Of a DNA stretch of 48,034 bases, positions 1-48,034 are shown in pieces; position 1 is the stretch's first letter, and every line of letters begins with the position of its first letter. The position numbers were made by a program, and so were the translations under genes. The stretch covers positions 449,700 through 497,733 of the forward strand of contig NZ_GL883077.1 in NCBI RefSeq assembly GCF_000204015.1, written 5' to 3'. This stretch comes from Asticcacaulis biprosthecium C19 (GTDB lineage: Bacteria > Pseudomonadota > Alphaproteobacteria > Caulobacterales > Caulobacteraceae). The notes beneath the pieces are model-generated. The model ran no database searches. It saw nothing but the letters and a program-made list of their open reading frames with translations, and had not been told where the DNA came from.

Positions 1-4
1 TGAA

Positions 5-48
5 GCGCAATCCGATAAAGTGTGCAGCACTTTTCGGTAAAATTGCGC
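5..48. repeat. REP-like imperfect palindrome
   Basis: The outer arms GCGCAA (5-10) and TTGCGC (43-48) pair. Inside them CCGATAAAGTG (12-22) is nearly complementary to CACTTTTCGG (28-37), leaving a small central loop. Palindromes of this form are scattered between genes in many alphaproteobacterial genomes. It lies 17 bases before a second palindrome, so the two may form a composite repeat. Its role here is unknown; it could stabilise transcript ends from a gene left of the window. Confidence 0.6.
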
Positions 49-62
49 GACACAACAAAAAC

Positions 63-105
63 CTAGAGCGGGCTTTTGATTCCATCAAAACGCAGCCCGC
101 TCTAG
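63..105. repeat. REP-like palindrome, CTAGAGCGGGC arms
   Basis: CTAGAGCGGGC (63-73) pairs perfectly with GCCCGCTCTAG (95-105). TTTTGAT (74-80) pairs with ATCAAAA (84-90) around a three-base loop, with a four-base bulge (91-94) on the right arm. The total is 18 base pairs. CTAGAGC-ended palindromes are common dispersed repeats in alphaproteobacteria. It sits about 100 bases upstream of the small exported protein gene. Confidence 0.7.
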
Positions 106-204
106 CGGCAAGTCCCTAGGACCAAAACTCGACAGCGCTGATTCCGGGGATTGCCGCAACTGGCTGTGTGGGTATAGTGGCCTTGCACATCAGAGGGGCA
201 AACC

Positions 205-669
205 ATGAGACTGAAACTCGGCGCCATCGCGTTCGCAGCGGCATTTTTGGGAACGGCGCCCGCGCACGCCGGCGCCTACAGCGACGAACTGACCAAATGT
301 CTGGTGGCATCGGCCACCGCCGACGACCAGAAGAGCCTGATGCTGTGGGTATTTTCAGCCCTGGCGCTGCATCCCGACATCAAAGCCTATTCGAACATCA
401 CGTCCGAACAGAGAGACGGTTTCGACAAGAAGACCGGCCAGCTTTTCACCCGGCTGATCACGGTCGATTGCCGCAAGCAAACGATCGACGCCGTCAAGCA
501 CGAAGGCGAGGAATCCATCCAATCCAGCTTCAACGTTCTGGGTCAGGTCGCATCAAAAGGGCTGTTTTCGGCACCCGAAGTGTCCCAGGGCATGGCCGGC
601 CTCATCAAGCACCTCGACCTGAATGCGCTGGCGGCCGTCCTCATGGAAGGTGGCGTTACACCCAAGTGA
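205..669 (+). CDS. Small exported protein of unknown function
   Basis: This 154-residue protein starts with a clear Sec signal peptide: a basic MRLK start, a hydrophobic stretch, and a likely cleavage after AHA near residue 22. The mature part is mostly helical and has only two cysteines (about residues 32 and 89), which could form a disulfide in the periplasm. GAGGGG about 9 bases before the ATG supports the start. It runs convergently with the P450 gene, 39 bases away. I do not recognise the family and no catalytic motif is visible. The signal peptide is seen; a periplasmic location is inferred. Confidence 0.8.
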   Translation: MRLKLGAIAFAAAFLGTAPAHAGAYSDELTKCLVASATADDQKSLMLWVFSALALHPDIKAYSNITSEQRDGFDKKTGQLFTRLITVDCRKQTIDAVKHEGEESIQSSFNVLGQVASKGLFSAPEVSQGMAGLIKHLDLNALAAVLMEGGVTPK

Positions 670-708
670 CCTGAGGGTTGCAAGCCGTACCATTGAAACG
701 CCGTCTAT

Positions 709-2082
709 CTATGCTGCTGGCAAGGCTTGAGTCAGGCGAAACAGTGGATCTCGGTCTGGCACGGTGGTAACCCGGAATACCGGCAGGACCGGTTGGTTAT
801 CTGTGGCTGTGACCGTGAATCGCGACAAGAGGTGCGCCAGCAGGATCTGGCCCTCCACCATGGCAAAGCTGGCGCCGATACAGATGCGCGGCCCGGCGCC
901 AAAAGGCAGATAGCCTTCCATCGTCGTCCAGGGCGCATTCACGCCGGCGAATCGATCCGGCATAAATGCCGTTGGCTGATCCCAGAATTTGCGATGACGA
1001 TGCAGCACGAAGGGGCTGATCCAGATTTCGGTGCCGGCGGAAATCTGGTGACCGTCGATCACATCCGCGCCCATGGCCCGGCGGGTCACGTAGGCGGCCG
1101 GCGGATAAAATCGCAGCGCCTCCAGCAAGGTGTTGCGCAGTCGTGGCCAGTGGGCCAGATCCTCCATGCGGGTAACGCGATCGGGGGTGAATGCCGCGAT
1201 TTCCGCCCGCAGACGGTCCTGCTCTGCCGTATCAAGCGATAGAAGATAACTGGCCCAGAACAGCATCCGCGACGTCGTCTCGAAACCGGCCGCCAGCATG
1301 GTCGAGCACTGATCGCGGATTTCGGCGTCAGTGAGACCTTCGCCGGTTTGCGGATCGCGGGCGCTGAGCAACAGGTCGAGCAGGTCGCCGCGGGCGTGGG
1401 CCTGATCCCCGCCGGCCGTACGGCGTTCGGCGATCACACCGTCCACCATGGCGGTCCATTTGCGGCTGAAGGCCTTGCGCGACGCCTGAGCCCAGCCGAA
1501 GTCGTCTTCTGTCCGGGCCATGCCGTCCAGCGGATTGGGCCGGCCAGCGCCACCCAAATATTGACGCACCATAACCGGAATATCGGCATGGTGGCCCTCG
1601 GCCTTGAGCGAAAACAGTGCTTTCAGCACGGCATCCAGAGCGGCTCGGTGAAACACTTCCGACAGCCGGACATTCCCGCCCTGACCCAGACGCGACAGCA
1701 TCTGTTCGCCGGCCGTCTGGAAATGCGGGATCAGGTCGTTGATCGCGGCGGGGCTGAACAGGGGTGCCAGCATCCGCCTTTGCCGCCGCCACTCCGTCCC
1801 CTCTGCCAGAAAAACGCCCCGGCCCATGGCCGGCCGGAATAGCCGCGCCAGCACCACCGGCCGTTCATAATTGGCCATGTTGTCGAGCAGGACGTGCTTG
1901 ATCCCGGCGGGATCATTGATCGACAAGGTGTCGATACCGAAAGCCTCGGAGCGCGCATACAGGCTTTCGAAGGCCTGTTCGGAATAGATAGACAGCGGAT
2001 TGATGAAAAACTGCGGCAACCACCGCCATTTCGGCAGCGGGCGGGGATGGATCTTGTGGGCCGGCGGATGGATCAGTGCCAT
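709..2082 (-). CDS. Cytochrome P450
   Basis: A 457-residue soluble P450 monooxygenase. The haem-binding loop FGAGPRICIG lies at about residues 393-402, with the axial cysteine near 400. The I-helix oxygen-activation motif AGFETTS is near 264-270, and an ExxR motif (EALR) is present. There is no membrane anchor or fused reductase, so it probably depends on separate ferredoxin or flavodoxin partners, which are not encoded nearby. The substrate cannot be read from sequence. It is a single gene on the minus strand, following glnD after 80 bases, so it could be read with mutS-glnD but probably has its own promoter. No strong ribosome binding site precedes the ATG. Confidence 0.93.
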   Translation of the reverse strand: MALIHPPAHKIHPRPLPKWRWLPQFFINPLSIYSEQAFESLYARSEAFGIDTLSINDPAGIKHVLLDNMANYERPVVLARLFRPAMGRGVFLAEGTEWRRQRRMLAPLFSPAAINDLIPHFQTAGEQMLSRLGQGGNVRLSEVFHRAALDAVLKALFSLKAEGHHADIPVMVRQYLGGAGRPNPLDGMARTEDDFGWAQASRKAFSRKWTAMVDGVIAERRTAGGDQAHARGDLLDLLLSARDPQTGEGLTDAEIRDQCSTMLAAGFETTSRMLFWASYLLSLDTAEQDRLRAEIAAFTPDRVTRMEDLAHWPRLRNTLLEALRFYPPAAYVTRRAMGADVIDGHQISAGTEIWISPFVLHRHRKFWDQPTAFMPDRFAGVNAPWTTMEGYLPFGAGPRICIGASFAMVEGQILLAHLLSRFTVTATDNQPVLPVFRVTTVPDRDPLFRLTQALPAA

Positions 2083-2162
2083 GGCGGCATAGTCTGCCGC
2101 TTTTGTGCCGGTATCAAGGCGCGGAATGCCGCAGCTCGATAGAAACAGGGCGTCACAACGCT

Positions 2163-5009
2163 CTATCGTGCCAGAGACGCCCGCGCCTGGGTCAGGGGCT
2201 TCTTCGGCGGCTGTTCGGCGCGCTCCAGGACCTGGAGCAACTGCTTTTTCAGCACCTGTTTCTGGCCGGCGGTCAGCTGCGACTTTTTGAAGTGATCCGT
2301 GACGTAAAAGGCGTCGACGGCGCGTTCGCCATAGCAGTCGATGTGCGCCGAAGCGATGTCCATGCGCAGGCGCGCCATAACATCGACCAGATCCGCCAGA
2401 AGACCCGGACGGTCACGGCCCGACACCTCAATAATCGTCGCATTGGCCTTGCTGGCGTCGTCGAAGGCTACGGTCGGCGCAATGGCAAAGGCCGCGGTGC
2501 GCCCGGCCAGTGCAGACCGGTAGGCCACCGGCGGCGGCAGATGGCCCAGAGCGGCCTGTTCCAACTGCTGTTCGGCCTGTTTCATGCGCTGCGCATCGTC
2601 GTGGCCAAAGGGCAGGCCCTGGCTGTCCTGAACGTAGAAGACGTCCAGGGCGTGGCCGCTGGAGGAGGTAAAGACCTGGGCGCCGACGACGTTGCCGCCC
2701 ATATTGGCAAAGGCGCGCGACAGGTCAGCGAACAGGCCCGGCCGGTCATCGGCCGAGATCGAAAAGGCGGTGGCGTTGCGGCCGATGTCGATGCGGGCCT
2801 TGGCCGCCGGTTCGGAATCGAAGGTCGACCACACCAGGGCGGCATGGCTCTTGATGTCGTCGGCCGAAAACGAGAACAGATAGGATTCGTCCATGGTCTC
2901 AAGCCAGGCGGCCATGTCGTCGTTCTTGTCACTCAGTGACGCGCGGCGCTCCTGAGCGCGGCTGCTCAGTTCCTGGCGCACCTGGGCGACGGCATCATTG
3001 CCGCGGCCGCCGCGGAAGGCGCTTTCGGTGGCGGAGACCAGGTCGCGCATCAGCTGGCCCTTCCAGGCGTTCCACACGCCCGGCCCGACGGCGCGGATAT
3101 CGGCCACGGTCAAGATCAGCAACAGACGCAGACGTTCCGGCGTTTCGACGATCTGGGCAAACGCCGCCACGGTTTCGGGATCGGAGACGTCTCGCTTCTG
3201 AGCGTAGTCGCTGAGTACCAGGTGATGGCGGACCAGCCACGCGACCTGCTCGATCTTCCAGTCGGGCATTCCGAGACGTTCGCACGCCTTCTTGGCCGCG
3301 ATCTCGCCGCCGATTTCCTGGCCGTGCTCGCCGCCCTTGCCGGTGTCGTGCAGCAACATGGCCAAGTACAGGCTCTCCTTGTCGACCAGTTGCGGCATGA
3401 TCAGGGTGGCCAGCGGATGTTCGTCCTTATACCGGCCGGTATCAATGCCATGGATGACATCAACGGCACGCAGGGTGTGCTCATCGACCGTATAGGCATG
3501 ATACATGTTGAACTGGGTCTGGGCGACGATGCGGCCAAATTCCGGGATATAACGCCCGAGCAGTCCAGTCTCCGACATCATGCTCAGCGTCTTGTACGGA
3601 TTGCGGCCGCGCACCAGCAGGTCGAGAAAAAGCCGTGCCGCCTCAGGGTTTCGCCGCAGAGACGGCGTCACCAGTTTCAGGTTGCGCGCGATCGCCGTGA
3701 AGGCGTCCGGGTGCAGGTCCAGCATCAGGCGGTCGGCCATCTTGAACAGCAGGAACATGGCCACGGGTGACTTCTGGAAGATGTCGGGGCTGTTGACGCT
3801 GAGACGGCCCTGCGTGACGACGAAGCCCGGATGGTCGGCCTTGTTAAGGTTCATCAACCCCGACTGCAGCATGTTGGACAGGCGGGCCAGGGGTTTGGCC
3901 TGCTGGGCTTCCAACTTCGTGCAGAAGGTGCGTGTCAGGGCGCCGACTTCCTTGGACGTCACGAAATATCGGCGCATGAAACGCTCGACGTTCGGTTCAC
4001 CCTGACGATCGACAAAGCCCATGCGGCGGGCGATTTCGGGTTGCAGGTCAAAGCTGAGCCGTTCTTCGGCCCGTCCGGCGGCCTGGTGCATCAGGATGCG
4101 CACCTTCCACAGGAAGTCGAAGGCACGCAGGAAGATATCGCGTTCCTTGTCGGTCAGCAGGCGGTCCAGTACCCCCCAATCGGCCTTGCGCTTTTCCCCG
4201 ACGATGCGCGGCTTGGTCTGGCCGGCATCCGCTGCAGCCATGTATTGCGCGACCCAGAACAGGGTGTGCAGGTCGCGCAGGCCGCCCTTGCCTTCCTTGA
4301 TGTTCGGTTCCACCACGTAGCGCGTTGCACCGGCTTTGAAATGGCGGCTGTCACGCTCTTCCAGCTTGGCGGCGACAAAGTCGAACATGTTCGACTTGAG
4401 CCCTTCCGACGCCATGCGGTCTTCCAGTTGCTGGACCAATTCGCTGTCGCCGGCAATGTGGCGGCGTTCCAGCAGGGCGGTCATGATGGTGTGGTCGCTG
4501 CGGGCGAATTTCAGTGTCTCGTCGACCGTGCGCGACGAATGGCCGACCTTTATGCCTAAGTCCCACAGGGTATAGAGGATGAACTCGATGACCGATTCCG
4601 AGTGCGAGGTTTCCTTCCAGGCGCGCAGAAACAGCAGGTCGAGATCGGATTGCGGCGCCAGTTCGCCGCGGCCGTAGCCGCCGACGGCGACCAGACTGAG
4701 GCGTTCGCCTTCGGTGGGGTTACGGGCGCGATAGACGTGGGTAAGGGTAAAATCCCACAGCGCTGAGACGACTTCGTCGGCCACCTTGGCCAGCGACCGG
4801 GCGGTGGCCAGGCCGCCCTTGCCCTCATCGATATGGCTCAGGATGCTGGCACGGCTCAGGTCCCACGCTTCTTTCAGGATACTGACCGCGCGACGGCGCA
4901 GGTCGGAGGTATCACCGCTGGACTCCTCGAACGCCTGGGTCAGGGACTGACGCAGGGCGCGGCCGTCGATACGATAGGCCGGCGCCGCCGGTGTAGTCAG
5001 GGTCAACAT
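2163..5009 (-). CDS. glnD: [Protein-PII] uridylyltransferase/uridylyl-removing enzyme
   Basis: GlnD, 948 residues, senses glutamine and adds or removes UMP on PII proteins, so controlling glutamine synthetase and nitrogen assimilation. The nucleotidyltransferase motif GGYGRGE followed by SDLDLLFL lies at residues 110-128. The HD phosphohydrolase motif (LLHDTGKG) has its His-Asp at about 554-555. Two C-terminal ACT domains begin with DDRPGL (about 752) and DRPGLL (about 866). All four domains are complete and the length is usual for alphaproteobacteria. It starts 24 bases after the mutS stop, so the two probably share a transcript. Confidence 0.96.
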   Translation of the reverse strand: MLTLTTPAAPAYRIDGRALRQSLTQAFEESSGDTSDLRRRAVSILKEAWDLSRASILSHIDEGKGGLATARSLAKVADEVVSALWDFTLTHVYRARNPTEGERLSLVAVGGYGRGELAPQSDLDLLFLRAWKETSHSESVIEFILYTLWDLGIKVGHSSRTVDETLKFARSDHTIMTALLERRHIAGDSELVQQLEDRMASEGLKSNMFDFVAAKLEERDSRHFKAGATRYVVEPNIKEGKGGLRDLHTLFWVAQYMAAADAGQTKPRIVGEKRKADWGVLDRLLTDKERDIFLRAFDFLWKVRILMHQAAGRAEERLSFDLQPEIARRMGFVDRQGEPNVERFMRRYFVTSKEVGALTRTFCTKLEAQQAKPLARLSNMLQSGLMNLNKADHPGFVVTQGRLSVNSPDIFQKSPVAMFLLFKMADRLMLDLHPDAFTAIARNLKLVTPSLRRNPEAARLFLDLLVRGRNPYKTLSMMSETGLLGRYIPEFGRIVAQTQFNMYHAYTVDEHTLRAVDVIHGIDTGRYKDEHPLATLIMPQLVDKESLYLAMLLHDTGKGGEHGQEIGGEIAAKKACERLGMPDWKIEQVAWLVRHHLVLSDYAQKRDVSDPETVAAFAQIVETPERLRLLLILTVADIRAVGPGVWNAWKGQLMRDLVSATESAFRGGRGNDAVAQVRQELSSRAQERRASLSDKNDDMAAWLETMDESYLFSFSADDIKSHAALVWSTFDSEPAAKARIDIGRNATAFSISADDRPGLFADLSRAFANMGGNVVGAQVFTSSSGHALDVFYVQDSQGLPFGHDDAQRMKQAEQQLEQAALGHLPPPVAYRSALAGRTAAFAIAPTVAFDDASKANATIIEVSGRDRPGLLADLVDVMARLRMDIASAHIDCYGERAVDAFYVTDHFKKSQLTAGQKQVLKKQLLQVLERAEQPPKKPLTQARASLAR

Positions 5010-5033
5010 ACGGTTCTTTTTACCTGGATTTAC

Positions 5034-7742
5034 TCAGCCGTCGGTTTTAACCAACTTGTGTAAATTATAGATAACTTCCAAGGCTTCTTTAGGGCTTAAA
5101 TCGTCAGGATTCAGCGATTTCAAAAGGGTTTCCGCCTTGGAGTGCTCACGCGAGACGGGTGCCGGGGCCCGGGTGTGCGAGAACAGCGGCAGATCGTCCA
5201 GGCGCAGCTTGGTCTGGTTGTCTTCTTCCAGGCGCGTCAGGATATCGCGGGCGCGGGTAACCACCCCGCCGGGCATGCCGGCCAGGCGCGCCACCTGCAC
5301 GCCGTAGGAGCGGTCGGCCGAACCGGCGCGGACCTCATGCAGGAAGATCAGCTCGCCATTGTGCTCGCGTGCCTGGAGGCTGAGATTGCTGAGCGCCTTC
5401 AGGCGTTTATCCAGCACGGCCATCTCGTGATAGTGGGTGGCGAACAGGGCACGGCACTGGATGCGGTCGTGCAGGTCCTCGGCACAGGCCCAGGCGATGG
5501 CCAGGCCGTCATAGGTGGCCGTGCCGCGGCCGATTTCATCCAGGATGACGAAGGACCGCGTCGTCGCCTGCTGCAGGATGGCGGCGGTTTCGACCATCTC
5601 CATCATGAAGGTCGAGCGGCCCTGGGCCAGGTCGTCACCAGCGCCGACCCGCGAAAACAGACGGTCGACGACGCCCAGATGCATGGCCTTGGCCGGCACG
5701 AAAAGTCCGGCCTGGGACATGACGATCAGCAGCGCGTTCTGGCGCAGGAAGGTCGACTTACCCGCCATGTTCGGGCCGGTGACAAGCGACAGCCGCGCCG
5801 ATATCGCGCCTTCGGCATCGAGGGCCACATCGTTGGGTGTAAACGGCTTACCCTGGGACTTGAGCACGGCGCAGACCACGGGGTGGCGGCCTCGGCTGAT
5901 CTCGAGGCGTTGAGTATCGTCGATGACCGGGCGGGTGGCGTCGAACTCTTCGGCCCAGCACGCATTGGCGCAGGCAACGTCCAGGGCGCAGATGGCGTCG
6001 TGGGCGGCCTGGATCTGCGGCGCGACGGAACGGACCTCGTCACGAAGGGTCTCAAAAAGTTCCATTTCGAGGCCGAGCGCGCTGGCGGCGGCGCGCTGGA
6101 TGCGCGAGTCGAGGTCGACCAGTTCGGTGGTGACGAAGCGGACCTGATTGGCGAGGGATTGCCGGTGGATGAACTGTTTCGCCGTATCCTGCGCCACCAA
6201 CTGTTCGGCCAGCTTCTGGCTTAGCTCGATGAAATAGCCCAGGACGTTGTTGAACTTGATGCGGATGGCGATGCCGGTTTCGGCGGCCAGGCGTTGTTCC
6301 AGGTTCAGGACGATCTGGCGGCTGTCGTCGCGCAAGCCGCGCATTTCGTCCAGTTCGGCGCTGTAACCAGCGCGAATGAAACCGCCGTCCTTCAAGGAGA
6401 GCGCCGGCTCTTCGACCAGGGCGCGTTCCAACCGGGCGCGCAGGGCGGCCACGGGCGGGGAGGGGATCAGGGCGGTGATAACGCTGTCGATTTCCGCCGG
6501 CAGCACCGGGTCGATACCGTCATGGGCGGCATCGTTCAACGTCGCGGCCAGGGTTTCGCCGACGGTCAAGCCATTCTGGATGACGGTTAAGTCGCGCGGT
6601 CCGCCGCGGTTCAGCGACAGGCGCGACAGGGCGCGGACCTGGTCGCTTAAAGACCGCATCAGGTGGCGCAGGTCGTTGCGGGCATCGCGGCGCGGCAGCA
6701 GCCAGGCGACGGTGTCCAGCCGGGCATTGATGGCGTCGGGCTGGAACAGCGGCCGGGCCAGGCGCGCTGCCAGCAGACGGCCGCCGCCGGAGGTGACGGT
6801 CATATCGAGCGCAGCGATCAGCGAGCCTTCGCGCTTGCCCTGTTGCGTTCTGTCAATCTCGAGCGAATTACGCGTGGCGGCGTCGATCGCCAGGTGGTTG
6901 TGCGAGATTACCTTTGCCGGCGGTTTCAGGACCGGGCGTTTGCCGGCCTGGGTGACGTCGATATAGGCGGCCAGCATGCCGAGTGCCGACATTTCGGACG
7001 CCGAGAAACTACCGAAACCATCGAGCGTGGCCACGCCGTACAGGTAGAGCAGGCGCTGTTCGCCAGCGGAGGGATCGCTGAGCGACGACGGTTGCGGTTG
7101 CAGGACGCCGCCATATTGTTTGAGCAGCCCGAAAACGGCCTCGTCCTGCAGCAGCCGATCGGCGACCAGGGTTTCGGACGGCCGCAGCGCCGACAGGTGC
7201 GAGCTCAAGGTCTCGGGCTCGATTTCGAGGCATTCGACATCGCCGGTCGACAGTTCGACGCTGGCGATCGCCATCACGCCGCCGCGTGAGGACAGGGCGA
7301 TCAGCCGGTTGGCGCCGCGGTCTTCCAGCAGGGTGTCTTCGGTCAGGGTGCCGGGCGTAACGACGCGGACAACGCCGCGTTTGACGACGGACTTGGAACC
7401 CCGTTTCTTGGCTTCGGCCGGGTCTTCGAGCTGGTCACAGACGGCAACGCGAAAGCCCAGGCGGATCAGCTTGGAGACGTAGGCGTCCAGGGCGTGGGCC
7501 GGTACGCCGGCCAGAGGTATGTCCTTGCCCTGATAGACACCGCGCTTGGTCAAAGCGAGCGACAGGGCCTGAGACGCCACCACGGCGTCATCGAAGAAGA
7601 TTTCGTAGAAGTCGCCCATACGGAACAGCAACAGAGCGTCGGGATGTTCCTGCTTGGTCTTGAGATATTGCGCCATCACCGGCGTGGCGTCGGCGAAATC
7701 CGTGGCGTCTTTGGGCGAATCGATCGGGACCTGGGCGTTCAT
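5034..7742 (-). CDS. mutS: DNA mismatch repair protein MutS
   Basis: MutS, 902 residues, recognises mismatches and small loops and recruits MutL. The mismatch-reading Phe-x-Glu motif (F-Y-E) is at residues 45-47. The Walker A motif GPNMAGKST is near residue 650, followed by a Walker B aspartate/glutamate in ILDEIGRGT and the usual dimerisation region. The protein ends with a short helical tail typical of full-length MutS. It is the first gene of a probable mutS-glnD operon. The region upstream, shared with divergent maeB, contains TTAA-type motifs and a long inverted repeat (see separate entries). Confidence 0.97.
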   Translation of the reverse strand: MNAQVPIDSPKDATDFADATPVMAQYLKTKQEHPDALLLFRMGDFYEIFFDDAVVASQALSLALTKRGVYQGKDIPLAGVPAHALDAYVSKLIRLGFRVAVCDQLEDPAEAKKRGSKSVVKRGVVRVVTPGTLTEDTLLEDRGANRLIALSSRGGVMAIASVELSTGDVECLEIEPETLSSHLSALRPSETLVADRLLQDEAVFGLLKQYGGVLQPQPSSLSDPSAGEQRLLYLYGVATLDGFGSFSASEMSALGMLAAYIDVTQAGKRPVLKPPAKVISHNHLAIDAATRNSLEIDRTQQGKREGSLIAALDMTVTSGGGRLLAARLARPLFQPDAINARLDTVAWLLPRRDARNDLRHLMRSLSDQVRALSRLSLNRGGPRDLTVIQNGLTVGETLAATLNDAAHDGIDPVLPAEIDSVITALIPSPPVAALRARLERALVEEPALSLKDGGFIRAGYSAELDEMRGLRDDSRQIVLNLEQRLAAETGIAIRIKFNNVLGYFIELSQKLAEQLVAQDTAKQFIHRQSLANQVRFVTTELVDLDSRIQRAAASALGLEMELFETLRDEVRSVAPQIQAAHDAICALDVACANACWAEEFDATRPVIDDTQRLEISRGRHPVVCAVLKSQGKPFTPNDVALDAEGAISARLSLVTGPNMAGKSTFLRQNALLIVMSQAGLFVPAKAMHLGVVDRLFSRVGAGDDLAQGRSTFMMEMVETAAILQQATTRSFVILDEIGRGTATYDGLAIAWACAEDLHDRIQCRALFATHYHEMAVLDKRLKALSNLSLQAREHNGELIFLHEVRAGSADRSYGVQVARLAGMPGGVVTRARDILTRLEEDNQTKLRLDDLPLFSHTRAPAPVSREHSKAETLLKSLNPDDLSPKEALEVIYNLHKLVKTDG

Positions 7743-8117
7743 CGGATGAAATTAACCCTTGTTAACGCTTGTGGAAAGACGACAGGCAAAAACGTTCACA
7801 ATTAACCATTAGAACAAAATAAGAACACAATCAAGTTCCGTTACGTTATGCCCGTTGGAAGTCACTGAGTCGCGGCGCATAGCGTCTTAAAAAATCAGCG
7901 TAGTTTCCATTGGGGTAAGGTGTCAGTGACTTTCCAACAAACCTTAGGGAAGAATTCGATCCCAAAAAGTCACACCTCGTGCGGCGTTTCACTTTCCGGT
8001 CTACAAAAATACACGCCAAAGGCAGTTGCGGCTTTATCCCTTGGTCATTGTGTTCTAGTAGCTTTAGCCAACAAAATCATAATCATAATACAAATTGCCA
8101 CACAGAGTTCCGGACCC
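7743..8117. promoter_or_regulatory. Divergent mutS/maeB control region
   Basis: This 375-base non-coding stretch separates two divergent genes and is more AT-rich than its surroundings. It holds TTAACCCTTGTTAAC (7752-7766), an exact TTAACCAT (7802-7809) like a CtrA half-site, and an inverted repeat (7854-7868 with 7923-7938). An AT-rich block at about 8080-8097 with TAATAC and CATAAT hexamers could hold the maeB -10 element. An open frame runs through from 7920 in frame with maeB, but its predicted residues look nothing like malic enzyme, so I treat it as non-coding. Confidence 0.55.
7854..7938. repeat. Long inverted repeat between mutS and maeB
   Basis: GTTGGAAGTCACTGA (7854-7868) is complementary to TCAGTGACTTTCCAAC (7923-7938) except for one extra base, giving 15 paired positions around a 54-base spacer. 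It could be a pair of protein-binding half-sites or a hairpin in a long maeB leader. There is no adjacent T-run, so it does not look like a terminator. Confidence 0.5.
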
Positions 8118-10400
8118 ATGCCGAGCGAAAAACAGACTTTCAGCGACGACGAAGCCCTTTATCTGCACCAGTATCCGCAGCCCGGCAAGATCGCGCTCCT
8201 GCCGACCAAGCCGATGGCGACCCAACGCGACCTGGCCCTGGCCTATTCGCCGGGCGTGGCCGTTCCGGTGCGGCGCATCGCCGAAAATCCGGAGACTGCT
8301 TACGACTATACCGCCAAGGGCAATATGGTCGCGGTGATTTCCAACGGCACGGCCATTCTGGGTCTGGGCAATCTGGGGGCCTTGGCCTCCAAGCCGGTGA
8401 TGGAGGGCAAGGCGGTTCTGTTCAAGCGTTTCGGTGATATCGACAGTTTCGATATCGAAGTCACGACGCAGGATCCGGACGAATTCATCACCGTGGTCAA
8501 GAACATTACGGCGTCGTTCGGCGGCATCAATCTGGAAGACATCAAGTCGCCAGAATGCTTCATCATCGAAGCGGCGCTGCAGGACCTGGCTGATATTCCG
8601 GTCTTCCACGACGATCAGCACGGCACGGCCATCATCGCTGCGGCCGGCCTGATCAACGCGCTGGAAATCACCGGAAAGCGCATCGAAGACGTCAAGGTGG
8701 TGCTGTGCGGCGCGGGTGCTGCGGGCCTGTCGTCCCTGTCGCTGATCAAGGCGCTGGGTGTGCGCCACGACAATACGACCGTCGTCGACATTCATGGCGT
8801 GGTTTTCGAAGGCCGCAAGGTCGATATGGATCAGTGGAAATCGGCCCACGCCACCCGGACCAACAAGCGCACTTTGGCTGAAGCCATGGTCGGCGCCGAC
8901 GTGTTCCTGGGGCTGTCGGCCAGGGGTGTGCTGACCTCGGACATGGTGGCCACCATGGCCGCCAATCCGATCATCTTCGCCATGGCCAATCCGGACCCGG
9001 AAATCACGCCGGAAGATGTCGCCAAGGTGCGATCTGACGCCATCGTGGCGACGGGCCGGTCGGACTATCCGAACCAGGTCAATAACGTCCTGGGCTTCCC
9101 GTACATCTTCCGTGGCGCGCTGGACGTACGCGCGCGCCGGGTGAACCACGAGATGAAGCTGGCCGCCGCCAAGGCTCTGGCGATGCTGGCGCGTGAGGAT
9201 GTGCCGGACGAGGTCGCTGCGGCGTATCAGGGCCGGCACCTGAAGTTCGGCAAGGACTACATCATCCCGTCGCCGTTCGATCCGCGTCTGTTGTGGTATG
9301 TGCCGCCCTTTGTCGCCCAGGCGGCGATGGATACGGGCGTGGCGCGCAAGCCGATCACCGACATGGACGCCTATCGCAAGTCACTTGAGCAGCGGCTTGA
9401 CCCGTCGGCGGGCCTTTTGCAGAACATTACCTCGACGGTGCGGTCGCGTCCGGCCAAGCGCATCGTGTTTGCCGAAGGCGAGGACATTTCGGTTATCCGC
9501 GCGGCGCATGCCTTCAAACAGTCGGGTCTGGGGATTCCCTTGCTGTGCGGTCGGGAGAACCTGATCCGGGACAATATGCGCGTCGCCGGTCTGAACCCGG
9601 ACGAAGAAGATATCGAGATCATCAACGCCCGCAAATCGCACCGGCGCGACGCTTACGCGCAACTGCTGTATGCGCGGTTGCAGCGCAAGGGCTATCTGAA
9701 GCGCGACGTCGAGCGGCTGATCAATCTGGATCGTAACTCGTTCGCCGCGGCCATGCTGATGTCGGGTCATGCCGACGGTATGGTGACAGGTGTGACGCGG
9801 GCCTTTGACCAGGCGTTCGAGGAAGTGATGCGCGTGGTCGACCCGGCGCCGGGCGGTCGGATCATGGGTATGTCGATCGTTCTGGCACGCGGCAAGACCC
9901 TGTTCATCGCTGACACAACGGTGTCGGAGCTGCCGTCACCTGAGGAATTGGGCGACATCGCCATCGAAGCGGCGACGGCGGTGCGCAATATGGGCCATAC
10001 GCCCCGTGTGGCGTTTATGAGCTATTCCAACTTCGGCAATCCGGCGGGTGAGCGGTCGGAGCGGGTGTCGCAAGCCGTGCGGCTGCTGGAGCAGCGCGGG
10101 GTCGATTTCGAGTTCGAAGGCGAGATGTCGCCGGAGATCGCTTTGGATTCCGCCCGTTGGGTCAACTATCCGTTCCAGCGTTTGACGGCGCCGGCGAACG
10201 TGCTGATCATGCCGGCCATTCATTCGGCGTCGATCTCGACCAATCTGATCGAGGCGATTGGCGGGGCAACGGTGGTGGGACCGCTGTTGCTGGGCCTAAG
10301 TAAGCCGGTGCAGATCTGCCAACTGTCGGATTCGGTGAGCAAGATCCTGACCATGGCGACGTTTGCGGCATATGACATACGTGCGTCGGTCAAAGTGTAA
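8118..10400 (+). CDS. maeB: NADP-dependent malic enzyme with C-terminal phosphotransacetylase domain
   Basis: MaeB converts malate to pyruvate and CO2, linking the TCA cycle to pyruvate and NADPH. With the start at 8118 the protein has 760 residues, the usual MaeB length. Residues 1 to about 415 are the malic enzyme part, with YSPGVA near the N-terminus and a nucleotide-binding GAGAAG motif near 195. Residues from about 430 to the end form a phosphotransacetylase-like domain, which in this family usually regulates through acetyl-CoA rather than catalysing. An in-frame ATG at 7920 would add 66 non-conserved residues; I reject it, although the ribosome binding site at 8118 is weak. Two strong terminators follow. 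Confidence 0.95.
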   Translation: MPSEKQTFSDDEALYLHQYPQPGKIALLPTKPMATQRDLALAYSPGVAVPVRRIAENPETAYDYTAKGNMVAVISNGTAILGLGNLGALASKPVMEGKAVLFKRFGDIDSFDIEVTTQDPDEFITVVKNITASFGGINLEDIKSPECFIIEAALQDLADIPVFHDDQHGTAIIAAAGLINALEITGKRIEDVKVVLCGAGAAGLSSLSLIKALGVRHDNTTVVDIHGVVFEGRKVDMDQWKSAHATRTNKRTLAEAMVGADVFLGLSARGVLTSDMVATMAANPIIFAMANPDPEITPEDVAKVRSDAIVATGRSDYPNQVNNVLGFPYIFRGALDVRARRVNHEMKLAAAKALAMLAREDVPDEVAAAYQGRHLKFGKDYIIPSPFDPRLLWYVPPFVAQAAMDTGVARKPITDMDAYRKSLEQRLDPSAGLLQNITSTVRSRPAKRIVFAEGEDISVIRAAHAFKQSGLGIPLLCGRENLIRDNMRVAGLNPDEEDIEIINARKSHRRDAYAQLLYARLQRKGYLKRDVERLINLDRNSFAAAMLMSGHADGMVTGVTRAFDQAFEEVMRVVDPAPGGRIMGMSIVLARGKTLFIADTTVSELPSPEELGDIAIEAATAVRNMGHTPRVAFMSYSNFGNPAGERSERVSQAVRLLEQRGVDFEFEGEMSPEIALDSARWVNYPFQRLTAPANVLIMPAIHSASISTNLIEAIGGATVVGPLLLGLSKPVQICQLSDSVSKILTMATFAAYDIRASVKV

Positions 10401-10419
10401 CGCTGTCGAGTTATGGGGT

Positions 10420-10443
10420 GAAGGGGCCCGAGGCCCCTTCTCT
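10420..10443 (+). terminator. Terminator hairpin after maeB
   Basis: GAAGGGGCC (10420-10428), loop CGA, and GGCCCCTTC (10432-10440) form a perfect 9-bp stem followed by TCTT. The same arms occur after the M28 peptidase gene at 25529-25549. Confidence 0.7.
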
Positions 10444-10449
10444 TAAATA

Positions 10450-10491
10450 CAAGAAAAAGACCGGCCCACTTAGGGACCGGTCTTTTTCTTG
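10450..10491. terminator. Bidirectional terminator, 15-bp stem
   Basis: CAAGAAAAAGACCGG (10450-10464) pairs perfectly with CCGGTCTTTTTCTTG (10477-10491). A-rich and T-rich stretches sit on opposite sides, so it can work as an intrinsic terminator on both strands. It separates maeB (plus) from the convergent permease gene (minus). Confidence 0.88.
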
Positions 10492-10507
10492 TTCCTAAGG
10501 CAAGGGG

Positions 10508-12316
10508 TCACGACCCCTTGACCCCATCACCGTCCGTGTCATCCTTCTGTCGTTGCACCGTAATCAGCCACAAACTCAGCGCAATCGCGGCTATCCCGAT
10601 CAGCGAAGAGTAGGTGAAAAACACGATGTAGCCGGTCCCCAAGGCTTCGCGGGTGACGCCCATAACCTGGGCCGGCTTGGCATAGGCGGCTTCCGGCAAA
10701 GCGCCAAACCAGCTTTTCAGGCTGAACCCGCCATTGTCCGCCGCCTTGGCCGAAGATTCCACGATCCGGCCGGACTGTGAGGCCAGAAGCTTACCCGGCA
10801 GGGCGTACAGCGAGGTAAACAGGGCATATTGCTGGGCGGCATAGCCCTTGGAAATCAAAGACGACATGTAGGCGATCAACACGGTGCCGGCGACGCCGCC
10901 GGAGGCGTTGTCGATGCCCAATGCGACCGAAAAGGCGACCGGGAACTCCCACACACTGCCCCACGGCATGGTGAGATGCACCATATCATTGCCCTGGGTC
11001 GCCAGCCAGGCATAGGCCAGGTTCGAGAACGACCCAACCACCGCGCCGAAGATCAGTGCCGTCTTCATACCGAAACGGGCCATCACGATCCCGCCCAGCG
11101 CCACGCCCAGCATGGTCATGATCACGCCGAATATCTTGCGGACCTCGGCAATGATCGCCAGGTTATAACCCAGGTCGACATAGAAGGCGCCGTTGACGTT
11201 CAGAAGGAAATCCGAAACGCGGTACACGCAGATGGTGGCGAACATCAGCCAGGCCAGGTTCTCATAACGCTCGAAAAAGGCCGCGACCGGCACGATAAAG
11301 GTCTGTTTCAGATAGGCGCCCGGCCGGGTCAGCCTGCGGTCGGCCCCAGGCTTCTCACCTTCCGATACGATCAACTTGCCGCGCAACGGGATACAGGCCA
11401 GCCCCACCAGACCCAACCCCGTTAGCACGGCCGGAACCTGGATAAAGACGCCCAGGGCCTTACTGGTCCACAGCCCTTTGGCGGCATCGAAGGCCTCCGG
11501 TGACGGGAACAGCCATTTAAACAGGTCGATATTGGCCGTCAGGCCACACCCTATCAGACAGATGCCAACCGCCATGACCGCAAGCCGCGCAACCCATTCC
11601 ACCAGTTCGAGGCTTGGATTGGCCACGGCATTGCCGTAGTCGATGGGCCGAACCCGATGTTCCCCCTCCTTGGGTGCCAGGAGAACGCCGATGATTCCCA
11701 GAATCATCAGCGCTGCCATTATCGCATAGGCAACGCCCCACCCCCAACCCAGTCCCTTTTCTTCATCCGCAATCAGCAGCGGTATGACACCCGACACGAA
11801 CGGCGCGATGCGCGCCCCCCAGGCGGTGGCAGTGGCCATGATTGCCTGGCGATCGTCGGACTCGCCGGCCGTTTCAATCCGCCAGGCGTCGATAACGATG
11901 TCCTGAGTGGCACCGGCAAAGCCGATGACGATGGCGGCTATGGCCATCAACCCCAACTGAGTCTGTGGGTTCATGGTTGAAATTGCCCACAGCCCCAGCA
12001 TGATGACCGCCTGGCTGAGGAGGATCCAGCTACGGCGGTGGCCCAGCATGCGCGTCAGACCCGGCAGACCGACGCGGTCCAGCACCGGCGCCCAGACAAA
12101 TTTCAGACTGTAGACAAAGGTGACCAGCGAGAAATAGCTGATCGTGGTCAGCGACAGGTCCGCCGTACGTAGCCACACCGACAGGGTGTCAAAGATCAGG
12201 GACAACGGCAGGCCGGACGAAAAGCCCAGCAGGATCATCACCAGGGCCGGCCGGGTAAAGAAGGGTTTCACGCTCTGGATGAACGTCTTCCTTTCCGCCT
12301 TTGGTGATTCGGACAT
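10508..12316 (-). CDS. ampG: AmpG-family muropeptide permease (MFS)
   Basis: A 602-residue inner-membrane transporter with about 12 or more hydrophobic segments. The N-terminal GFSSGLPL, SLKFVWAP and GATQDIVIDAWR stretches are typical of AmpG, which imports GlcNAc-anhydroMurNAc peptides for cell-wall recycling. It is about 100 residues longer than E. coli AmpG because of an enlarged central cytoplasmic loop. GGGAGG five bases before the ATG supports the start. No beta-lactamase or ampR gene is nearby, so the likely role is recycling. An 8-bp inverted repeat (10501-10520) overlaps the stop codon. Confidence 0.88.
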   Translation of the reverse strand: MSESPKAERKTFIQSVKPFFTRPALVMILLGFSSGLPLSLIFDTLSVWLRTADLSLTTISYFSLVTFVYSLKFVWAPVLDRVGLPGLTRMLGHRRSWILLSQAVIMLGLWAISTMNPQTQLGLMAIAAIVIGFAGATQDIVIDAWRIETAGESDDRQAIMATATAWGARIAPFVSGVIPLLIADEEKGLGWGWGVAYAIMAALMILGIIGVLLAPKEGEHRVRPIDYGNAVANPSLELVEWVARLAVMAVGICLIGCGLTANIDLFKWLFPSPEAFDAAKGLWTSKALGVFIQVPAVLTGLGLVGLACIPLRGKLIVSEGEKPGADRRLTRPGAYLKQTFIVPVAAFFERYENLAWLMFATICVYRVSDFLLNVNGAFYVDLGYNLAIIAEVRKIFGVIMTMLGVALGGIVMARFGMKTALIFGAVVGSFSNLAYAWLATQGNDMVHLTMPWGSVWEFPVAFSVALGIDNASGGVAGTVLIAYMSSLISKGYAAQQYALFTSLYALPGKLLASQSGRIVESSAKAADNGGFSLKSWFGALPEAAYAKPAQVMGVTREALGTGYIVFFTYSSLIGIAAIALSLWLITVQRQKDDTDGDGVKGS

Positions 12317-12374
12317 ATGGGCCTCCCAGTTACTTCGCCGGAGAGCCTAGACCAGTTTACCGAAACGGCAAGCC

Positions 12375-13889
12375 TTAGGCGCTTTTGACCTGAGGCCGGG
12401 CGCCGGTCCAGGTTTGCAATCGCGCCTTCAGCGCCACCAGCTCGATAGGTTTGGTGAGAAAGTCGTTCATACCGGCGGCCAGGCAGGCGCGGCGGTCTTC
12501 CTCGTAGGCATTGGCGGTCAGGGCGATAATCGGGGTGCGCACACCGAGGGCGCGGACCTCACGTGTCGTTCCCAGACCATCCAGGCCCGGCAAGCCTAGA
12601 TCCATAAAGATCAGGTCGAACTTGCGGTCTTTCAGGACGTCGATGGCTTCTTCGCCCGATGATGCCCGCTCGACGCGGCAGCCTTCACGCTGGAGCAGAA
12701 TCTGAGCCAGCAGGGCATTGACGGGGTTATCCTCGACCAGCAACACTGCCTTGTCCTGGCCGGACTCCGTGATGATGCGGTCGTCGTCATTGTGCGCCGG
12801 CGTGACGCCCTGGCCCTGGAGCGCTTCCAGCCGTTCAATCAGCGAGGCGCGACGCAGAGGCTTGATGAGATAGCCCGCCCAGCCGTGTTCGCGCCATTCG
12901 GCGATTTCGTCGCGTTGTTCTGGCGTAAGAAGGACAAGACTGCGCGGTGACGGTGCCATGACGGGGCCAGCAAAGGCCGCGCGGTCGGCCAGGATCAAAC
13001 CCTGCGAAGCGTAACAATCTTCGACGCCCGGGACATCACGCAGTCGGACGTCGTGGGCTGCCAGGTGGCTGCGGGCGCCGTCGACCAGGACCGGATTGGC
13101 GCTGATCAGGGTGACGGTGCGCGGATGCTTCGGCGCCGCGCCGCGCAGACGCAGGCCATAGGACGCCCGGAATTCGACGCTGAAGGTCGACCCCTTGCCG
13201 ATTTCGGACTCAAGGCTCAGCGTGCCGTCCATGACTTCGACCAGCTTCTTGACGACCACCAGGCCCAGGCCGGCGCCGCCATAACGGGTGGCGTGGGTGG
13301 GATGGACCTGGCCGTACTCCTCGAAGATGCGTTCGCGAGCTTCCGGTGGGATGCCCGGACCGGTGTCGCGGATGCTGAAGCGGATAAGGTCGTCGTCGGT
13401 CAGGCCGACCTGGATCAGAACCCCGCCGGTCGCGGTGAATTTGATGGCATTGCCGGCCAGGTTGAACAGAATCTGGCGCAGCCGGCCCTCGTCGGCCTGG
13501 ATGAAGTCCAGGCGGGGGTCCAGGCTCCATGCGATCTCGATATGATTGGCGTGGGCGCGCGGCGACAAAAGTTCGGCGACGCTTTGTAGCAGGGGTTCGA
13601 GATGGACCTCGCCGGTTTCCAGTTCGATGCGGCCGGCATCGATGCGCGCATAGTCGAGCAGGTCGTTGACCAATGTCAGTAAATGCTCACCGGAATGGCG
13701 TGCGGTAGTAAGGTAGGAATTCTGATCGGGGCTCAGCGGCGTCTTGGCCATCAGGTCCAGCATGCCCATCAAACCATTGAGGGGGGTGCGGATTTCGTGG
13801 CTCATCAGCCGGAAGAAGTCCTCACGCGCCTTAAGCTTTTCTTCGGGCGAAGGTGTGTGGCTTTCTGAGTCGGTACGCAGGGGCGACAT
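12375..13889 (-). CDS. shkA: Hybrid histidine kinase, ShkA-type (c-di-GMP-gated)
   Basis: This 504-residue soluble hybrid kinase has four parts: a dimerisation domain with SHEIRTPLNG (His31), an ATPase domain with N-box LFNLAGNAIKF (about 141-151), DTGPGIP (175-181) and GAGLGL (205-210), a degenerate receiver Rec1 (about 256-357), and a true receiver Rec2 (about 380-497) with phosphoacceptor Asp430 in LIFMD and Lys near 480. In Caulobacter ShkA, c-di-GMP binds Rec1 and releases it from an Asp-Asp-Arg linker motif. That motif is present here at 369-371, and Rec1 has Y-x-I-x-P-x-R at 340-346. The known pathway is ShkA-ShpA-TacA, driving stalk genes. Orthology is inferred but strong. The start lacks a clear ribosome binding site. 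Confidence 0.88.
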   Translation of the reverse strand: MSPLRTDSESHTPSPEEKLKAREDFFRLMSHEIRTPLNGLMGMLDLMAKTPLSPDQNSYLTTARHSGEHLLTLVNDLLDYARIDAGRIELETGEVHLEPLLQSVAELLSPRAHANHIEIAWSLDPRLDFIQADEGRLRQILFNLAGNAIKFTATGGVLIQVGLTDDDLIRFSIRDTGPGIPPEARERIFEEYGQVHPTHATRYGGAGLGLVVVKKLVEVMDGTLSLESEIGKGSTFSVEFRASYGLRLRGAAPKHPRTVTLISANPVLVDGARSHLAAHDVRLRDVPGVEDCYASQGLILADRAAFAGPVMAPSPRSLVLLTPEQRDEIAEWREHGWAGYLIKPLRRASLIERLEALQGQGVTPAHNDDDRIITESGQDKAVLLVEDNPVNALLAQILLQREGCRVERASSGEEAIDVLKDRKFDLIFMDLGLPGLDGLGTTREVRALGVRTPIIALTANAYEEDRRACLAAGMNDFLTKPIELVALKARLQTWTGARPQVKSA

Positions 13890-13949
13890 TCGGTCTGTAC
13901 ATCCATCGTTCTGATGGGCACCACATTAGGGTACAAAGATTAAGTTAGC

Positions 13950-15527
13950 TCAAAGACGCGACGACGCATGGACTGGCGCCTGTGCAAAACCGGCGGGCGA
14001 ATCTTCGTTAAACGGCCCAGTGCGACGGTAGACCAGGGCTTCGGCGACGTGGCGGCGCAAGACGGAGCCCGATTGTTCCAGGTCGGCAATGGTTCGCGCC
14101 AGGCGAAGCGTCCGTGTCCAGCCGCGTGCCGACAGGCCCGTTTGCTGTGCGGCCTGGGTCAGTAGCGTCTTGGCTGTGGGGTCAAGATTGCAGATCTGCT
14201 CCAGGCCCGATCCGTGGGCGGTGGCATTCAGGGCATTCCCCGGGGCGAGGTCGAGGCGATGGGCGCGTTCGGCCTGAAGTTGGCGGGCGGATTCGACGCG
14301 GAGACGAACCTCGTCCGAGCCTTCAGCGGGGGCGGGCAGGGCCATGTCCATAGCGGTCACGGCGGGCACATCGATCTGCAGGTCGATCCGGTCCATCAGC
14401 GGTCCCGATACCCGGCCCTGATAATCCTTCAGGCAGCGCGGCGCCTTGCCGCAGGAACCGCGGCCGACCCCGCCGTGGCCGCACTTGCACGGATTCATGG
14501 CGGCGACCAGTTGCACGCGGGCTGGGTATTTGATGTGGTGATTGGCGCGGGCGACGACGATTTCGTTGGTTTCCAGCGGTTGGCGCAACGAATCCAAAGC
14601 CTGGGGCGAGAATTCGGGCAGTTCATCGAGGAACAGCACGCCATTATGCGCCAAGGACATTTCACCTGGCTTGGCGCGGACACCGCCACCGGTCAGGGCG
14701 GCCATCGACGCTGAATGGTGCGGGGCGCGAAACGGCCGTTCATTGGTCAGTTCGCCGCGGGCGATCAGTCCCGCCATCGACCAGATTTGCGAGGTTTCCA
14801 GCAGCTCCAGGTTTGACATCGACGGCAATATGCCCGGCAGGCGCTGGGCCAGCATCGACTTGCCAGAACCCGGCGGACCTACGAACAGCAGGTTGTGACC
14901 CCCGGCGGCAGCAATTTCCAGGGCGCGTTTGGGAACTTCCTGGCCCTTGACCTCCTTGAGGTCCATGGCCTTGTGAGGCTCGGCGCGTTTGCCGCGCACG
15001 GGCGGTTCGAGGACAAAATGGCCTTTGAAGTGGTTGATCAGGGCAATGATCGAGCGCGGGGCGAGAATTTTGACATCGCCGGCCCAGGCTGCCTCCGGAC
15101 CATTGTCGAAAGGACAAATCAGTCCCATGCCGTAGCTCGAGGCGGCGATGGCGGCGGGTAAGGCGCCGGCGACCGGGGCGATGCTGCCATCCAGCTTCAA
15201 CTCCCCCAGGACCACATACTCATTGAGGGCGTCTTCGGGGAGGATGCCCATGACAATCATCATGGCCAGGGCGATCGGCAGGTCGAAATGGGTGCCTTCC
15301 TTGGGCAGGTCGGCCGGTGACAGGTTGGCGACAATGCGTTTGCCCCCCGGCAAAGACAGGCCGACACCTGCAAAGGCGCCGCGGACGCGCTCACGGCTCT
15401 CGGCCACCGCCTTGTCACCCAGGCCGACGACCGAGAAGGCGACAGGTCCCTTGGTCAACACCACCTCGGCTTCGACTCGGCGGGCTTCTGCCCCTTCGAA
15501 TGCGACAGTGGTGATCCTGGCGGGCAT
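13950..15527 (-). CDS. comM: YifB/ComM family Mg-chelatase-like AAA+ ATPase
   Basis: ComM, 525 residues, belongs to the YifB family. In naturally transformable bacteria it is a hexameric helicase that promotes branch migration during integration of incoming DNA. The N-terminal domain (about 20-160) has the family's KGPVAFSVVGL and NLSPADLPKEG stretches. Walker A GPPGSGKS is near residue 220, Walker B LFLDELPEF near 300, and a cysteine cluster NPCKCGHGG near 345. A C-terminal helical domain completes the protein. A perfect DnaA box lies 53 bases upstream. Whether this organism is transformable cannot be told from here. Confidence 0.93.
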   Translation of the reverse strand: MPARITTVAFEGAEARRVEAEVVLTKGPVAFSVVGLGDKAVAESRERVRGAFAGVGLSLPGGKRIVANLSPADLPKEGTHFDLPIALAMMIVMGILPEDALNEYVVLGELKLDGSIAPVAGALPAAIAASSYGMGLICPFDNGPEAAWAGDVKILAPRSIIALINHFKGHFVLEPPVRGKRAEPHKAMDLKEVKGQEVPKRALEIAAAGGHNLLFVGPPGSGKSMLAQRLPGILPSMSNLELLETSQIWSMAGLIARGELTNERPFRAPHHSASMAALTGGGVRAKPGEMSLAHNGVLFLDELPEFSPQALDSLRQPLETNEIVVARANHHIKYPARVQLVAAMNPCKCGHGGVGRGSCGKAPRCLKDYQGRVSGPLMDRIDLQIDVPAVTAMDMALPAPAEGSDEVRLRVESARQLQAERAHRLDLAPGNALNATAHGSGLEQICNLDPTAKTLLTQAAQQTGLSARGWTRTLRLARTIADLEQSGSVLRRHVAEALVYRRTGPFNEDSPAGFAQAPVHASSRL

Positions 15528-15579
15528 ATCTTGTGGCTCCTGAGCGCTGAAACTCTAGACCTTGGGTAAGCAGGGGAAA

Positions 15580-15588
15580 TTATCCACA
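15580..15588 (+). promoter_or_regulatory. Perfect DnaA box upstream of comM
   Basis: TTATCCACA matches the strongest DnaA box consensus in all nine positions. It lies in the 188-base gap between comM and gshB, in an AT-rich stretch that should hold the comM promoter. I see no second box, so an origin is unlikely. Regulation of comM by DnaA is an inference. Confidence 0.5.
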
Positions 15589-15715
15589 AGCTATGGCAGA
15601 GTTTGAGACAAATCAAGAACAAAATGCAAACAAAACCGAAAACACGGTTTTTGACCTTCGTCAAATTTCCGCAAGATACGGATTGTTAACACTTTTGCGA
15701 CGGTGAGCGATGTTC

Positions 15716-16663
15716 TCAGGAGGCGAGTTTGGCCTCAATCCGTTCCCACAGGGTCACGCCGACGTCGATGTTTTCGAAGGCTTTCAGCTGCACGGCGCCG
15801 GTCGGCGAAGTGACATTGATTTCGGTCAGAAAGTCGCCGATGACGTCGATGCCGACGAACATCAGTTCCTTCTCTTTCAGGACGGGTTTCAGTATTTCGC
15901 AGATTTCGCGATCGCGGTCGGTCAGGATCAGGGGCTCAGCGCGGCCGCCGACACGCAGGTTGGAGCGTACCCCGCCTTCGGCCGGGACACGATTGATACC
16001 ACCGGCGATTTCGCCGTCGATCAGGATGATGCGTTTGTCGCCGGCGCTGACGGCCGGAATGAATTTCTGCAGGATGACCGGCTCGCGGCTGATATTGCCG
16101 AACAGCTCGACCAGGGAGTCAAGATTGCGGTCGCCGGCCTTCAGCTTGATAATGCCGTTGCCGGCGGCGCCGTGTAGCGGTTTCAGGATACAGTCGCCAT
16201 GACGGTCGAAGAAGTCGTTCAACGCCTCGAAATCCGACGAGATGATGGTTGGCGGTTGCAGCCCTTCGAAACGGGTGGCCAGCAGCTTTTCCGGCGCGTC
16301 GCGGACCGAGGTCGGATTGTTGACCACCAGGGTCTTCGGATGGATGGTTTCGAGGAAATAGGTGGCGGTGATGTAAGCGATGTCGAAGGGCGGATCCTGA
16401 CGCATCAGGACCACGTCGATATCGTCAGCTAAATCCAGCTTTTGGTAGTCGCCGGCGGTCACATGATCGCCCTTGACCGGGCGCAGGGTGACCTTGCGGC
16501 CGCGGGCGGAGACCCGGCCGTCTTCAAGGGTCAGGTGCTGCGGCTCATAGACCCAGAGTTCGTGACCACGGTCTTGCGCGGCCATCATCAGCAGGAAGGT
16601 GGTGTCCGAGGCGATGTTGATCTTCTCGATCGGGTCCATCTGTACGGCAACGCGGAGGGTCAT
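15716..16663 (-). CDS. gshB: Glutathione synthetase
   Basis: GshB, 315 residues, joins gamma-glutamylcysteine and glycine using ATP, the second step of glutathione synthesis. The N-terminal [13 protein letters not shown] stretch, the ATP-grasp lysine motif [12 protein letters not shown] near residue 150, and the C-terminal [19 protein letters not shown] stretch are typical. The length is normal. AGGA about 8 bases before the ATG supports the start. It is the last gene of the minus-strand series hemW-rsmI-yraN-gshB, a common alphaproteobacterial arrangement, so it is probably cotranscribed with them. Confidence 0.96.
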
Positions 16664-16720
16664 GGGCGGCTTCCTGTCATATCCCGGCTCATATGTGGGG
16701 CGCGCTGCGGTAGCGCAAGC

Positions 16721-17098
16721 CTAAAAGCGTTCGACGGTCTCGAAGGCATCGATGATATGAACCGGCCACCGGCCCGGTGCCAAGGTGTAAAGATCAATAC
16801 TGAGATCGAGGTGGCGCAGGTTGGGCCGGTTCTGTTGCAGGGCCAGGCCCGCCTGCCAAAGACGGTGCTGCTGTACGGACGATACGGCGATGGCGGCGTC
16901 TTCGTGCCGTTGGCGTTGTTTGACCTCGATGACGGCCAGGCGTTTGCCCTTGCGCGCCAGGATGTCGATCTCGCCCTGAGGCGTTTTCAGGCGAAAACCC
17001 AGGATGCGGTAGCCCTTCAGCATCAGGTGAACCATGGCAACGTATTCGGCCATGCGACCGGATGTGCGTGCCCTGGCTCCCCGGAGGCTGCGGTTCAT
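16721..17098 (-). CDS. yraN: YraN family endonuclease-like protein (UPF0102)
   Basis: A 125-residue protein of the UPF0102/YraN family. Its restriction-endonuclease-like core is visible: GRMAEYVAMVHL near the N-terminus, then GEIDILARKGKRLAVIEVK with the D-x(n)-E-V-K active-site pattern. The physiological role of the family is not settled. The start codon overlaps the rsmI stop as ATGA, indicating translational coupling, and the rsmI-yraN pairing is widely conserved. Confidence 0.93.
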   Translation of the reverse strand: MNRSLRGARARTSGRMAEYVAMVHLMLKGYRILGFRLKTPQGEIDILARKGKRLAVIEVKQRQRHEDAAIAVSSVQQHRLWQAGLALQQNRPNLRHLDLSIDLYTLAPGRWPVHIIDAFETVERF

Positions 17099-17952
17099 TT
17101 GCCTTTGAGCTCCAGGGCCATCTGATAGATGACCTTGCGCGGCATACCGAAGACGTCCGCCAGTTGCCGGGCGGCATCCGAAGGTGAATAATGCTCCAGG
17201 GCCAGCTTCAGGGCGCCATCCAGCGACTCGGCCGATGGTTTTTCCTCGACCGGCGGAGCGATGACGATGACGATTTCGCCCCTGGGCTCCTGAAGCTTCG
17301 GATCGGCGGCCAGGGTGGACAAGGTGCCGCGATGGCCGGTCTCGTACAGCTTGGTCAGTTCGCGGCAGACACAGGCGTCACGGTCGCCAAGAACTGTCAC
17401 CATGTCGGTCAGGGTATCGTGGACGCGTGGTCCGGTCTCAAAGAAAACCAGGGTCGTCCGTAGACTGACGAATTCACCCAGGAAGGTCTGGCGTGCCGCC
17501 GACTTGACGGGCAGAAAACCGGCGAACATGAAACGGTCAGTGGGGAGTCCGGCCAGGCACAGGGCCGCCAGGACGCTGCTGGCGCCGGGGATGGGGTGAA
17601 TGTGTGCGCCGGCCTCACGCGCGGCTTCGACCAGACGGAAGCCGGGGTCGGAGATGAGGGGCGTCCCGGCATCGGAGATCTGGGCGATGATCTGACCGCT
17701 GCGCAGACGATCGAGGATTTCGGGCACCACCTGCGGGCCGGCATGGTCGTCGTATCGGATCAGCTTCTTCTTCAGGTCATAAGCCGAGAGGAGTTTGGCG
17801 GCGACACGGGTGTCCTCGGCCAGGACGACATCGGCGGCGCGCAGCACGTCGAGCGCTCGCAAGGTGATGTCGCGCAGGTTCCCGATGGGCGTGGCCACGA
17901 TATAGAGGCCAGGACTGACGGGTTTGGGCGGCGGGGCGAAAAGGGATTCCAT
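17095..17952 (-). CDS. rsmI: 16S rRNA (cytidine(1402)-2'-O)-methyltransferase
   Basis: RsmI, 285 residues, 2'-O-methylates C1402 of 16S rRNA using S-adenosylmethionine. It has the tetrapyrrole-methylase fold: VATPIGNLRDITLRAL near residue 20, LAEDTR near 45, SDAGTPLISDPG near 90, and the PGASS loop near 125. It starts three bases after the hemW stop and overlaps yraN by four bases, so it is the centre of a tight operon. The C-terminal helical region resembles a small DNA/RNA-binding turn (ARQLADVFGMPRKVIYQ), as usual in this family. Confidence 0.96.
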   Translation of the reverse strand: MESLFAPPPKPVSPGLYIVATPIGNLRDITLRALDVLRAADVVLAEDTRVAAKLLSAYDLKKKLIRYDDHAGPQVVPEILDRLRSGQIIAQISDAGTPLISDPGFRLVEAAREAGAHIHPIPGASSVLAALCLAGLPTDRFMFAGFLPVKSAARQTFLGEFVSLRTTLVFFETGPRVHDTLTDMVTVLGDRDACVCRELTKLYETGHRGTLSTLAADPKLQEPRGEIVIVIAPPVEEKPSAESLDGALKLALEHYSPSDAARQLADVFGMPRKVIYQMALELKGK

Positions 17953-17955
17953 GAC

Positions 17956-19092
17956 CTAGGATAGAAGCTCCATGAGCAGTCTGTCCAGCAGCACACGGCC
18001 TTTTGGCGTGGCGCGCAGATGCGTGGGAGTCAGTTCCATAAAGCCGCCGTCTATCAGAGGCGCGGCCTTGACGGGTAGATCCAGAAGTTTGAAGCGGCTT
18101 AAGGCCACGCCTTCGGCCATGCGCAGTCCCAGCATGGCCGCCTCTTCCTCAGCTTCCAGCGGAGTCAGGGTTTCGCTTTCGTGACCGACGCCAATGTCAG
18201 CGACACGGGCGGTATAGGCCTTCAGCTCGGACAGGGCGGTGGTGGCGTGGCGCTGGCCATCGATTGTCAGACGACCATGGGCACCTGGACCGACGCCGAT
18301 ATAGTCGACACCTCGCCAGATATGAACATTGTGCATCGCCTGAGCATTGATACCGCGAGCGTGATTGGAGACTTCGTAGGCGTCGAAGTTGAGGCGTTCC
18401 AAGGTGTCCTGAGTCTCGAAATAGAAGGCTTCGGCAAGGTCCTGGTCCGGTGGTGACCATCGACCGCGGCGCACCGCCCGCCCAAAGGCGGTGGTCTGTT
18501 CGATCGTCAATTGGTAGGGCGAGATATGTTCGATGGAGAGGGCTGCGGCGCGGGTCAGTTCTTCGCGCCAGTCATGCGTGGTTTGTTCGGGTCGGGCGTA
18601 GATCAGGTCCAGAGACACCCGTCCGAACACGGATTGGGCGGTTTCAATACCGGTAATGGCTTCGCGGGCGGAGTGGTTGCGGCCGAGGAATTTCAGGGCT
18701 TCGTCGTCGAGAGATTGGACGCCCAGGGAGAGCCGGTTGATGCCGGCATCGCGGAAGGCGCGGTAGCGGGCGATCTCGGCATCGGTCGGGTTGGCTTCCA
18801 GCGTGATTTCGATATCGTCCGTGGACGGAAAGAGCTGTTTGGCCGTGGCGATCAGTTCGGCGGTCCAGTCCGGGGGCAGCAGGGAGGGCGTGCCGCCGCC
18901 GAAAAAGAGGCTAACCAGGGTTCGTGGGCCGAGAAGGGCTGACTGGCTTTTCAGGTCGGACAGGATTGAGTCGAACAGGCTGCGTTGCGACGCCTGCCCG
19001 CGATCGCGCGTGACGTTGAAATCGCAATAGGGACAGATACGCGAACAGTAGGGCCAGTGGACGTAAAGGGCGATGAAATCTTGACGGATCAT
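17956..19092 (-). CDS. hemW: Radical SAM heme chaperone HemW (coproporphyrinogen oxidase-like)
   Basis: With the ATG at 19092 the protein has 378 residues. It carries the radical-SAM cluster motif C-x3-C-x2-C (CSRICPYC) near residue 20, followed by DFN rather than the extra cysteine of HemN. It also has FFGGGTPSLL and the GVQSLDDEAL stretch. These mark HemW, which handles haem, rather than the oxygen-independent coproporphyrinogen oxidase. A longer frame from 19149 adds 19 residues (with WWGFLLHF) that do not fit the family, so I use the second start. The 166-base gap to rdgB holds a dispersed repeat. Confidence 0.92.
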   Translation of the reverse strand: MIRQDFIALYVHWPYCSRICPYCDFNVTRDRGQASQRSLFDSILSDLKSQSALLGPRTLVSLFFGGGTPSLLPPDWTAELIATAKQLFPSTDDIEITLEANPTDAEIARYRAFRDAGINRLSLGVQSLDDEALKFLGRNHSAREAITGIETAQSVFGRVSLDLIYARPEQTTHDWREELTRAAALSIEHISPYQLTIEQTTAFGRAVRRGRWSPPDQDLAEAFYFETQDTLERLNFDAYEVSNHARGINAQAMHNVHIWRGVDYIGVGPGAHGRLTIDGQRHATTALSELKAYTARVADIGVGHESETLTPLEAEEEAAMLGLRMAEGVALSRFKLLDLPVKAAPLIDGGFMELTPTHLRATPKGRVLLDRLLMELLS

Positions 19093-19129
19093 CTGCTTAG
19101 CCGGCGGCCAGCAAGGCTGAAAATGAAGT

Positions 19130-19240
19130 AAGAAACCCCACCACCGCACCTCACTCGTTCCGACCCTTGGCCTTTGGCCTCAGGTCTCCACTCATTCGAG
19201 CGGTCCCCCTCCCCAACAAGTGGGTAGGAGAAGGGAAAAG
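19130..19240. repeat. Dispersed C/T-rich repeat (CCCTCCCC type) between rdgB and hemW
   Basis: The stretch contains CCCCACCACCGCACCTCAC and then CCCCCTCCCC-AACAAGTG-GGTAGGAG, an imperfect hairpin of the CTCCCC/GGGGAG kind that recurs at 23992, 30262 and 32644. Such elements are common between genes of Caulobacterales and Rhizobiales. The hairpin arms are degraded compared with the other copies. Confidence 0.5.
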
Positions 19241-19258
19241 CGAGCACGTCTATTTTTC

Positions 19259-19873
19259 TCAAAACAACGCCGCCCGCAGTTGTTCGAAGGCCAGGTGACG
19301 GTGGCTGATGGCGTCCTTGGCGTTGGGGTCCATTTCGGCGAAGGTCGTGTCATAACCGTCCGGGCGGAAAATGGGATCGTAGCCAAAGCCCTTGTCGCCG
19401 CGGCCGGGCAGGACGATTTCGCCATGGACCACGCCCTCAAAAACCGCGGCCGGGCCTTCCGGCCAGGCGACCGCCAAGGCACAGGTGAACCAGGCCTTCA
19501 GCGTAAAGGCATCCCCTAGCTCTTCGCGGGCCTTGCGCAGCTTGTGGCCGATCACCTCGCCGGCGCGGGTAAAGTCCTTGTCCGGTCCAGCCCAGCGCGC
19601 GCTGTAAACGCCGGGATCGCCGTTCAGCGCGGCAATGCTGAGGCCGGAATCGTCGGCCAGGGCGGTCATGCCGGCCTTGGTGGCGGCGTGACGGGCCTTC
19701 AGTATGGCGTTGCCGATGAAGCTGACCTCGGTTTCGTCGGGTTCGGGCAGGTTCAGCGACGCGGCGGTCACGACCTCAAACCGGCCGTCGAGCAGGGCGG
19801 AAATCTCCCGCGCCTTGCCGGGATTGTGGGTGGCGGCGATCAATTTCTGACCGGGGATCAGGGAGAGGCTCAT
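19259..19873 (-). CDS. rdgB: XTP/dITP diphosphatase
   Basis: RdgB (Ham1 family), 204 residues, hydrolyses non-canonical purine nucleoside triphosphates (XTP, dITP) to monophosphates, keeping them out of DNA. Family signatures are present: ATHNPGKAREI near the N-terminus, VSFIGNAILKARHAA, LADDSGLSI, and GFGYDPIF near residue 160. The length is normal. In many alphaproteobacteria rdgB follows rph directly; here a two-gene plus-strand module separates them. Confidence 0.96.
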   Translation of the reverse strand: MSLSLIPGQKLIAATHNPGKAREISALLDGRFEVVTAASLNLPEPDETEVSFIGNAILKARHAATKAGMTALADDSGLSIAALNGDPGVYSARWAGPDKDFTRAGEVIGHKLRKAREELGDAFTLKAWFTCALAVAWPEGPAAVFEGVVHGEIVLPGRGDKGFGYDPIFRPDGYDTTFAEMDPNAKDAISHRHLAFEQLRAALF

Positions 19874-19965
19874 AGCCGTGCCTTGTACCCCATCAAGGCC
19901 AAATGAAAAGGTTGTTTTTTCGCTGCGAACTTGGGAAAAGGGAGGTTGTTCACAAGGGTCTGCCT

Positions 19966-20487
19966 ATGCGATTTCTCGGGCCGCGTTCGATTTCCAGCCT
20001 GCTGAAGACGGCGCTCGACGTCGTCTATTACGGCCTGTACGCCATCATCTTCATTTTCGTGCTGGCGGCGATCTGCGTTCTGGTGGTACCCAATATCGCC
20101 GCCGAAGTCGTGCGCCAGATGAACATCAACACGGCCCTGAGCGCCGGCTCCCAGGCGGCGATGTTTGTCGCGGTGGCCTTGTCGCTGACCGGCTACCTGA
20201 TGATCATGCACTGGACGCGCCAGGTGTTTCAGACCCTGGCCGAGGGCGACGTCTTCCACCCCGACAACACCCGCCGGCTACGCTGGATCGGATTCGGTCT
20301 GGGGGGGCTTGAGGTGTTCGGCTATGTCGTGCGCCTGTTTGCCGAAGGGATCTTTCAGCTCCATTTCGAGCCGGTCTACGGCCTGCGCGCGGTGACGACC
20401 TGGTTCTCGGTCCTGGTGGTGTTCGTGCTGGCCGAGGTGTTCAAGGAAGGCGCCCGCCTGCGCCGTGAAGCCGACCTGACGATCTGA
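19966..20487 (+). CDS. DUF2975 membrane protein
   Basis: A 173-residue inner-membrane protein with four predicted transmembrane segments (about residues 18-40, 62-80, 105-125 and 142-162). Between the second and third lies the family pattern LAEGDVFHPDNTRRLRWIG, typical of DUF2975. AAGGG nine bases before the ATG at 19966 favours this start over the ATG at 19903, which would add 21 residues. It is followed two bases later by a small HTH gene, the usual partner of DUF2975. The function of the pair is unknown; a membrane-linked regulatory unit is often supposed. Confidence 0.85.
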   Translation: MRFLGPRSISSLLKTALDVVYYGLYAIIFIFVLAAICVLVVPNIAAEVVRQMNINTALSAGSQAAMFVAVALSLTGYLMIMHWTRQVFQTLAEGDVFHPDNTRRLRWIGFGLGGLEVFGYVVRLFAEGIFQLHFEPVYGLRAVTTWFSVLVVFVLAEVFKEGARLRREADLTI

Positions 20488-20489
20488 CC

Positions 20490-20705
20490 ATGGCAATTCG
20501 AATCAAAATTTCAGACATGTTGGCGCGGCGACGGTTGTCGATTGTCGAGCTTTCGGATCGGACGGGGATTTCCGTGCGCGATCTCGAAATCCTGCGCGAT
20601 CAGAAGGCGATGGCGCTGAGACTCAAGACGCTCGATGCGCTATGCCGCGCCCTGCATTGCGAACCGGCGGATCTGATTGCTTACGGTGAAAACGAGGTCG
20701 AGTGA
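20490..20705 (+). CDS. YozG-like XRE-family HTH regulator
   Basis: A 71-residue Cro/CI-type DNA-binding protein, essentially one helix-turn-helix domain. The pattern IKISDMLARRRLS, ELSDRTGIS, LKTLDALCRALHCEPADL is that of small YozG-like regulators encoded beside DUF2975 proteins. It has no sensor domain, so signal input may come through its membrane partner, probably to control the pair itself. It ends 7 bases before the end of rph on the other strand, leaving no room for a separate terminator. Confidence 0.85.
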   Translation: MAIRIKISDMLARRRLSIVELSDRTGISVRDLEILRDQKAMALRLKTLDALCRALHCEPADLIAYGENEVE

Positions 20706-20712
20706 GGGGCGA

Positions 20713-21465
20713 TTAACGCCCCAACACCTGGTTCTGCAGTGCGAACAACTCGCTCGTGCCTTTCAGCGCCAGGTCGTACAAGGTGTCGAATTCCTGCCGG
20801 CTGAAACCGCGCTTTTCGCCGGTCGCCTGGATCTCAACGGCATGGCCCGAACCGGTGATAACGAAGTTGGCGTCGGTCTCGGCGTTGGAATCCTCATCGT
20901 AATCCAGGTCCAGCACCGGTACGGCCTCGAAGATGCCGCACGAAATGGCCGCCACCTGGTCCAGGAGTGGTGACTTTTCGATGATCTTGTCGGCGACCAG
21001 CTTGTCACAGGCCGCGGCTAAAGCCACCCAAGCGCCGGTGATCGACGCCGTGCGCGTGCCGCCGTCGGCCTGCAAGACGTCACAGTCAAGGGTAATCTGA
21101 CGCTCGCCGAGGGCCTTTAGATCGATCACGGCGCGCATGGAACGACCGATGAGACGCTGGATTTCCTGAGTGCGGCCCGACTGCTTGCCGGTCGCGGCTT
21201 CGCGGCGCGAACGGGTGTGGGTCGAACGCGGTAGCATGCCGTATTCCGCCGTCACCCAACCCTGGCCCTTGCCCTTCAAAAACGACGGCACACCGGTCTC
21301 GACAGAAGCCGTTACCAGGACGCGGGTATGACCGAACGTCACCAGACACGAGCCTTCTGCATAACGAGTCACACCGGTTTCCAGGGTGACATTGCGCATC
21401 TGGTCGGGCTTGCGGTTGGACGGACGGATGGTCTTGAGCGCGGCCAAGGCATCGAAGTGTGACAT
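20713..21465 (-). CDS. rph: Ribonuclease PH
   Basis: RNase PH, 250 residues, is a phosphate-dependent 3'-5' exoribonuclease that trims tRNA precursors and degrades structured RNA. Signatures include [50 protein letters not shown] and [16 protein letters not shown] with its phosphate-binding arginines. AGAGG six bases before the ATG supports the start, although this adds about 12 residues compared with E. coli. Transcription towards rdgB is interrupted by the convergent HTH gene. Confidence 0.96.
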
Positions 21466-21524
21466 GAAGAACCTCTTGAAAGCGCGCCTGCCCTAACAGG
21501 TCACGGGCCCCATGCAAACTCTTT

Positions 21525-21824
21525 TTAGAACTGCCGCGGCTTGTCCTGGGCGTTGGGTGGCGGAGAACTGCGTTCGCGTTGCGCCACCGTGCATTCCGGA
21601 TTGGCACAGACCCAGGTCTCGCTGCCGCGTTTGCCCGTCCGTTCGCCTTCGTCGATGACCTTGTTCGCCGGCACATAAACCATGCTGTCGATTCCTGTGC
21701 CACGCGACGACGAGTCGTGCTCGGCGAGAACCGGCATGGGCGCCCGTGCTTCGTCATAGGCCAGATCGGCGCAAGCCGAAACCGACACAGCGAGCAGGGC
21801 GAGCAGGGGCAGGCCTTTGCGCAT
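21525..21824 (-). CDS. Small lipoprotein with CA-x3-C motif
   Basis: Starting at 21824, with GGAGG nine bases upstream, this is a 99-residue lipoprotein. The signal peptide ends in the lipobox VSAC near residue 17. The C-terminal part has WVCANPECTVAQRE. A longer frame from 21959 would put 45 charged residues before the signal peptide and overlap the upstream gene, so I reject it. It begins one base after that gene's stop (TGAGATG), so the two are coupled. They share a C-A-x3-C motif, suggesting an ancient duplication. The function is unknown. Confidence 0.72.
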   Translation of the reverse strand: MRKGLPLLALLAVSVSACADLAYDEARAPMPVLAEHDSSSRGTGIDSMVYVPANKVIDEGERTGKRGSETWVCANPECTVAQRERSSPPPNAQDKPRQF

Positions 21825-21825
21825 C

Positions 21826-22122
21826 TCAACTGCCTCCGAGGCGGCCTTGTTCCTGGTCCAAAGGGGTCCGCGTCGTGTAGACCGGCGTCGTGGTCTTGCA
21901 TTTACGATCGGCGCAGGCAAAACCGCGGTGTTCGTCATCGCGTTCCTGGGTTTGCGCAACCCGCGCCGCAGGGCGAATCAGACCGGCGCGGGTGTCATAA
22001 ACCTGTTTTCCATCCGACGTCTGAAGCGGCGCATAGGCCGCGGCTTGCGACGGTTGCGGGCCATAGGGTTGTTCCGGTGCGTCGCTGTTCAAAACGGCGG
22101 CGAGCAAGGCGGCTTCCAGCAT
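21826..22122 (-). CDS. Small protein with CA-x3-C motif
   Basis: A 98-residue protein starting at 22122, where GGGAGG lies seven bases before the ATG. It has a short hydrophobic N-terminus (LEAALLAAVL) that may be a weak export signal, a proline/glutamine-rich middle, and FACADRKCKTTT near the C-terminus. That last motif resembles WVCANPECT in the next gene. The frame could extend to 22158, but the ribosome binding site favours 22122. It is divergent from hrcA. I do not recognise the family. Confidence 0.65.
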   Translation of the reverse strand: MLEAALLAAVLNSDAPEQPYGPQPSQAAAYAPLQTSDGKQVYDTRAGLIRPAARVAQTQERDDEHRGFACADRKCKTTTPVYTTRTPLDQEQGRLGGS

Positions 22123-22228
22123 GATAGTCCCTCCCAAGGTTGCCCTATCAACTTCCAACTTTATGGCGAATTAAAGACTCTTGGAAAGGCTATTGGCGTT
22201 CCACGCGGACCTTTGTAGAATAAGCCCT

Positions 22229-23323
22229 ATGAAGACCTATCCGCCGCCCACCCTGTCCGGCCTGATGACGTCCGGCGCATCCTTAAGCGAGCTGGATTCC
22301 CGCGCCCGGGACATCTTCCGCCACGTCGTCGAAGCCTATCTCGAGACCGGCGAGCCCGTGGGGTCACGCACCCTGTCCAAGGGCGGTGTCCACCTGTCGC
22401 CGGCCTCGATCCGCAACACCATGCAGGACTTAAGCGCGCTGGGCCTGCTGTCGGCACCGCATACCAGCAGCGGCCGGATGCCGACGCATCAGGGACTGCG
22501 ACTTTTCGTCGACGGCCTTCTTGAGGTCGGCGACATCAGCGACGACGACAAACGCGAGATCGAGGGGCGTCTGACCGGCCAGGGCCGCAGCTTCGATGCC
22601 GCCCTGCGCGAGGCCTCAAACCTGCTATCCGGCCTGGCCGGGGGCGCTGGATTGGTCACGACGCCGTCGCTGGAATCCGGGGTCAAGCACGTCGAATTCG
22701 TCGCCCTCAGCACCGAACAGACCTTGGCCGTCCTTGTCTTCGACGATGGCCGTGTGGAAAACCGCCTGATGCCGGCCCAGATCGGTATGACACCGTCGGT
22801 GCTGTCAGAAGCCTCCAACTATCTTAATACCCGTCTGAAGGGCCGTTCGCTGAGCGAGGCGCGGCTTTTTCTGAAGACCGAGTTGGACCAGGAACGCCTG
22901 CGTCTCAACGAAACCGCCGCGGCGCTGATTGAGGCCGGTCTCGCCGCCTGGTCTGGCGGCGCCGACGAAAAACGTGCCCTGATCGTGCGCGGCCAGGCCA
23001 ACCTGTTGCAGGCCTCGGCACTGGAGGATCTGGAACGGGTGCGGTCCCTGTTCGAGGATCTGGAGCAGAAGGAAGAGCTGATCGACCTGCTGGACGACGT
23101 GCGTCAGGCCCAGGGGGTGAGAATTTTCATCGGATCGGAATCGAAACTGTTTTCTTTGTCGGGCTCGGCTGTTATTGCAGCGCCCTACATGGTGTCGCCC
23201 CGGGCGGGTGGACCCAAGGTCATGGGTGCGATCGGCGTGATCGGCCCGGCCCGGTTGAATTACGCTCGGATCATCCCACTTGTGGACTACACCGCGAAAT
23301 TGCTGGGCCGCATGCTCGACTGA
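22229..23323 (+). CDS. hrcA: Heat-inducible transcription repressor HrcA
   Basis: HrcA, 364 residues from the ATG at 22229, represses chaperone genes by binding the CIRCE operator. The N-terminal winged helix has [20 protein letters not shown] and [18 protein letters not shown]; the next conserved stretch is [18 protein letters not shown]; the C-terminal domain ends with [16 protein letters not shown]. An upstream ATG at 22181 adds 16 residues outside the family alignment and is unlikely. I found no CIRCE sequence (TTAGCACTC-N9-GAGTGCTAA) in this window, so its targets, probably groESL, lie elsewhere. grpE follows 27 bases later. Confidence 0.95.
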
Positions 23324-23350
23324 GCGCGCCCCTTTTGTGACGAGAGAGCT

Positions 23351-23968
23351 ATGACTGACGAAACCGAAGTTCCCGAAACCGCCGGCGAAGGCGATGTGCC
23401 AGAAAACTTGAATCCGTCGCTGAAGGCGGCTTTTGACAAGCTGAGCGAGGAAAACACTGCACTGAAAGAACAGGCGCTGCGTTACGCCGCCGAAGCCGAA
23501 AACACCAAACGCCGCGCCGAGCGTGAAGCCAATGACGCCCGCGCCTTCGGCATCCAGCGCTTCGCCACCAGCCTGCTGGGCGTCGCCGACGTGCTGCAAC
23601 GCGCCCTGTCGTCCGTTCCGGGCGAAGTCGCCGATCCGGCGTTCAAGAACTTCGTCGATGGCATCGCCATGACCGAGCGTGAACTGGCCGGCGCCTTCGA
23701 CAAGAACGGCATCAAGAAGATCAGCCCGCTGAAGGGCGACAAGTTCGACCCGCACCTGCACCAGGCGGTGATGGAACAGCCCTCGACCGAGGTCGAAGGC
23801 GGCGCTGTCCTGTTCGTGATGCAGGCGGGTTATGAGCTGTTCGGCCGGGTCATCCGTCCGGCCATGGTGGCGGTAGCCGCCAAGACGGCTGCCGCGCCTA
23901 CGAAGAACGGCTACGACTCCGGCGCCGGCGAGCCCACCGGCGAAGCGGTGAATACGCAGGCGGAATAA
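23351..23968 (+). CDS. grpE: Nucleotide exchange factor GrpE
   Basis: GrpE, 205 residues, releases ADP from DnaK. The acidic N-terminus is followed by a long coiled coil (about 35-85, with LKEQALRYAAEAENTKRRAERE) and a beta domain containing GDKFDPHLHQAVM and AGYELFGRVIRPAMV. GAGAGA just before the ATG serves as ribosome binding site. hrcA-grpE is a conserved pair. Its client system dnaK-dnaJ lies only 3 kb downstream but is a separate unit. Confidence 0.96.
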   Translation: MTDETEVPETAGEGDVPENLNPSLKAAFDKLSEENTALKEQALRYAAEAENTKRRAEREANDARAFGIQRFATSLLGVADVLQRALSSVPGEVADPAFKNFVDGIAMTERELAGAFDKNGIKKISPLKGDKFDPHLHQAVMEQPSTEVEGGAVLFVMQAGYELFGRVIRPAMVAVAAKTAAAPTKNGYDSGAGEPTGEAVNTQAE

Positions 23969-23991
23969 TCTCTTTGAAGACTTTCCTTGCT

Positions 23992-24065
23992 TCTCCTCCC
24001 TACGAAGTGGGGAGGGGACCCGAAGGGGTGGAGGGGTATCTTTCTATCGAAAGACCATCCCCTAA
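23992..24065. repeat. Dispersed CCTCCC/GGGGAGG repeat after grpE
   Basis: CCTCCC-TACGAAGT-GGGGAGG (about 23995-24015) forms a hairpin, followed by GGGGTGGAGGGGTATC and CTTTC-TATC-GAAAG. It belongs to the same family as the repeats at 19130, 30262 and 32644. It may act as a transcript end for hrcA-grpE. No T-run follows the first stem. Confidence 0.55.
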
Positions 24066-24087
24066 GTTCCGCCATTTTAAGTACCGG

Positions 24088-24116
24088 TTGACGCTTTACC
24101 TTTCCGTTCCTAACAC
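24088..24116 (+). promoter_or_regulatory. Candidate sigma-70-type promoter for the M28 peptidase
   Basis: TTGACG (24088-24093) is followed after 17 bases by TAACAC (24111-24116). The -35 box is good and the -10 box is only fair. It lies directly before the hairpin at 24118. Confidence 0.4.
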
Positions 24117-24117
24117 T

Positions 24118-24145
24118 GGGCGCTTCAATGGCTGTTGAGGCGCCC
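24118..24145 (+). promoter_or_regulatory. Hairpin covering the ribosome binding site of the M28 peptidase
   Basis: GGGCGCTTCAA (24118-24128) pairs with TTGAGGCGCCC (24135-24145), giving 11 pairs including one G-T. The hairpin ends two bases before the ATG at 24148, and the only Shine-Dalgarno-like GAGG (24137-24140) is inside the right arm. In RNA it would block translation. If transcription starts from the promoter predicted at 24088, the left arm would be partly missing, and the palindrome would more likely be an operator. Confidence 0.45.
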
Positions 24146-24147
24146 AA

Positions 24148-25509
24148 ATGTTGTTCCGTACCTTCCTGTCCGTATCCGCCGCTTTAGTGATCGTTTCCAC
24201 CCCGGCCCTGGCCGAACCGTGGAAAGTCAAACAGGAATGGGTCAGCAGCCATACCAGCTTCCTCGCCTCCGAAGCCCTGCAGGGCCGCACCAGCGCCACC
24301 CGTGACGAAGCCATCGCCGCCGCCTATATCGCGGCTCAGTTCGAAGCGTTCGGTCTGAAACCGGCGCCGGGCATGACGTCCTACATCCAGACGGCGGCCA
24401 TCGACCATCCTGAGCTGGACGGCAAGGCGCGCCTGACCGCCGGCGGTGTCGATGTCGCCCAAGGCCAGGGCCTGACCCTCTACTATTCCCACGGCCAGAC
24501 CATCACCGGCAAGATCGCCGTCGCAAAAAGTAGCGACCCGGCCCAGATGCCGGATGGCGATATCCTGATCATCACCCCCGACGCCAAGTTCACCCTGGGC
24601 GCCTGGTGGCGGGCCGCGGTGCAAAAGGGCGTGAAGCTGCTGATCGTGCGCGAAAGCGACGACACCAAAAAACGCATGGAAGGCATTGGCGGCGAGACCA
24701 TGGTGCCGGCGCGCCTGGTCGAACAGCCGGTCGAAAAGCCCCGTGCCGACATTGCCTTTGTGGCGGCCGACGCCTTCGACAAGCTGATGAAAGCCGACGG
24801 TCAGGACATCACCTTTACGGTCGGCCAGGTGAAAAAGCCGCAGCAGATAACCAGCAACGCCATCGGCTGGCTGCAAGGCTCGGACCCGAACGCCGGGGTG
24901 ATCCTGATTTCGGCCCACCTGGACGCCATCGGCGCCCATGACGATAAGGTGGTTTTGGGCGCCAACGACGATGCTTCGGGTGTGGCGGCGGTGCTGGAAC
25001 TGGCGCGCGCCCTGTCGGCCGGTGGTCAGCCCAAGCGCAGCGTGATGTTCGTGGCCTATGGCGCGGAAGAGATCGGCCTTCTTGGCTCGCAGTATTTCGC
25101 TATGAAGCCCCCGGTGCCGCTGGAAAGCATCGTCGCCAACCTGGAGATCGAGATGATCGGCCAGCAGGATCCGAAAATGCCGGCCGGGGTGATGATGATG
25201 ACGGGCTTCGACCGGTCGGACTTTGGCGAATCCCTGAAGGCCAAGGGCGCCCTGATCGCGCCGGACCTCTACCCCGAGCAGAATTTCTTCGAGCGTTCGG
25301 ATAACTACCAGCTGGCCCTGCAGGGCATTGTCGCCCACACGGTGTCGGGCTGGGCGGTGACACCGACCTACCACTCGCCGGATGACAACATTGCCAACCT
25401 GAACCTGCCTTTCATGACCCAGGCCATCCAGTCCCTGGTCGAACCGGTGACGTGGCTGGCCAATGGCGACTATACGCCGAAGTGGAAAGAGGGCGGACGG
25501 CCGAAATAA
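24148..25509 (+). CDS. Secreted M28-family zinc aminopeptidase
   Basis: A 453-residue exported peptidase with a signal peptide ending at ALA-EP near residue 22. A protease-associated-like domain lies at about 90-210. The M28 catalytic core follows: His257 in SAHLD, Asp274/275 in ANDDASG, Glu307-Glu308 in AEEIG, and His409 in YHSPDD, which together are the two-zinc ligands and general base. It probably trims amino acids from peptides in the periplasm or outside the cell. It stands alone between grpE and a convergent hydrolase gene, and ends in a strong terminator. Confidence 0.9.
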   Translation: MLFRTFLSVSAALVIVSTPALAEPWKVKQEWVSSHTSFLASEALQGRTSATRDEAIAAAYIAAQFEAFGLKPAPGMTSYIQTAAIDHPELDGKARLTAGGVDVAQGQGLTLYYSHGQTITGKIAVAKSSDPAQMPDGDILIITPDAKFTLGAWWRAAVQKGVKLLIVRESDDTKKRMEGIGGETMVPARLVEQPVEKPRADIAFVAADAFDKLMKADGQDITFTVGQVKKPQQITSNAIGWLQGSDPNAGVILISAHLDAIGAHDDKVVLGANDDASGVAAVLELARALSAGGQPKRSVMFVAYGAEEIGLLGSQYFAMKPPVPLESIVANLEIEMIGQQDPKMPAGVMMMTGFDRSDFGESLKAKGALIAPDLYPEQNFFERSDNYQLALQGIVAHTVSGWAVTPTYHSPDDNIANLNLPFMTQAIQSLVEPVTWLANGDYTPKWKEGGRPK

Positions 25510-25528
25510 GCGTTTGCGAAGTGAAGAC

Positions 25529-25549
25529 GAAGGGGCCTCAGGCCCCTTC
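25529..25549. terminator. Terminator hairpin between convergent genes
   Basis: GAAGGGGCC (25529-25537), loop TCA, and GGCCCCTTC (25541-25549) form a perfect 9-bp stem between the M28 gene and the convergent hydrolase gene. The arms are identical to those of the terminator at 10420-10440. Confidence 0.65.
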
Positions 25550-25569
25550 ACCCCGACACACGACAGCGC

Positions 25570-26510
25570 TTACAAATACTTGCCAAACCACGCTGTCGCC
25601 TTCGCCCATCCGAGGTTCGCCTGTTCGGCGTTGTAACTGGCACGGTAATCGGCATGGAAGCCGTGGCTGGTGCCGGGTAAGATGTCGATATGTGACGGCG
25701 TCAGCCTTGCTGCGGCCAGGGCGTCGTTCATCCGCTGCACCGAGGCTACCGGGATGTTGCCGTCGTTTTCGGCATATAGCCCCAGGACCGGGCGGTTCAG
25801 TGATCCGGCGATCTCCACCGGCCAGGGACGATTCTCCCCCCCATAAACTGGTCCGGCGCTGGCTTTTCGAGCCGGCCGTACCACGCCACCCCGGCCTTGA
25901 CGACAGGCATGGTCGCGGCCGCCATCCACACAATGGCGCCACCCCAGCAAAATCCGGTCACACCGACGGATTCCATGTCGGCAAAGCCCTTGTCGCTCAG
26001 GACCTTCTTCGGCTGACCGATGTCGGGTCGGCTGTCCAACCACATGCTGGCCGCTTTCAAATCGCCCATCACCTGCTGGTACGACGCGGCCTCGACCAAG
26101 GCCTTCACCGTATCGAAATCGGGCGCGGCGGCGGCATTGCCCTTGCGCGCGAAAAAATCGATCGCCAGGGCGCAGTAGCCCAACTGCGCCCAGCGGCGGC
26201 AGACATCGCGAATATACTCATGCAGCCCGAACACTTCCGACACCACCAGGATGACCTTGAACTGCCCCTTTTTGGCCGGCATAGCGACATAGCCCGGAAT
26301 TTTGTACCCGCCCTCATCGCTCAGCGGTGGGATCAGCACATCCTTTGTAAACAAGCCATCTGCAGGGGTGGTGATGGCCTGGGCATTGACGGGGCCGGTG
26401 CTCAGCGCGTAGCCGGCAAAGAACAAACCGGCCAGGCCGCGGCGGCTGAGGTGGAAATCGGACGCGAGCGACCCTTCCGGGCGGGTCAGCGGCAATTGCG
26501 TATCGGCCAT
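25570..26510 (-). pseudogene. Dienelactone hydrolase family protein, frameshifted
   Basis: Two overlapping minus-strand frames together make one alpha/beta hydrolase of the dienelactone hydrolase family. The first starts at 26510 (CAGGAAA upstream) with a Tat-type signal (SRRGLAGLFFAGYAL). It continues through SEVFGLHEYIRDVCRR and the nucleophile motif GFCWGG, then breaks after QFMGG. The second frame resumes with ENRPWPVEIAG and holds the catalytic Asp (YAENDGNIP) and His (GTSHGF). The break is at a run of seven G (minus strand; plus 25836-25842); eight or five G would restore one product of about 313 residues. It may be a real mutation, a phase-variable switch or a sequencing error. Confidence 0.85.
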
Positions 26511-26603
26511 GGCGGTTTTCCTGAACAGTTTAAGCCCTATATACCCCTGCAACGGGTTTTACGCTTTCATTCGCTCAAGGCAAGCGCCGCGAGCCTGTTT
26601 TGA

Positions 26604-26720
26604 AAATTTGGCGGGTTGAGCCGAAAAGGGTTGGTTTCGAGAACCGGAGTGGAGCGTACTTCAGTACGTGAGCACCGGAAGCGCAGAAAACGACCCTTTG
26701 CAGGCCGGCCTGACGAATTT
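26604..26720. repeat. Long imperfect hairpin repeat upstream of dnaK
   Basis: The arms 26604-26638 and 26686-26720 can pair at 29 of 35 positions, five of them G-T, the kind of change expected if RNA pairing is preserved. The centre contains CGTACT-TC-AGTACG (26655-26668) between two CCGG boxes (26644-26647 and 26675-26678). The right arm also has the perfect palindrome CAGGCCGGCCTG (26701-26712). It resembles dispersed proteobacterial repeats with a GAGCGTACTT-AGTACGTGAGC core that I recall from other genomes. It may be a mobile repeat that happens to lie here, or a structured RNA. Confidence 0.55.
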
Positions 26721-26761
26721 GCAATCAGGCGGGCAATAGCCCTAAAAAATTTACGCTATCC

Positions 26762-26789
26762 CTTGAAGGACAACCAGCCTTCACCATAT
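26762..26789 (+). promoter_or_regulatory. Candidate sigma-32 (RpoH) promoter for dnaK
   Basis: CTTGAA (26762-26767), preceded by CC so that CCCTTGAA is complete, is followed after 14 bases by CACCATAT (26782-26789). This is close to the heat-shock consensus CCCTTGAA-N13-14-CCCCATNT. It would give a dnaK leader of about 150 bases. Confidence 0.6.
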
Positions 26790-26838
26790 CGGCTACAGCT
26801 TTCGAGCACCCGGTCACGCAGCCCGCTGCAATCGGGGA

Positions 26839-26866
26839 CTTGAAATTTCGTTTGTATTCATCTTAA
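26839..26866 (+). promoter_or_regulatory. Second candidate heat-shock promoter for dnaK
   Basis: CTTGAA (26839-26844) is followed after 14 bases by CATCTTAA (26859-26866). The -35 is exact but the -10 fits less well than that of the promoter at 26762. Two promoters in tandem would fit a gene needing both basal and induced expression. Confidence 0.4.
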
Positions 26867-26943
26867 CGGGGATGGACAAACGCGGCGCTTGATTTCAAAA
26901 GGCCGCAACGCCCATTCGCCTTAACGGAGCAGATTTAACACCC

Positions 26944-28848
<1,905 letters not shown>

Positions 28849-28859
28849 GGCACACAGAA

Positions 28860-28901
28860 TGGACGCCCCGCTTACCTTTTCGGATGTAAACGGGGCGTCC
28901 A
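28860..28901 (+). promoter_or_regulatory. Hairpin between dnaK and dnaJ
   Basis: TGGACGCCCCG (28860-28870) pairs perfectly with CGGGGCGTCCA (28891-28901). TTAC (28872-28875) and GTAA (28886-28889) extend the stem inward. No T-run follows, so it looks less like a full terminator than an attenuator or a 3'-end stabiliser for dnaK mRNA. This would let dnaK be made in excess over dnaJ, which is an inference. Confidence 0.6.
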
Positions 28902-29049
28902 CTTCTCTGCCCTGGCCGGCGAGTGGATTTGACTCCCCGCCGTCACTGCATCACAACATCATATCAACAAGTCGACATCAGGCCGTAGAGCCGGTAACGC
29001 GCGTGAAAGGCATTTCGCGTAGCGTCTGGCTGACATCGGGGCGTTAAGC

Positions 29050-30216
29050 ATGAGCAAGCGTTGTTATTACGAGGTTCTGGGTGTTGAGCGCACCGCCGAC
29101 GAGGCGTCGCTCAAGGCTGCCTTCCGCAAGAAGGCGATGGAACACCATCCCGACCGCAACCAGGGTGACGCCGCAGCCGAAGGCCGCTTCAAAGAGGTCA
29201 ATGAGGCCTATGGCGTCCTTTCCGATGGGCAGAAGCGCGCCGCCTATGATCGCTATGGTCATGCCGGCATGAATGGTCAGTCCGCCGGTGGTGGTGGATT
29301 TCAGGGTGGCTCCCAGGGCTTTTCCAATGTCGAAGACATCTTTTCCGAGATGTTCGGTGACATTTTCGGCCAGCAGCGCCGTCCGTCCGGTCCGCAACGC
29401 GGTTCCGACGTCCGTTTCGATTACGAGATCACGCTCGAGCAGGCCTATAAGGGCGCCGAGGTCGAGATCACCGTCCCCACTACCTTCTCCTGTGAATCCT
29501 GCAAGGGATCCGGCGCCAAGGCTGGTACCAAGCCGTCGACCTGCATGACCTGCGGCGGCCAGGGCCGCGTGCGCACCTCCAACGGCTTCTTCGCCGTCGA
29601 ACGCAGTTGCCCCGCCTGTAACGGTCAGGGCAGTGTGATCAAGGATCCGTGCCCGGATTGCCGTGGCCACGGCCAGGTTCGCCAGAACAAGACCATGAAG
29701 GTCAATATCCCGGCCGGCGTCGATGACGGCGCCCGTATCCTGTTGCGCGGCGAAGGCCAGGCCGGCGGCAAGGGCGGACCCAAGGGCGATCTGTATATTT
29801 TCCTGAGCGTCGCCGATCACGAAATTTTCGAGCGCGATGGCCTGGACCTGCATTGCTCGATCCCGGTGCCGATGACCACGGCCATATTGGGCGGGGTTCT
29901 GGAAGTGCCGTGCCTGATGGGTGGGCAGAACTGCGACGGCCAGTGCAAGCTGGAGGTGACGGTCCCTGAGGGCGCCCAGACCAACCATAAGGTCAAGCTG
30001 AAGGGTCGCGGCATGCCGGGCCTGAATTCGAAGCAGAAGGGTGATCTGATCGTCGAGCTGTTCGTCGAGACGCCGAAACACCTGAATCCGCGCCAGAAGG
30101 AGCTGATGAAGGAATTCGCCGCGATCTCTGAAGCGCAATCCTATGCGCAGTCGCAGGGCTTCATGCACAAGGCCCGCCGTTTCTGGGACGACATCACCGG
30201 CACCGCAGCTCAGTAA
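29050..30216 (+). CDS. dnaJ: Chaperone protein DnaJ
   Basis: DnaJ, 388 residues, delivers substrates to DnaK and stimulates its ATPase. The J domain (1-70) has the HPD motif in HHPDRN. A glycine/phenylalanine-rich linker (about 75-110) follows. The zinc-binding domain has four CxxCxGxG repeats (CESCKGSG, CMTCGGQG, CPACNGQG, CPDCRGHG) at about 150-220, then the C-terminal substrate domains. The 201-base gap from dnaK contains a strong hairpin but no clear promoter. A TAAGGG/CCCTTA hairpin (30214-30233) begins at the stop codon and may end the transcript. Confidence 0.98.
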   Translation: MSKRCYYEVLGVERTADEASLKAAFRKKAMEHHPDRNQGDAAAEGRFKEVNEAYGVLSDGQKRAAYDRYGHAGMNGQSAGGGGFQGGSQGFSNVEDIFSEMFGDIFGQQRRPSGPQRGSDVRFDYEITLEQAYKGAEVEITVPTTFSCESCKGSGAKAGTKPSTCMTCGGQGRVRTSNGFFAVERSCPACNGQGSVIKDPCPDCRGHGQVRQNKTMKVNIPAGVDDGARILLRGEGQAGGKGGPKGDLYIFLSVADHEIFERDGLDLHCSIPVPMTTAILGGVLEVPCLMGGQNCDGQCKLEVTVPEGAQTNHKVKLKGRGMPGLNSKQKGDLIVELFVETPKHLNPRQKELMKEFAAISEAQSYAQSQGFMHKARRFWDDITGTAAQ

Positions 30217-30261
30217 GGGCCGAAGGACCCTTAAACGGGACTCGCGACAGCGCTTTCTTTT

Positions 30262-30325
30262 CACCTCTCCCCGCCTGCGGGGAGAGGACGAGAGCGGAAC
30301 GAAGTGAACGCGATCGGGTGAGGTG
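30262..30325. repeat. Dispersed CCTCTCCCC repeat between dnaJ and the CHAD gene
   Basis: CCTCTCCCCG (30264-30273), loop CCTG, and CGGGGAGAGG (30278-30287) form a perfect 10-bp hairpin. An outer CACCTC at 30262 matches GAGGTG at 30320-30325. This whole-element layout is well known between genes in Rhizobiales and Caulobacterales. It lies between convergent genes and may help end transcription. Confidence 0.65.
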
Positions 30326-31132
30326 CTACTCCGAAAGCTCCCCCACCAACCCCTCCATAAATTCCCGCGGCTTGCGGCCATACAGTTCCTGGCCCAGATC
30401 CCGCGCCTTATCGGACAGCGCCACTTCCTGCCGCTCGATCACATCGAGAATCTCCACCACCGTCACGCCCGCCGCCCTGACCCGGTCCTGCAAAAGCGAC
30501 AGGTCGTGATGATGTCCCAACACCTTGGCCAGCTTCTTCAAACGCTTGCGCCAGGCGGCATCCTCCGGCCCGGTCTCCTCCATTGCCGCCAGTGCAAAGC
30601 GTAGATACTTCACCTGCTTGCGCCATTCGTGCAGGTCATCAGCCGTCCGGCTGTCGACCGCCTGACCGAACAACCGGCACCCCTCACGGTACAGATGCTT
30701 GACCTCGCGCTCCATCCTGACCTTGCCGCGCGACGTATCGAGGAACCGCGCCTGGGCATCACTGACCGCTGCCATCACGGCGCTTAAGCTGGTCGCTGTC
30801 TCATCCTGCGGCGGCGCCACCTCCGCCACCTGGCGCAGGATATCAACCCCAAACCCAACCAGAAACGGCTGATCCTTCAGCAGCTTGTCGACGGTCGCCT
30901 GAGCCACTTCCGAATTCCGTACGGCGCCGAACGGCCGGCCCAGGTCGCGAAAGAAGCGGTTCTCGCGTTTGAAGCGCTTGACGCCCAGCACAGCCCGCAA
31001 CAGCCGCAGATAGCTGCGCACCCGTTTGCAGCCCAGGTGAATGCGGTGCGCCCGGTCGTCATCCACGGTCGCGGCGGCGCGCAGAATGCCAGCCAGCTCA
31101 TCCAGCACCAACCGGTGCAGGTCAAGGGTCAC
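30326..31132 (-). CDS. CHAD domain protein
   Basis: A CHAD-domain protein: helical, with conserved histidines and basic residues (HRIHLGCKRVRSYLRLLR, FFRDLG, DDLHEWRKQVKYLRFAL, KVLGHHHDLSLLQ). CHAD domains bind polyphosphate and often associate with polyphosphate granules. The start is unclear. The family-like N-terminus LLRLDPDANVTLDLHRL begins upstream of the first possible GTG (31132), but no ATG, GTG or TTG precedes it at the right place; an ATA codon at 31162-31160 sits where an ATG would be expected. I give the GTG as the minimal end; the true protein is probably about 278 residues. It is convergent with dnaJ and divergent from dapB. Confidence 0.75.
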   Translation of the reverse strand: MTLDLHRLVLDELAGILRAAATVDDDRAHRIHLGCKRVRSYLRLLRAVLGVKRFKRENRFFRDLGRPFGAVRNSEVAQATVDKLLKDQPFLVGFGVDILRQVAEVAPPQDETATSLSAVMAAVSDAQARFLDTSRGKVRMEREVKHLYREGCRLFGQAVDSRTADDLHEWRKQVKYLRFALAAMEETGPEDAAWRKRLKKLAKVLGHHHDLSLLQDRVRAAGVTVVEILDVIERQEVALSDKARDLGQELYGRKPREFMEGLVGELSE

Positions 31133-31291
31133 ATTGGCGTCGGGATCAAGTCTCAGGAGTATGATGTATTCCGTATAAGGACGGTTTTGATAGTGTGATG
31201 CGGAAAATAAAGAAGCAATTTCTGAGATTCGCCTTGACCTGACGGGCACTTCCCCTATCGGTCGAAACCCGGATTTCAGGAGCTTTCTATC

Positions 31292-32047
31292 ATGGCCGCA
31301 CCCGCCACCCGTTTTGCTGTCAATGGCTACAAGGGCCGCATGGGTCAGGCTGTCATCAAGGTTCTGGACGAAACCAAACACACCATGTCGGCCAAGTACG
31401 AAAAGGGCGACATGTTCGACCTGACCCGCACCGATGCGGTGATCGACTTCTCGACGCCGGAAGCCTCGCTGTCTCTGCTGGAAGCCTGCGCCGGCGAAGG
31501 GCTGGCACGGCCGCGTCCCCTGGTCCATGTCATCGGCTCCACCGGCTTTACGCCGGAACAGCGCGATGAACTGATTCGCTTCGCCGACGAGGTGGTGATC
31601 ATCCAGTCGGGCAATTTCTCGCTGGGGGTCAATCTGCTGATGGGGCTGCTGAAACAGGCCGCGGCACGCCTGGCGGCGGAAGACTGGGATATCGAAATCG
31701 TCGAAGCCCACCACAGGCGAAAGGTCGACGCCCCGTCGGGGACAGCCCTGATGCTGGGCGAAGCGGCCGCCTACGGTCGCAATGTCCGCCTGGACGAGGT
31801 CAAGGTAGCCGCCCGTGATGGCATTACGGGCGCGCGGCGGGCGGGTGACATCGGCTTTTCGGTGATCCGCGGCGGCGGCATTGTCGGCGAGCACAGTGCT
31901 GTGCTGGCGTCGGAAGACGAGATTCTGACCCTGTCGCACTCGGCCCGCGACCGGACCTTGTTTGCCCGCGGCGCCATCCAGGCCGCCCTGTGGGGCCGTA
32001 CCCAAAAGGCCGGCTTCTACGATATGCAGGATGTATTGGGGCTGTAA
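31292..32047 (+). CDS. dapB: 4-hydroxy-tetrahydrodipicolinate reductase
   Basis: DapB, 251 residues, reduces the dihydrodipicolinate precursor with NAD(P)H in the diaminopimelate/lysine pathway. The N-terminal Rossmann motif is VNGYKGRMGQ. The catalytic His-Lys stretch is EAHHRRKVDAPSGTAL, near residues 135-150. IGFSVIRGGGIVGEHSA is the usual C-terminal signature. CAGGAG about 9 bases before the ATG is the ribosome binding site. The VNGYKGR variant of the usual GxxGRMG loop keeps GRMG intact. Confidence 0.96.
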   Translation: MAAPATRFAVNGYKGRMGQAVIKVLDETKHTMSAKYEKGDMFDLTRTDAVIDFSTPEASLSLLEACAGEGLARPRPLVHVIGSTGFTPEQRDELIRFADEVVIIQSGNFSLGVNLLMGLLKQAAARLAAEDWDIEIVEAHHRRKVDAPSGTALMLGEAAAYGRNVRLDEVKVAARDGITGARRAGDIGFSVIRGGGIVGEHSAVLASEDEILTLSHSARDRTLFARGAIQAALWGRTQKAGFYDMQDVLGL

Positions 32048-32051
32048 GAAA

Positions 32052-32076
32052 AGGACCCGCCGGGTTCAGCGGGCCT
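32052..32076 (+). terminator. Hairpin after dapB
   Basis: AGG-A-CCCGC (32052-32060) and GCGGG-CCT (32069-32076) form an 8-bp stem with one bulged A, a few bases after the dapB stop. The following sequence has only a short T-run. It lies between convergent genes. Confidence 0.4.
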
Positions 32077-32084
32077 AGCGGTCT

Positions 32085-32423
32085 TTAAGCTTTCTTGCCT
32101 TCGAATTTGAGGGCCGTTTTCAGCGAACCCAGCAGGCCTATCGTGCCGTAGGCGATGACCAGCAGGATGAAGAGCTGGACGATGGATTGCAGACGGCTGA
32201 AATCCGGGAAATTCATCGGACGACCCAGCAGCGCCGGCCACACGGCCTGAATGGCAAATGCCGCCACGACGGCCAGGGTCGCCTTGAGCAGGTAGCGATC
32301 CGGCTTGGGCTGGAGGAAGCCGATGATGATGCCGATAATCAGGACCGGAAGCGGATTGACGCCGTTCAGCGCCGCGTTCAGACCGTCGCTGAGGTCTTGG
32401 AAGAAGTTCCAGATATCATTCAT
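32085..32423 (-). CDS. Small three-helix membrane protein (paralog A)
   Basis: A 112-residue protein starting at 32423. It has three hydrophobic segments: PLPVLIIGIIIGFL, ATLAVVAAFAIQAVWPALL and QLFILLVIAYGTIGLL. The block G(V/L)NP(L/I)PVLI...QP...WP matches the protein encoded 325 bases upstream (32749-33123), so the two are paralogs. I do not recognise a named family. The NPxPVLI...QP signature may be part of a membrane turn. It is convergent with dapB. Confidence 0.75.
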   Translation of the reverse strand: MNDIWNFFQDLSDGLNAALNGVNPLPVLIIGIIIGFLQPKPDRYLLKATLAVVAAFAIQAVWPALLGRPMNFPDFSRLQSIVQLFILLVIAYGTIGLLGSLKTALKFEGKKA

Positions 32424-32748
32424 TGAGCTGGTCCCTTGTCTGGTTTTAAACACATGGCCGGGTACGCGCCGTTAACTAGGATCGCGGTCGATTTCGGCAA
32501 AAAAGCGGCTGCGAGGCGTAAAGAAGCGATACGTTTTAGCGCCATAGGCGACAGAAACGGCCGATTTGCGAAAATTGTCAAAAAGAATCAACGACGTGTA
32601 AGCTTGCGGCGACAGGGCGGTGCCAAGAAATCCCCCACCGTCTCATTTGCTAACCGCAAATGATCCACCTCCCCGTATAACGGGGAGGGATAAGATGAGT
32701 ATATTCAGTATATTAGCACTAACGATGGCGTAGCAATTCGGGAAGGAA
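32424..32748. other. Non-coding gap with dispersed repeats
   Basis: This 325-base gap separates the two paralogous membrane genes. The left half is an A-rich stretch with no recognisable site. The right half holds CATTTGC-TAACC-GCAAATG and a CCTCCCCG/CGGGGAGG hairpin (separate entry). The promoter of paralog A should be in the left half, but I cannot point to it. Confidence 0.5.
32644..32690. repeat. Two hairpins, dispersed CCTCCCC repeat
   Basis: CATTTGC (32644-32650) pairs with GCAAATG (32656-32662). CCTCCCCG (32668-32675) pairs perfectly with CGGGGAGG (32681-32688). The second stem belongs to the same repeat family as 23992 and 30262. Confidence 0.65.
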
Positions 32749-33123
32749 CTAGTGGCCGTTGGTGCGGGCTTCCGGCTCGCGGGTGCCGAGCGTCAGAGTG
32801 GCCTTAACCATATACAGCAGGCGGATGATGAGCCAGGCGATCATCAGCATGGTGAGAAGCTGGATCTGGGTTTCCATCTGGGTGACGTCCGGCCAGATCG
32901 GCGTATAGCCCTGGGTCACCGGCCACAGGGCGACCATCAGCACGGCGGGAACAAGGGCAACGAGCGCTTTGAAAATATACCATCCGCGCTGGGGCTGGAC
33001 GATACCGAAAAAGGCGCTGGTGATCAGGACGGGAATGGGATTGAGCCCGACCAGACTGGCCCTGGCAGCATCCCATAGTGCGAAGCCGAACTGTACAGCG
33101 TCGCCGCCGAGATTGTCACTCAT
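32749..33123 (-). CDS. Small three-helix membrane protein (paralog B)
   Basis: A 124-residue protein starting at 33123, where GGAGG lies 7 bases before the ATG. It has three hydrophobic segments and the same core as paralog A: GLNPIPVLI, then IVQPQRGWYIFKA, then a hydrophobic run ending in WP. Its N-terminus is longer and it ends in a charged tail. A frame from 33198 adds 25 residues and is not favoured. It follows dut on the same strand after 219 bases. The function is unknown. Confidence 0.75.
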   Translation of the reverse strand: MSDNLGGDAVQFGFALWDAARASLVGLNPIPVLITSAFFGIVQPQRGWYIFKALVALVPAVLMVALWPVTQGYTPIWPDVTQMETQIQLLTMLMIAWLIIRLLYMVKATLTLGTREPEARTNGH

Positions 33124-33342
33124 AACCCTGCCTCCTCCGCCCCCATGGCGGTCGCTTATCTGAAAGCCTTTGGGCCGGTTCAGCGTGCGTTCTGGCATCT
33201 GGCGTGTCGCCGCATCAAGATTCGATACGTTAAACGCGCCTTTCAGGCTGTCCTGCTTCGTTGCAATAGCCTAATGACATAATGTGGTTATGTGATCACA
33301 GTTGTGTGTCGGAAGGCGAGTGGTGTTCGCGTGCTTGGCGAG

Positions 33343-33804
33343 CTAACCTCTCCCCGTCGATCCGAAGCCGCCTTCGCCGCGGGCGGTGGTGTCGAGCGAG
33401 TCCTGAACCTCCCAGACGATGCGGGCGTGCTGGGCCACCACCATCTGGGCGATGCGGTCGCCGCGGTTGATGACAAAGTCCTCGCCGCCGAGATTGACCA
33501 GGATCACCCCGACTTCGCCACGATAGTCGCTGTCGATCGTGCCTGGCGAATTCAGGCAGGTAATGCCGAACTTGAGCGCCAGGCCCGAGCGCGGGCGGAC
33601 CTGGACCTCATAGCCGAGCGGTACGGCGATCTTCAGGCCGGTCGGAATCAGGGCGCGGCCCAGCGGCTTAAGGGTCACCGGCGCATCGGCCGCAATGGCG
33701 GCACGCAGGTCCAGGCCAGCCGAGCCTTCGGTCTCATAGGCCGGCAGCGGCAGATCGGCGGCGTGCCCCAGTTGCTGGACGAAAGCGGTGGTCTCAACGG
33801 TCAT
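33343..33804 (-). CDS. dut: dUTP diphosphatase (dUTPase)
   Basis: Dut, 153 residues, hydrolyses dUTP to dUMP, preventing uracil incorporation and feeding dTMP synthesis. All five trimeric dUTPase motifs are visible: [35 protein letters not shown], and the C-terminal GGFGSTGR that closes over the active site. AGGAG six bases before the ATG supports the start. It follows coaBC after 54 bases, a conserved coaBC-dut arrangement. Confidence 0.97.
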
Positions 33805-33858
33805 GACGGCTCCTGTTACGTTATCACTGGCACGATTCCGCCGCGCGCCACAGGGCCG

Positions 33859-35049
33859 TCAGCCCAGACGCTTGTGGATATATCGCGCCACGAAGTTGGC
33901 GACATCGGCCTTGGTGGTGCCTGGAATGGCGGTGAAGCCGTCGAGATCGGCCAGGCTGACCTGGTTCTTCGCCGAGCCGAAGACATCGTCCGACACGTCA
34001 TTGGCCAGGATGGCGTCGCAGCCCTTCGACGCCAGCTTGGCTCTGGCATAGGCTTCCAGTTCGCTGGTCTCGGCGGCAAAGCCGATCACCAGTTTCGGGC
34101 GGAAATCGAGGTGTTTCGACACGGTTTCCAGGATGTCCGGATTCTTGACGAAGGTGACGCTGAGTTCGGCGTCGGGGCCCTTCTTCTGCTTTTCCGTGGC
34201 GGCCTGCTTGGGGCGCCAATCGGCGACGGCGGCGACGGCGACAAAGACGTCGCACGGCAGGGCATTGAGCGAGGCTTCCAGCATCTGGTCTGCTGTTTCA
34301 ACATCTATGCGGCGGACACCCCCGGGCGCCGGCAAAGCGACGGGACCTGAAATCAGGGTGACGTCGGCGCCCTTGCGGGCCAGGGCTTCGGCGATGGCGT
34401 AGCCCTGGCGGCCGGAGCTGCGGTTGGTCATGCCGCGCACAGGATCGAGAGGCTCGAACGTCGGGCCGGCGGTGACGACGATCCTGCGGCCGTTCAATGG
34501 GCCTTTATGTGGGCCCAACTGCGACTGGATGGCGCCGAAGATGGCGTCGGGTTCGCTCATCCGGCCCAGGCCGAACTCGCCGCAGGCCATGTCGCCTTCG
34601 TCGGGGCCAACGAATTCGACGCCATCCCTTTTGAGGGTCTCAAGATTGCGCTGCGTTGCCGGGTGGTGCCACATGCGGACATTCATTGCCGGCGCCATCA
34701 GGACCTTCTTGTCGGTGGCCAGCAAAAGTGTCGAGGCCAGGTCATTGGCCTGGCCGTGGGCCAGTTTCGCCATCAGGTCGGCGGTAGCCGGGGCGACGAC
34801 GACAAGGTCGGCCTGGCGCGACAGGGTAATGTGGCCCATCTCGGCTTCGGTGGTCAGGTCGAACAAGTCCTGGTGGACCTTGTCATTGCTGAGCGCACCG
34901 GCCGTCAGGGGGGTCACGAACTGTTCGGCGGCCTTGGTCAGGACGACGCGGACCGCGATGCCGCCCTTGCGCAGCAGCCGGATCAGTTCGAGGGATTTGT
35001 AGGCTGCTATGCCGCCGCCGATGATCAGGAGGACTCGGGGTTCGCTCAC
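33859..35049 (-). CDS. coaBC: Bifunctional phosphopantothenoylcysteine synthetase/decarboxylase
   Basis: CoaBC makes 4'-phosphopantetheine for coenzyme A in two steps. I place the start at a GTG (35049) with AAAGGAG seven bases upstream, giving 396 residues that begin at the family N-terminus (SEPRVLLIIGGGIAAYKS). Longer frames, to 35097 or 35442, add residues with no family likeness. The CoaC half (1 to about 185) has the flavin-site motif PAMNVRMW and the catalytic cysteine in GDMACGEFG. The CoaB half has GPTFEPLDPVRG, TNRSSGRQGY and KLVIGFAAET. The upstream lipoprotein gene starts 80 bases away, divergently. Confidence 0.95.
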   Translation of the reverse strand: MSEPRVLLIIGGGIAAYKSLELIRLLRKGGIAVRVVLTKAAEQFVTPLTAGALSNDKVHQDLFDLTTEAEMGHITLSRQADLVVVAPATADLMAKLAHGQANDLASTLLLATDKKVLMAPAMNVRMWHHPATQRNLETLKRDGVEFVGPDEGDMACGEFGLGRMSEPDAIFGAIQSQLGPHKGPLNGRRIVVTAGPTFEPLDPVRGMTNRSSGRQGYAIAEALARKGADVTLISGPVALPAPGGVRRIDVETADQMLEASLNALPCDVFVAVAAVADWRPKQAATEKQKKGPDAELSVTFVKNPDILETVSKHLDFRPKLVIGFAAETSELEAYARAKLASKGCDAILANDVSDDVFGSAKNQVSLADLDGFTAIPGTTKADVANFVARYIHKRLG

Positions 35050-35128
35050 GGGTAGCTCCTTTAGATCTGGCTTTTTTGGCGCCGCGCCTTGTGCCATAGG
35101 TAGGAAGGACGAGGCAAGGGGGCAAGAT

Positions 35129-35767
35129 ATGGGCGGACTTGGGGGCCGGTTCGGTCGCACATTACTGGCTTTGGTTGTCATCGCCGTGACGGTGGGCTGC
35201 GATGCCGGGCCGTCGGCGGTGTTGCCCGATGGCGGCGGCGAAACCGTCGTCGTCGAGGAGAAGAAGGCCCCGGTCTGGGCCGAGCGCCAAAAAAACGCCA
35301 AGGCCGAGCCGGAAGGGCTGGAACAGGCCTCGATGGCGGTGATCGATCCGCCGGCGGCTGAGTCGGAAGCGCAGAAAGCGTCGAAGGTTGTCATTACCGA
35401 GACGCGGTATGGCGACTGGCCGCTGTGGTCGAAGAACCGCAAATATTCGGCCTATGAGAACGCCACCTATCATTATGAAAAGCACGGCGCGGAGTTCGGC
35501 GCTGCCTCCTATGACGACTGGGTCGTGAAGGTCCACGGCTTTATCCATAGCCCCCCCAAGGGTACGCAGACGCTTAGGCGCAAGAACGGCGACACGCTGT
35601 TTTATGATCCAAAAGGCAATGTCTTTGCGGTGATGACCAAACAGGGCGCGCCGCGGACCATGTTCCGCCCGGATAATGGCGCGGCCTACTGGCAGAAACA
35701 GAAGCAGATCGAGGCCGACCGCAAGCTTGGCCGCGATCCGAGTGGAGATGGTGGCGATGGGCGCTGA
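35129..35767 (+). CDS. Lipoprotein with C-terminal putative nuclease-toxin domain
   Basis: A 212-residue lipoprotein from the ATG at 35129 (AAGGGGG upstream). The lipobox VTVGC ends at Cys24. Residues 30-100 are a low-complexity linker rich in Glu, Ala and Lys. Residues about 105-190 form a compact domain with H115-x3-H119-G-x-E-F, GTQTLRRKNGDTLFYD, NVFAV and GAPRTMFRPDNGAAYW. This layout (H-x-x-x-HG-x-EF, later T-x-F-x-P) recalls C-terminal RNase domains of polymorphic toxins with the barnase/EndoU/colicin/RelE fold, but I cannot name a family. The next gene overlaps by 11 bases and is a candidate immunity protein. The pair lies between coaBC and ubiB on the opposite strand. Confidence 0.6.
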   Translation: MGGLGGRFGRTLLALVVIAVTVGCDAGPSAVLPDGGGETVVVEEKKAPVWAERQKNAKAEPEGLEQASMAVIDPPAAESEAQKASKVVITETRYGDWPLWSKNRKYSAYENATYHYEKHGAEFGAASYDDWVVKVHGFIHSPPKGTQTLRRKNGDTLFYDPKGNVFAVMTKQGAPRTMFRPDNGAAYWQKQKQIEADRKLGRDPSGDGGDGR

Positions 35768-36239
35768 CATCTACTGCTTTATTGAAACCAGCTACGACGG
35801 TGAATACTGGTCAAGCTTCGGGAGCCTTTCACCTGCGCAGGACTATGACCTGTTCGGGCTGTTGGCCGGTGTACGCGGTAGCCGTCAGCCGATGATACCG
35901 CCACGCGGATTACCATTGGATCTGGCCGCGGAAGCGGCGGTTGCGACCTTCTTCTACATCACGGAAACTGGCGAAGGCGAAGGAGAAACGACGCGGAAAA
36001 AAGCTGCGGCTTGGGTGACGGCCGGCGTAAGCCAATGGCGAGACGAGGAGCAGGCGTGGGTCACGCATTACGGCCTGCGCGGCCACAGTTGGATGACGCC
36101 GACGGAGTGGCGACGGTGCATCGAACTACCCAGTACATTCGGAGGTTCGCGTGATCCTTCCTACTTTGCCGTCGCTGCCGCCATGGAAGAGTTCGAACGC
36201 CGTGGTTTGAAAGTCCGTGTCGTTTTCTGGTTCGACTGA
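35757..36239 (+). CDS. Candidate immunity protein for the adjacent lipoprotein toxin
   Basis: A soluble 160-residue protein without signal peptide, starting at 35757 inside the last codons of the lipoprotein gene (GGAG nine bases upstream). That overlap implies coupled translation. It contains ADIYCFIE, YDLFGLLAGVRGSR, PPRGLPLDL and GHSWMTPTEW, resembling a family of small bacterial and phage proteins of unknown function that I recall only loosely. The overlap, the small size, the acidic composition and the cytoplasmic location fit an immunity role, but this is inferred from context only. It ends 6 bases before the convergent ubiB stop. Confidence 0.6.
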   Translation: MGADIYCFIETSYDGEYWSSFGSLSPAQDYDLFGLLAGVRGSRQPMIPPRGLPLDLAAEAAVATFFYITETGEGEGETTRKKAAAWVTAGVSQWRDEEQAWVTHYGLRGHSWMTPTEWRRCIELPSTFGGSRDPSYFAVAAAMEEFERRGLKVRVVFWFD

Positions 36240-36245
36240 TAGTTG

Positions 36246-37763
36246 CTATCGTACAGCCACCCAAATAATCACGCCCAGCGAGATCACTGACACGATCAGC
36301 GCAATCAGGCCGAAGGTACGGCCTTGCTGGGCCACCACCTTCAGGGCCTCAAGCTCCAGGTATCCGCGGCGGGACGTCCCCGCTTCGCCGTCGTCGTCCA
36401 GGCGCAGCTTATGGACCAGGCGCTCGAACAGGCGCCGGGCTTCGACCACGGGGGACAGTTCGCGCGAGATCCAGGCGCGCACCACCGGGCGGGCGGCTTC
36501 CCACAGGTTATGTTCGGGGTAGATGCGGCGGGCTACGCCTTCGACGCTGACCATGGTCTTTTGCAGCAGCACCAGTTCCGGGCGCAGGTGCATCTCGAAC
36601 TGGGCTGTGATTTCAAAGAGCTGCGACAATAGCCGGCCCATGGAGACTTCGGTGGCCTGGCGGCCGAGAACGGGTTCACCGACGGCGCGCAGGGCCTGGG
36701 CGAAGCTGTCGACATTCTGGTGCGCGGGCACGTAGCCGGCTTCGAAATGGACCTCGGCGACGCGTTTGTAGTCGCGGCGCAGGAAGCCCCACAGCATTTC
36801 CGCCAGATAGCGCCGCTCCTTGGGGCGCAGCCGGCCAATAATGCCGAAATCGATGGCGGTCAGCTTGGCCGGAGCGGCGACGAAGAGGTTGCCTTCGTGC
36901 AGGTCGGCGTGGAAGACGCCGTGGTCCAGGGCCTGGCTGAGGAAGGCGCGGATCAGATTGTCTGCCGTTTCCTTCTTGTCGAGACCGGGTAACTCCAGGG
37001 CTTCGGGACGGCTCAAGGGGATGCCGTCGGCCCATTCAATGACCAGGACTCGGCGCGAGACGTGATGCCACACGATTTTGGGCGCCTTCATCCACGGCTC
37101 TTTGTTGATGATCTGACCCAGTTCGTCGGCGGCCGAAGCCTCCAGACGCAGGTCCAGTTCCAGCAGCAGCGAGGTCGCCACGGTGGCCACGAAGGCCTCG
37201 GGCTCCAGGCGTTTGGCGGACGCGAAGAAGAAGGCAACGATGCCGGCGCCCAGGGTGAGCATGGCGATATCGGCGGCGATGATGCGTTCGATGTTCGGCC
37301 GCAGGATTTTGACGGCGACCTTGCGGCCGTCCTTCATCTTGGCTTCGTGGGCCTGGGCGATCGAGGCCGAACCGATGACATCGCCGAACTCGGCGAAGAT
37401 TTCGCCGGGAGGGGCGCCCAAAGACTCGAGAATGGTGGCCTCGGCGACTGACTTCGGAAAGGGCGGCAGGCGGTCCTTCAGGTGGGCCAGGTCGCGGGTG
37501 AAGCGTTCGCCGAAGATATCGCCGCGCGTCGACAGGATCTGGCCCAGCTTGATAAAGGCCGGTCCCAGGTCGTGGAAGGCCTTGGCGTAGCGTTCGCCGG
37601 CGCGTTCCTTCGTTTTTTTCGCGAAGATTGCGCGTAAAGCGCCGGCCAGGAAGCGAGGTATCGGCGGCAGGAGGTGCTCGGTTTCCTTCGGCAGCAACGC
37701 ATCATGGCGCAGCAGGATCATGCCGGTCCGGATCAGGCGTGCCCAGGAGTCCAGTGATGCCAC
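36246..37763 (-). CDS. ubiB: Ubiquinone biosynthesis kinase-like protein UbiB
   Basis: UbiB, 505 residues, is an ABC1/ADCK-type atypical kinase needed for ubiquinone synthesis, thought to help extract lipid precursors from the membrane. The start is GTG, two bases after the ubiE stop. The family KxGQ motif is seen as IKLGQILSTR near residue 72. Other motifs are SIAQAHEAKMKDGRKVAVKI (nucleotide lysine), HADLHEGNLF, and DFGIIGRL (metal-binding Asp). One to two C-terminal transmembrane helices anchor it. The ubiE-ubiB pair is a tight operon; coaBC and dut follow in the same direction beyond the inserted module. Confidence 0.96.
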   Translation of the reverse strand: MASLDSWARLIRTGMILLRHDALLPKETEHLLPPIPRFLAGALRAIFAKKTKERAGERYAKAFHDLGPAFIKLGQILSTRGDIFGERFTRDLAHLKDRLPPFPKSVAEATILESLGAPPGEIFAEFGDVIGSASIAQAHEAKMKDGRKVAVKILRPNIERIIAADIAMLTLGAGIVAFFFASAKRLEPEAFVATVATSLLLELDLRLEASAADELGQIINKEPWMKAPKIVWHHVSRRVLVIEWADGIPLSRPEALELPGLDKKETADNLIRAFLSQALDHGVFHADLHEGNLFVAAPAKLTAIDFGIIGRLRPKERRYLAEMLWGFLRRDYKRVAEVHFEAGYVPAHQNVDSFAQALRAVGEPVLGRQATEVSMGRLLSQLFEITAQFEMHLRPELVLLQKTMVSVEGVARRIYPEHNLWEAARPVVRAWISRELSPVVEARRLFERLVHKLRLDDDGEAGTSRRGYLELEALKVVAQQGRTFGLIALIVSVISLGVIIWVAVR

Positions 37764-37765
37764 GG

Positions 37766-38554
37766 TCAGGCGCGGCCTTCATGCAGGGCGCAGATGCCGC
37801 CGGAGAAGTTGCTATAGTTGACCCTGTCGAAGCCGGCGCGGATCATCATTTGCTTGAAGGTCTCCTGGTCGGGGAAGCGCTGGATGCTTTCGACCAGGTA
37901 CTGGTAGCTGTCGCGATCATGGGCGATCATCTGGCCCATGAAGGGGATGACCTTGAAGCTGTAGGTCTCGTACACCTTGTTGATGACCGACGATTTCGGG
38001 TGGGAGAATTCGAGGCAGAAGAAGCGACCGCCCGGTTTCAGGACGCGTTTGGCCTCGTTCAGCGCGGATTGGACGTCGGCGACGTTGCGGATGCCGAAGC
38101 TGATGATGTAAGCGTCGGCGGTGTTGTCGTCGAGGGCCAGGCTCATAGCGTCGCCGACGGACCAGGATATTTCCGGTTCGTGCAGTTTGAGGCGTTCGGA
38201 CTTTTCGCGGCCGGCCATGATCATGGCTTCGTTGTAGTCGATGATGCGGATATCGGCGTCGGTAGCCGAATTGCCGCGGCCGGCCCGGCGGGCCTTGGCG
38301 GCGCGTGCCAGCTTGGCCAGGCGACGGGCAATATCGCCGGTGCCGCCGGCGACATCGAGGATGACTTCGCCGGGTTGCGGGTTGAGCCGGGTGCAGGCAG
38401 CATCCTTCCACAAGTGGTGGATACCGCCGGACATGACGTCGTTCATCAGGTCATAGCTGGAGGCGACGCTTTTGAACACGCCGTGGACCATGGATACCTT
38501 GTCGCGGGCATCGACGTCCTTGAAACCAAACGGTGAAGTGGCTGTCTCGCTCAT
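37766..38554 (-). CDS. ubiE: Demethylmenaquinone/ubiquinone C-methyltransferase
   Basis: UbiE, 262 residues, is the S-adenosylmethionine-dependent C-methyltransferase of ubiquinone (and menaquinone) synthesis. Motifs include [18 protein letters not shown] near the N-terminus, the SAM-binding [11 protein letters not shown] near residue 66, [14 protein letters not shown] near 150, and LEFSHP near 180. A charged insert (about residues 86-98) is seen in several alphaproteobacteria. In many relatives mutM lies divergently next to ubiE; here the neighbour is a GxxExxY gene flanked by repeats. Confidence 0.96.
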
Positions 38555-38664
38555 GCGATCGGTTCTAGCGCGAAGGTCTTAATTTGGCGAAACAAAAAAC
38601 GGTAAAAGGGTTTTGGGATCTGCGGACATATCGTCGCGGGGGAACCTTATGAAGGTAAAGGGGA

Positions 38665-38693
38665 TCCACAGATTACACAGATTTCACAGATTT
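38665..38693 (+). repeat. Left inverted repeat, CACAGATT units
   Basis: TCCACAGATTACACAGATT is followed by TCACAGATTT, so three CACAGATT units occur with a spacing of 9-10 bases. It overlaps the region just after the GxxExxY stop codon. Confidence 0.65.
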
Positions 38694-38695
38694 TT

Positions 38696-39070
38696 TCAGA
38701 GCGAGAACCGGCGATGCAGGAGGCTCTGCGCACCAAAGTTAATCAAAAGGGCCCGGTTATGGCCGGAGGCCTTCAGATAATTGATGACTTGGGCGTCCTC
38801 ATTGCCAGATAGGCTGGTCAAGGCTTTTAGCTCAAGCAAGACCGAATCGAAGCAGACAAAGTCGACACGGAAGGAACACGGAAGCAGCGTGCCTTTGTAC
38901 ATGATCGGTAATGGCGCTTCGCGCCGAAAGGGCAGGCCGCGGCCAGTTAGTTCTATGGCCAAGGCCTCATGGTAGACCGACTCGAGAAAACCGCACCCTA
39001 AAGTTCGATGAACCTCCATCGCAGCGCCAATGATAGCATAAGTTTCCGGGTCGCGAGTGTCGGTGTTCAT
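38696..39070 (-). CDS. GxxExxY family protein (PD-(D/E)XK nuclease-like)
   Basis: A 124-residue protein from the ATG at 39070; an upstream frame to 39121 would read through the flanking repeat and is rejected. The name-giving motif is GFLESVY near residue 30. The nuclease-like core follows: RVDFVCFDSVLLELKA gives the D-x(n)-E-x-K pattern, then NYLKASGHNRALLINFG. The cellular role of the family is not established. GAGGG lies about 11 bases before the ATG. The gene is bounded by inverted repeats, suggesting it travels with them. The nuclease fold is known for the family; activity is not shown here. Confidence 0.88.
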   Translation of the reverse strand: MNTDTRDPETYAIIGAAMEVHRTLGCGFLESVYHEALAIELTGRGLPFRREAPLPIMYKGTLLPCSFRVDFVCFDSVLLELKALTSLSGNEDAQVINYLKASGHNRALLINFGAQSLLHRRFSL

Positions 39071-39087
39071 AGTCAATAAATCCCTCT

Positions 39088-39116
39088 TAATCTGTGTAAT
39101 CGGTGTAATCTGTGGA
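39088..39116 (-). repeat. Right inverted repeat, CACAGATT units
   Basis: Reading on the minus strand, TCCACAGATTACACCGATT is followed by ACACAGATTA. It mirrors the left repeat at 38665-38693 with three mismatches in 29 positions. It lies 17 bases upstream of the GxxExxY start codon, so it also forms the gene's leader. Confidence 0.65.
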
Positions 39117-39151
39117 CCCACTTTAAGAGGGTGGCCGCGAGTCGAGTCAAC

Positions 39152-39745
39152 TTAAGAGTACAACCGTAATACAAGGCTGCGGAGACCGGCGCGCAGGTGG
39201 TCCCAGTCGGCGTCTTCGCGCAAAGGCAGGCCCGAGAAACTCCCCGAAACCGCCGCCGACAACACGAACTGCTGGATTGCCGCCACCAGCACCGCATTTA
39301 TCAGACCCGCATCCGTCGGCATCTCTAGCTCGCCACGCGCGGCGGCCACCCACTGCATCATCGCCCGGCTGCGCGCTTGGGTGAGGGGTGCCAGCGTTCC
39401 CGGTGCCGCCGACAGCTCCCACAGGATGAGTTTTTGCAGAAGCGGGTTGGCGCGCAATGCCATCATGTAGGCATCGGCCAGATTGGCCGCCCACTCGCCA
39501 TAGGTCGTACCCGGTACTGCCGTCGGCGGCGCGCCCAGCCACGTGGCGACGTCGCCGCCCATCGCCTCCAGCAAACCGTCCAGCCCGCCGAAATAACGAT
39601 AGATCAACTGCTTGTCGCAGCCGGCCTGGCGCGCCACGGCATTGACGCCGAAGTTTTGAAAGCCCTGTTCGGCCAGGGTGATTTTCGCCGCTTCCAAAAG
39701 GGCAGCGTGGGTGGCTTCGCGGTTGCGGGTACGGGTTTCGACCAT
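39152..39745 (-). CDS. TetR-family transcriptional regulator
   Basis: A 197-residue repressor-type regulator starting at 39745 (AAGGA upstream). The N-terminal DNA-binding domain (about 5-60) has ALLEAAKITLAEQGFQNFGVNAVARQAG and KQLIYRYFGGLDGLLEAM. The rest is a helical ligand-binding domain of unknown ligand. It is divergent from a DUF4386-like membrane protein gene, with two matching palindromes between them (39805 and 39861), so it probably represses both that gene and itself. Confidence 0.9.
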   Translation of the reverse strand: MVETRTRNREATHAALLEAAKITLAEQGFQNFGVNAVARQAGCDKQLIYRYFGGLDGLLEAMGGDVATWLGAPPTAVPGTTYGEWAANLADAYMMALRANPLLQKLILWELSAAPGTLAPLTQARSRAMMQWVAAARGELEMPTDAGLINAVLVAAIQQFVLSAAVSGSFSGLPLREDADWDHLRAGLRSLVLRLYS

Positions 39746-39804
39746 GATGAAATCCTTATACGGCAAGGCCATAGGCCGGTTTTGGGGCGGCGGCAATCAA
39801 ATTA

Positions 39805-39820
39805 TGTCACCGGGCGGTGA
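39805..39820. promoter_or_regulatory. Operator 1, TGTCAC-N5-GGTGA
   Basis: TGTCAC-CGGGC-GGTGA (39805-39820), with TCACCG-GG-CGGTGA as a perfect palindrome inside. It lies 60 bases before the TetR start codon and upstream of the -35 box of the divergent gene. The same pattern with the same spacing occurs at 39861. Confidence 0.65.
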
Positions 39821-39828
39821 TTTAATTG

Positions 39829-39855
39829 TTGACTCCGATAGGAGCGGCGCATAAT
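39829..39855 (+). promoter_or_regulatory. Promoter of the DUF4386-like gene
   Basis: TTGACT (39829-39834) and CATAAT (39850-39855) are separated by 15 bases. The transcription start would fall at about 39862, inside operator 2, which fits repression. Confidence 0.55.
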
Positions 39856-39860
39856 CAGCA

Positions 39861-39878
39861 TGTCACTCTCTGGTGACA
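39861..39878. promoter_or_regulatory. Operator 2, TGTCAC-N5-GGTGACA
   Basis: TGTCAC (39861-39866) and GTGACA (39873-39878) form an inverted repeat. In the common pattern TGTCAC-N5-GGTGA it matches operator 1 exactly, 56 bases away. It overlaps the predicted transcription start. Confidence 0.65.
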
Positions 39879-39892
39879 TAAAGGACGTGACG

Positions 39893-40603
39893 ATGACGAT
39901 TTCGAGCAAACTGACCGGCGCCGGCGCGGTCGCCCTGGCCGTGGTGTTCAACCTGCCTTACGGCTATCTGGCGCAGAACTTTGAGTATCCCGATATCCTG
40001 CGCCGCCCGTCGGCGGAGGTGCTGGCAGCGTTTGCCGCTGGTGGCGAAGGCCTGGTGTGGGCATGGTATGTTTTTGGCCTGTCGGCCCTGGCCTTTGTGC
40101 CACTCGCGATGGCTCTGTCGTTGACGCCGGAGCGGATTCACCGGTCACCGGGTGTAGCGATCGGCGCAGCCTTGGCCGGGGTGCTGGCCGGGCTGGTTCA
40201 GGCGATCGGGCTTTTCCGGTGGGTCTTCGTGGTGCCGGGTTTGGCGCGGCAGGAAGACCTGGGCGCGGCGGGTGCTCAATTCGACCTGATGAACGCGTTT
40301 GCCGGCGTCGCCATTGGCGAACATATGGGGCAGATTTTTACCGCGCTGTTCGTGGGCCTGGTGGCGGCCCTGCAGTGGGGAGAGCGGGCGCGTTTGAGCG
40401 CCGTCATTGGCACCGTGACCACGGGATTGATGGTAGCCGGCGCCGGCGGGGGGCTGGCCCTCGCCCAGGGTCAGTCTGACGAGATGTTCGCTATGCTGTC
40501 GATCGGCGCCTATCTCGGCCTGACGCTGTGGCTGATCACCACGGGGATCGGGCTGCTGGGTTTTGCCCGGGCGCGTCCCGCCAAGCCGGTGGTCTATGTC
40601 TGA
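39893..40603 (+). CDS. DUF4386-like membrane protein under TetR control
   Basis: A 236-residue inner-membrane protein with about six to seven hydrophobic segments. AAAGGA seven bases before the ATG at 39893 supports this start over 39860, which overlaps the operator. Stretches such as FEYPDILRRP, LVWAWYVFGLSALAFVPLA, GLFRWVFVVPGLAR and AIGEHMGQ match a family I know as DUF4386, often encoded beside TetR regulators. The function is unknown. Control by two operator palindromes suggests induction by a compound sensed by the TetR protein. Confidence 0.8.
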   Translation: MTISSKLTGAGAVALAVVFNLPYGYLAQNFEYPDILRRPSAEVLAAFAAGGEGLVWAWYVFGLSALAFVPLAMALSLTPERIHRSPGVAIGAALAGVLAGLVQAIGLFRWVFVVPGLARQEDLGAAGAQFDLMNAFAGVAIGEHMGQIFTALFVGLVAALQWGERARLSAVIGTVTTGLMVAGAGGGLALAQGQSDEMFAMLSIGAYLGLTLWLITTGIGLLGFARARPAKPVVYV

Positions 40604-40612
40604 GGTGCAGGG

Positions 40613-41419
40613 TTACAGCCAGCCATCGCCTTTCAATGCCTTGGCATAGCTGCGGCTGACAGGGGCGGCCACGCCGTTCTTCAGCGCCAGGGCAACGCGG
40701 CCGTCGTTGCGGCGCACGTCGGCGACGGCATCCTTTGCCACCCACCACGACCGGTGGATCTGCGAGCCTTCGATGCCGTCCAGCTCACGAATGGCATCGT
40801 ACAGCCGCATCAGGATCAGAGTCTCGCCCGCCGAGGTATGGACCCGAAGGTAGTGGTCCTCTGCCGACAGGGCCAGGATGTCGGCGTGGCGGTATTTGAA
40901 CCCCAGACGTTCACGGAACGTCTCGCCCGGCTCAGTGATCCGAGCTTCGGGATAGGTATGGCTCTGGACCGGGATGCGGTTCACCTGCATGTGCAGGAAG
41001 GTCATGACGGCGGAAATGATGGCGACCGGCGGGACGAAATAGGGCAGACGCCGCCACTGGGGTGTCTGCTGCTCGAAGGCTGCGGTAATCAGCCAAACCG
41101 TCACGCTGATCAGCGGGATGATGATCGCCAGCATGAAGGCGACCTCTTGCCAGGTGTTCAGCCGGGTTTGCCGCTCCAGGAAGATACCGACGACGCTTGA
41201 CACCAGGCTGCCCGCCGCCATCACCGTCACCCAATAGGCCAGCCGCCACAGCCACGGCATGTCTCCCGTGCCGGCAGCGCTGAAATAGGTCAGGAAACCG
41301 GCCATGGCCAGGGCGATCAGCACGCCGCGTACCCACGACGATGCGTAGGCGGGCGCCGCTGACGAAGCGCGAACGGCAGGGTTGGGCATTTCACGAAGGG
41401 AAGGAGTCGAGTCGCGCAT
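40613..41419 (-). CDS. Membrane-anchored LytTR-domain transcriptional regulator
   Basis: The protein has four hydrophobic segments in its N-terminal half and a LytTR DNA-binding domain in the last 100 residues (HADILALSAEDHYLRVHTSAG, LIGSQIHRSWWV-like stretch, VSRSYAKALK). Such regulators have no receiver domain and may sense a membrane signal directly. I place the start at 41419 (268 residues), but none of the ATG codons at 41488, 41461, 41419 or 41389 has a convincing ribosome binding site. It is divergent from a DUF2306 membrane protein gene, which may be its target. Confidence 0.82.
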   Translation of the reverse strand: MRDSTPSLREMPNPAVRASSAAPAYASSWVRGVLIALAMAGFLTYFSAAGTGDMPWLWRLAYWVTVMAAGSLVSSVVGIFLERQTRLNTWQEVAFMLAIIIPLISVTVWLITAAFEQQTPQWRRLPYFVPPVAIISAVMTFLHMQVNRIPVQSHTYPEARITEPGETFRERLGFKYRHADILALSAEDHYLRVHTSAGETLILMRLYDAIRELDGIEGSQIHRSWWVAKDAVADVRRNDGRVALALKNGVAAPVSRSYAKALKGDGWL

Positions 41420-41486
41420 CGGGCCGGACAAGGATGAGGGTGTGGGGTGGTTATGCGGCATCCCATCTGAAAAAGGAAGCCGCCTC

Positions 41487-41915
41487 ATGGACCTGCTCGA
41501 CGCCTTTGCTCACCCGCACGCACCCGACTTCAGCGTCATCGCCCGTTTGTCTCCGGTGATCCAGATTCACCTGCTGGCGGCATTGGCTGCCTTCGCGGTG
41601 GCTACCTGGCAACTGATCGGGCCCAAGGGCACCATCCCCCATCGCGTCATCGGTTGGGCCTGGGTCGTCGCCATGTTCACTGTGGCCGTCTCGAGCTTCT
41701 TCATCCAGGAGATCAATCCCGGCAGCTTGAGCTTCATCCATATCCTGTCGGTCCTGACCCTGATCGGTCTGGTGCGATTGGTGTGGGAAGCGCGCCGACA
41801 CAACATCAAGGGGCATCGCGGTCAGGCCCTGGGGCTGTACATCGGCGGACTGGTTGTCGCGGGCGTTTTCACCTTTCTGCCCGGCCGCGCCATGTGGCAT
41901 ATCTTTTTTGCCTGA
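41487..41915 (+). CDS. DUF2306 membrane protein
   Basis: A 142-residue inner-membrane protein starting at 41487, with AAGGAAG eight bases upstream. Four transmembrane segments are visible. The family pattern includes QIHLLAALAAFAVATWQL, KGTIPHRVIGWAWV, SFFIQ, SFIHILS, and RRHNIKGHRGQ. The histidines placed at membrane edges recall haem or quinone-binding helices, but no function is known. Divergent placement next to a LytTR regulator, with the same pairing seen in related bacteria as far as I recall, suggests regulation by it. Confidence 0.82.
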   Translation: MDLLDAFAHPHAPDFSVIARLSPVIQIHLLAALAAFAVATWQLIGPKGTIPHRVIGWAWVVAMFTVAVSSFFIQEINPGSLSFIHILSVLTLIGLVRLVWEARRHNIKGHRGQALGLYIGGLVVAGVFTFLPGRAMWHIFFA

Positions 41916-42027
41916 CAGCGCTGTCTTGGCTTAGCGAGCAATAGTTAGCGCTACCATCGCTTATAAAATATGGACTCGCGTCGTGGAGAAAATTCATGGT
42001 GCGGGTCAATTTTCTGTGACTGAGCGG

Positions 42028-42056
42028 TTGCACAAAGCCCCCCATCTCATTATAAA
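42028..42056 (+). promoter_or_regulatory. Strong sigma-70-type promoter of the suc operon
   Basis: TTGCAC (42028-42033) and TATAAA (42051-42056) with exactly 17 bases between them. The start should be near 42063, giving a structured leader of about 127 bases before sucC. Confidence 0.7.
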
Positions 42057-42062
42057 GCGCGC

Positions 42063-42189
42063 GATCGATGGACGAGCAACGGCGTTCGCCCTGATGTCTA
42101 ACCACAACATCAGAGCCCCTCACGCTCAATTTGTATGAATTGGACGGGCGGGCTCTGCCGTTCATTCACACTCTGTCAAGACCGGTTCC
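42063..42189 (+). promoter_or_regulatory. Structured sucC leader with two competing hairpins
   Basis: CTGATGT (42091-42097) pairs with ACATCAG (42107-42113). AGAGCCC (42112-42118) pairs with GGGCTCT (42150-42156), enclosing an inner CAATT/AATTG hairpin (42127-42131 with 42138-42142). The two structures share bases 42112-42113, so they compete at their junction. It is not a riboswitch class I can name. It may control translation of sucC, whose own ribosome binding site is weak. Confidence 0.5.
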
Positions 42190-43395
42190 ATGAACATTCA
42201 CGAACACCAAGCCAAGGCCGTCCTCAAGGAGTTCGGCGTCGCCGTTCCGCGCGGCTTCCCCGCCTATTCACCTCAGGAAGCCAAGAAGGCCGCCGAAACC
42301 CTTGCCAAGGAGGCCGGCTCGAAGGTGTTCGTGGTGAAGTCGCAGATCCACGCCGGTGGCCGCGGCAAGGGCCGCTTCGAAGGCCTGGGCCCCGACGCCA
42401 AGGGCGGCGTCCGCGTCGTCAAGACGCCGGACGATGTCAAGAGCAATGCCGATGAGATGCTGGGCCGTGTCCTGGTGACCATCCAGACCGGCCCCGCCGG
42501 CAAGCAGGTCAATCGCCTGTACATCGAAGAAGGCGCCGACATTGCGAAGGAACTGTACCTGTCGCTGCTGGTTGACCGGGTATCGTCCAAGGTTTCGGTC
42601 GTTGCCTCGACCGAAGGTGGGATGAGCATCGAAGACGTCGCTCACGACACCCCCGAAAAGATTCACTCCTTCACCATCGACCCGGCGACCGGCGTATGGC
42701 CGACCCACGCCCGTGCCCTGGCCCAAGCCCTGAACCTGAAGGGCGACCTGGCCAAGCAAGGCGCCAAGCTGCTGTCGCAGCTTTATGCCGCCTTCACGGC
42801 CAAGGACATGGATATGCTGGAGATCAACCCGCTGATCGTCACGGGTGATGACAAGCTGCTGGTCCTGGACGCCAAGTGCTCGTTCGACAGCAACGCCCTG
42901 TTCCGTCATCCGGACATGGTTGAGCTGCGCGACGTCACCGAAGAGGACGAGAAGGAAATCGAAGCCTCCAAGTACGACCTCAGCTACATCGCCTTGGACG
43001 GCGAAATCGGCTGCATGGTCAATGGCGCCGGGCTGGCCATGGCCACGTTGGACATCATCAAGCTGTACGGTTCCGAACCGGCCAACTTCCTCGACGTCGG
43101 CGGCGGCGCCACGACCGAAAAGGTGACAGCGGCCTTCAAGATCATTACGTCCGACCCCAAGGTGAAGGGCATCCTGGTCAACATCTTTGGTGGCATCATG
43201 AAGTGCGACATCATCGCCCAGGGCGTGATCGTGGCCGTCAAGGAAGTCGGGCTGAAGGTGCCGCTGGTCGTGCGCCTGGAAGGCACCAATGTCGAACTCG
43301 GCAAGAAAATTCTCAATGAAAGCGGCCTGAACGTCATTGCCGCCGACGACCTGGCCGATGCCGCGGCCAAGATCGTCAAGGCTGTGAAGGGTTAA
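42190..43395 (+). CDS. sucC: Succinyl-CoA synthetase (ADP-forming) beta subunit
   Basis: SucC, 401 residues, carries the ATP-grasp domain and the CoA/succinate site at the interface with SucD, making ATP from succinyl-CoA. The N-terminus [17 protein letters not shown] is typical. [14 protein letters not shown] (about 48-61) is the nucleotide loop. LEINPLIV (about 210-217) supplies metal ligands, and NFLDVGGGA and NIFGGI mark the C-terminal domain. It opens the sucCDAB operon. In several relatives mdh precedes sucC; it is not here. Confidence 0.98.
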
Positions 43396-43400
43396 GTTTA

Positions 43401-44288
43401 ATGTCCGTTCTGATCAATTCCGAAACCAAGGTCATCTGCCAGGGCCTCACCGGCTCGCAAGGCACCTTCCACACCGAACAGGCCATCGCCTACGGCACCA
43501 AGATGGTCGGCGGCGTCACGCCCGGCAAGGGCGGCCAGACCCATGTCGGCCTGCCGGTCTATGACACCGTCGCCGAGGCGAAGGATCGCACTGGCGCCAC
43601 CGCCACCGCCATCTACGTCCCGCCCCCCTTCGCCGCTGACTCGATCCTCGAAGCGATCGAAGCGGAGATGGAACTGATTGTCTGCATCACCGAAGGCATT
43701 CCGGTGCTGGACATGGTCAAGGTCAAGAAGGCTTTGCAGGGTTCCAAGTCGCGCCTGATCGGGCCGAACTGCCCCGGCGTTCTGACGCCCAACCAGTGCA
43801 AGATCGGCATCATGCCGGGAAATATCTTTAGCCCGGGCAGCGTCGGTGTGGTATCACGGTCCGGCACGCTCACCTATGAAGCGGTGTTCCAGACGACCAA
43901 TGCCGGCCTCGGCCAGACGACGGCTGTGGGCATCGGCGGCGACCCCGTCAAGGGCACCGAATTCATCGACGTGCTCGAGATGTTCCTGGCCGATGACGCC
44001 ACCAAGTCGATCATCATGATCGGTGAAATTGGCGGCCAGGCGGAAGAAGACGCGGCGCAGTTCCTGCGCGACGAAGCCAAGAGGGGCCGTATCAAGCCCA
44101 TGGCCGGCTTCATCGCGGGCCGCACGGCGCCTCCGGGCCGCCGCATGGGCCATGCCGGCGCCATCATTTCCGGTGGCAAGGGTGGGGCCGAAGACAAGAT
44201 CGCGGCTATGGAAGCCGCGGGCATCCGCGTCGCGCCGTCGCCGGCCGCGCTGGGTGAGACCCTGCTGAACGTCCTGAAAGGACTGTAG
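43401..44288 (+). CDS. sucD: Succinyl-CoA synthetase (ADP-forming) alpha subunit
   Basis: SucD, 295 residues, binds CoA and carries the phosphorylated histidine of the enzyme. The N-terminal [14 protein letters not shown] stretch is the CoA-binding loop. [10 protein letters not shown] is near residues 120-129, and the active-site histidine lies in MGHAGAI near 248-254. It starts five bases after sucC; AAGGG inside the sucC end serves as ribosome binding site. Translation is probably coupled. Confidence 0.98.
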
Positions 44289-44301
44289 GCAAAAAGACTT
44301 C

Positions 44302-44337
44302 GCCCGGGTGGGGTTTCCACGTGAAATCCCGCCGGGC
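44302..44337 (+). other. Long hairpin after sucD
   Basis: GCCCGG (44302-44307) pairs with CCGGGC (44332-44337). Inside, GGGGTTT (44310-44316) pairs with AAATCCC (44324-44330), including one G-T, around the loop CCACGTG. No T-run follows, so it may be a 3' stabiliser, a leaky terminator or a repeat rather than a full terminator. Confidence 0.5.
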
Positions 44338-44367
44338 ACAATGAAGACTACTTCGCAGAGGGATCGT

Positions 44368-44459
44368 GAGGAGTCTCGCGTTCCTTAAGCGAGACCCTCC
44401 GCAGCGCAGCTGCGGTAAGGGCGACTGCCCGCCCGAGCTTATGCGAGGAAAGCCCTCGC
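44368..44459 (+). other. Cluster of three hairpins in the sucD-sucA gap
   Basis: Stem 1: GAGG-A-GTCTCGC (44368-44379) with GCGAGAC-CCTC (44389-44399), 11 bp with one bulge. Stem 2: CCGCAG (44399-44404) with CTGCGG (44410-44415). Stem 3: GCGAGG (44443-44448) with CCTCGC (44454-44459). Together with the neighbouring hairpins almost the whole 276-base gap can fold. I see no coding frame or promoter that explains this. Confidence 0.5.
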
Positions 44460-44478
44460 GGCGCTTGAGCGAAAACTA

Positions 44479-44551
44479 ACCAGGGTGTCGTAATTGGCCC
44501 TGGTCACATTTTAGAAATGGAAAGGCAGACGGTGTCGTAGTTGGCCGTCTG
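44479..44551 (+). promoter_or_regulatory. Tandem hairpins with conserved 12-nt loop before sucA
   Basis: Hairpin A: ACCAGGG (44479-44485), loop TGTCGTAATTGG, CCCTGGT (44498-44504). Hairpin B: CAGACGG (44526-44532), loop TGTCGTAGTTGG, CCGTCTG (44545-44551). The loops match in 11 of 12 positions while the stems differ at most positions and yet both pair perfectly. Hairpin B ends 13 bases before the sucA ATG at 44565. This is the pattern expected for a repeated RNA-binding site or small aptamer that controls sucA translation. I do not recognise it as a named motif. Confidence 0.65.
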
Positions 44552-44564
44552 GGCGGTACATAAC

Positions 44565-47546
44565 ATGGCGGATGATTCCGGCCGGCTGAACCAGGTCTTC
44601 GCGGAGACCTCCTTCCTCTACGGCGCCAATGCGGTGTTCATAGAGATGATGCAGGAGAAGTGGGCACAAGACCCCAACTCCGTGCCCCCCGAGTGGCGGG
44701 CCTTCTTCGACTCCCTGATGGACAAGCCCGATACGGTCAAGGCCAATGCCGAGGCCGGTTCGTGGGCCACCGATGTCACCGCCCCGCGCGATGAGAACAT
44801 CTCCGCCATGGACGGCTTCTGGCCAGCGGTGCAGGCCAAGGTCGAAAAAGGCATTGCCCAGAAGGCCGAAGCGTCGGGCAAGCCGGCGTCGCAAGCCGAA
44901 CTGCAGGCCGCGTCGCGCGATTCGATCCGCGCCCTGATGCTGATCCGCGCCTTCCGTATTCGCGGTCACCTGCAGGCCAATCTCGACCCGCTGGGTATCG
45001 AACAGCCCGCCCAGAACCCCGAATTGACCCCCGAATACTGGGGCTTCTCGGCCGCCGACATGGACCGCCCGATCTTCATCGACGGTGTGCTGGGCCTGGA
45101 ATCGGCGAGCCTGCGTGAAATCATCCAGATCGTGCGCCGCACCTACTGCGGCAATATCGGCGTCCAGTACATGCACATCGCCGACCCGGCTGAAAAGGCC
45201 TGGGTCCAGGAGCGCATCGAAGGCCGCGACAAGGAAATCACCTTCACCAAGGAAGGCAAGATCGCCATCCTGAAGAAGCTGATCGAAACCGAAGGTTTCG
45301 AACGTTTCTGCCATCGCCGCTTCCCTGGCACCAAGCGCTTCGGCCTCGATGGCGGCGAAGCCATGATCCCGGCGCTGGAGCAGATCATCAAGCGCGGCGG
45401 CGCCCTGGGCGTCAAGGACATCATCTTCGGCATGGCCCACCGCGGCCGCCTCAACACCCTGGCCGGGGTGATGGGTAAGCCGTATCGCGCCATCTTCCAC
45501 GAATTCCAGGGTGGTTCGACCCTGCCGACGGACATCGAAGGTTCGTCGGACGTGAAGTACCACATGGGCGCTTCGTCTGACCGCGCCTTCGACGGCAACA
45601 CCGTCCACCTGTCGCTGACCGCCAACCCGTCGCACCTGGAAATCGTCAACCCGGTCGTTCTGGGCAAGACTCGCGCCAAGCAGTCCTTCCACCACAAGGC
45701 CAATCCGGCCCTGCTGGCCGGCGAAAAAGGCCCGGATCGCGGCAGCGCCGTCGGCCTGCTGATCCACGGCGATGCGGCCTTTGCTGGCCAGGGCGTCGGC
45801 ATGGAGTGCTTGGCGCTGGCGGACCTCAAGGGGTACAAGACCGGCGGTACGATCCACTTCATCATCAACAACCAGATCGGCTTCACCACCAGCCCGCGCT
45901 TCTCGCGTTCGTCGCCCTATCCGTCCGACGTCGCGCTGATGGCTCAGGCGCCGATCCTGCACTGTAACGGCGACGACCCCGAAGCCGTGGTGTTTTCGGC
46001 CAAGATGGCGACCGAGTTCCGCCAGAAGTTTGCCAAGGACGTCGTCATCGACATGTTCTGCTACCGGCGCTTCGGCCACAACGAAGGTGACGATCCGACC
46101 TTCACCCAGCCGATCATGTACGCCAGGATCAAGGACCATCCGTCGACGCGCGACCTGTACGCGCAACGTCTTGTCAAGGAAGGCACCTGCACCCAGGCCG
46201 AGTACGACCAGTGGCTGAAGGACTTCGAAACCTTCATGGACGAAGAGTTCGACGCCGGTAAGGCCTATCGCGCCACCAAGGCCGACTGGCTGGACGGCAA
46301 GTGGTCGGGTCTGGGTCTGCCGGAAGAGGACGAGCGCCGCGGCATCACCGCCGTGCCGCGCGCCAAGCTGGTGGAAATCGGCAAGAAGATCACCACCATC
46401 CCCAACGACCTCGATGCCCACCGTACCTTGAAGCGGGTCATCGAAGCGCGCAGCCAGATGATTTCGAGCGGCGAGAACCTCGACTGGTCCACCGCCGAAT
46501 CGCTGGCCTTCTGCTCGTTGCTGGATGAAGGCTTCCCGGTGCGTCTGTCGGGTCAGGACTCGATCCGCGGCACCTTCTCGCAACGCCATTCCGGCTTCGT
46601 CGACCAGACGACCGAAGAGCGCTATTTCCCGTTCAACCACATCCGTGAAGGCCAGGCGCTGTACGAAGGCATCGACTCGGCCCTGTCGGAAGAGGCGGTT
46701 CTGGGCTTCGAATACGGCTACTCGCTGGCCGACCCGAACACCCTGACCCTGTGGGAAGGCCAGTTTGGCGACTTCGTCAACGGCGCCCAGGTCATTATCG
46801 ACCAGTTCATCAGTTCCGGTGAACGCAAGTGGCTGCGCATGTCCGGCCTGGTCATGCTTCTGCCGCATGGCTACGAAGGCCAGGGTCCGGAGCACTCCTC
46901 CGCCCGCCTCGAACGGTTCCTGCAGATGTGCGCCGAGGACAATATGCAGGTCGCCAACTGCACGACGCCGTCCAACTATTTCCACATCCTGCGCCGCCAG
47001 ATCCACCGGCCCTTCCGTAAGCCGCTGATCCTGATGACGCCGAAGTCGCTGCTGCGTCACAAGAAGGCGGTCTCGCAACTGAGTGAGATCTCCGAGGGTT
47101 CGTCCTTCCACCGCGTCCTGCATGACGACGCCGAGCGCCGTCCCGACGTTGCCGGCCTCAAGCTGGTACCTGACGACAAGATCCGCCGCGTCGTGCTGTG
47201 TTCGGGCAAGGTCTATTACGACCTGCTGGAGGACCGCGAAAAGAAGCAGATCAAGGACGTCTATCTGATGCGCCTTGAACAGTTCTATCCGTGGCCGATG
47301 AAGTCACTGATGACCGAGCTGGGCCGTTTCGCCAATGCCGAACTGGTCTGGTGCCAGGAAGAGCCGAAGAATATGGGCGGCTGGGCTTTTGTCGATCCGT
47401 GGCTGGAACTCACCCTGGACCGCCTGAAGGTCAAGGCCAAGCGGGCGCGCTATGTCGGCCGCCCGGCCTCGGCTTCGACGGCCGCCGGCCAGATGAGCCG
47501 CCACCTCAAGGAACTCGAGACGTTCTTGAACGAAGCTTTCGCGTAG
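44565..47546 (+). CDS. sucA: 2-oxoglutarate dehydrogenase E1 component
   Basis: SucA, 993 residues, is the thiamine-diphosphate-dependent E1 subunit that decarboxylates 2-oxoglutarate and passes succinyl groups to lipoyl-SucB. Visible features are the N-terminal NAVFIEMMQEKWAQDPNSV docking region, YMHIADPAEKAWVQERIE, MAHRGRLNTL, GSSDVKYHMG, FTTSPRFSRSSPYPSDVA and RRFGHNEGDDP (cofactor region), and QDSIRGTFSQRH, LLPHGYEGQGPEHSSAR and LMTPKSLLRH towards the end. I use the ATG at 44565; a start at 44541 adds eight residues that lie in hairpin B. It sits 276 bases after sucD behind structured RNA. Confidence 0.97.
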   Translation: MADDSGRLNQVFAETSFLYGANAVFIEMMQEKWAQDPNSVPPEWRAFFDSLMDKPDTVKANAEAGSWATDVTAPRDENISAMDGFWPAVQAKVEKGIAQKAEASGKPASQAELQAASRDSIRALMLIRAFRIRGHLQANLDPLGIEQPAQNPELTPEYWGFSAADMDRPIFIDGVLGLESASLREIIQIVRRTYCGNIGVQYMHIADPAEKAWVQERIEGRDKEITFTKEGKIAILKKLIETEGFERFCHRRFPGTKRFGLDGGEAMIPALEQIIKRGGALGVKDIIFGMAHRGRLNTLAGVMGKPYRAIFHEFQGGSTLPTDIEGSSDVKYHMGASSDRAFDGNTVHLSLTANPSHLEIVNPVVLGKTRAKQSFHHKANPALLAGEKGPDRGSAVGLLIHGDAAFAGQGVGMECLALADLKGYKTGGTIHFIINNQIGFTTSPRFSRSSPYPSDVALMAQAPILHCNGDDPEAVVFSAKMATEFRQKFAKDVVIDMFCYRRFGHNEGDDPTFTQPIMYARIKDHPSTRDLYAQRLVKEGTCTQAEYDQWLKDFETFMDEEFDAGKAYRATKADWLDGKWSGLGLPEEDERRGITAVPRAKLVEIGKKITTIPNDLDAHRTLKRVIEARSQMISSGENLDWSTAESLAFCSLLDEGFPVRLSGQDSIRGTFSQRHSGFVDQTTEERYFPFNHIREGQALYEGIDSALSEEAVLGFEYGYSLADPNTLTLWEGQFGDFVNGAQVIIDQFISSGERKWLRMSGLVMLLPHGYEGQGPEHSSARLERFLQMCAEDNMQVANCTTPSNYFHILRRQIHRPFRKPLILMTPKSLLRHKKAVSQLSEISEGSSFHRVLHDDAERRPDVAGLKLVPDDKIRRVVLCSGKVYYDLLEDREKKQIKDVYLMRLEQFYPWPMKSLMTELGRFANAELVWCQEEPKNMGGWAFVDPWLELTLDRLKVKAKRARYVGRPASASTAAGQMSRHLKELETFLNEAFA

Positions 47547-47560
47547 TCATTCCCCAACAC

Positions 47561-47613
47561 GCCGCTCCCGATATTGTGGAGCGGCTCCCCACTTTCTGCG
47601 CTCAGATAGCGCA
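47561..47613 (+). other. Two small hairpins between sucA and sucB
   Basis: GCCGCTCC (47561-47568) pairs with GGAGCGGC (47578-47585). TGCGCT (47597-47602) pairs with AGCGCA (47608-47613). They fill most of the 87-base gap. TGGAG nine bases before the sucB ATG is left free. They may protect or process the transcript between the two genes. Confidence 0.5.
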
Positions 47614-47633
47614 AACAAAATGGAGCCTGAATC

Positions 47634-48034
47634 ATGGCTGATATCCTTACTCCCGTCCTTGGGGAATCCGTTGCCGAAGCCACCGTCGGCCGTTGGACCA
47701 AGAAGTCCGGTGACACCGTCAAGAAGGACGAGGTCCTGGTCGAACTCGAAACCGATAAGGTCGCTCTGGAAGTGTCGTCACCGGCCGATGGCGTCCTGAC
47801 CATCCTGGTCGCCGAAGGTGAAACCGTCACCCCGGGCACTGTCCTGGGTTCCGTCGGTGGCGCCGGCGCCGCTGCCGCCCCGTCGGCTCCAGCCGCGGCC
47901 CCTGCACCCGCTCCGGCACCTGCCGCAGCTGCCCCGGCTCCTGCGCCGGCCGCCGCCCCGGCATCCAGTGACAAGCCGCTGTCGCCCGCCGTCAACCGCA
48001 TCGTGTCCGAAACCGGCCTCGACCCGAACAAGGT
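47634..48034 (+). CDS. sucB: 2-oxoglutarate dehydrogenase E2 component (dihydrolipoyl succinyltransferase), partial
   Basis: The frame opens at 47634 and runs to the window end, so only the first 133 residues are seen. The lipoyl domain (1 to about 76) is complete, with the lipoylated Lys42 in ETDKVALEV. It is followed by a long Ala/Pro-rich flexible linker (about 77-110) and the beginning of the E1/E3-binding domain (PLSPAVNRIVSETGLDP). The catalytic domain lies outside the window. The single lipoyl domain and the position after sucA identify it as SucB rather than the pyruvate dehydrogenase E2. Confidence 0.96.
   Translation, partial: MADILTPVLGESVAEATVGRWTKKSGDTVKKDEVLVELETDKVALEVSSPADGVLTILVAEGETVTPGTVLGSVGGAGAAAAPSAPAAAPAPAPAPAAAAPAPAPAAAPASSDKPLSPAVNRIVSETGLDPNK

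Follow-up and report, generated by a model that had tools for sequence, protein, structure and literature searches.

The leader of sucA, which encodes the E1 subunit of 2-oxoglutarate dehydrogenase, carries at least two small hairpins with the loop UGUCGUNRUUGG in each of the 25 Asticcacaulis genomes compared, and the stems of these hairpins change while their pairing is kept. The best reading of the element, to which comparison of the sequences leads us to give about an even chance, is an Asticcacaulis-specific cis-acting translational operator, that is, a repeated hairpin site for a putative trans-acting factor, probably a protein.

Two hairpins between sucD and sucA

The window, by which we mean the whole stretch of 48,034 nt that was analysed, contains sucC, sucD and sucA in one direction, and both hairpins lie inside the 276-nt gap between sucD and sucA. 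The features of the locus are as follows.

42190–43395, same direction as sucD and sucA: sucC (NCBIfam model over its cut-off)
43401–44288, same direction as sucC and sucA: sucD (NCBIfam model over its cut-off)
44479–44504, + strand: hairpin 1, 7-bp stem 44479–44485/44498–44504, loop UGUCGUAAUUGG at 44486–44497 (sequence, model, fold and relatives)
44520–44525, + strand: GAAAGG, Shine–Dalgarno-like word adjoining hairpin 2 on its 5' side (putative role)
44526–44551, + strand: hairpin 2, 7-bp stem 44526–44532/44545–44551, loop UGUCGUAGUUGG at 44533–44544 (sequence, model, fold and relatives)
44552–44564, + strand: spacer from hairpin 2 to the sucA start, the expected site of the ribosome-binding site, which is weak here
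44565–47546, + strand: sucA, 2-oxoglutarate dehydrogenase E1, the downstream gene (ORF; NCBIfam NF006914 and TIGR00239, both equivalogs over cut-off)
From 47634, running off the window end: ORF with a lipoyl domain after sucA, probably sucB

When the sequence was re-read, the hairpins were found as ACCAGGG-TGTCGTAATTGG-CCCTGGT (44479–44504) and CAGACGG-TGTCGTAGTTGG-CCGTCTG (44526–44551), with 47 nt between the loop starts, loops alike at 11 of 12 positions, seven Watson–Crick pairs in each stem and 13 nt from the end of hairpin 2 to the sucA ATG at 44565, a layout that a first, sequence-only reading of this DNA had given correctly. The same reading had the stems differing at most positions, which is true of four of the seven pairs; pairs 1, 2 and 4, counted from the loop, are identical in the two hairpins.

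Both hairpins were recovered by RNA folding, in the leader and in short segments. Taken by itself, hairpin 1 is far more stable than shuffled versions of it (z −3.3), and so is the region of 332 nt that runs from the sucD stop into sucA (z −4.7), which holds other strong hairpins; neither a 64-nt nor a 105-nt segment around the two hairpins outdoes its shuffles (z −0.5 and −1.1), and no alternative fold was seen in the window's leader. A covariance model, R1, scores hairpin 1 at 38.9 bits (E 1.4e-7 within the window) and hairpin 2 at 44.4 bits (E 5.6e-9 within the window), these being scores from a model built on 34 hairpins that include the window's own two. Between 44200 and 44700 neither a sigma-70-like promoter nor, in a search confined to the window, an intrinsic terminator-like site was found, and the latter result makes control of initiation likelier than attenuation. 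Further strong hairpins are predicted 3' of the sucD stop (44300–44400), with no terminator-like T run, and are possible 3'-end or processing structures.

Chance occurrence and uniqueness in the genome

A single hairpin of this size is ordinary, since this strand of the 48-kb window has five perfect hairpins with a 7-bp stem and a 12-nt loop and random windows have a mean of 5.2. The sucA pair is the only one among these five to share a loop, and none of 100 first-order Markov windows produced two such hairpins in tandem, no more than 150 nt apart, whose loops agree at 11 or more of the 12 positions. The pattern TGTCGTNNTTGG has 26 matches in the genome against 18 for a reversed control. The genome-wide search for the loop with flanking complementarity that had been suggested found a stem of more than three pairs at both sucA sites and nowhere else, and the other 24 matches all lie in open frames of at least 203 codons.

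The sequence just 5' of hairpin 1 (44414–44475) is palindromic, rich in G+C and REP-like, and it is repeated: 18 further sites in the genome, spread over both strands, match it, and four of these were aligned. By eye, the leader of another Asticcacaulis genome (G009, locus L034) also has this repeat. The earlier reading had named a loop lying within an unrelated dispersed repeat as evidence against its claim, and this is not what is seen: loop and stem together occur at sucA alone in this genome, although the sequence just upstream is dispersed. The repeat stops just before hairpin 1, and the hairpins as members of a dispersed repeat were accordingly rejected.

These results bear on a reading of the hairpins as a DNA-level or coding feature, whether an inverted-repeat operator, a short upstream ORF or a mobile repeat. 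Their arms are indeed inverted repeats, ATGGAAAGG...TCGTAG in the window can be read as a short ORF, and the adjoining upstream sequence is dispersed, yet the hairpin itself is not dispersed, and we regard such a feature as very improbable. The short ORF was set aside on inspection by eye, its ATG and in-frame stop not being conserved in relatives, and the DNA operator was rejected on the ground that the arms change with pairing preserved, which a DNA operator does not need.

Conservation and covariation within Asticcacaulis

SucA relatives were found in all 61 genomes searched, 25 of which, that of A. biprosthecium C19 included, belong to the same genus. One genome (G024, locus L037) has three copies of the hairpin, with loops starting at −121, −79 and −32 from the ATG, and among 80 named loci the element is present in all three that bear the name Asticcacaulis (A. 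machinosus, a MAG and A. benevestitus), the A. benevestitus leader being identical to that of one of the genus genomes (L039). Over two hairpins in each of 25 genomes, ten positions of the loop UGUCGU-N-R-UUGG are invariant, one is free and one is always a purine. Position 7 may be any base and changed nine times on the sucA tree (six and three times in the two hairpins); position 8 is A or G only and also changed nine times (three and six). At fourfold-degenerate sites of sucA the same genomes differ by a median of 42% and by up to 54%. The hairpins were gathered by the loop pattern, so that a copy with a changed loop would escape and the invariance is partly a matter of selection; it is not wholly so, because leaders cut at the sucA start regardless of the loop have the same loop in the same place.

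The stems behave differently from the loop. In a gap-free alignment of the 34 distinct hairpins, 92.0% of the 238 cells of the 7-pair stem are paired, against 71.9% in shuffles, and six of the seven pairs have two-sided changes. The covariation score is 0.591 against 0.205 (sd 0.027) in shuffles, none of 500 shuffles reaching it, and registers slid along the alignment score at most 0.191. The cells behind these figures are sequences, not events, and events on the sucA tree of the 25 genomes are fewer. In hairpin 1, pairs 3, 4 and 5 changed five, four and seven times on that tree. In hairpin 2, pairs 4, 5 and 7 changed four, one and two times and pairs 1, 2, 3 and 6 never vary, so that independent events there are few. 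All seven pairs of hairpin 2 are standard in all 25 genomes; in hairpin 1 five pairs are solid (24 or 25 of the 25), pair 6 is present in 18 and pair 7 in seven, and some of its stems appear by eye to be bulged. The G–C pair that closes the loop is unchanged.

The claim that a conserved loop on compensating stems marks an RNA element in the sucA leader is thus supported, having stood up to the computational checks suggested with it, the loop being invariant at 10 of 12 positions in every genome of the genus and the stems covarying strongly. At the level of the alignments, the comparison shows a stem kept for its pairing rather than its sequence and a loop kept as sequence. Cis-regulatory structured RNAs are recognised in general by a fold that compensatory changes preserve ahead of orthologous genes, and such a fold is found here.

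The position of the proximal copy is nearly fixed, with 18–21 nt from the end of loop 2 to the ATG in all 25 genomes; neighbouring loop starts are 42–109 nt apart across the genus. By eye, GAAAGG stands directly 5' of hairpin 2 in all 25 leaders, and it is invariant in an alignment (A2) of 11 of them. In many relatives AGG or AAGG follows straight after hairpin 2 (by eye), which would place the hairpin between two Shine–Dalgarno-like words.

Two side observations, both made by eye, concern the same leaders. Six loci (L038–L042 and L123) share a conserved block, TCAARCCCYAAGGGTGGTT, between hairpins 1 and 2, with complementary arms whose sequence varies from genome to genome (GTCC/GGAC, GCTC/GAGC); this block could be another hairpin or an operator in the DNA. 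Nine relatives (L048–L056) have a promoter-like TTCTCA-N17-TATAGR about 9 nt 5' of the first stem, which suggests a separate sucA transcript; the two hairpins would then be nearly the whole leader in these relatives.

Distribution beyond the genus

The sequence-only reading had called for sucD–sucA gaps to be collected across Caulobacterales and a covariance model to be built from them. The covariation it looked for is present within the genus; an element common to the order is not, as among the genomes examined it occurs in Asticcacaulis only. Within the genus, every one of the 25 genomes yields the sucA element to model R1, with a top hairpin of 42.5–46.7 bits, and the model's best match outside sucA scores 28.7 bits; two distal copies, in G020 (27.9 bits) and G024 (28.5 bits), are at background level. 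The model was also run on 119 genomes of the family (16 of the genus and 103 others) and on samples of 289 genomes from the class and 299 from the phylum, samples that overlap and include the genome of A. biprosthecium C19 itself. Outside the genus nothing in the family scored above 28.2 bits, nothing in the class above 30.1 and nothing in the phylum above 32.2, in runs with stricter filters that scored 24 to 60 first-look candidates per genome and may miss weak relatives.

Of the matches listed away from sucA, 18 from the genus, nine of 13 from the class, four of 26 from the family and four of four from the phylum were inspected. Open frames of at least 80 codons enclose 30 of the 31 from genus, class and family, the remaining one (L216) overlapping the start of a 506-codon ORF, and all four from the phylum lie in frames of at least 137 codons. 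The inspected matches look like coding sequence, though an open frame says little where DNA is rich in G+C. The loop sequence by itself is not rare: across the order, 91 of 200 genomes contain the bare pattern GTGTCGTNRTTGGC, more often than the reversed control among the matches listed, and this excess probably reflects coding for Val-Val-Ile/Val-Gly.

In 12 genomes from other genera of the family the sucA leaders showed no hairpin of this loop type, and among 24 genomes from other families of the order the loop is absent from the stretch taken in each of the 13 that were covered. Across the 77 named loci that do not bear the name Asticcacaulis, the model scored at most 17.6 bits; two of these loci, L100 and L155, are weak negatives, with only 25 and 78 bases upstream of the match. 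Since it was found in Asticcacaulis alone, the element may have arisen or been rebuilt recently.

Comparison with known RNA elements

The comparison with Rfam that had been proposed gave no family match at gathering score, in the window or in six relative loci. With the threshold relaxed to E 5, a single match appeared in each of two leaders, to the sRNA families SorY and ES173, both far below gathering score and away from the hairpins. The models for the sucA RNA motif, which we take to be RF01070, for sucA-II and for sucC went unmatched at gathering score and, in these two leaders, at E up to 5. The three are candidate cis-regulatory RNAs that take their names from these TCA genes and come from other bacteria, sucA-II (RF01758) from Pseudomonadales and sucC (RF01759) from gamma-Proteobacteria according to the accessible part of the source (PMC2864571).

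To judge from this comparison, the closest analogue in design is the group of ANTAR-target RNAs, the dual-hairpin antiterminators of EutV, NasR and AmiR, which likewise consist of two small hairpins in tandem. In the part of the account available for these RNAs (PMC3369931), residues of the terminal loop and the closing pairs are conserved, stem changes are tolerated if pairing is restored, and the hairpins are recognised by a protein dimer. Judged against that partial account, the differences are several: ANTAR targets have hexaloops with A1 and G4, whereas all 34 distinct sucA hairpins have the 12-nt UGUCGUNRUUGG; ANTAR linkers measure 5–12 nt (Enterococcus faecalis eut genes), against 16–83 nt here between the 7-bp stems; and ANTAR targets have an overlapping terminator, of which none was found at 44200–44700. 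If a C–G pair closed inside the sucA loop, the inner hexaloop would be GUNRUU. ANTAR proteins were found in 21 of the 25 genomes of the genus and not in G009, G016, G023 and G024, which keep the hairpins. An ANTAR target was rejected, as loop, linker and terminator all differ.

A riboswitch-like element, in which the loops, alone or as a pair, would bind a TCA metabolite or an enzyme cofactor and so alter ribosome access, is in our view unlikely. The likeness is to guanidine-II (mini-ykkC), whose loop sequence is ACGR. In the available part of its description (PMC9481103) this riboswitch has two highly similar conserved-loop hairpins, which the two small hairpins before the sucA start codon recall, and loops of 4 nt, where those of sucA are of 12 nt and widely variable in spacing. 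No Rfam match to guanidine-II was found in the whole window at gathering score or in the leader at E up to 5. The invariance of 10 of 12 loop positions and of the closing pair, and the position before a single metabolic gene, are as a ligand sensor would have them. Spacings of 42–109 nt and three copies in one genome nevertheless show that a fixed pair is unnecessary, the window's leader offers neither an alternative fold nor a terminator, and each hairpin has only about 14 conserved nucleotides, at one gene of one genus. Riboswitch classes are usually more widely distributed than that.

Two protein-bound systems were also compared. Targets of CsrA/RsmA consist of several hairpins near the ribosome-binding site, where the protein represses translation, and carry GGA in the loop; the sucA hairpin loops have no GGA, and a CsrA gene (PF02599) was found in none of the 25 genomes of the genus and in three of 14 control genomes, so that this candidate was rejected. 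In the coat or polymerase translational operators of MS2-type phages, a repressor protein binds a loop-specific hairpin that adjoins the start codon; the sucA element differs from them in its tandem copies, in its loop and in serving a chromosomal metabolic gene.

Proposed mechanism and alternatives

A fixed loop, a kept stem shape, two to three copies and a proximal copy at a nearly fixed distance from the ATG argue together for repeated sites at which a trans-acting factor acts on translation initiation. Our working model is that this factor, most likely an RNA-binding protein, would recognise the folded loop and the top pairs. At the loop apex N–R follows a U, which fits the UNR consensus of a U-turn, a turn that would display the loop bases to such a partner. 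Hairpin 2 is expected to lie inside the ribosome footprint, and a factor bound to it would cover the landing site of the ribosome, with GAAAGG on one side and the start region on the other, and so alter sucA translation, repression being the simplest case. Hairpin 1 could add occupancy through avidity. The level of SucA, the E1 subunit, might in this way be set apart from those of SucC and SucD, encoded directly upstream. The variable spacing and the third copy in one genome favour independent binding sites over one rigid fold, and kissing of the two loops through their N–R bases was rejected by reasoning, N and R being non-complementary in many of the sequences. A protein is favoured by the constraint on 11 of the 12 loop positions and by a genome in which no intergenic perfect complement of the loop was found.

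The last point concerns a small RNA as the partner, with U-turn-like loops serving as landing sites for an antisense RNA whose loop pairs with UGUCGU or UUGG, which we hold to be distinctly unlikely. The loop does contain UNR, and several copies would increase the rate of pairing. U-turn loops accelerate RNA–RNA pairing, and in the accessible part of the source the motif is YUNR (PMC6562991). The sucA loop departs from it, having GUNR with an invariant G before the U, and the perfect complements of the loop in the genome (the opposite strand of the 24 matches away from sucA) all lie in frames of at least 203 codons; a search of this genome for perfect complements over the full length of the loop thus gave no intergenic partner.

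A structural role with no dedicated partner, such as protection of the mRNA, a mark for processing between sucD and sucA or a GAAAGG standby site held open for the ribosome, we think improbable. It would account for the invariant GAAAGG beside hairpin 2 and the nearly fixed distance from hairpin to ATG, and unrelated G+C-rich hairpins are predicted, by eye, before sucA in other Caulobacteraceae; it leaves unexplained why 10 of 12 loop bases are constant in both copies while the stems drift.

Significance and further observations

We rate the motif as new and its kind, cis-regulatory leader hairpins, as already known. Two large surveys (PMC11109978, PMC8632094) mention neither sucA nor Caulobacter in their main text. 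Asticcacaulis and sucA gave no hit in the full text of the openly licensed literature, and Asticcacaulis with riboswitch or sRNA gave nothing on a sucA element there, as judged by titles and the starts of abstracts. A bolder and more doubtful idea, which we put forward tentatively, is that these hairpins form the RNA side of a control system devoted to 2-oxoglutarate dehydrogenase, as a new class of small riboswitch for a TCA metabolite or as an operator for a new RNA-binding regulator, which might be a TCA enzyme that controls its own mRNA. 2-Oxoglutarate dehydrogenase E1 stands where energy metabolism and nitrogen assimilation part ways. With two natural copies under strong selection at a single gene of a compact leader, the element makes clean bait with which to look for a new RNA-binding regulator or ligand; CsrA was not found in this alphaproteobacterial genus. 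As an element of a single genus it may also offer a case of RNA control recently gained or turned over at a core metabolic gene.

Some minor features of sucA leaders were noted by eye. In some lineages of the genus a TATA-like word lies between the hairpins, so that a shorter transcript could exclude hairpin 1. The unrelated hairpins predicted in the sucA leaders of Brevundimonas, Caulobacter, Phenylobacterium and others (L085–L125) are often preceded by CCTATAT or ACTATATTT, and several Brevundimonas loci share a conserved block, CGGTCATGACC...GGGACGTGACGA.
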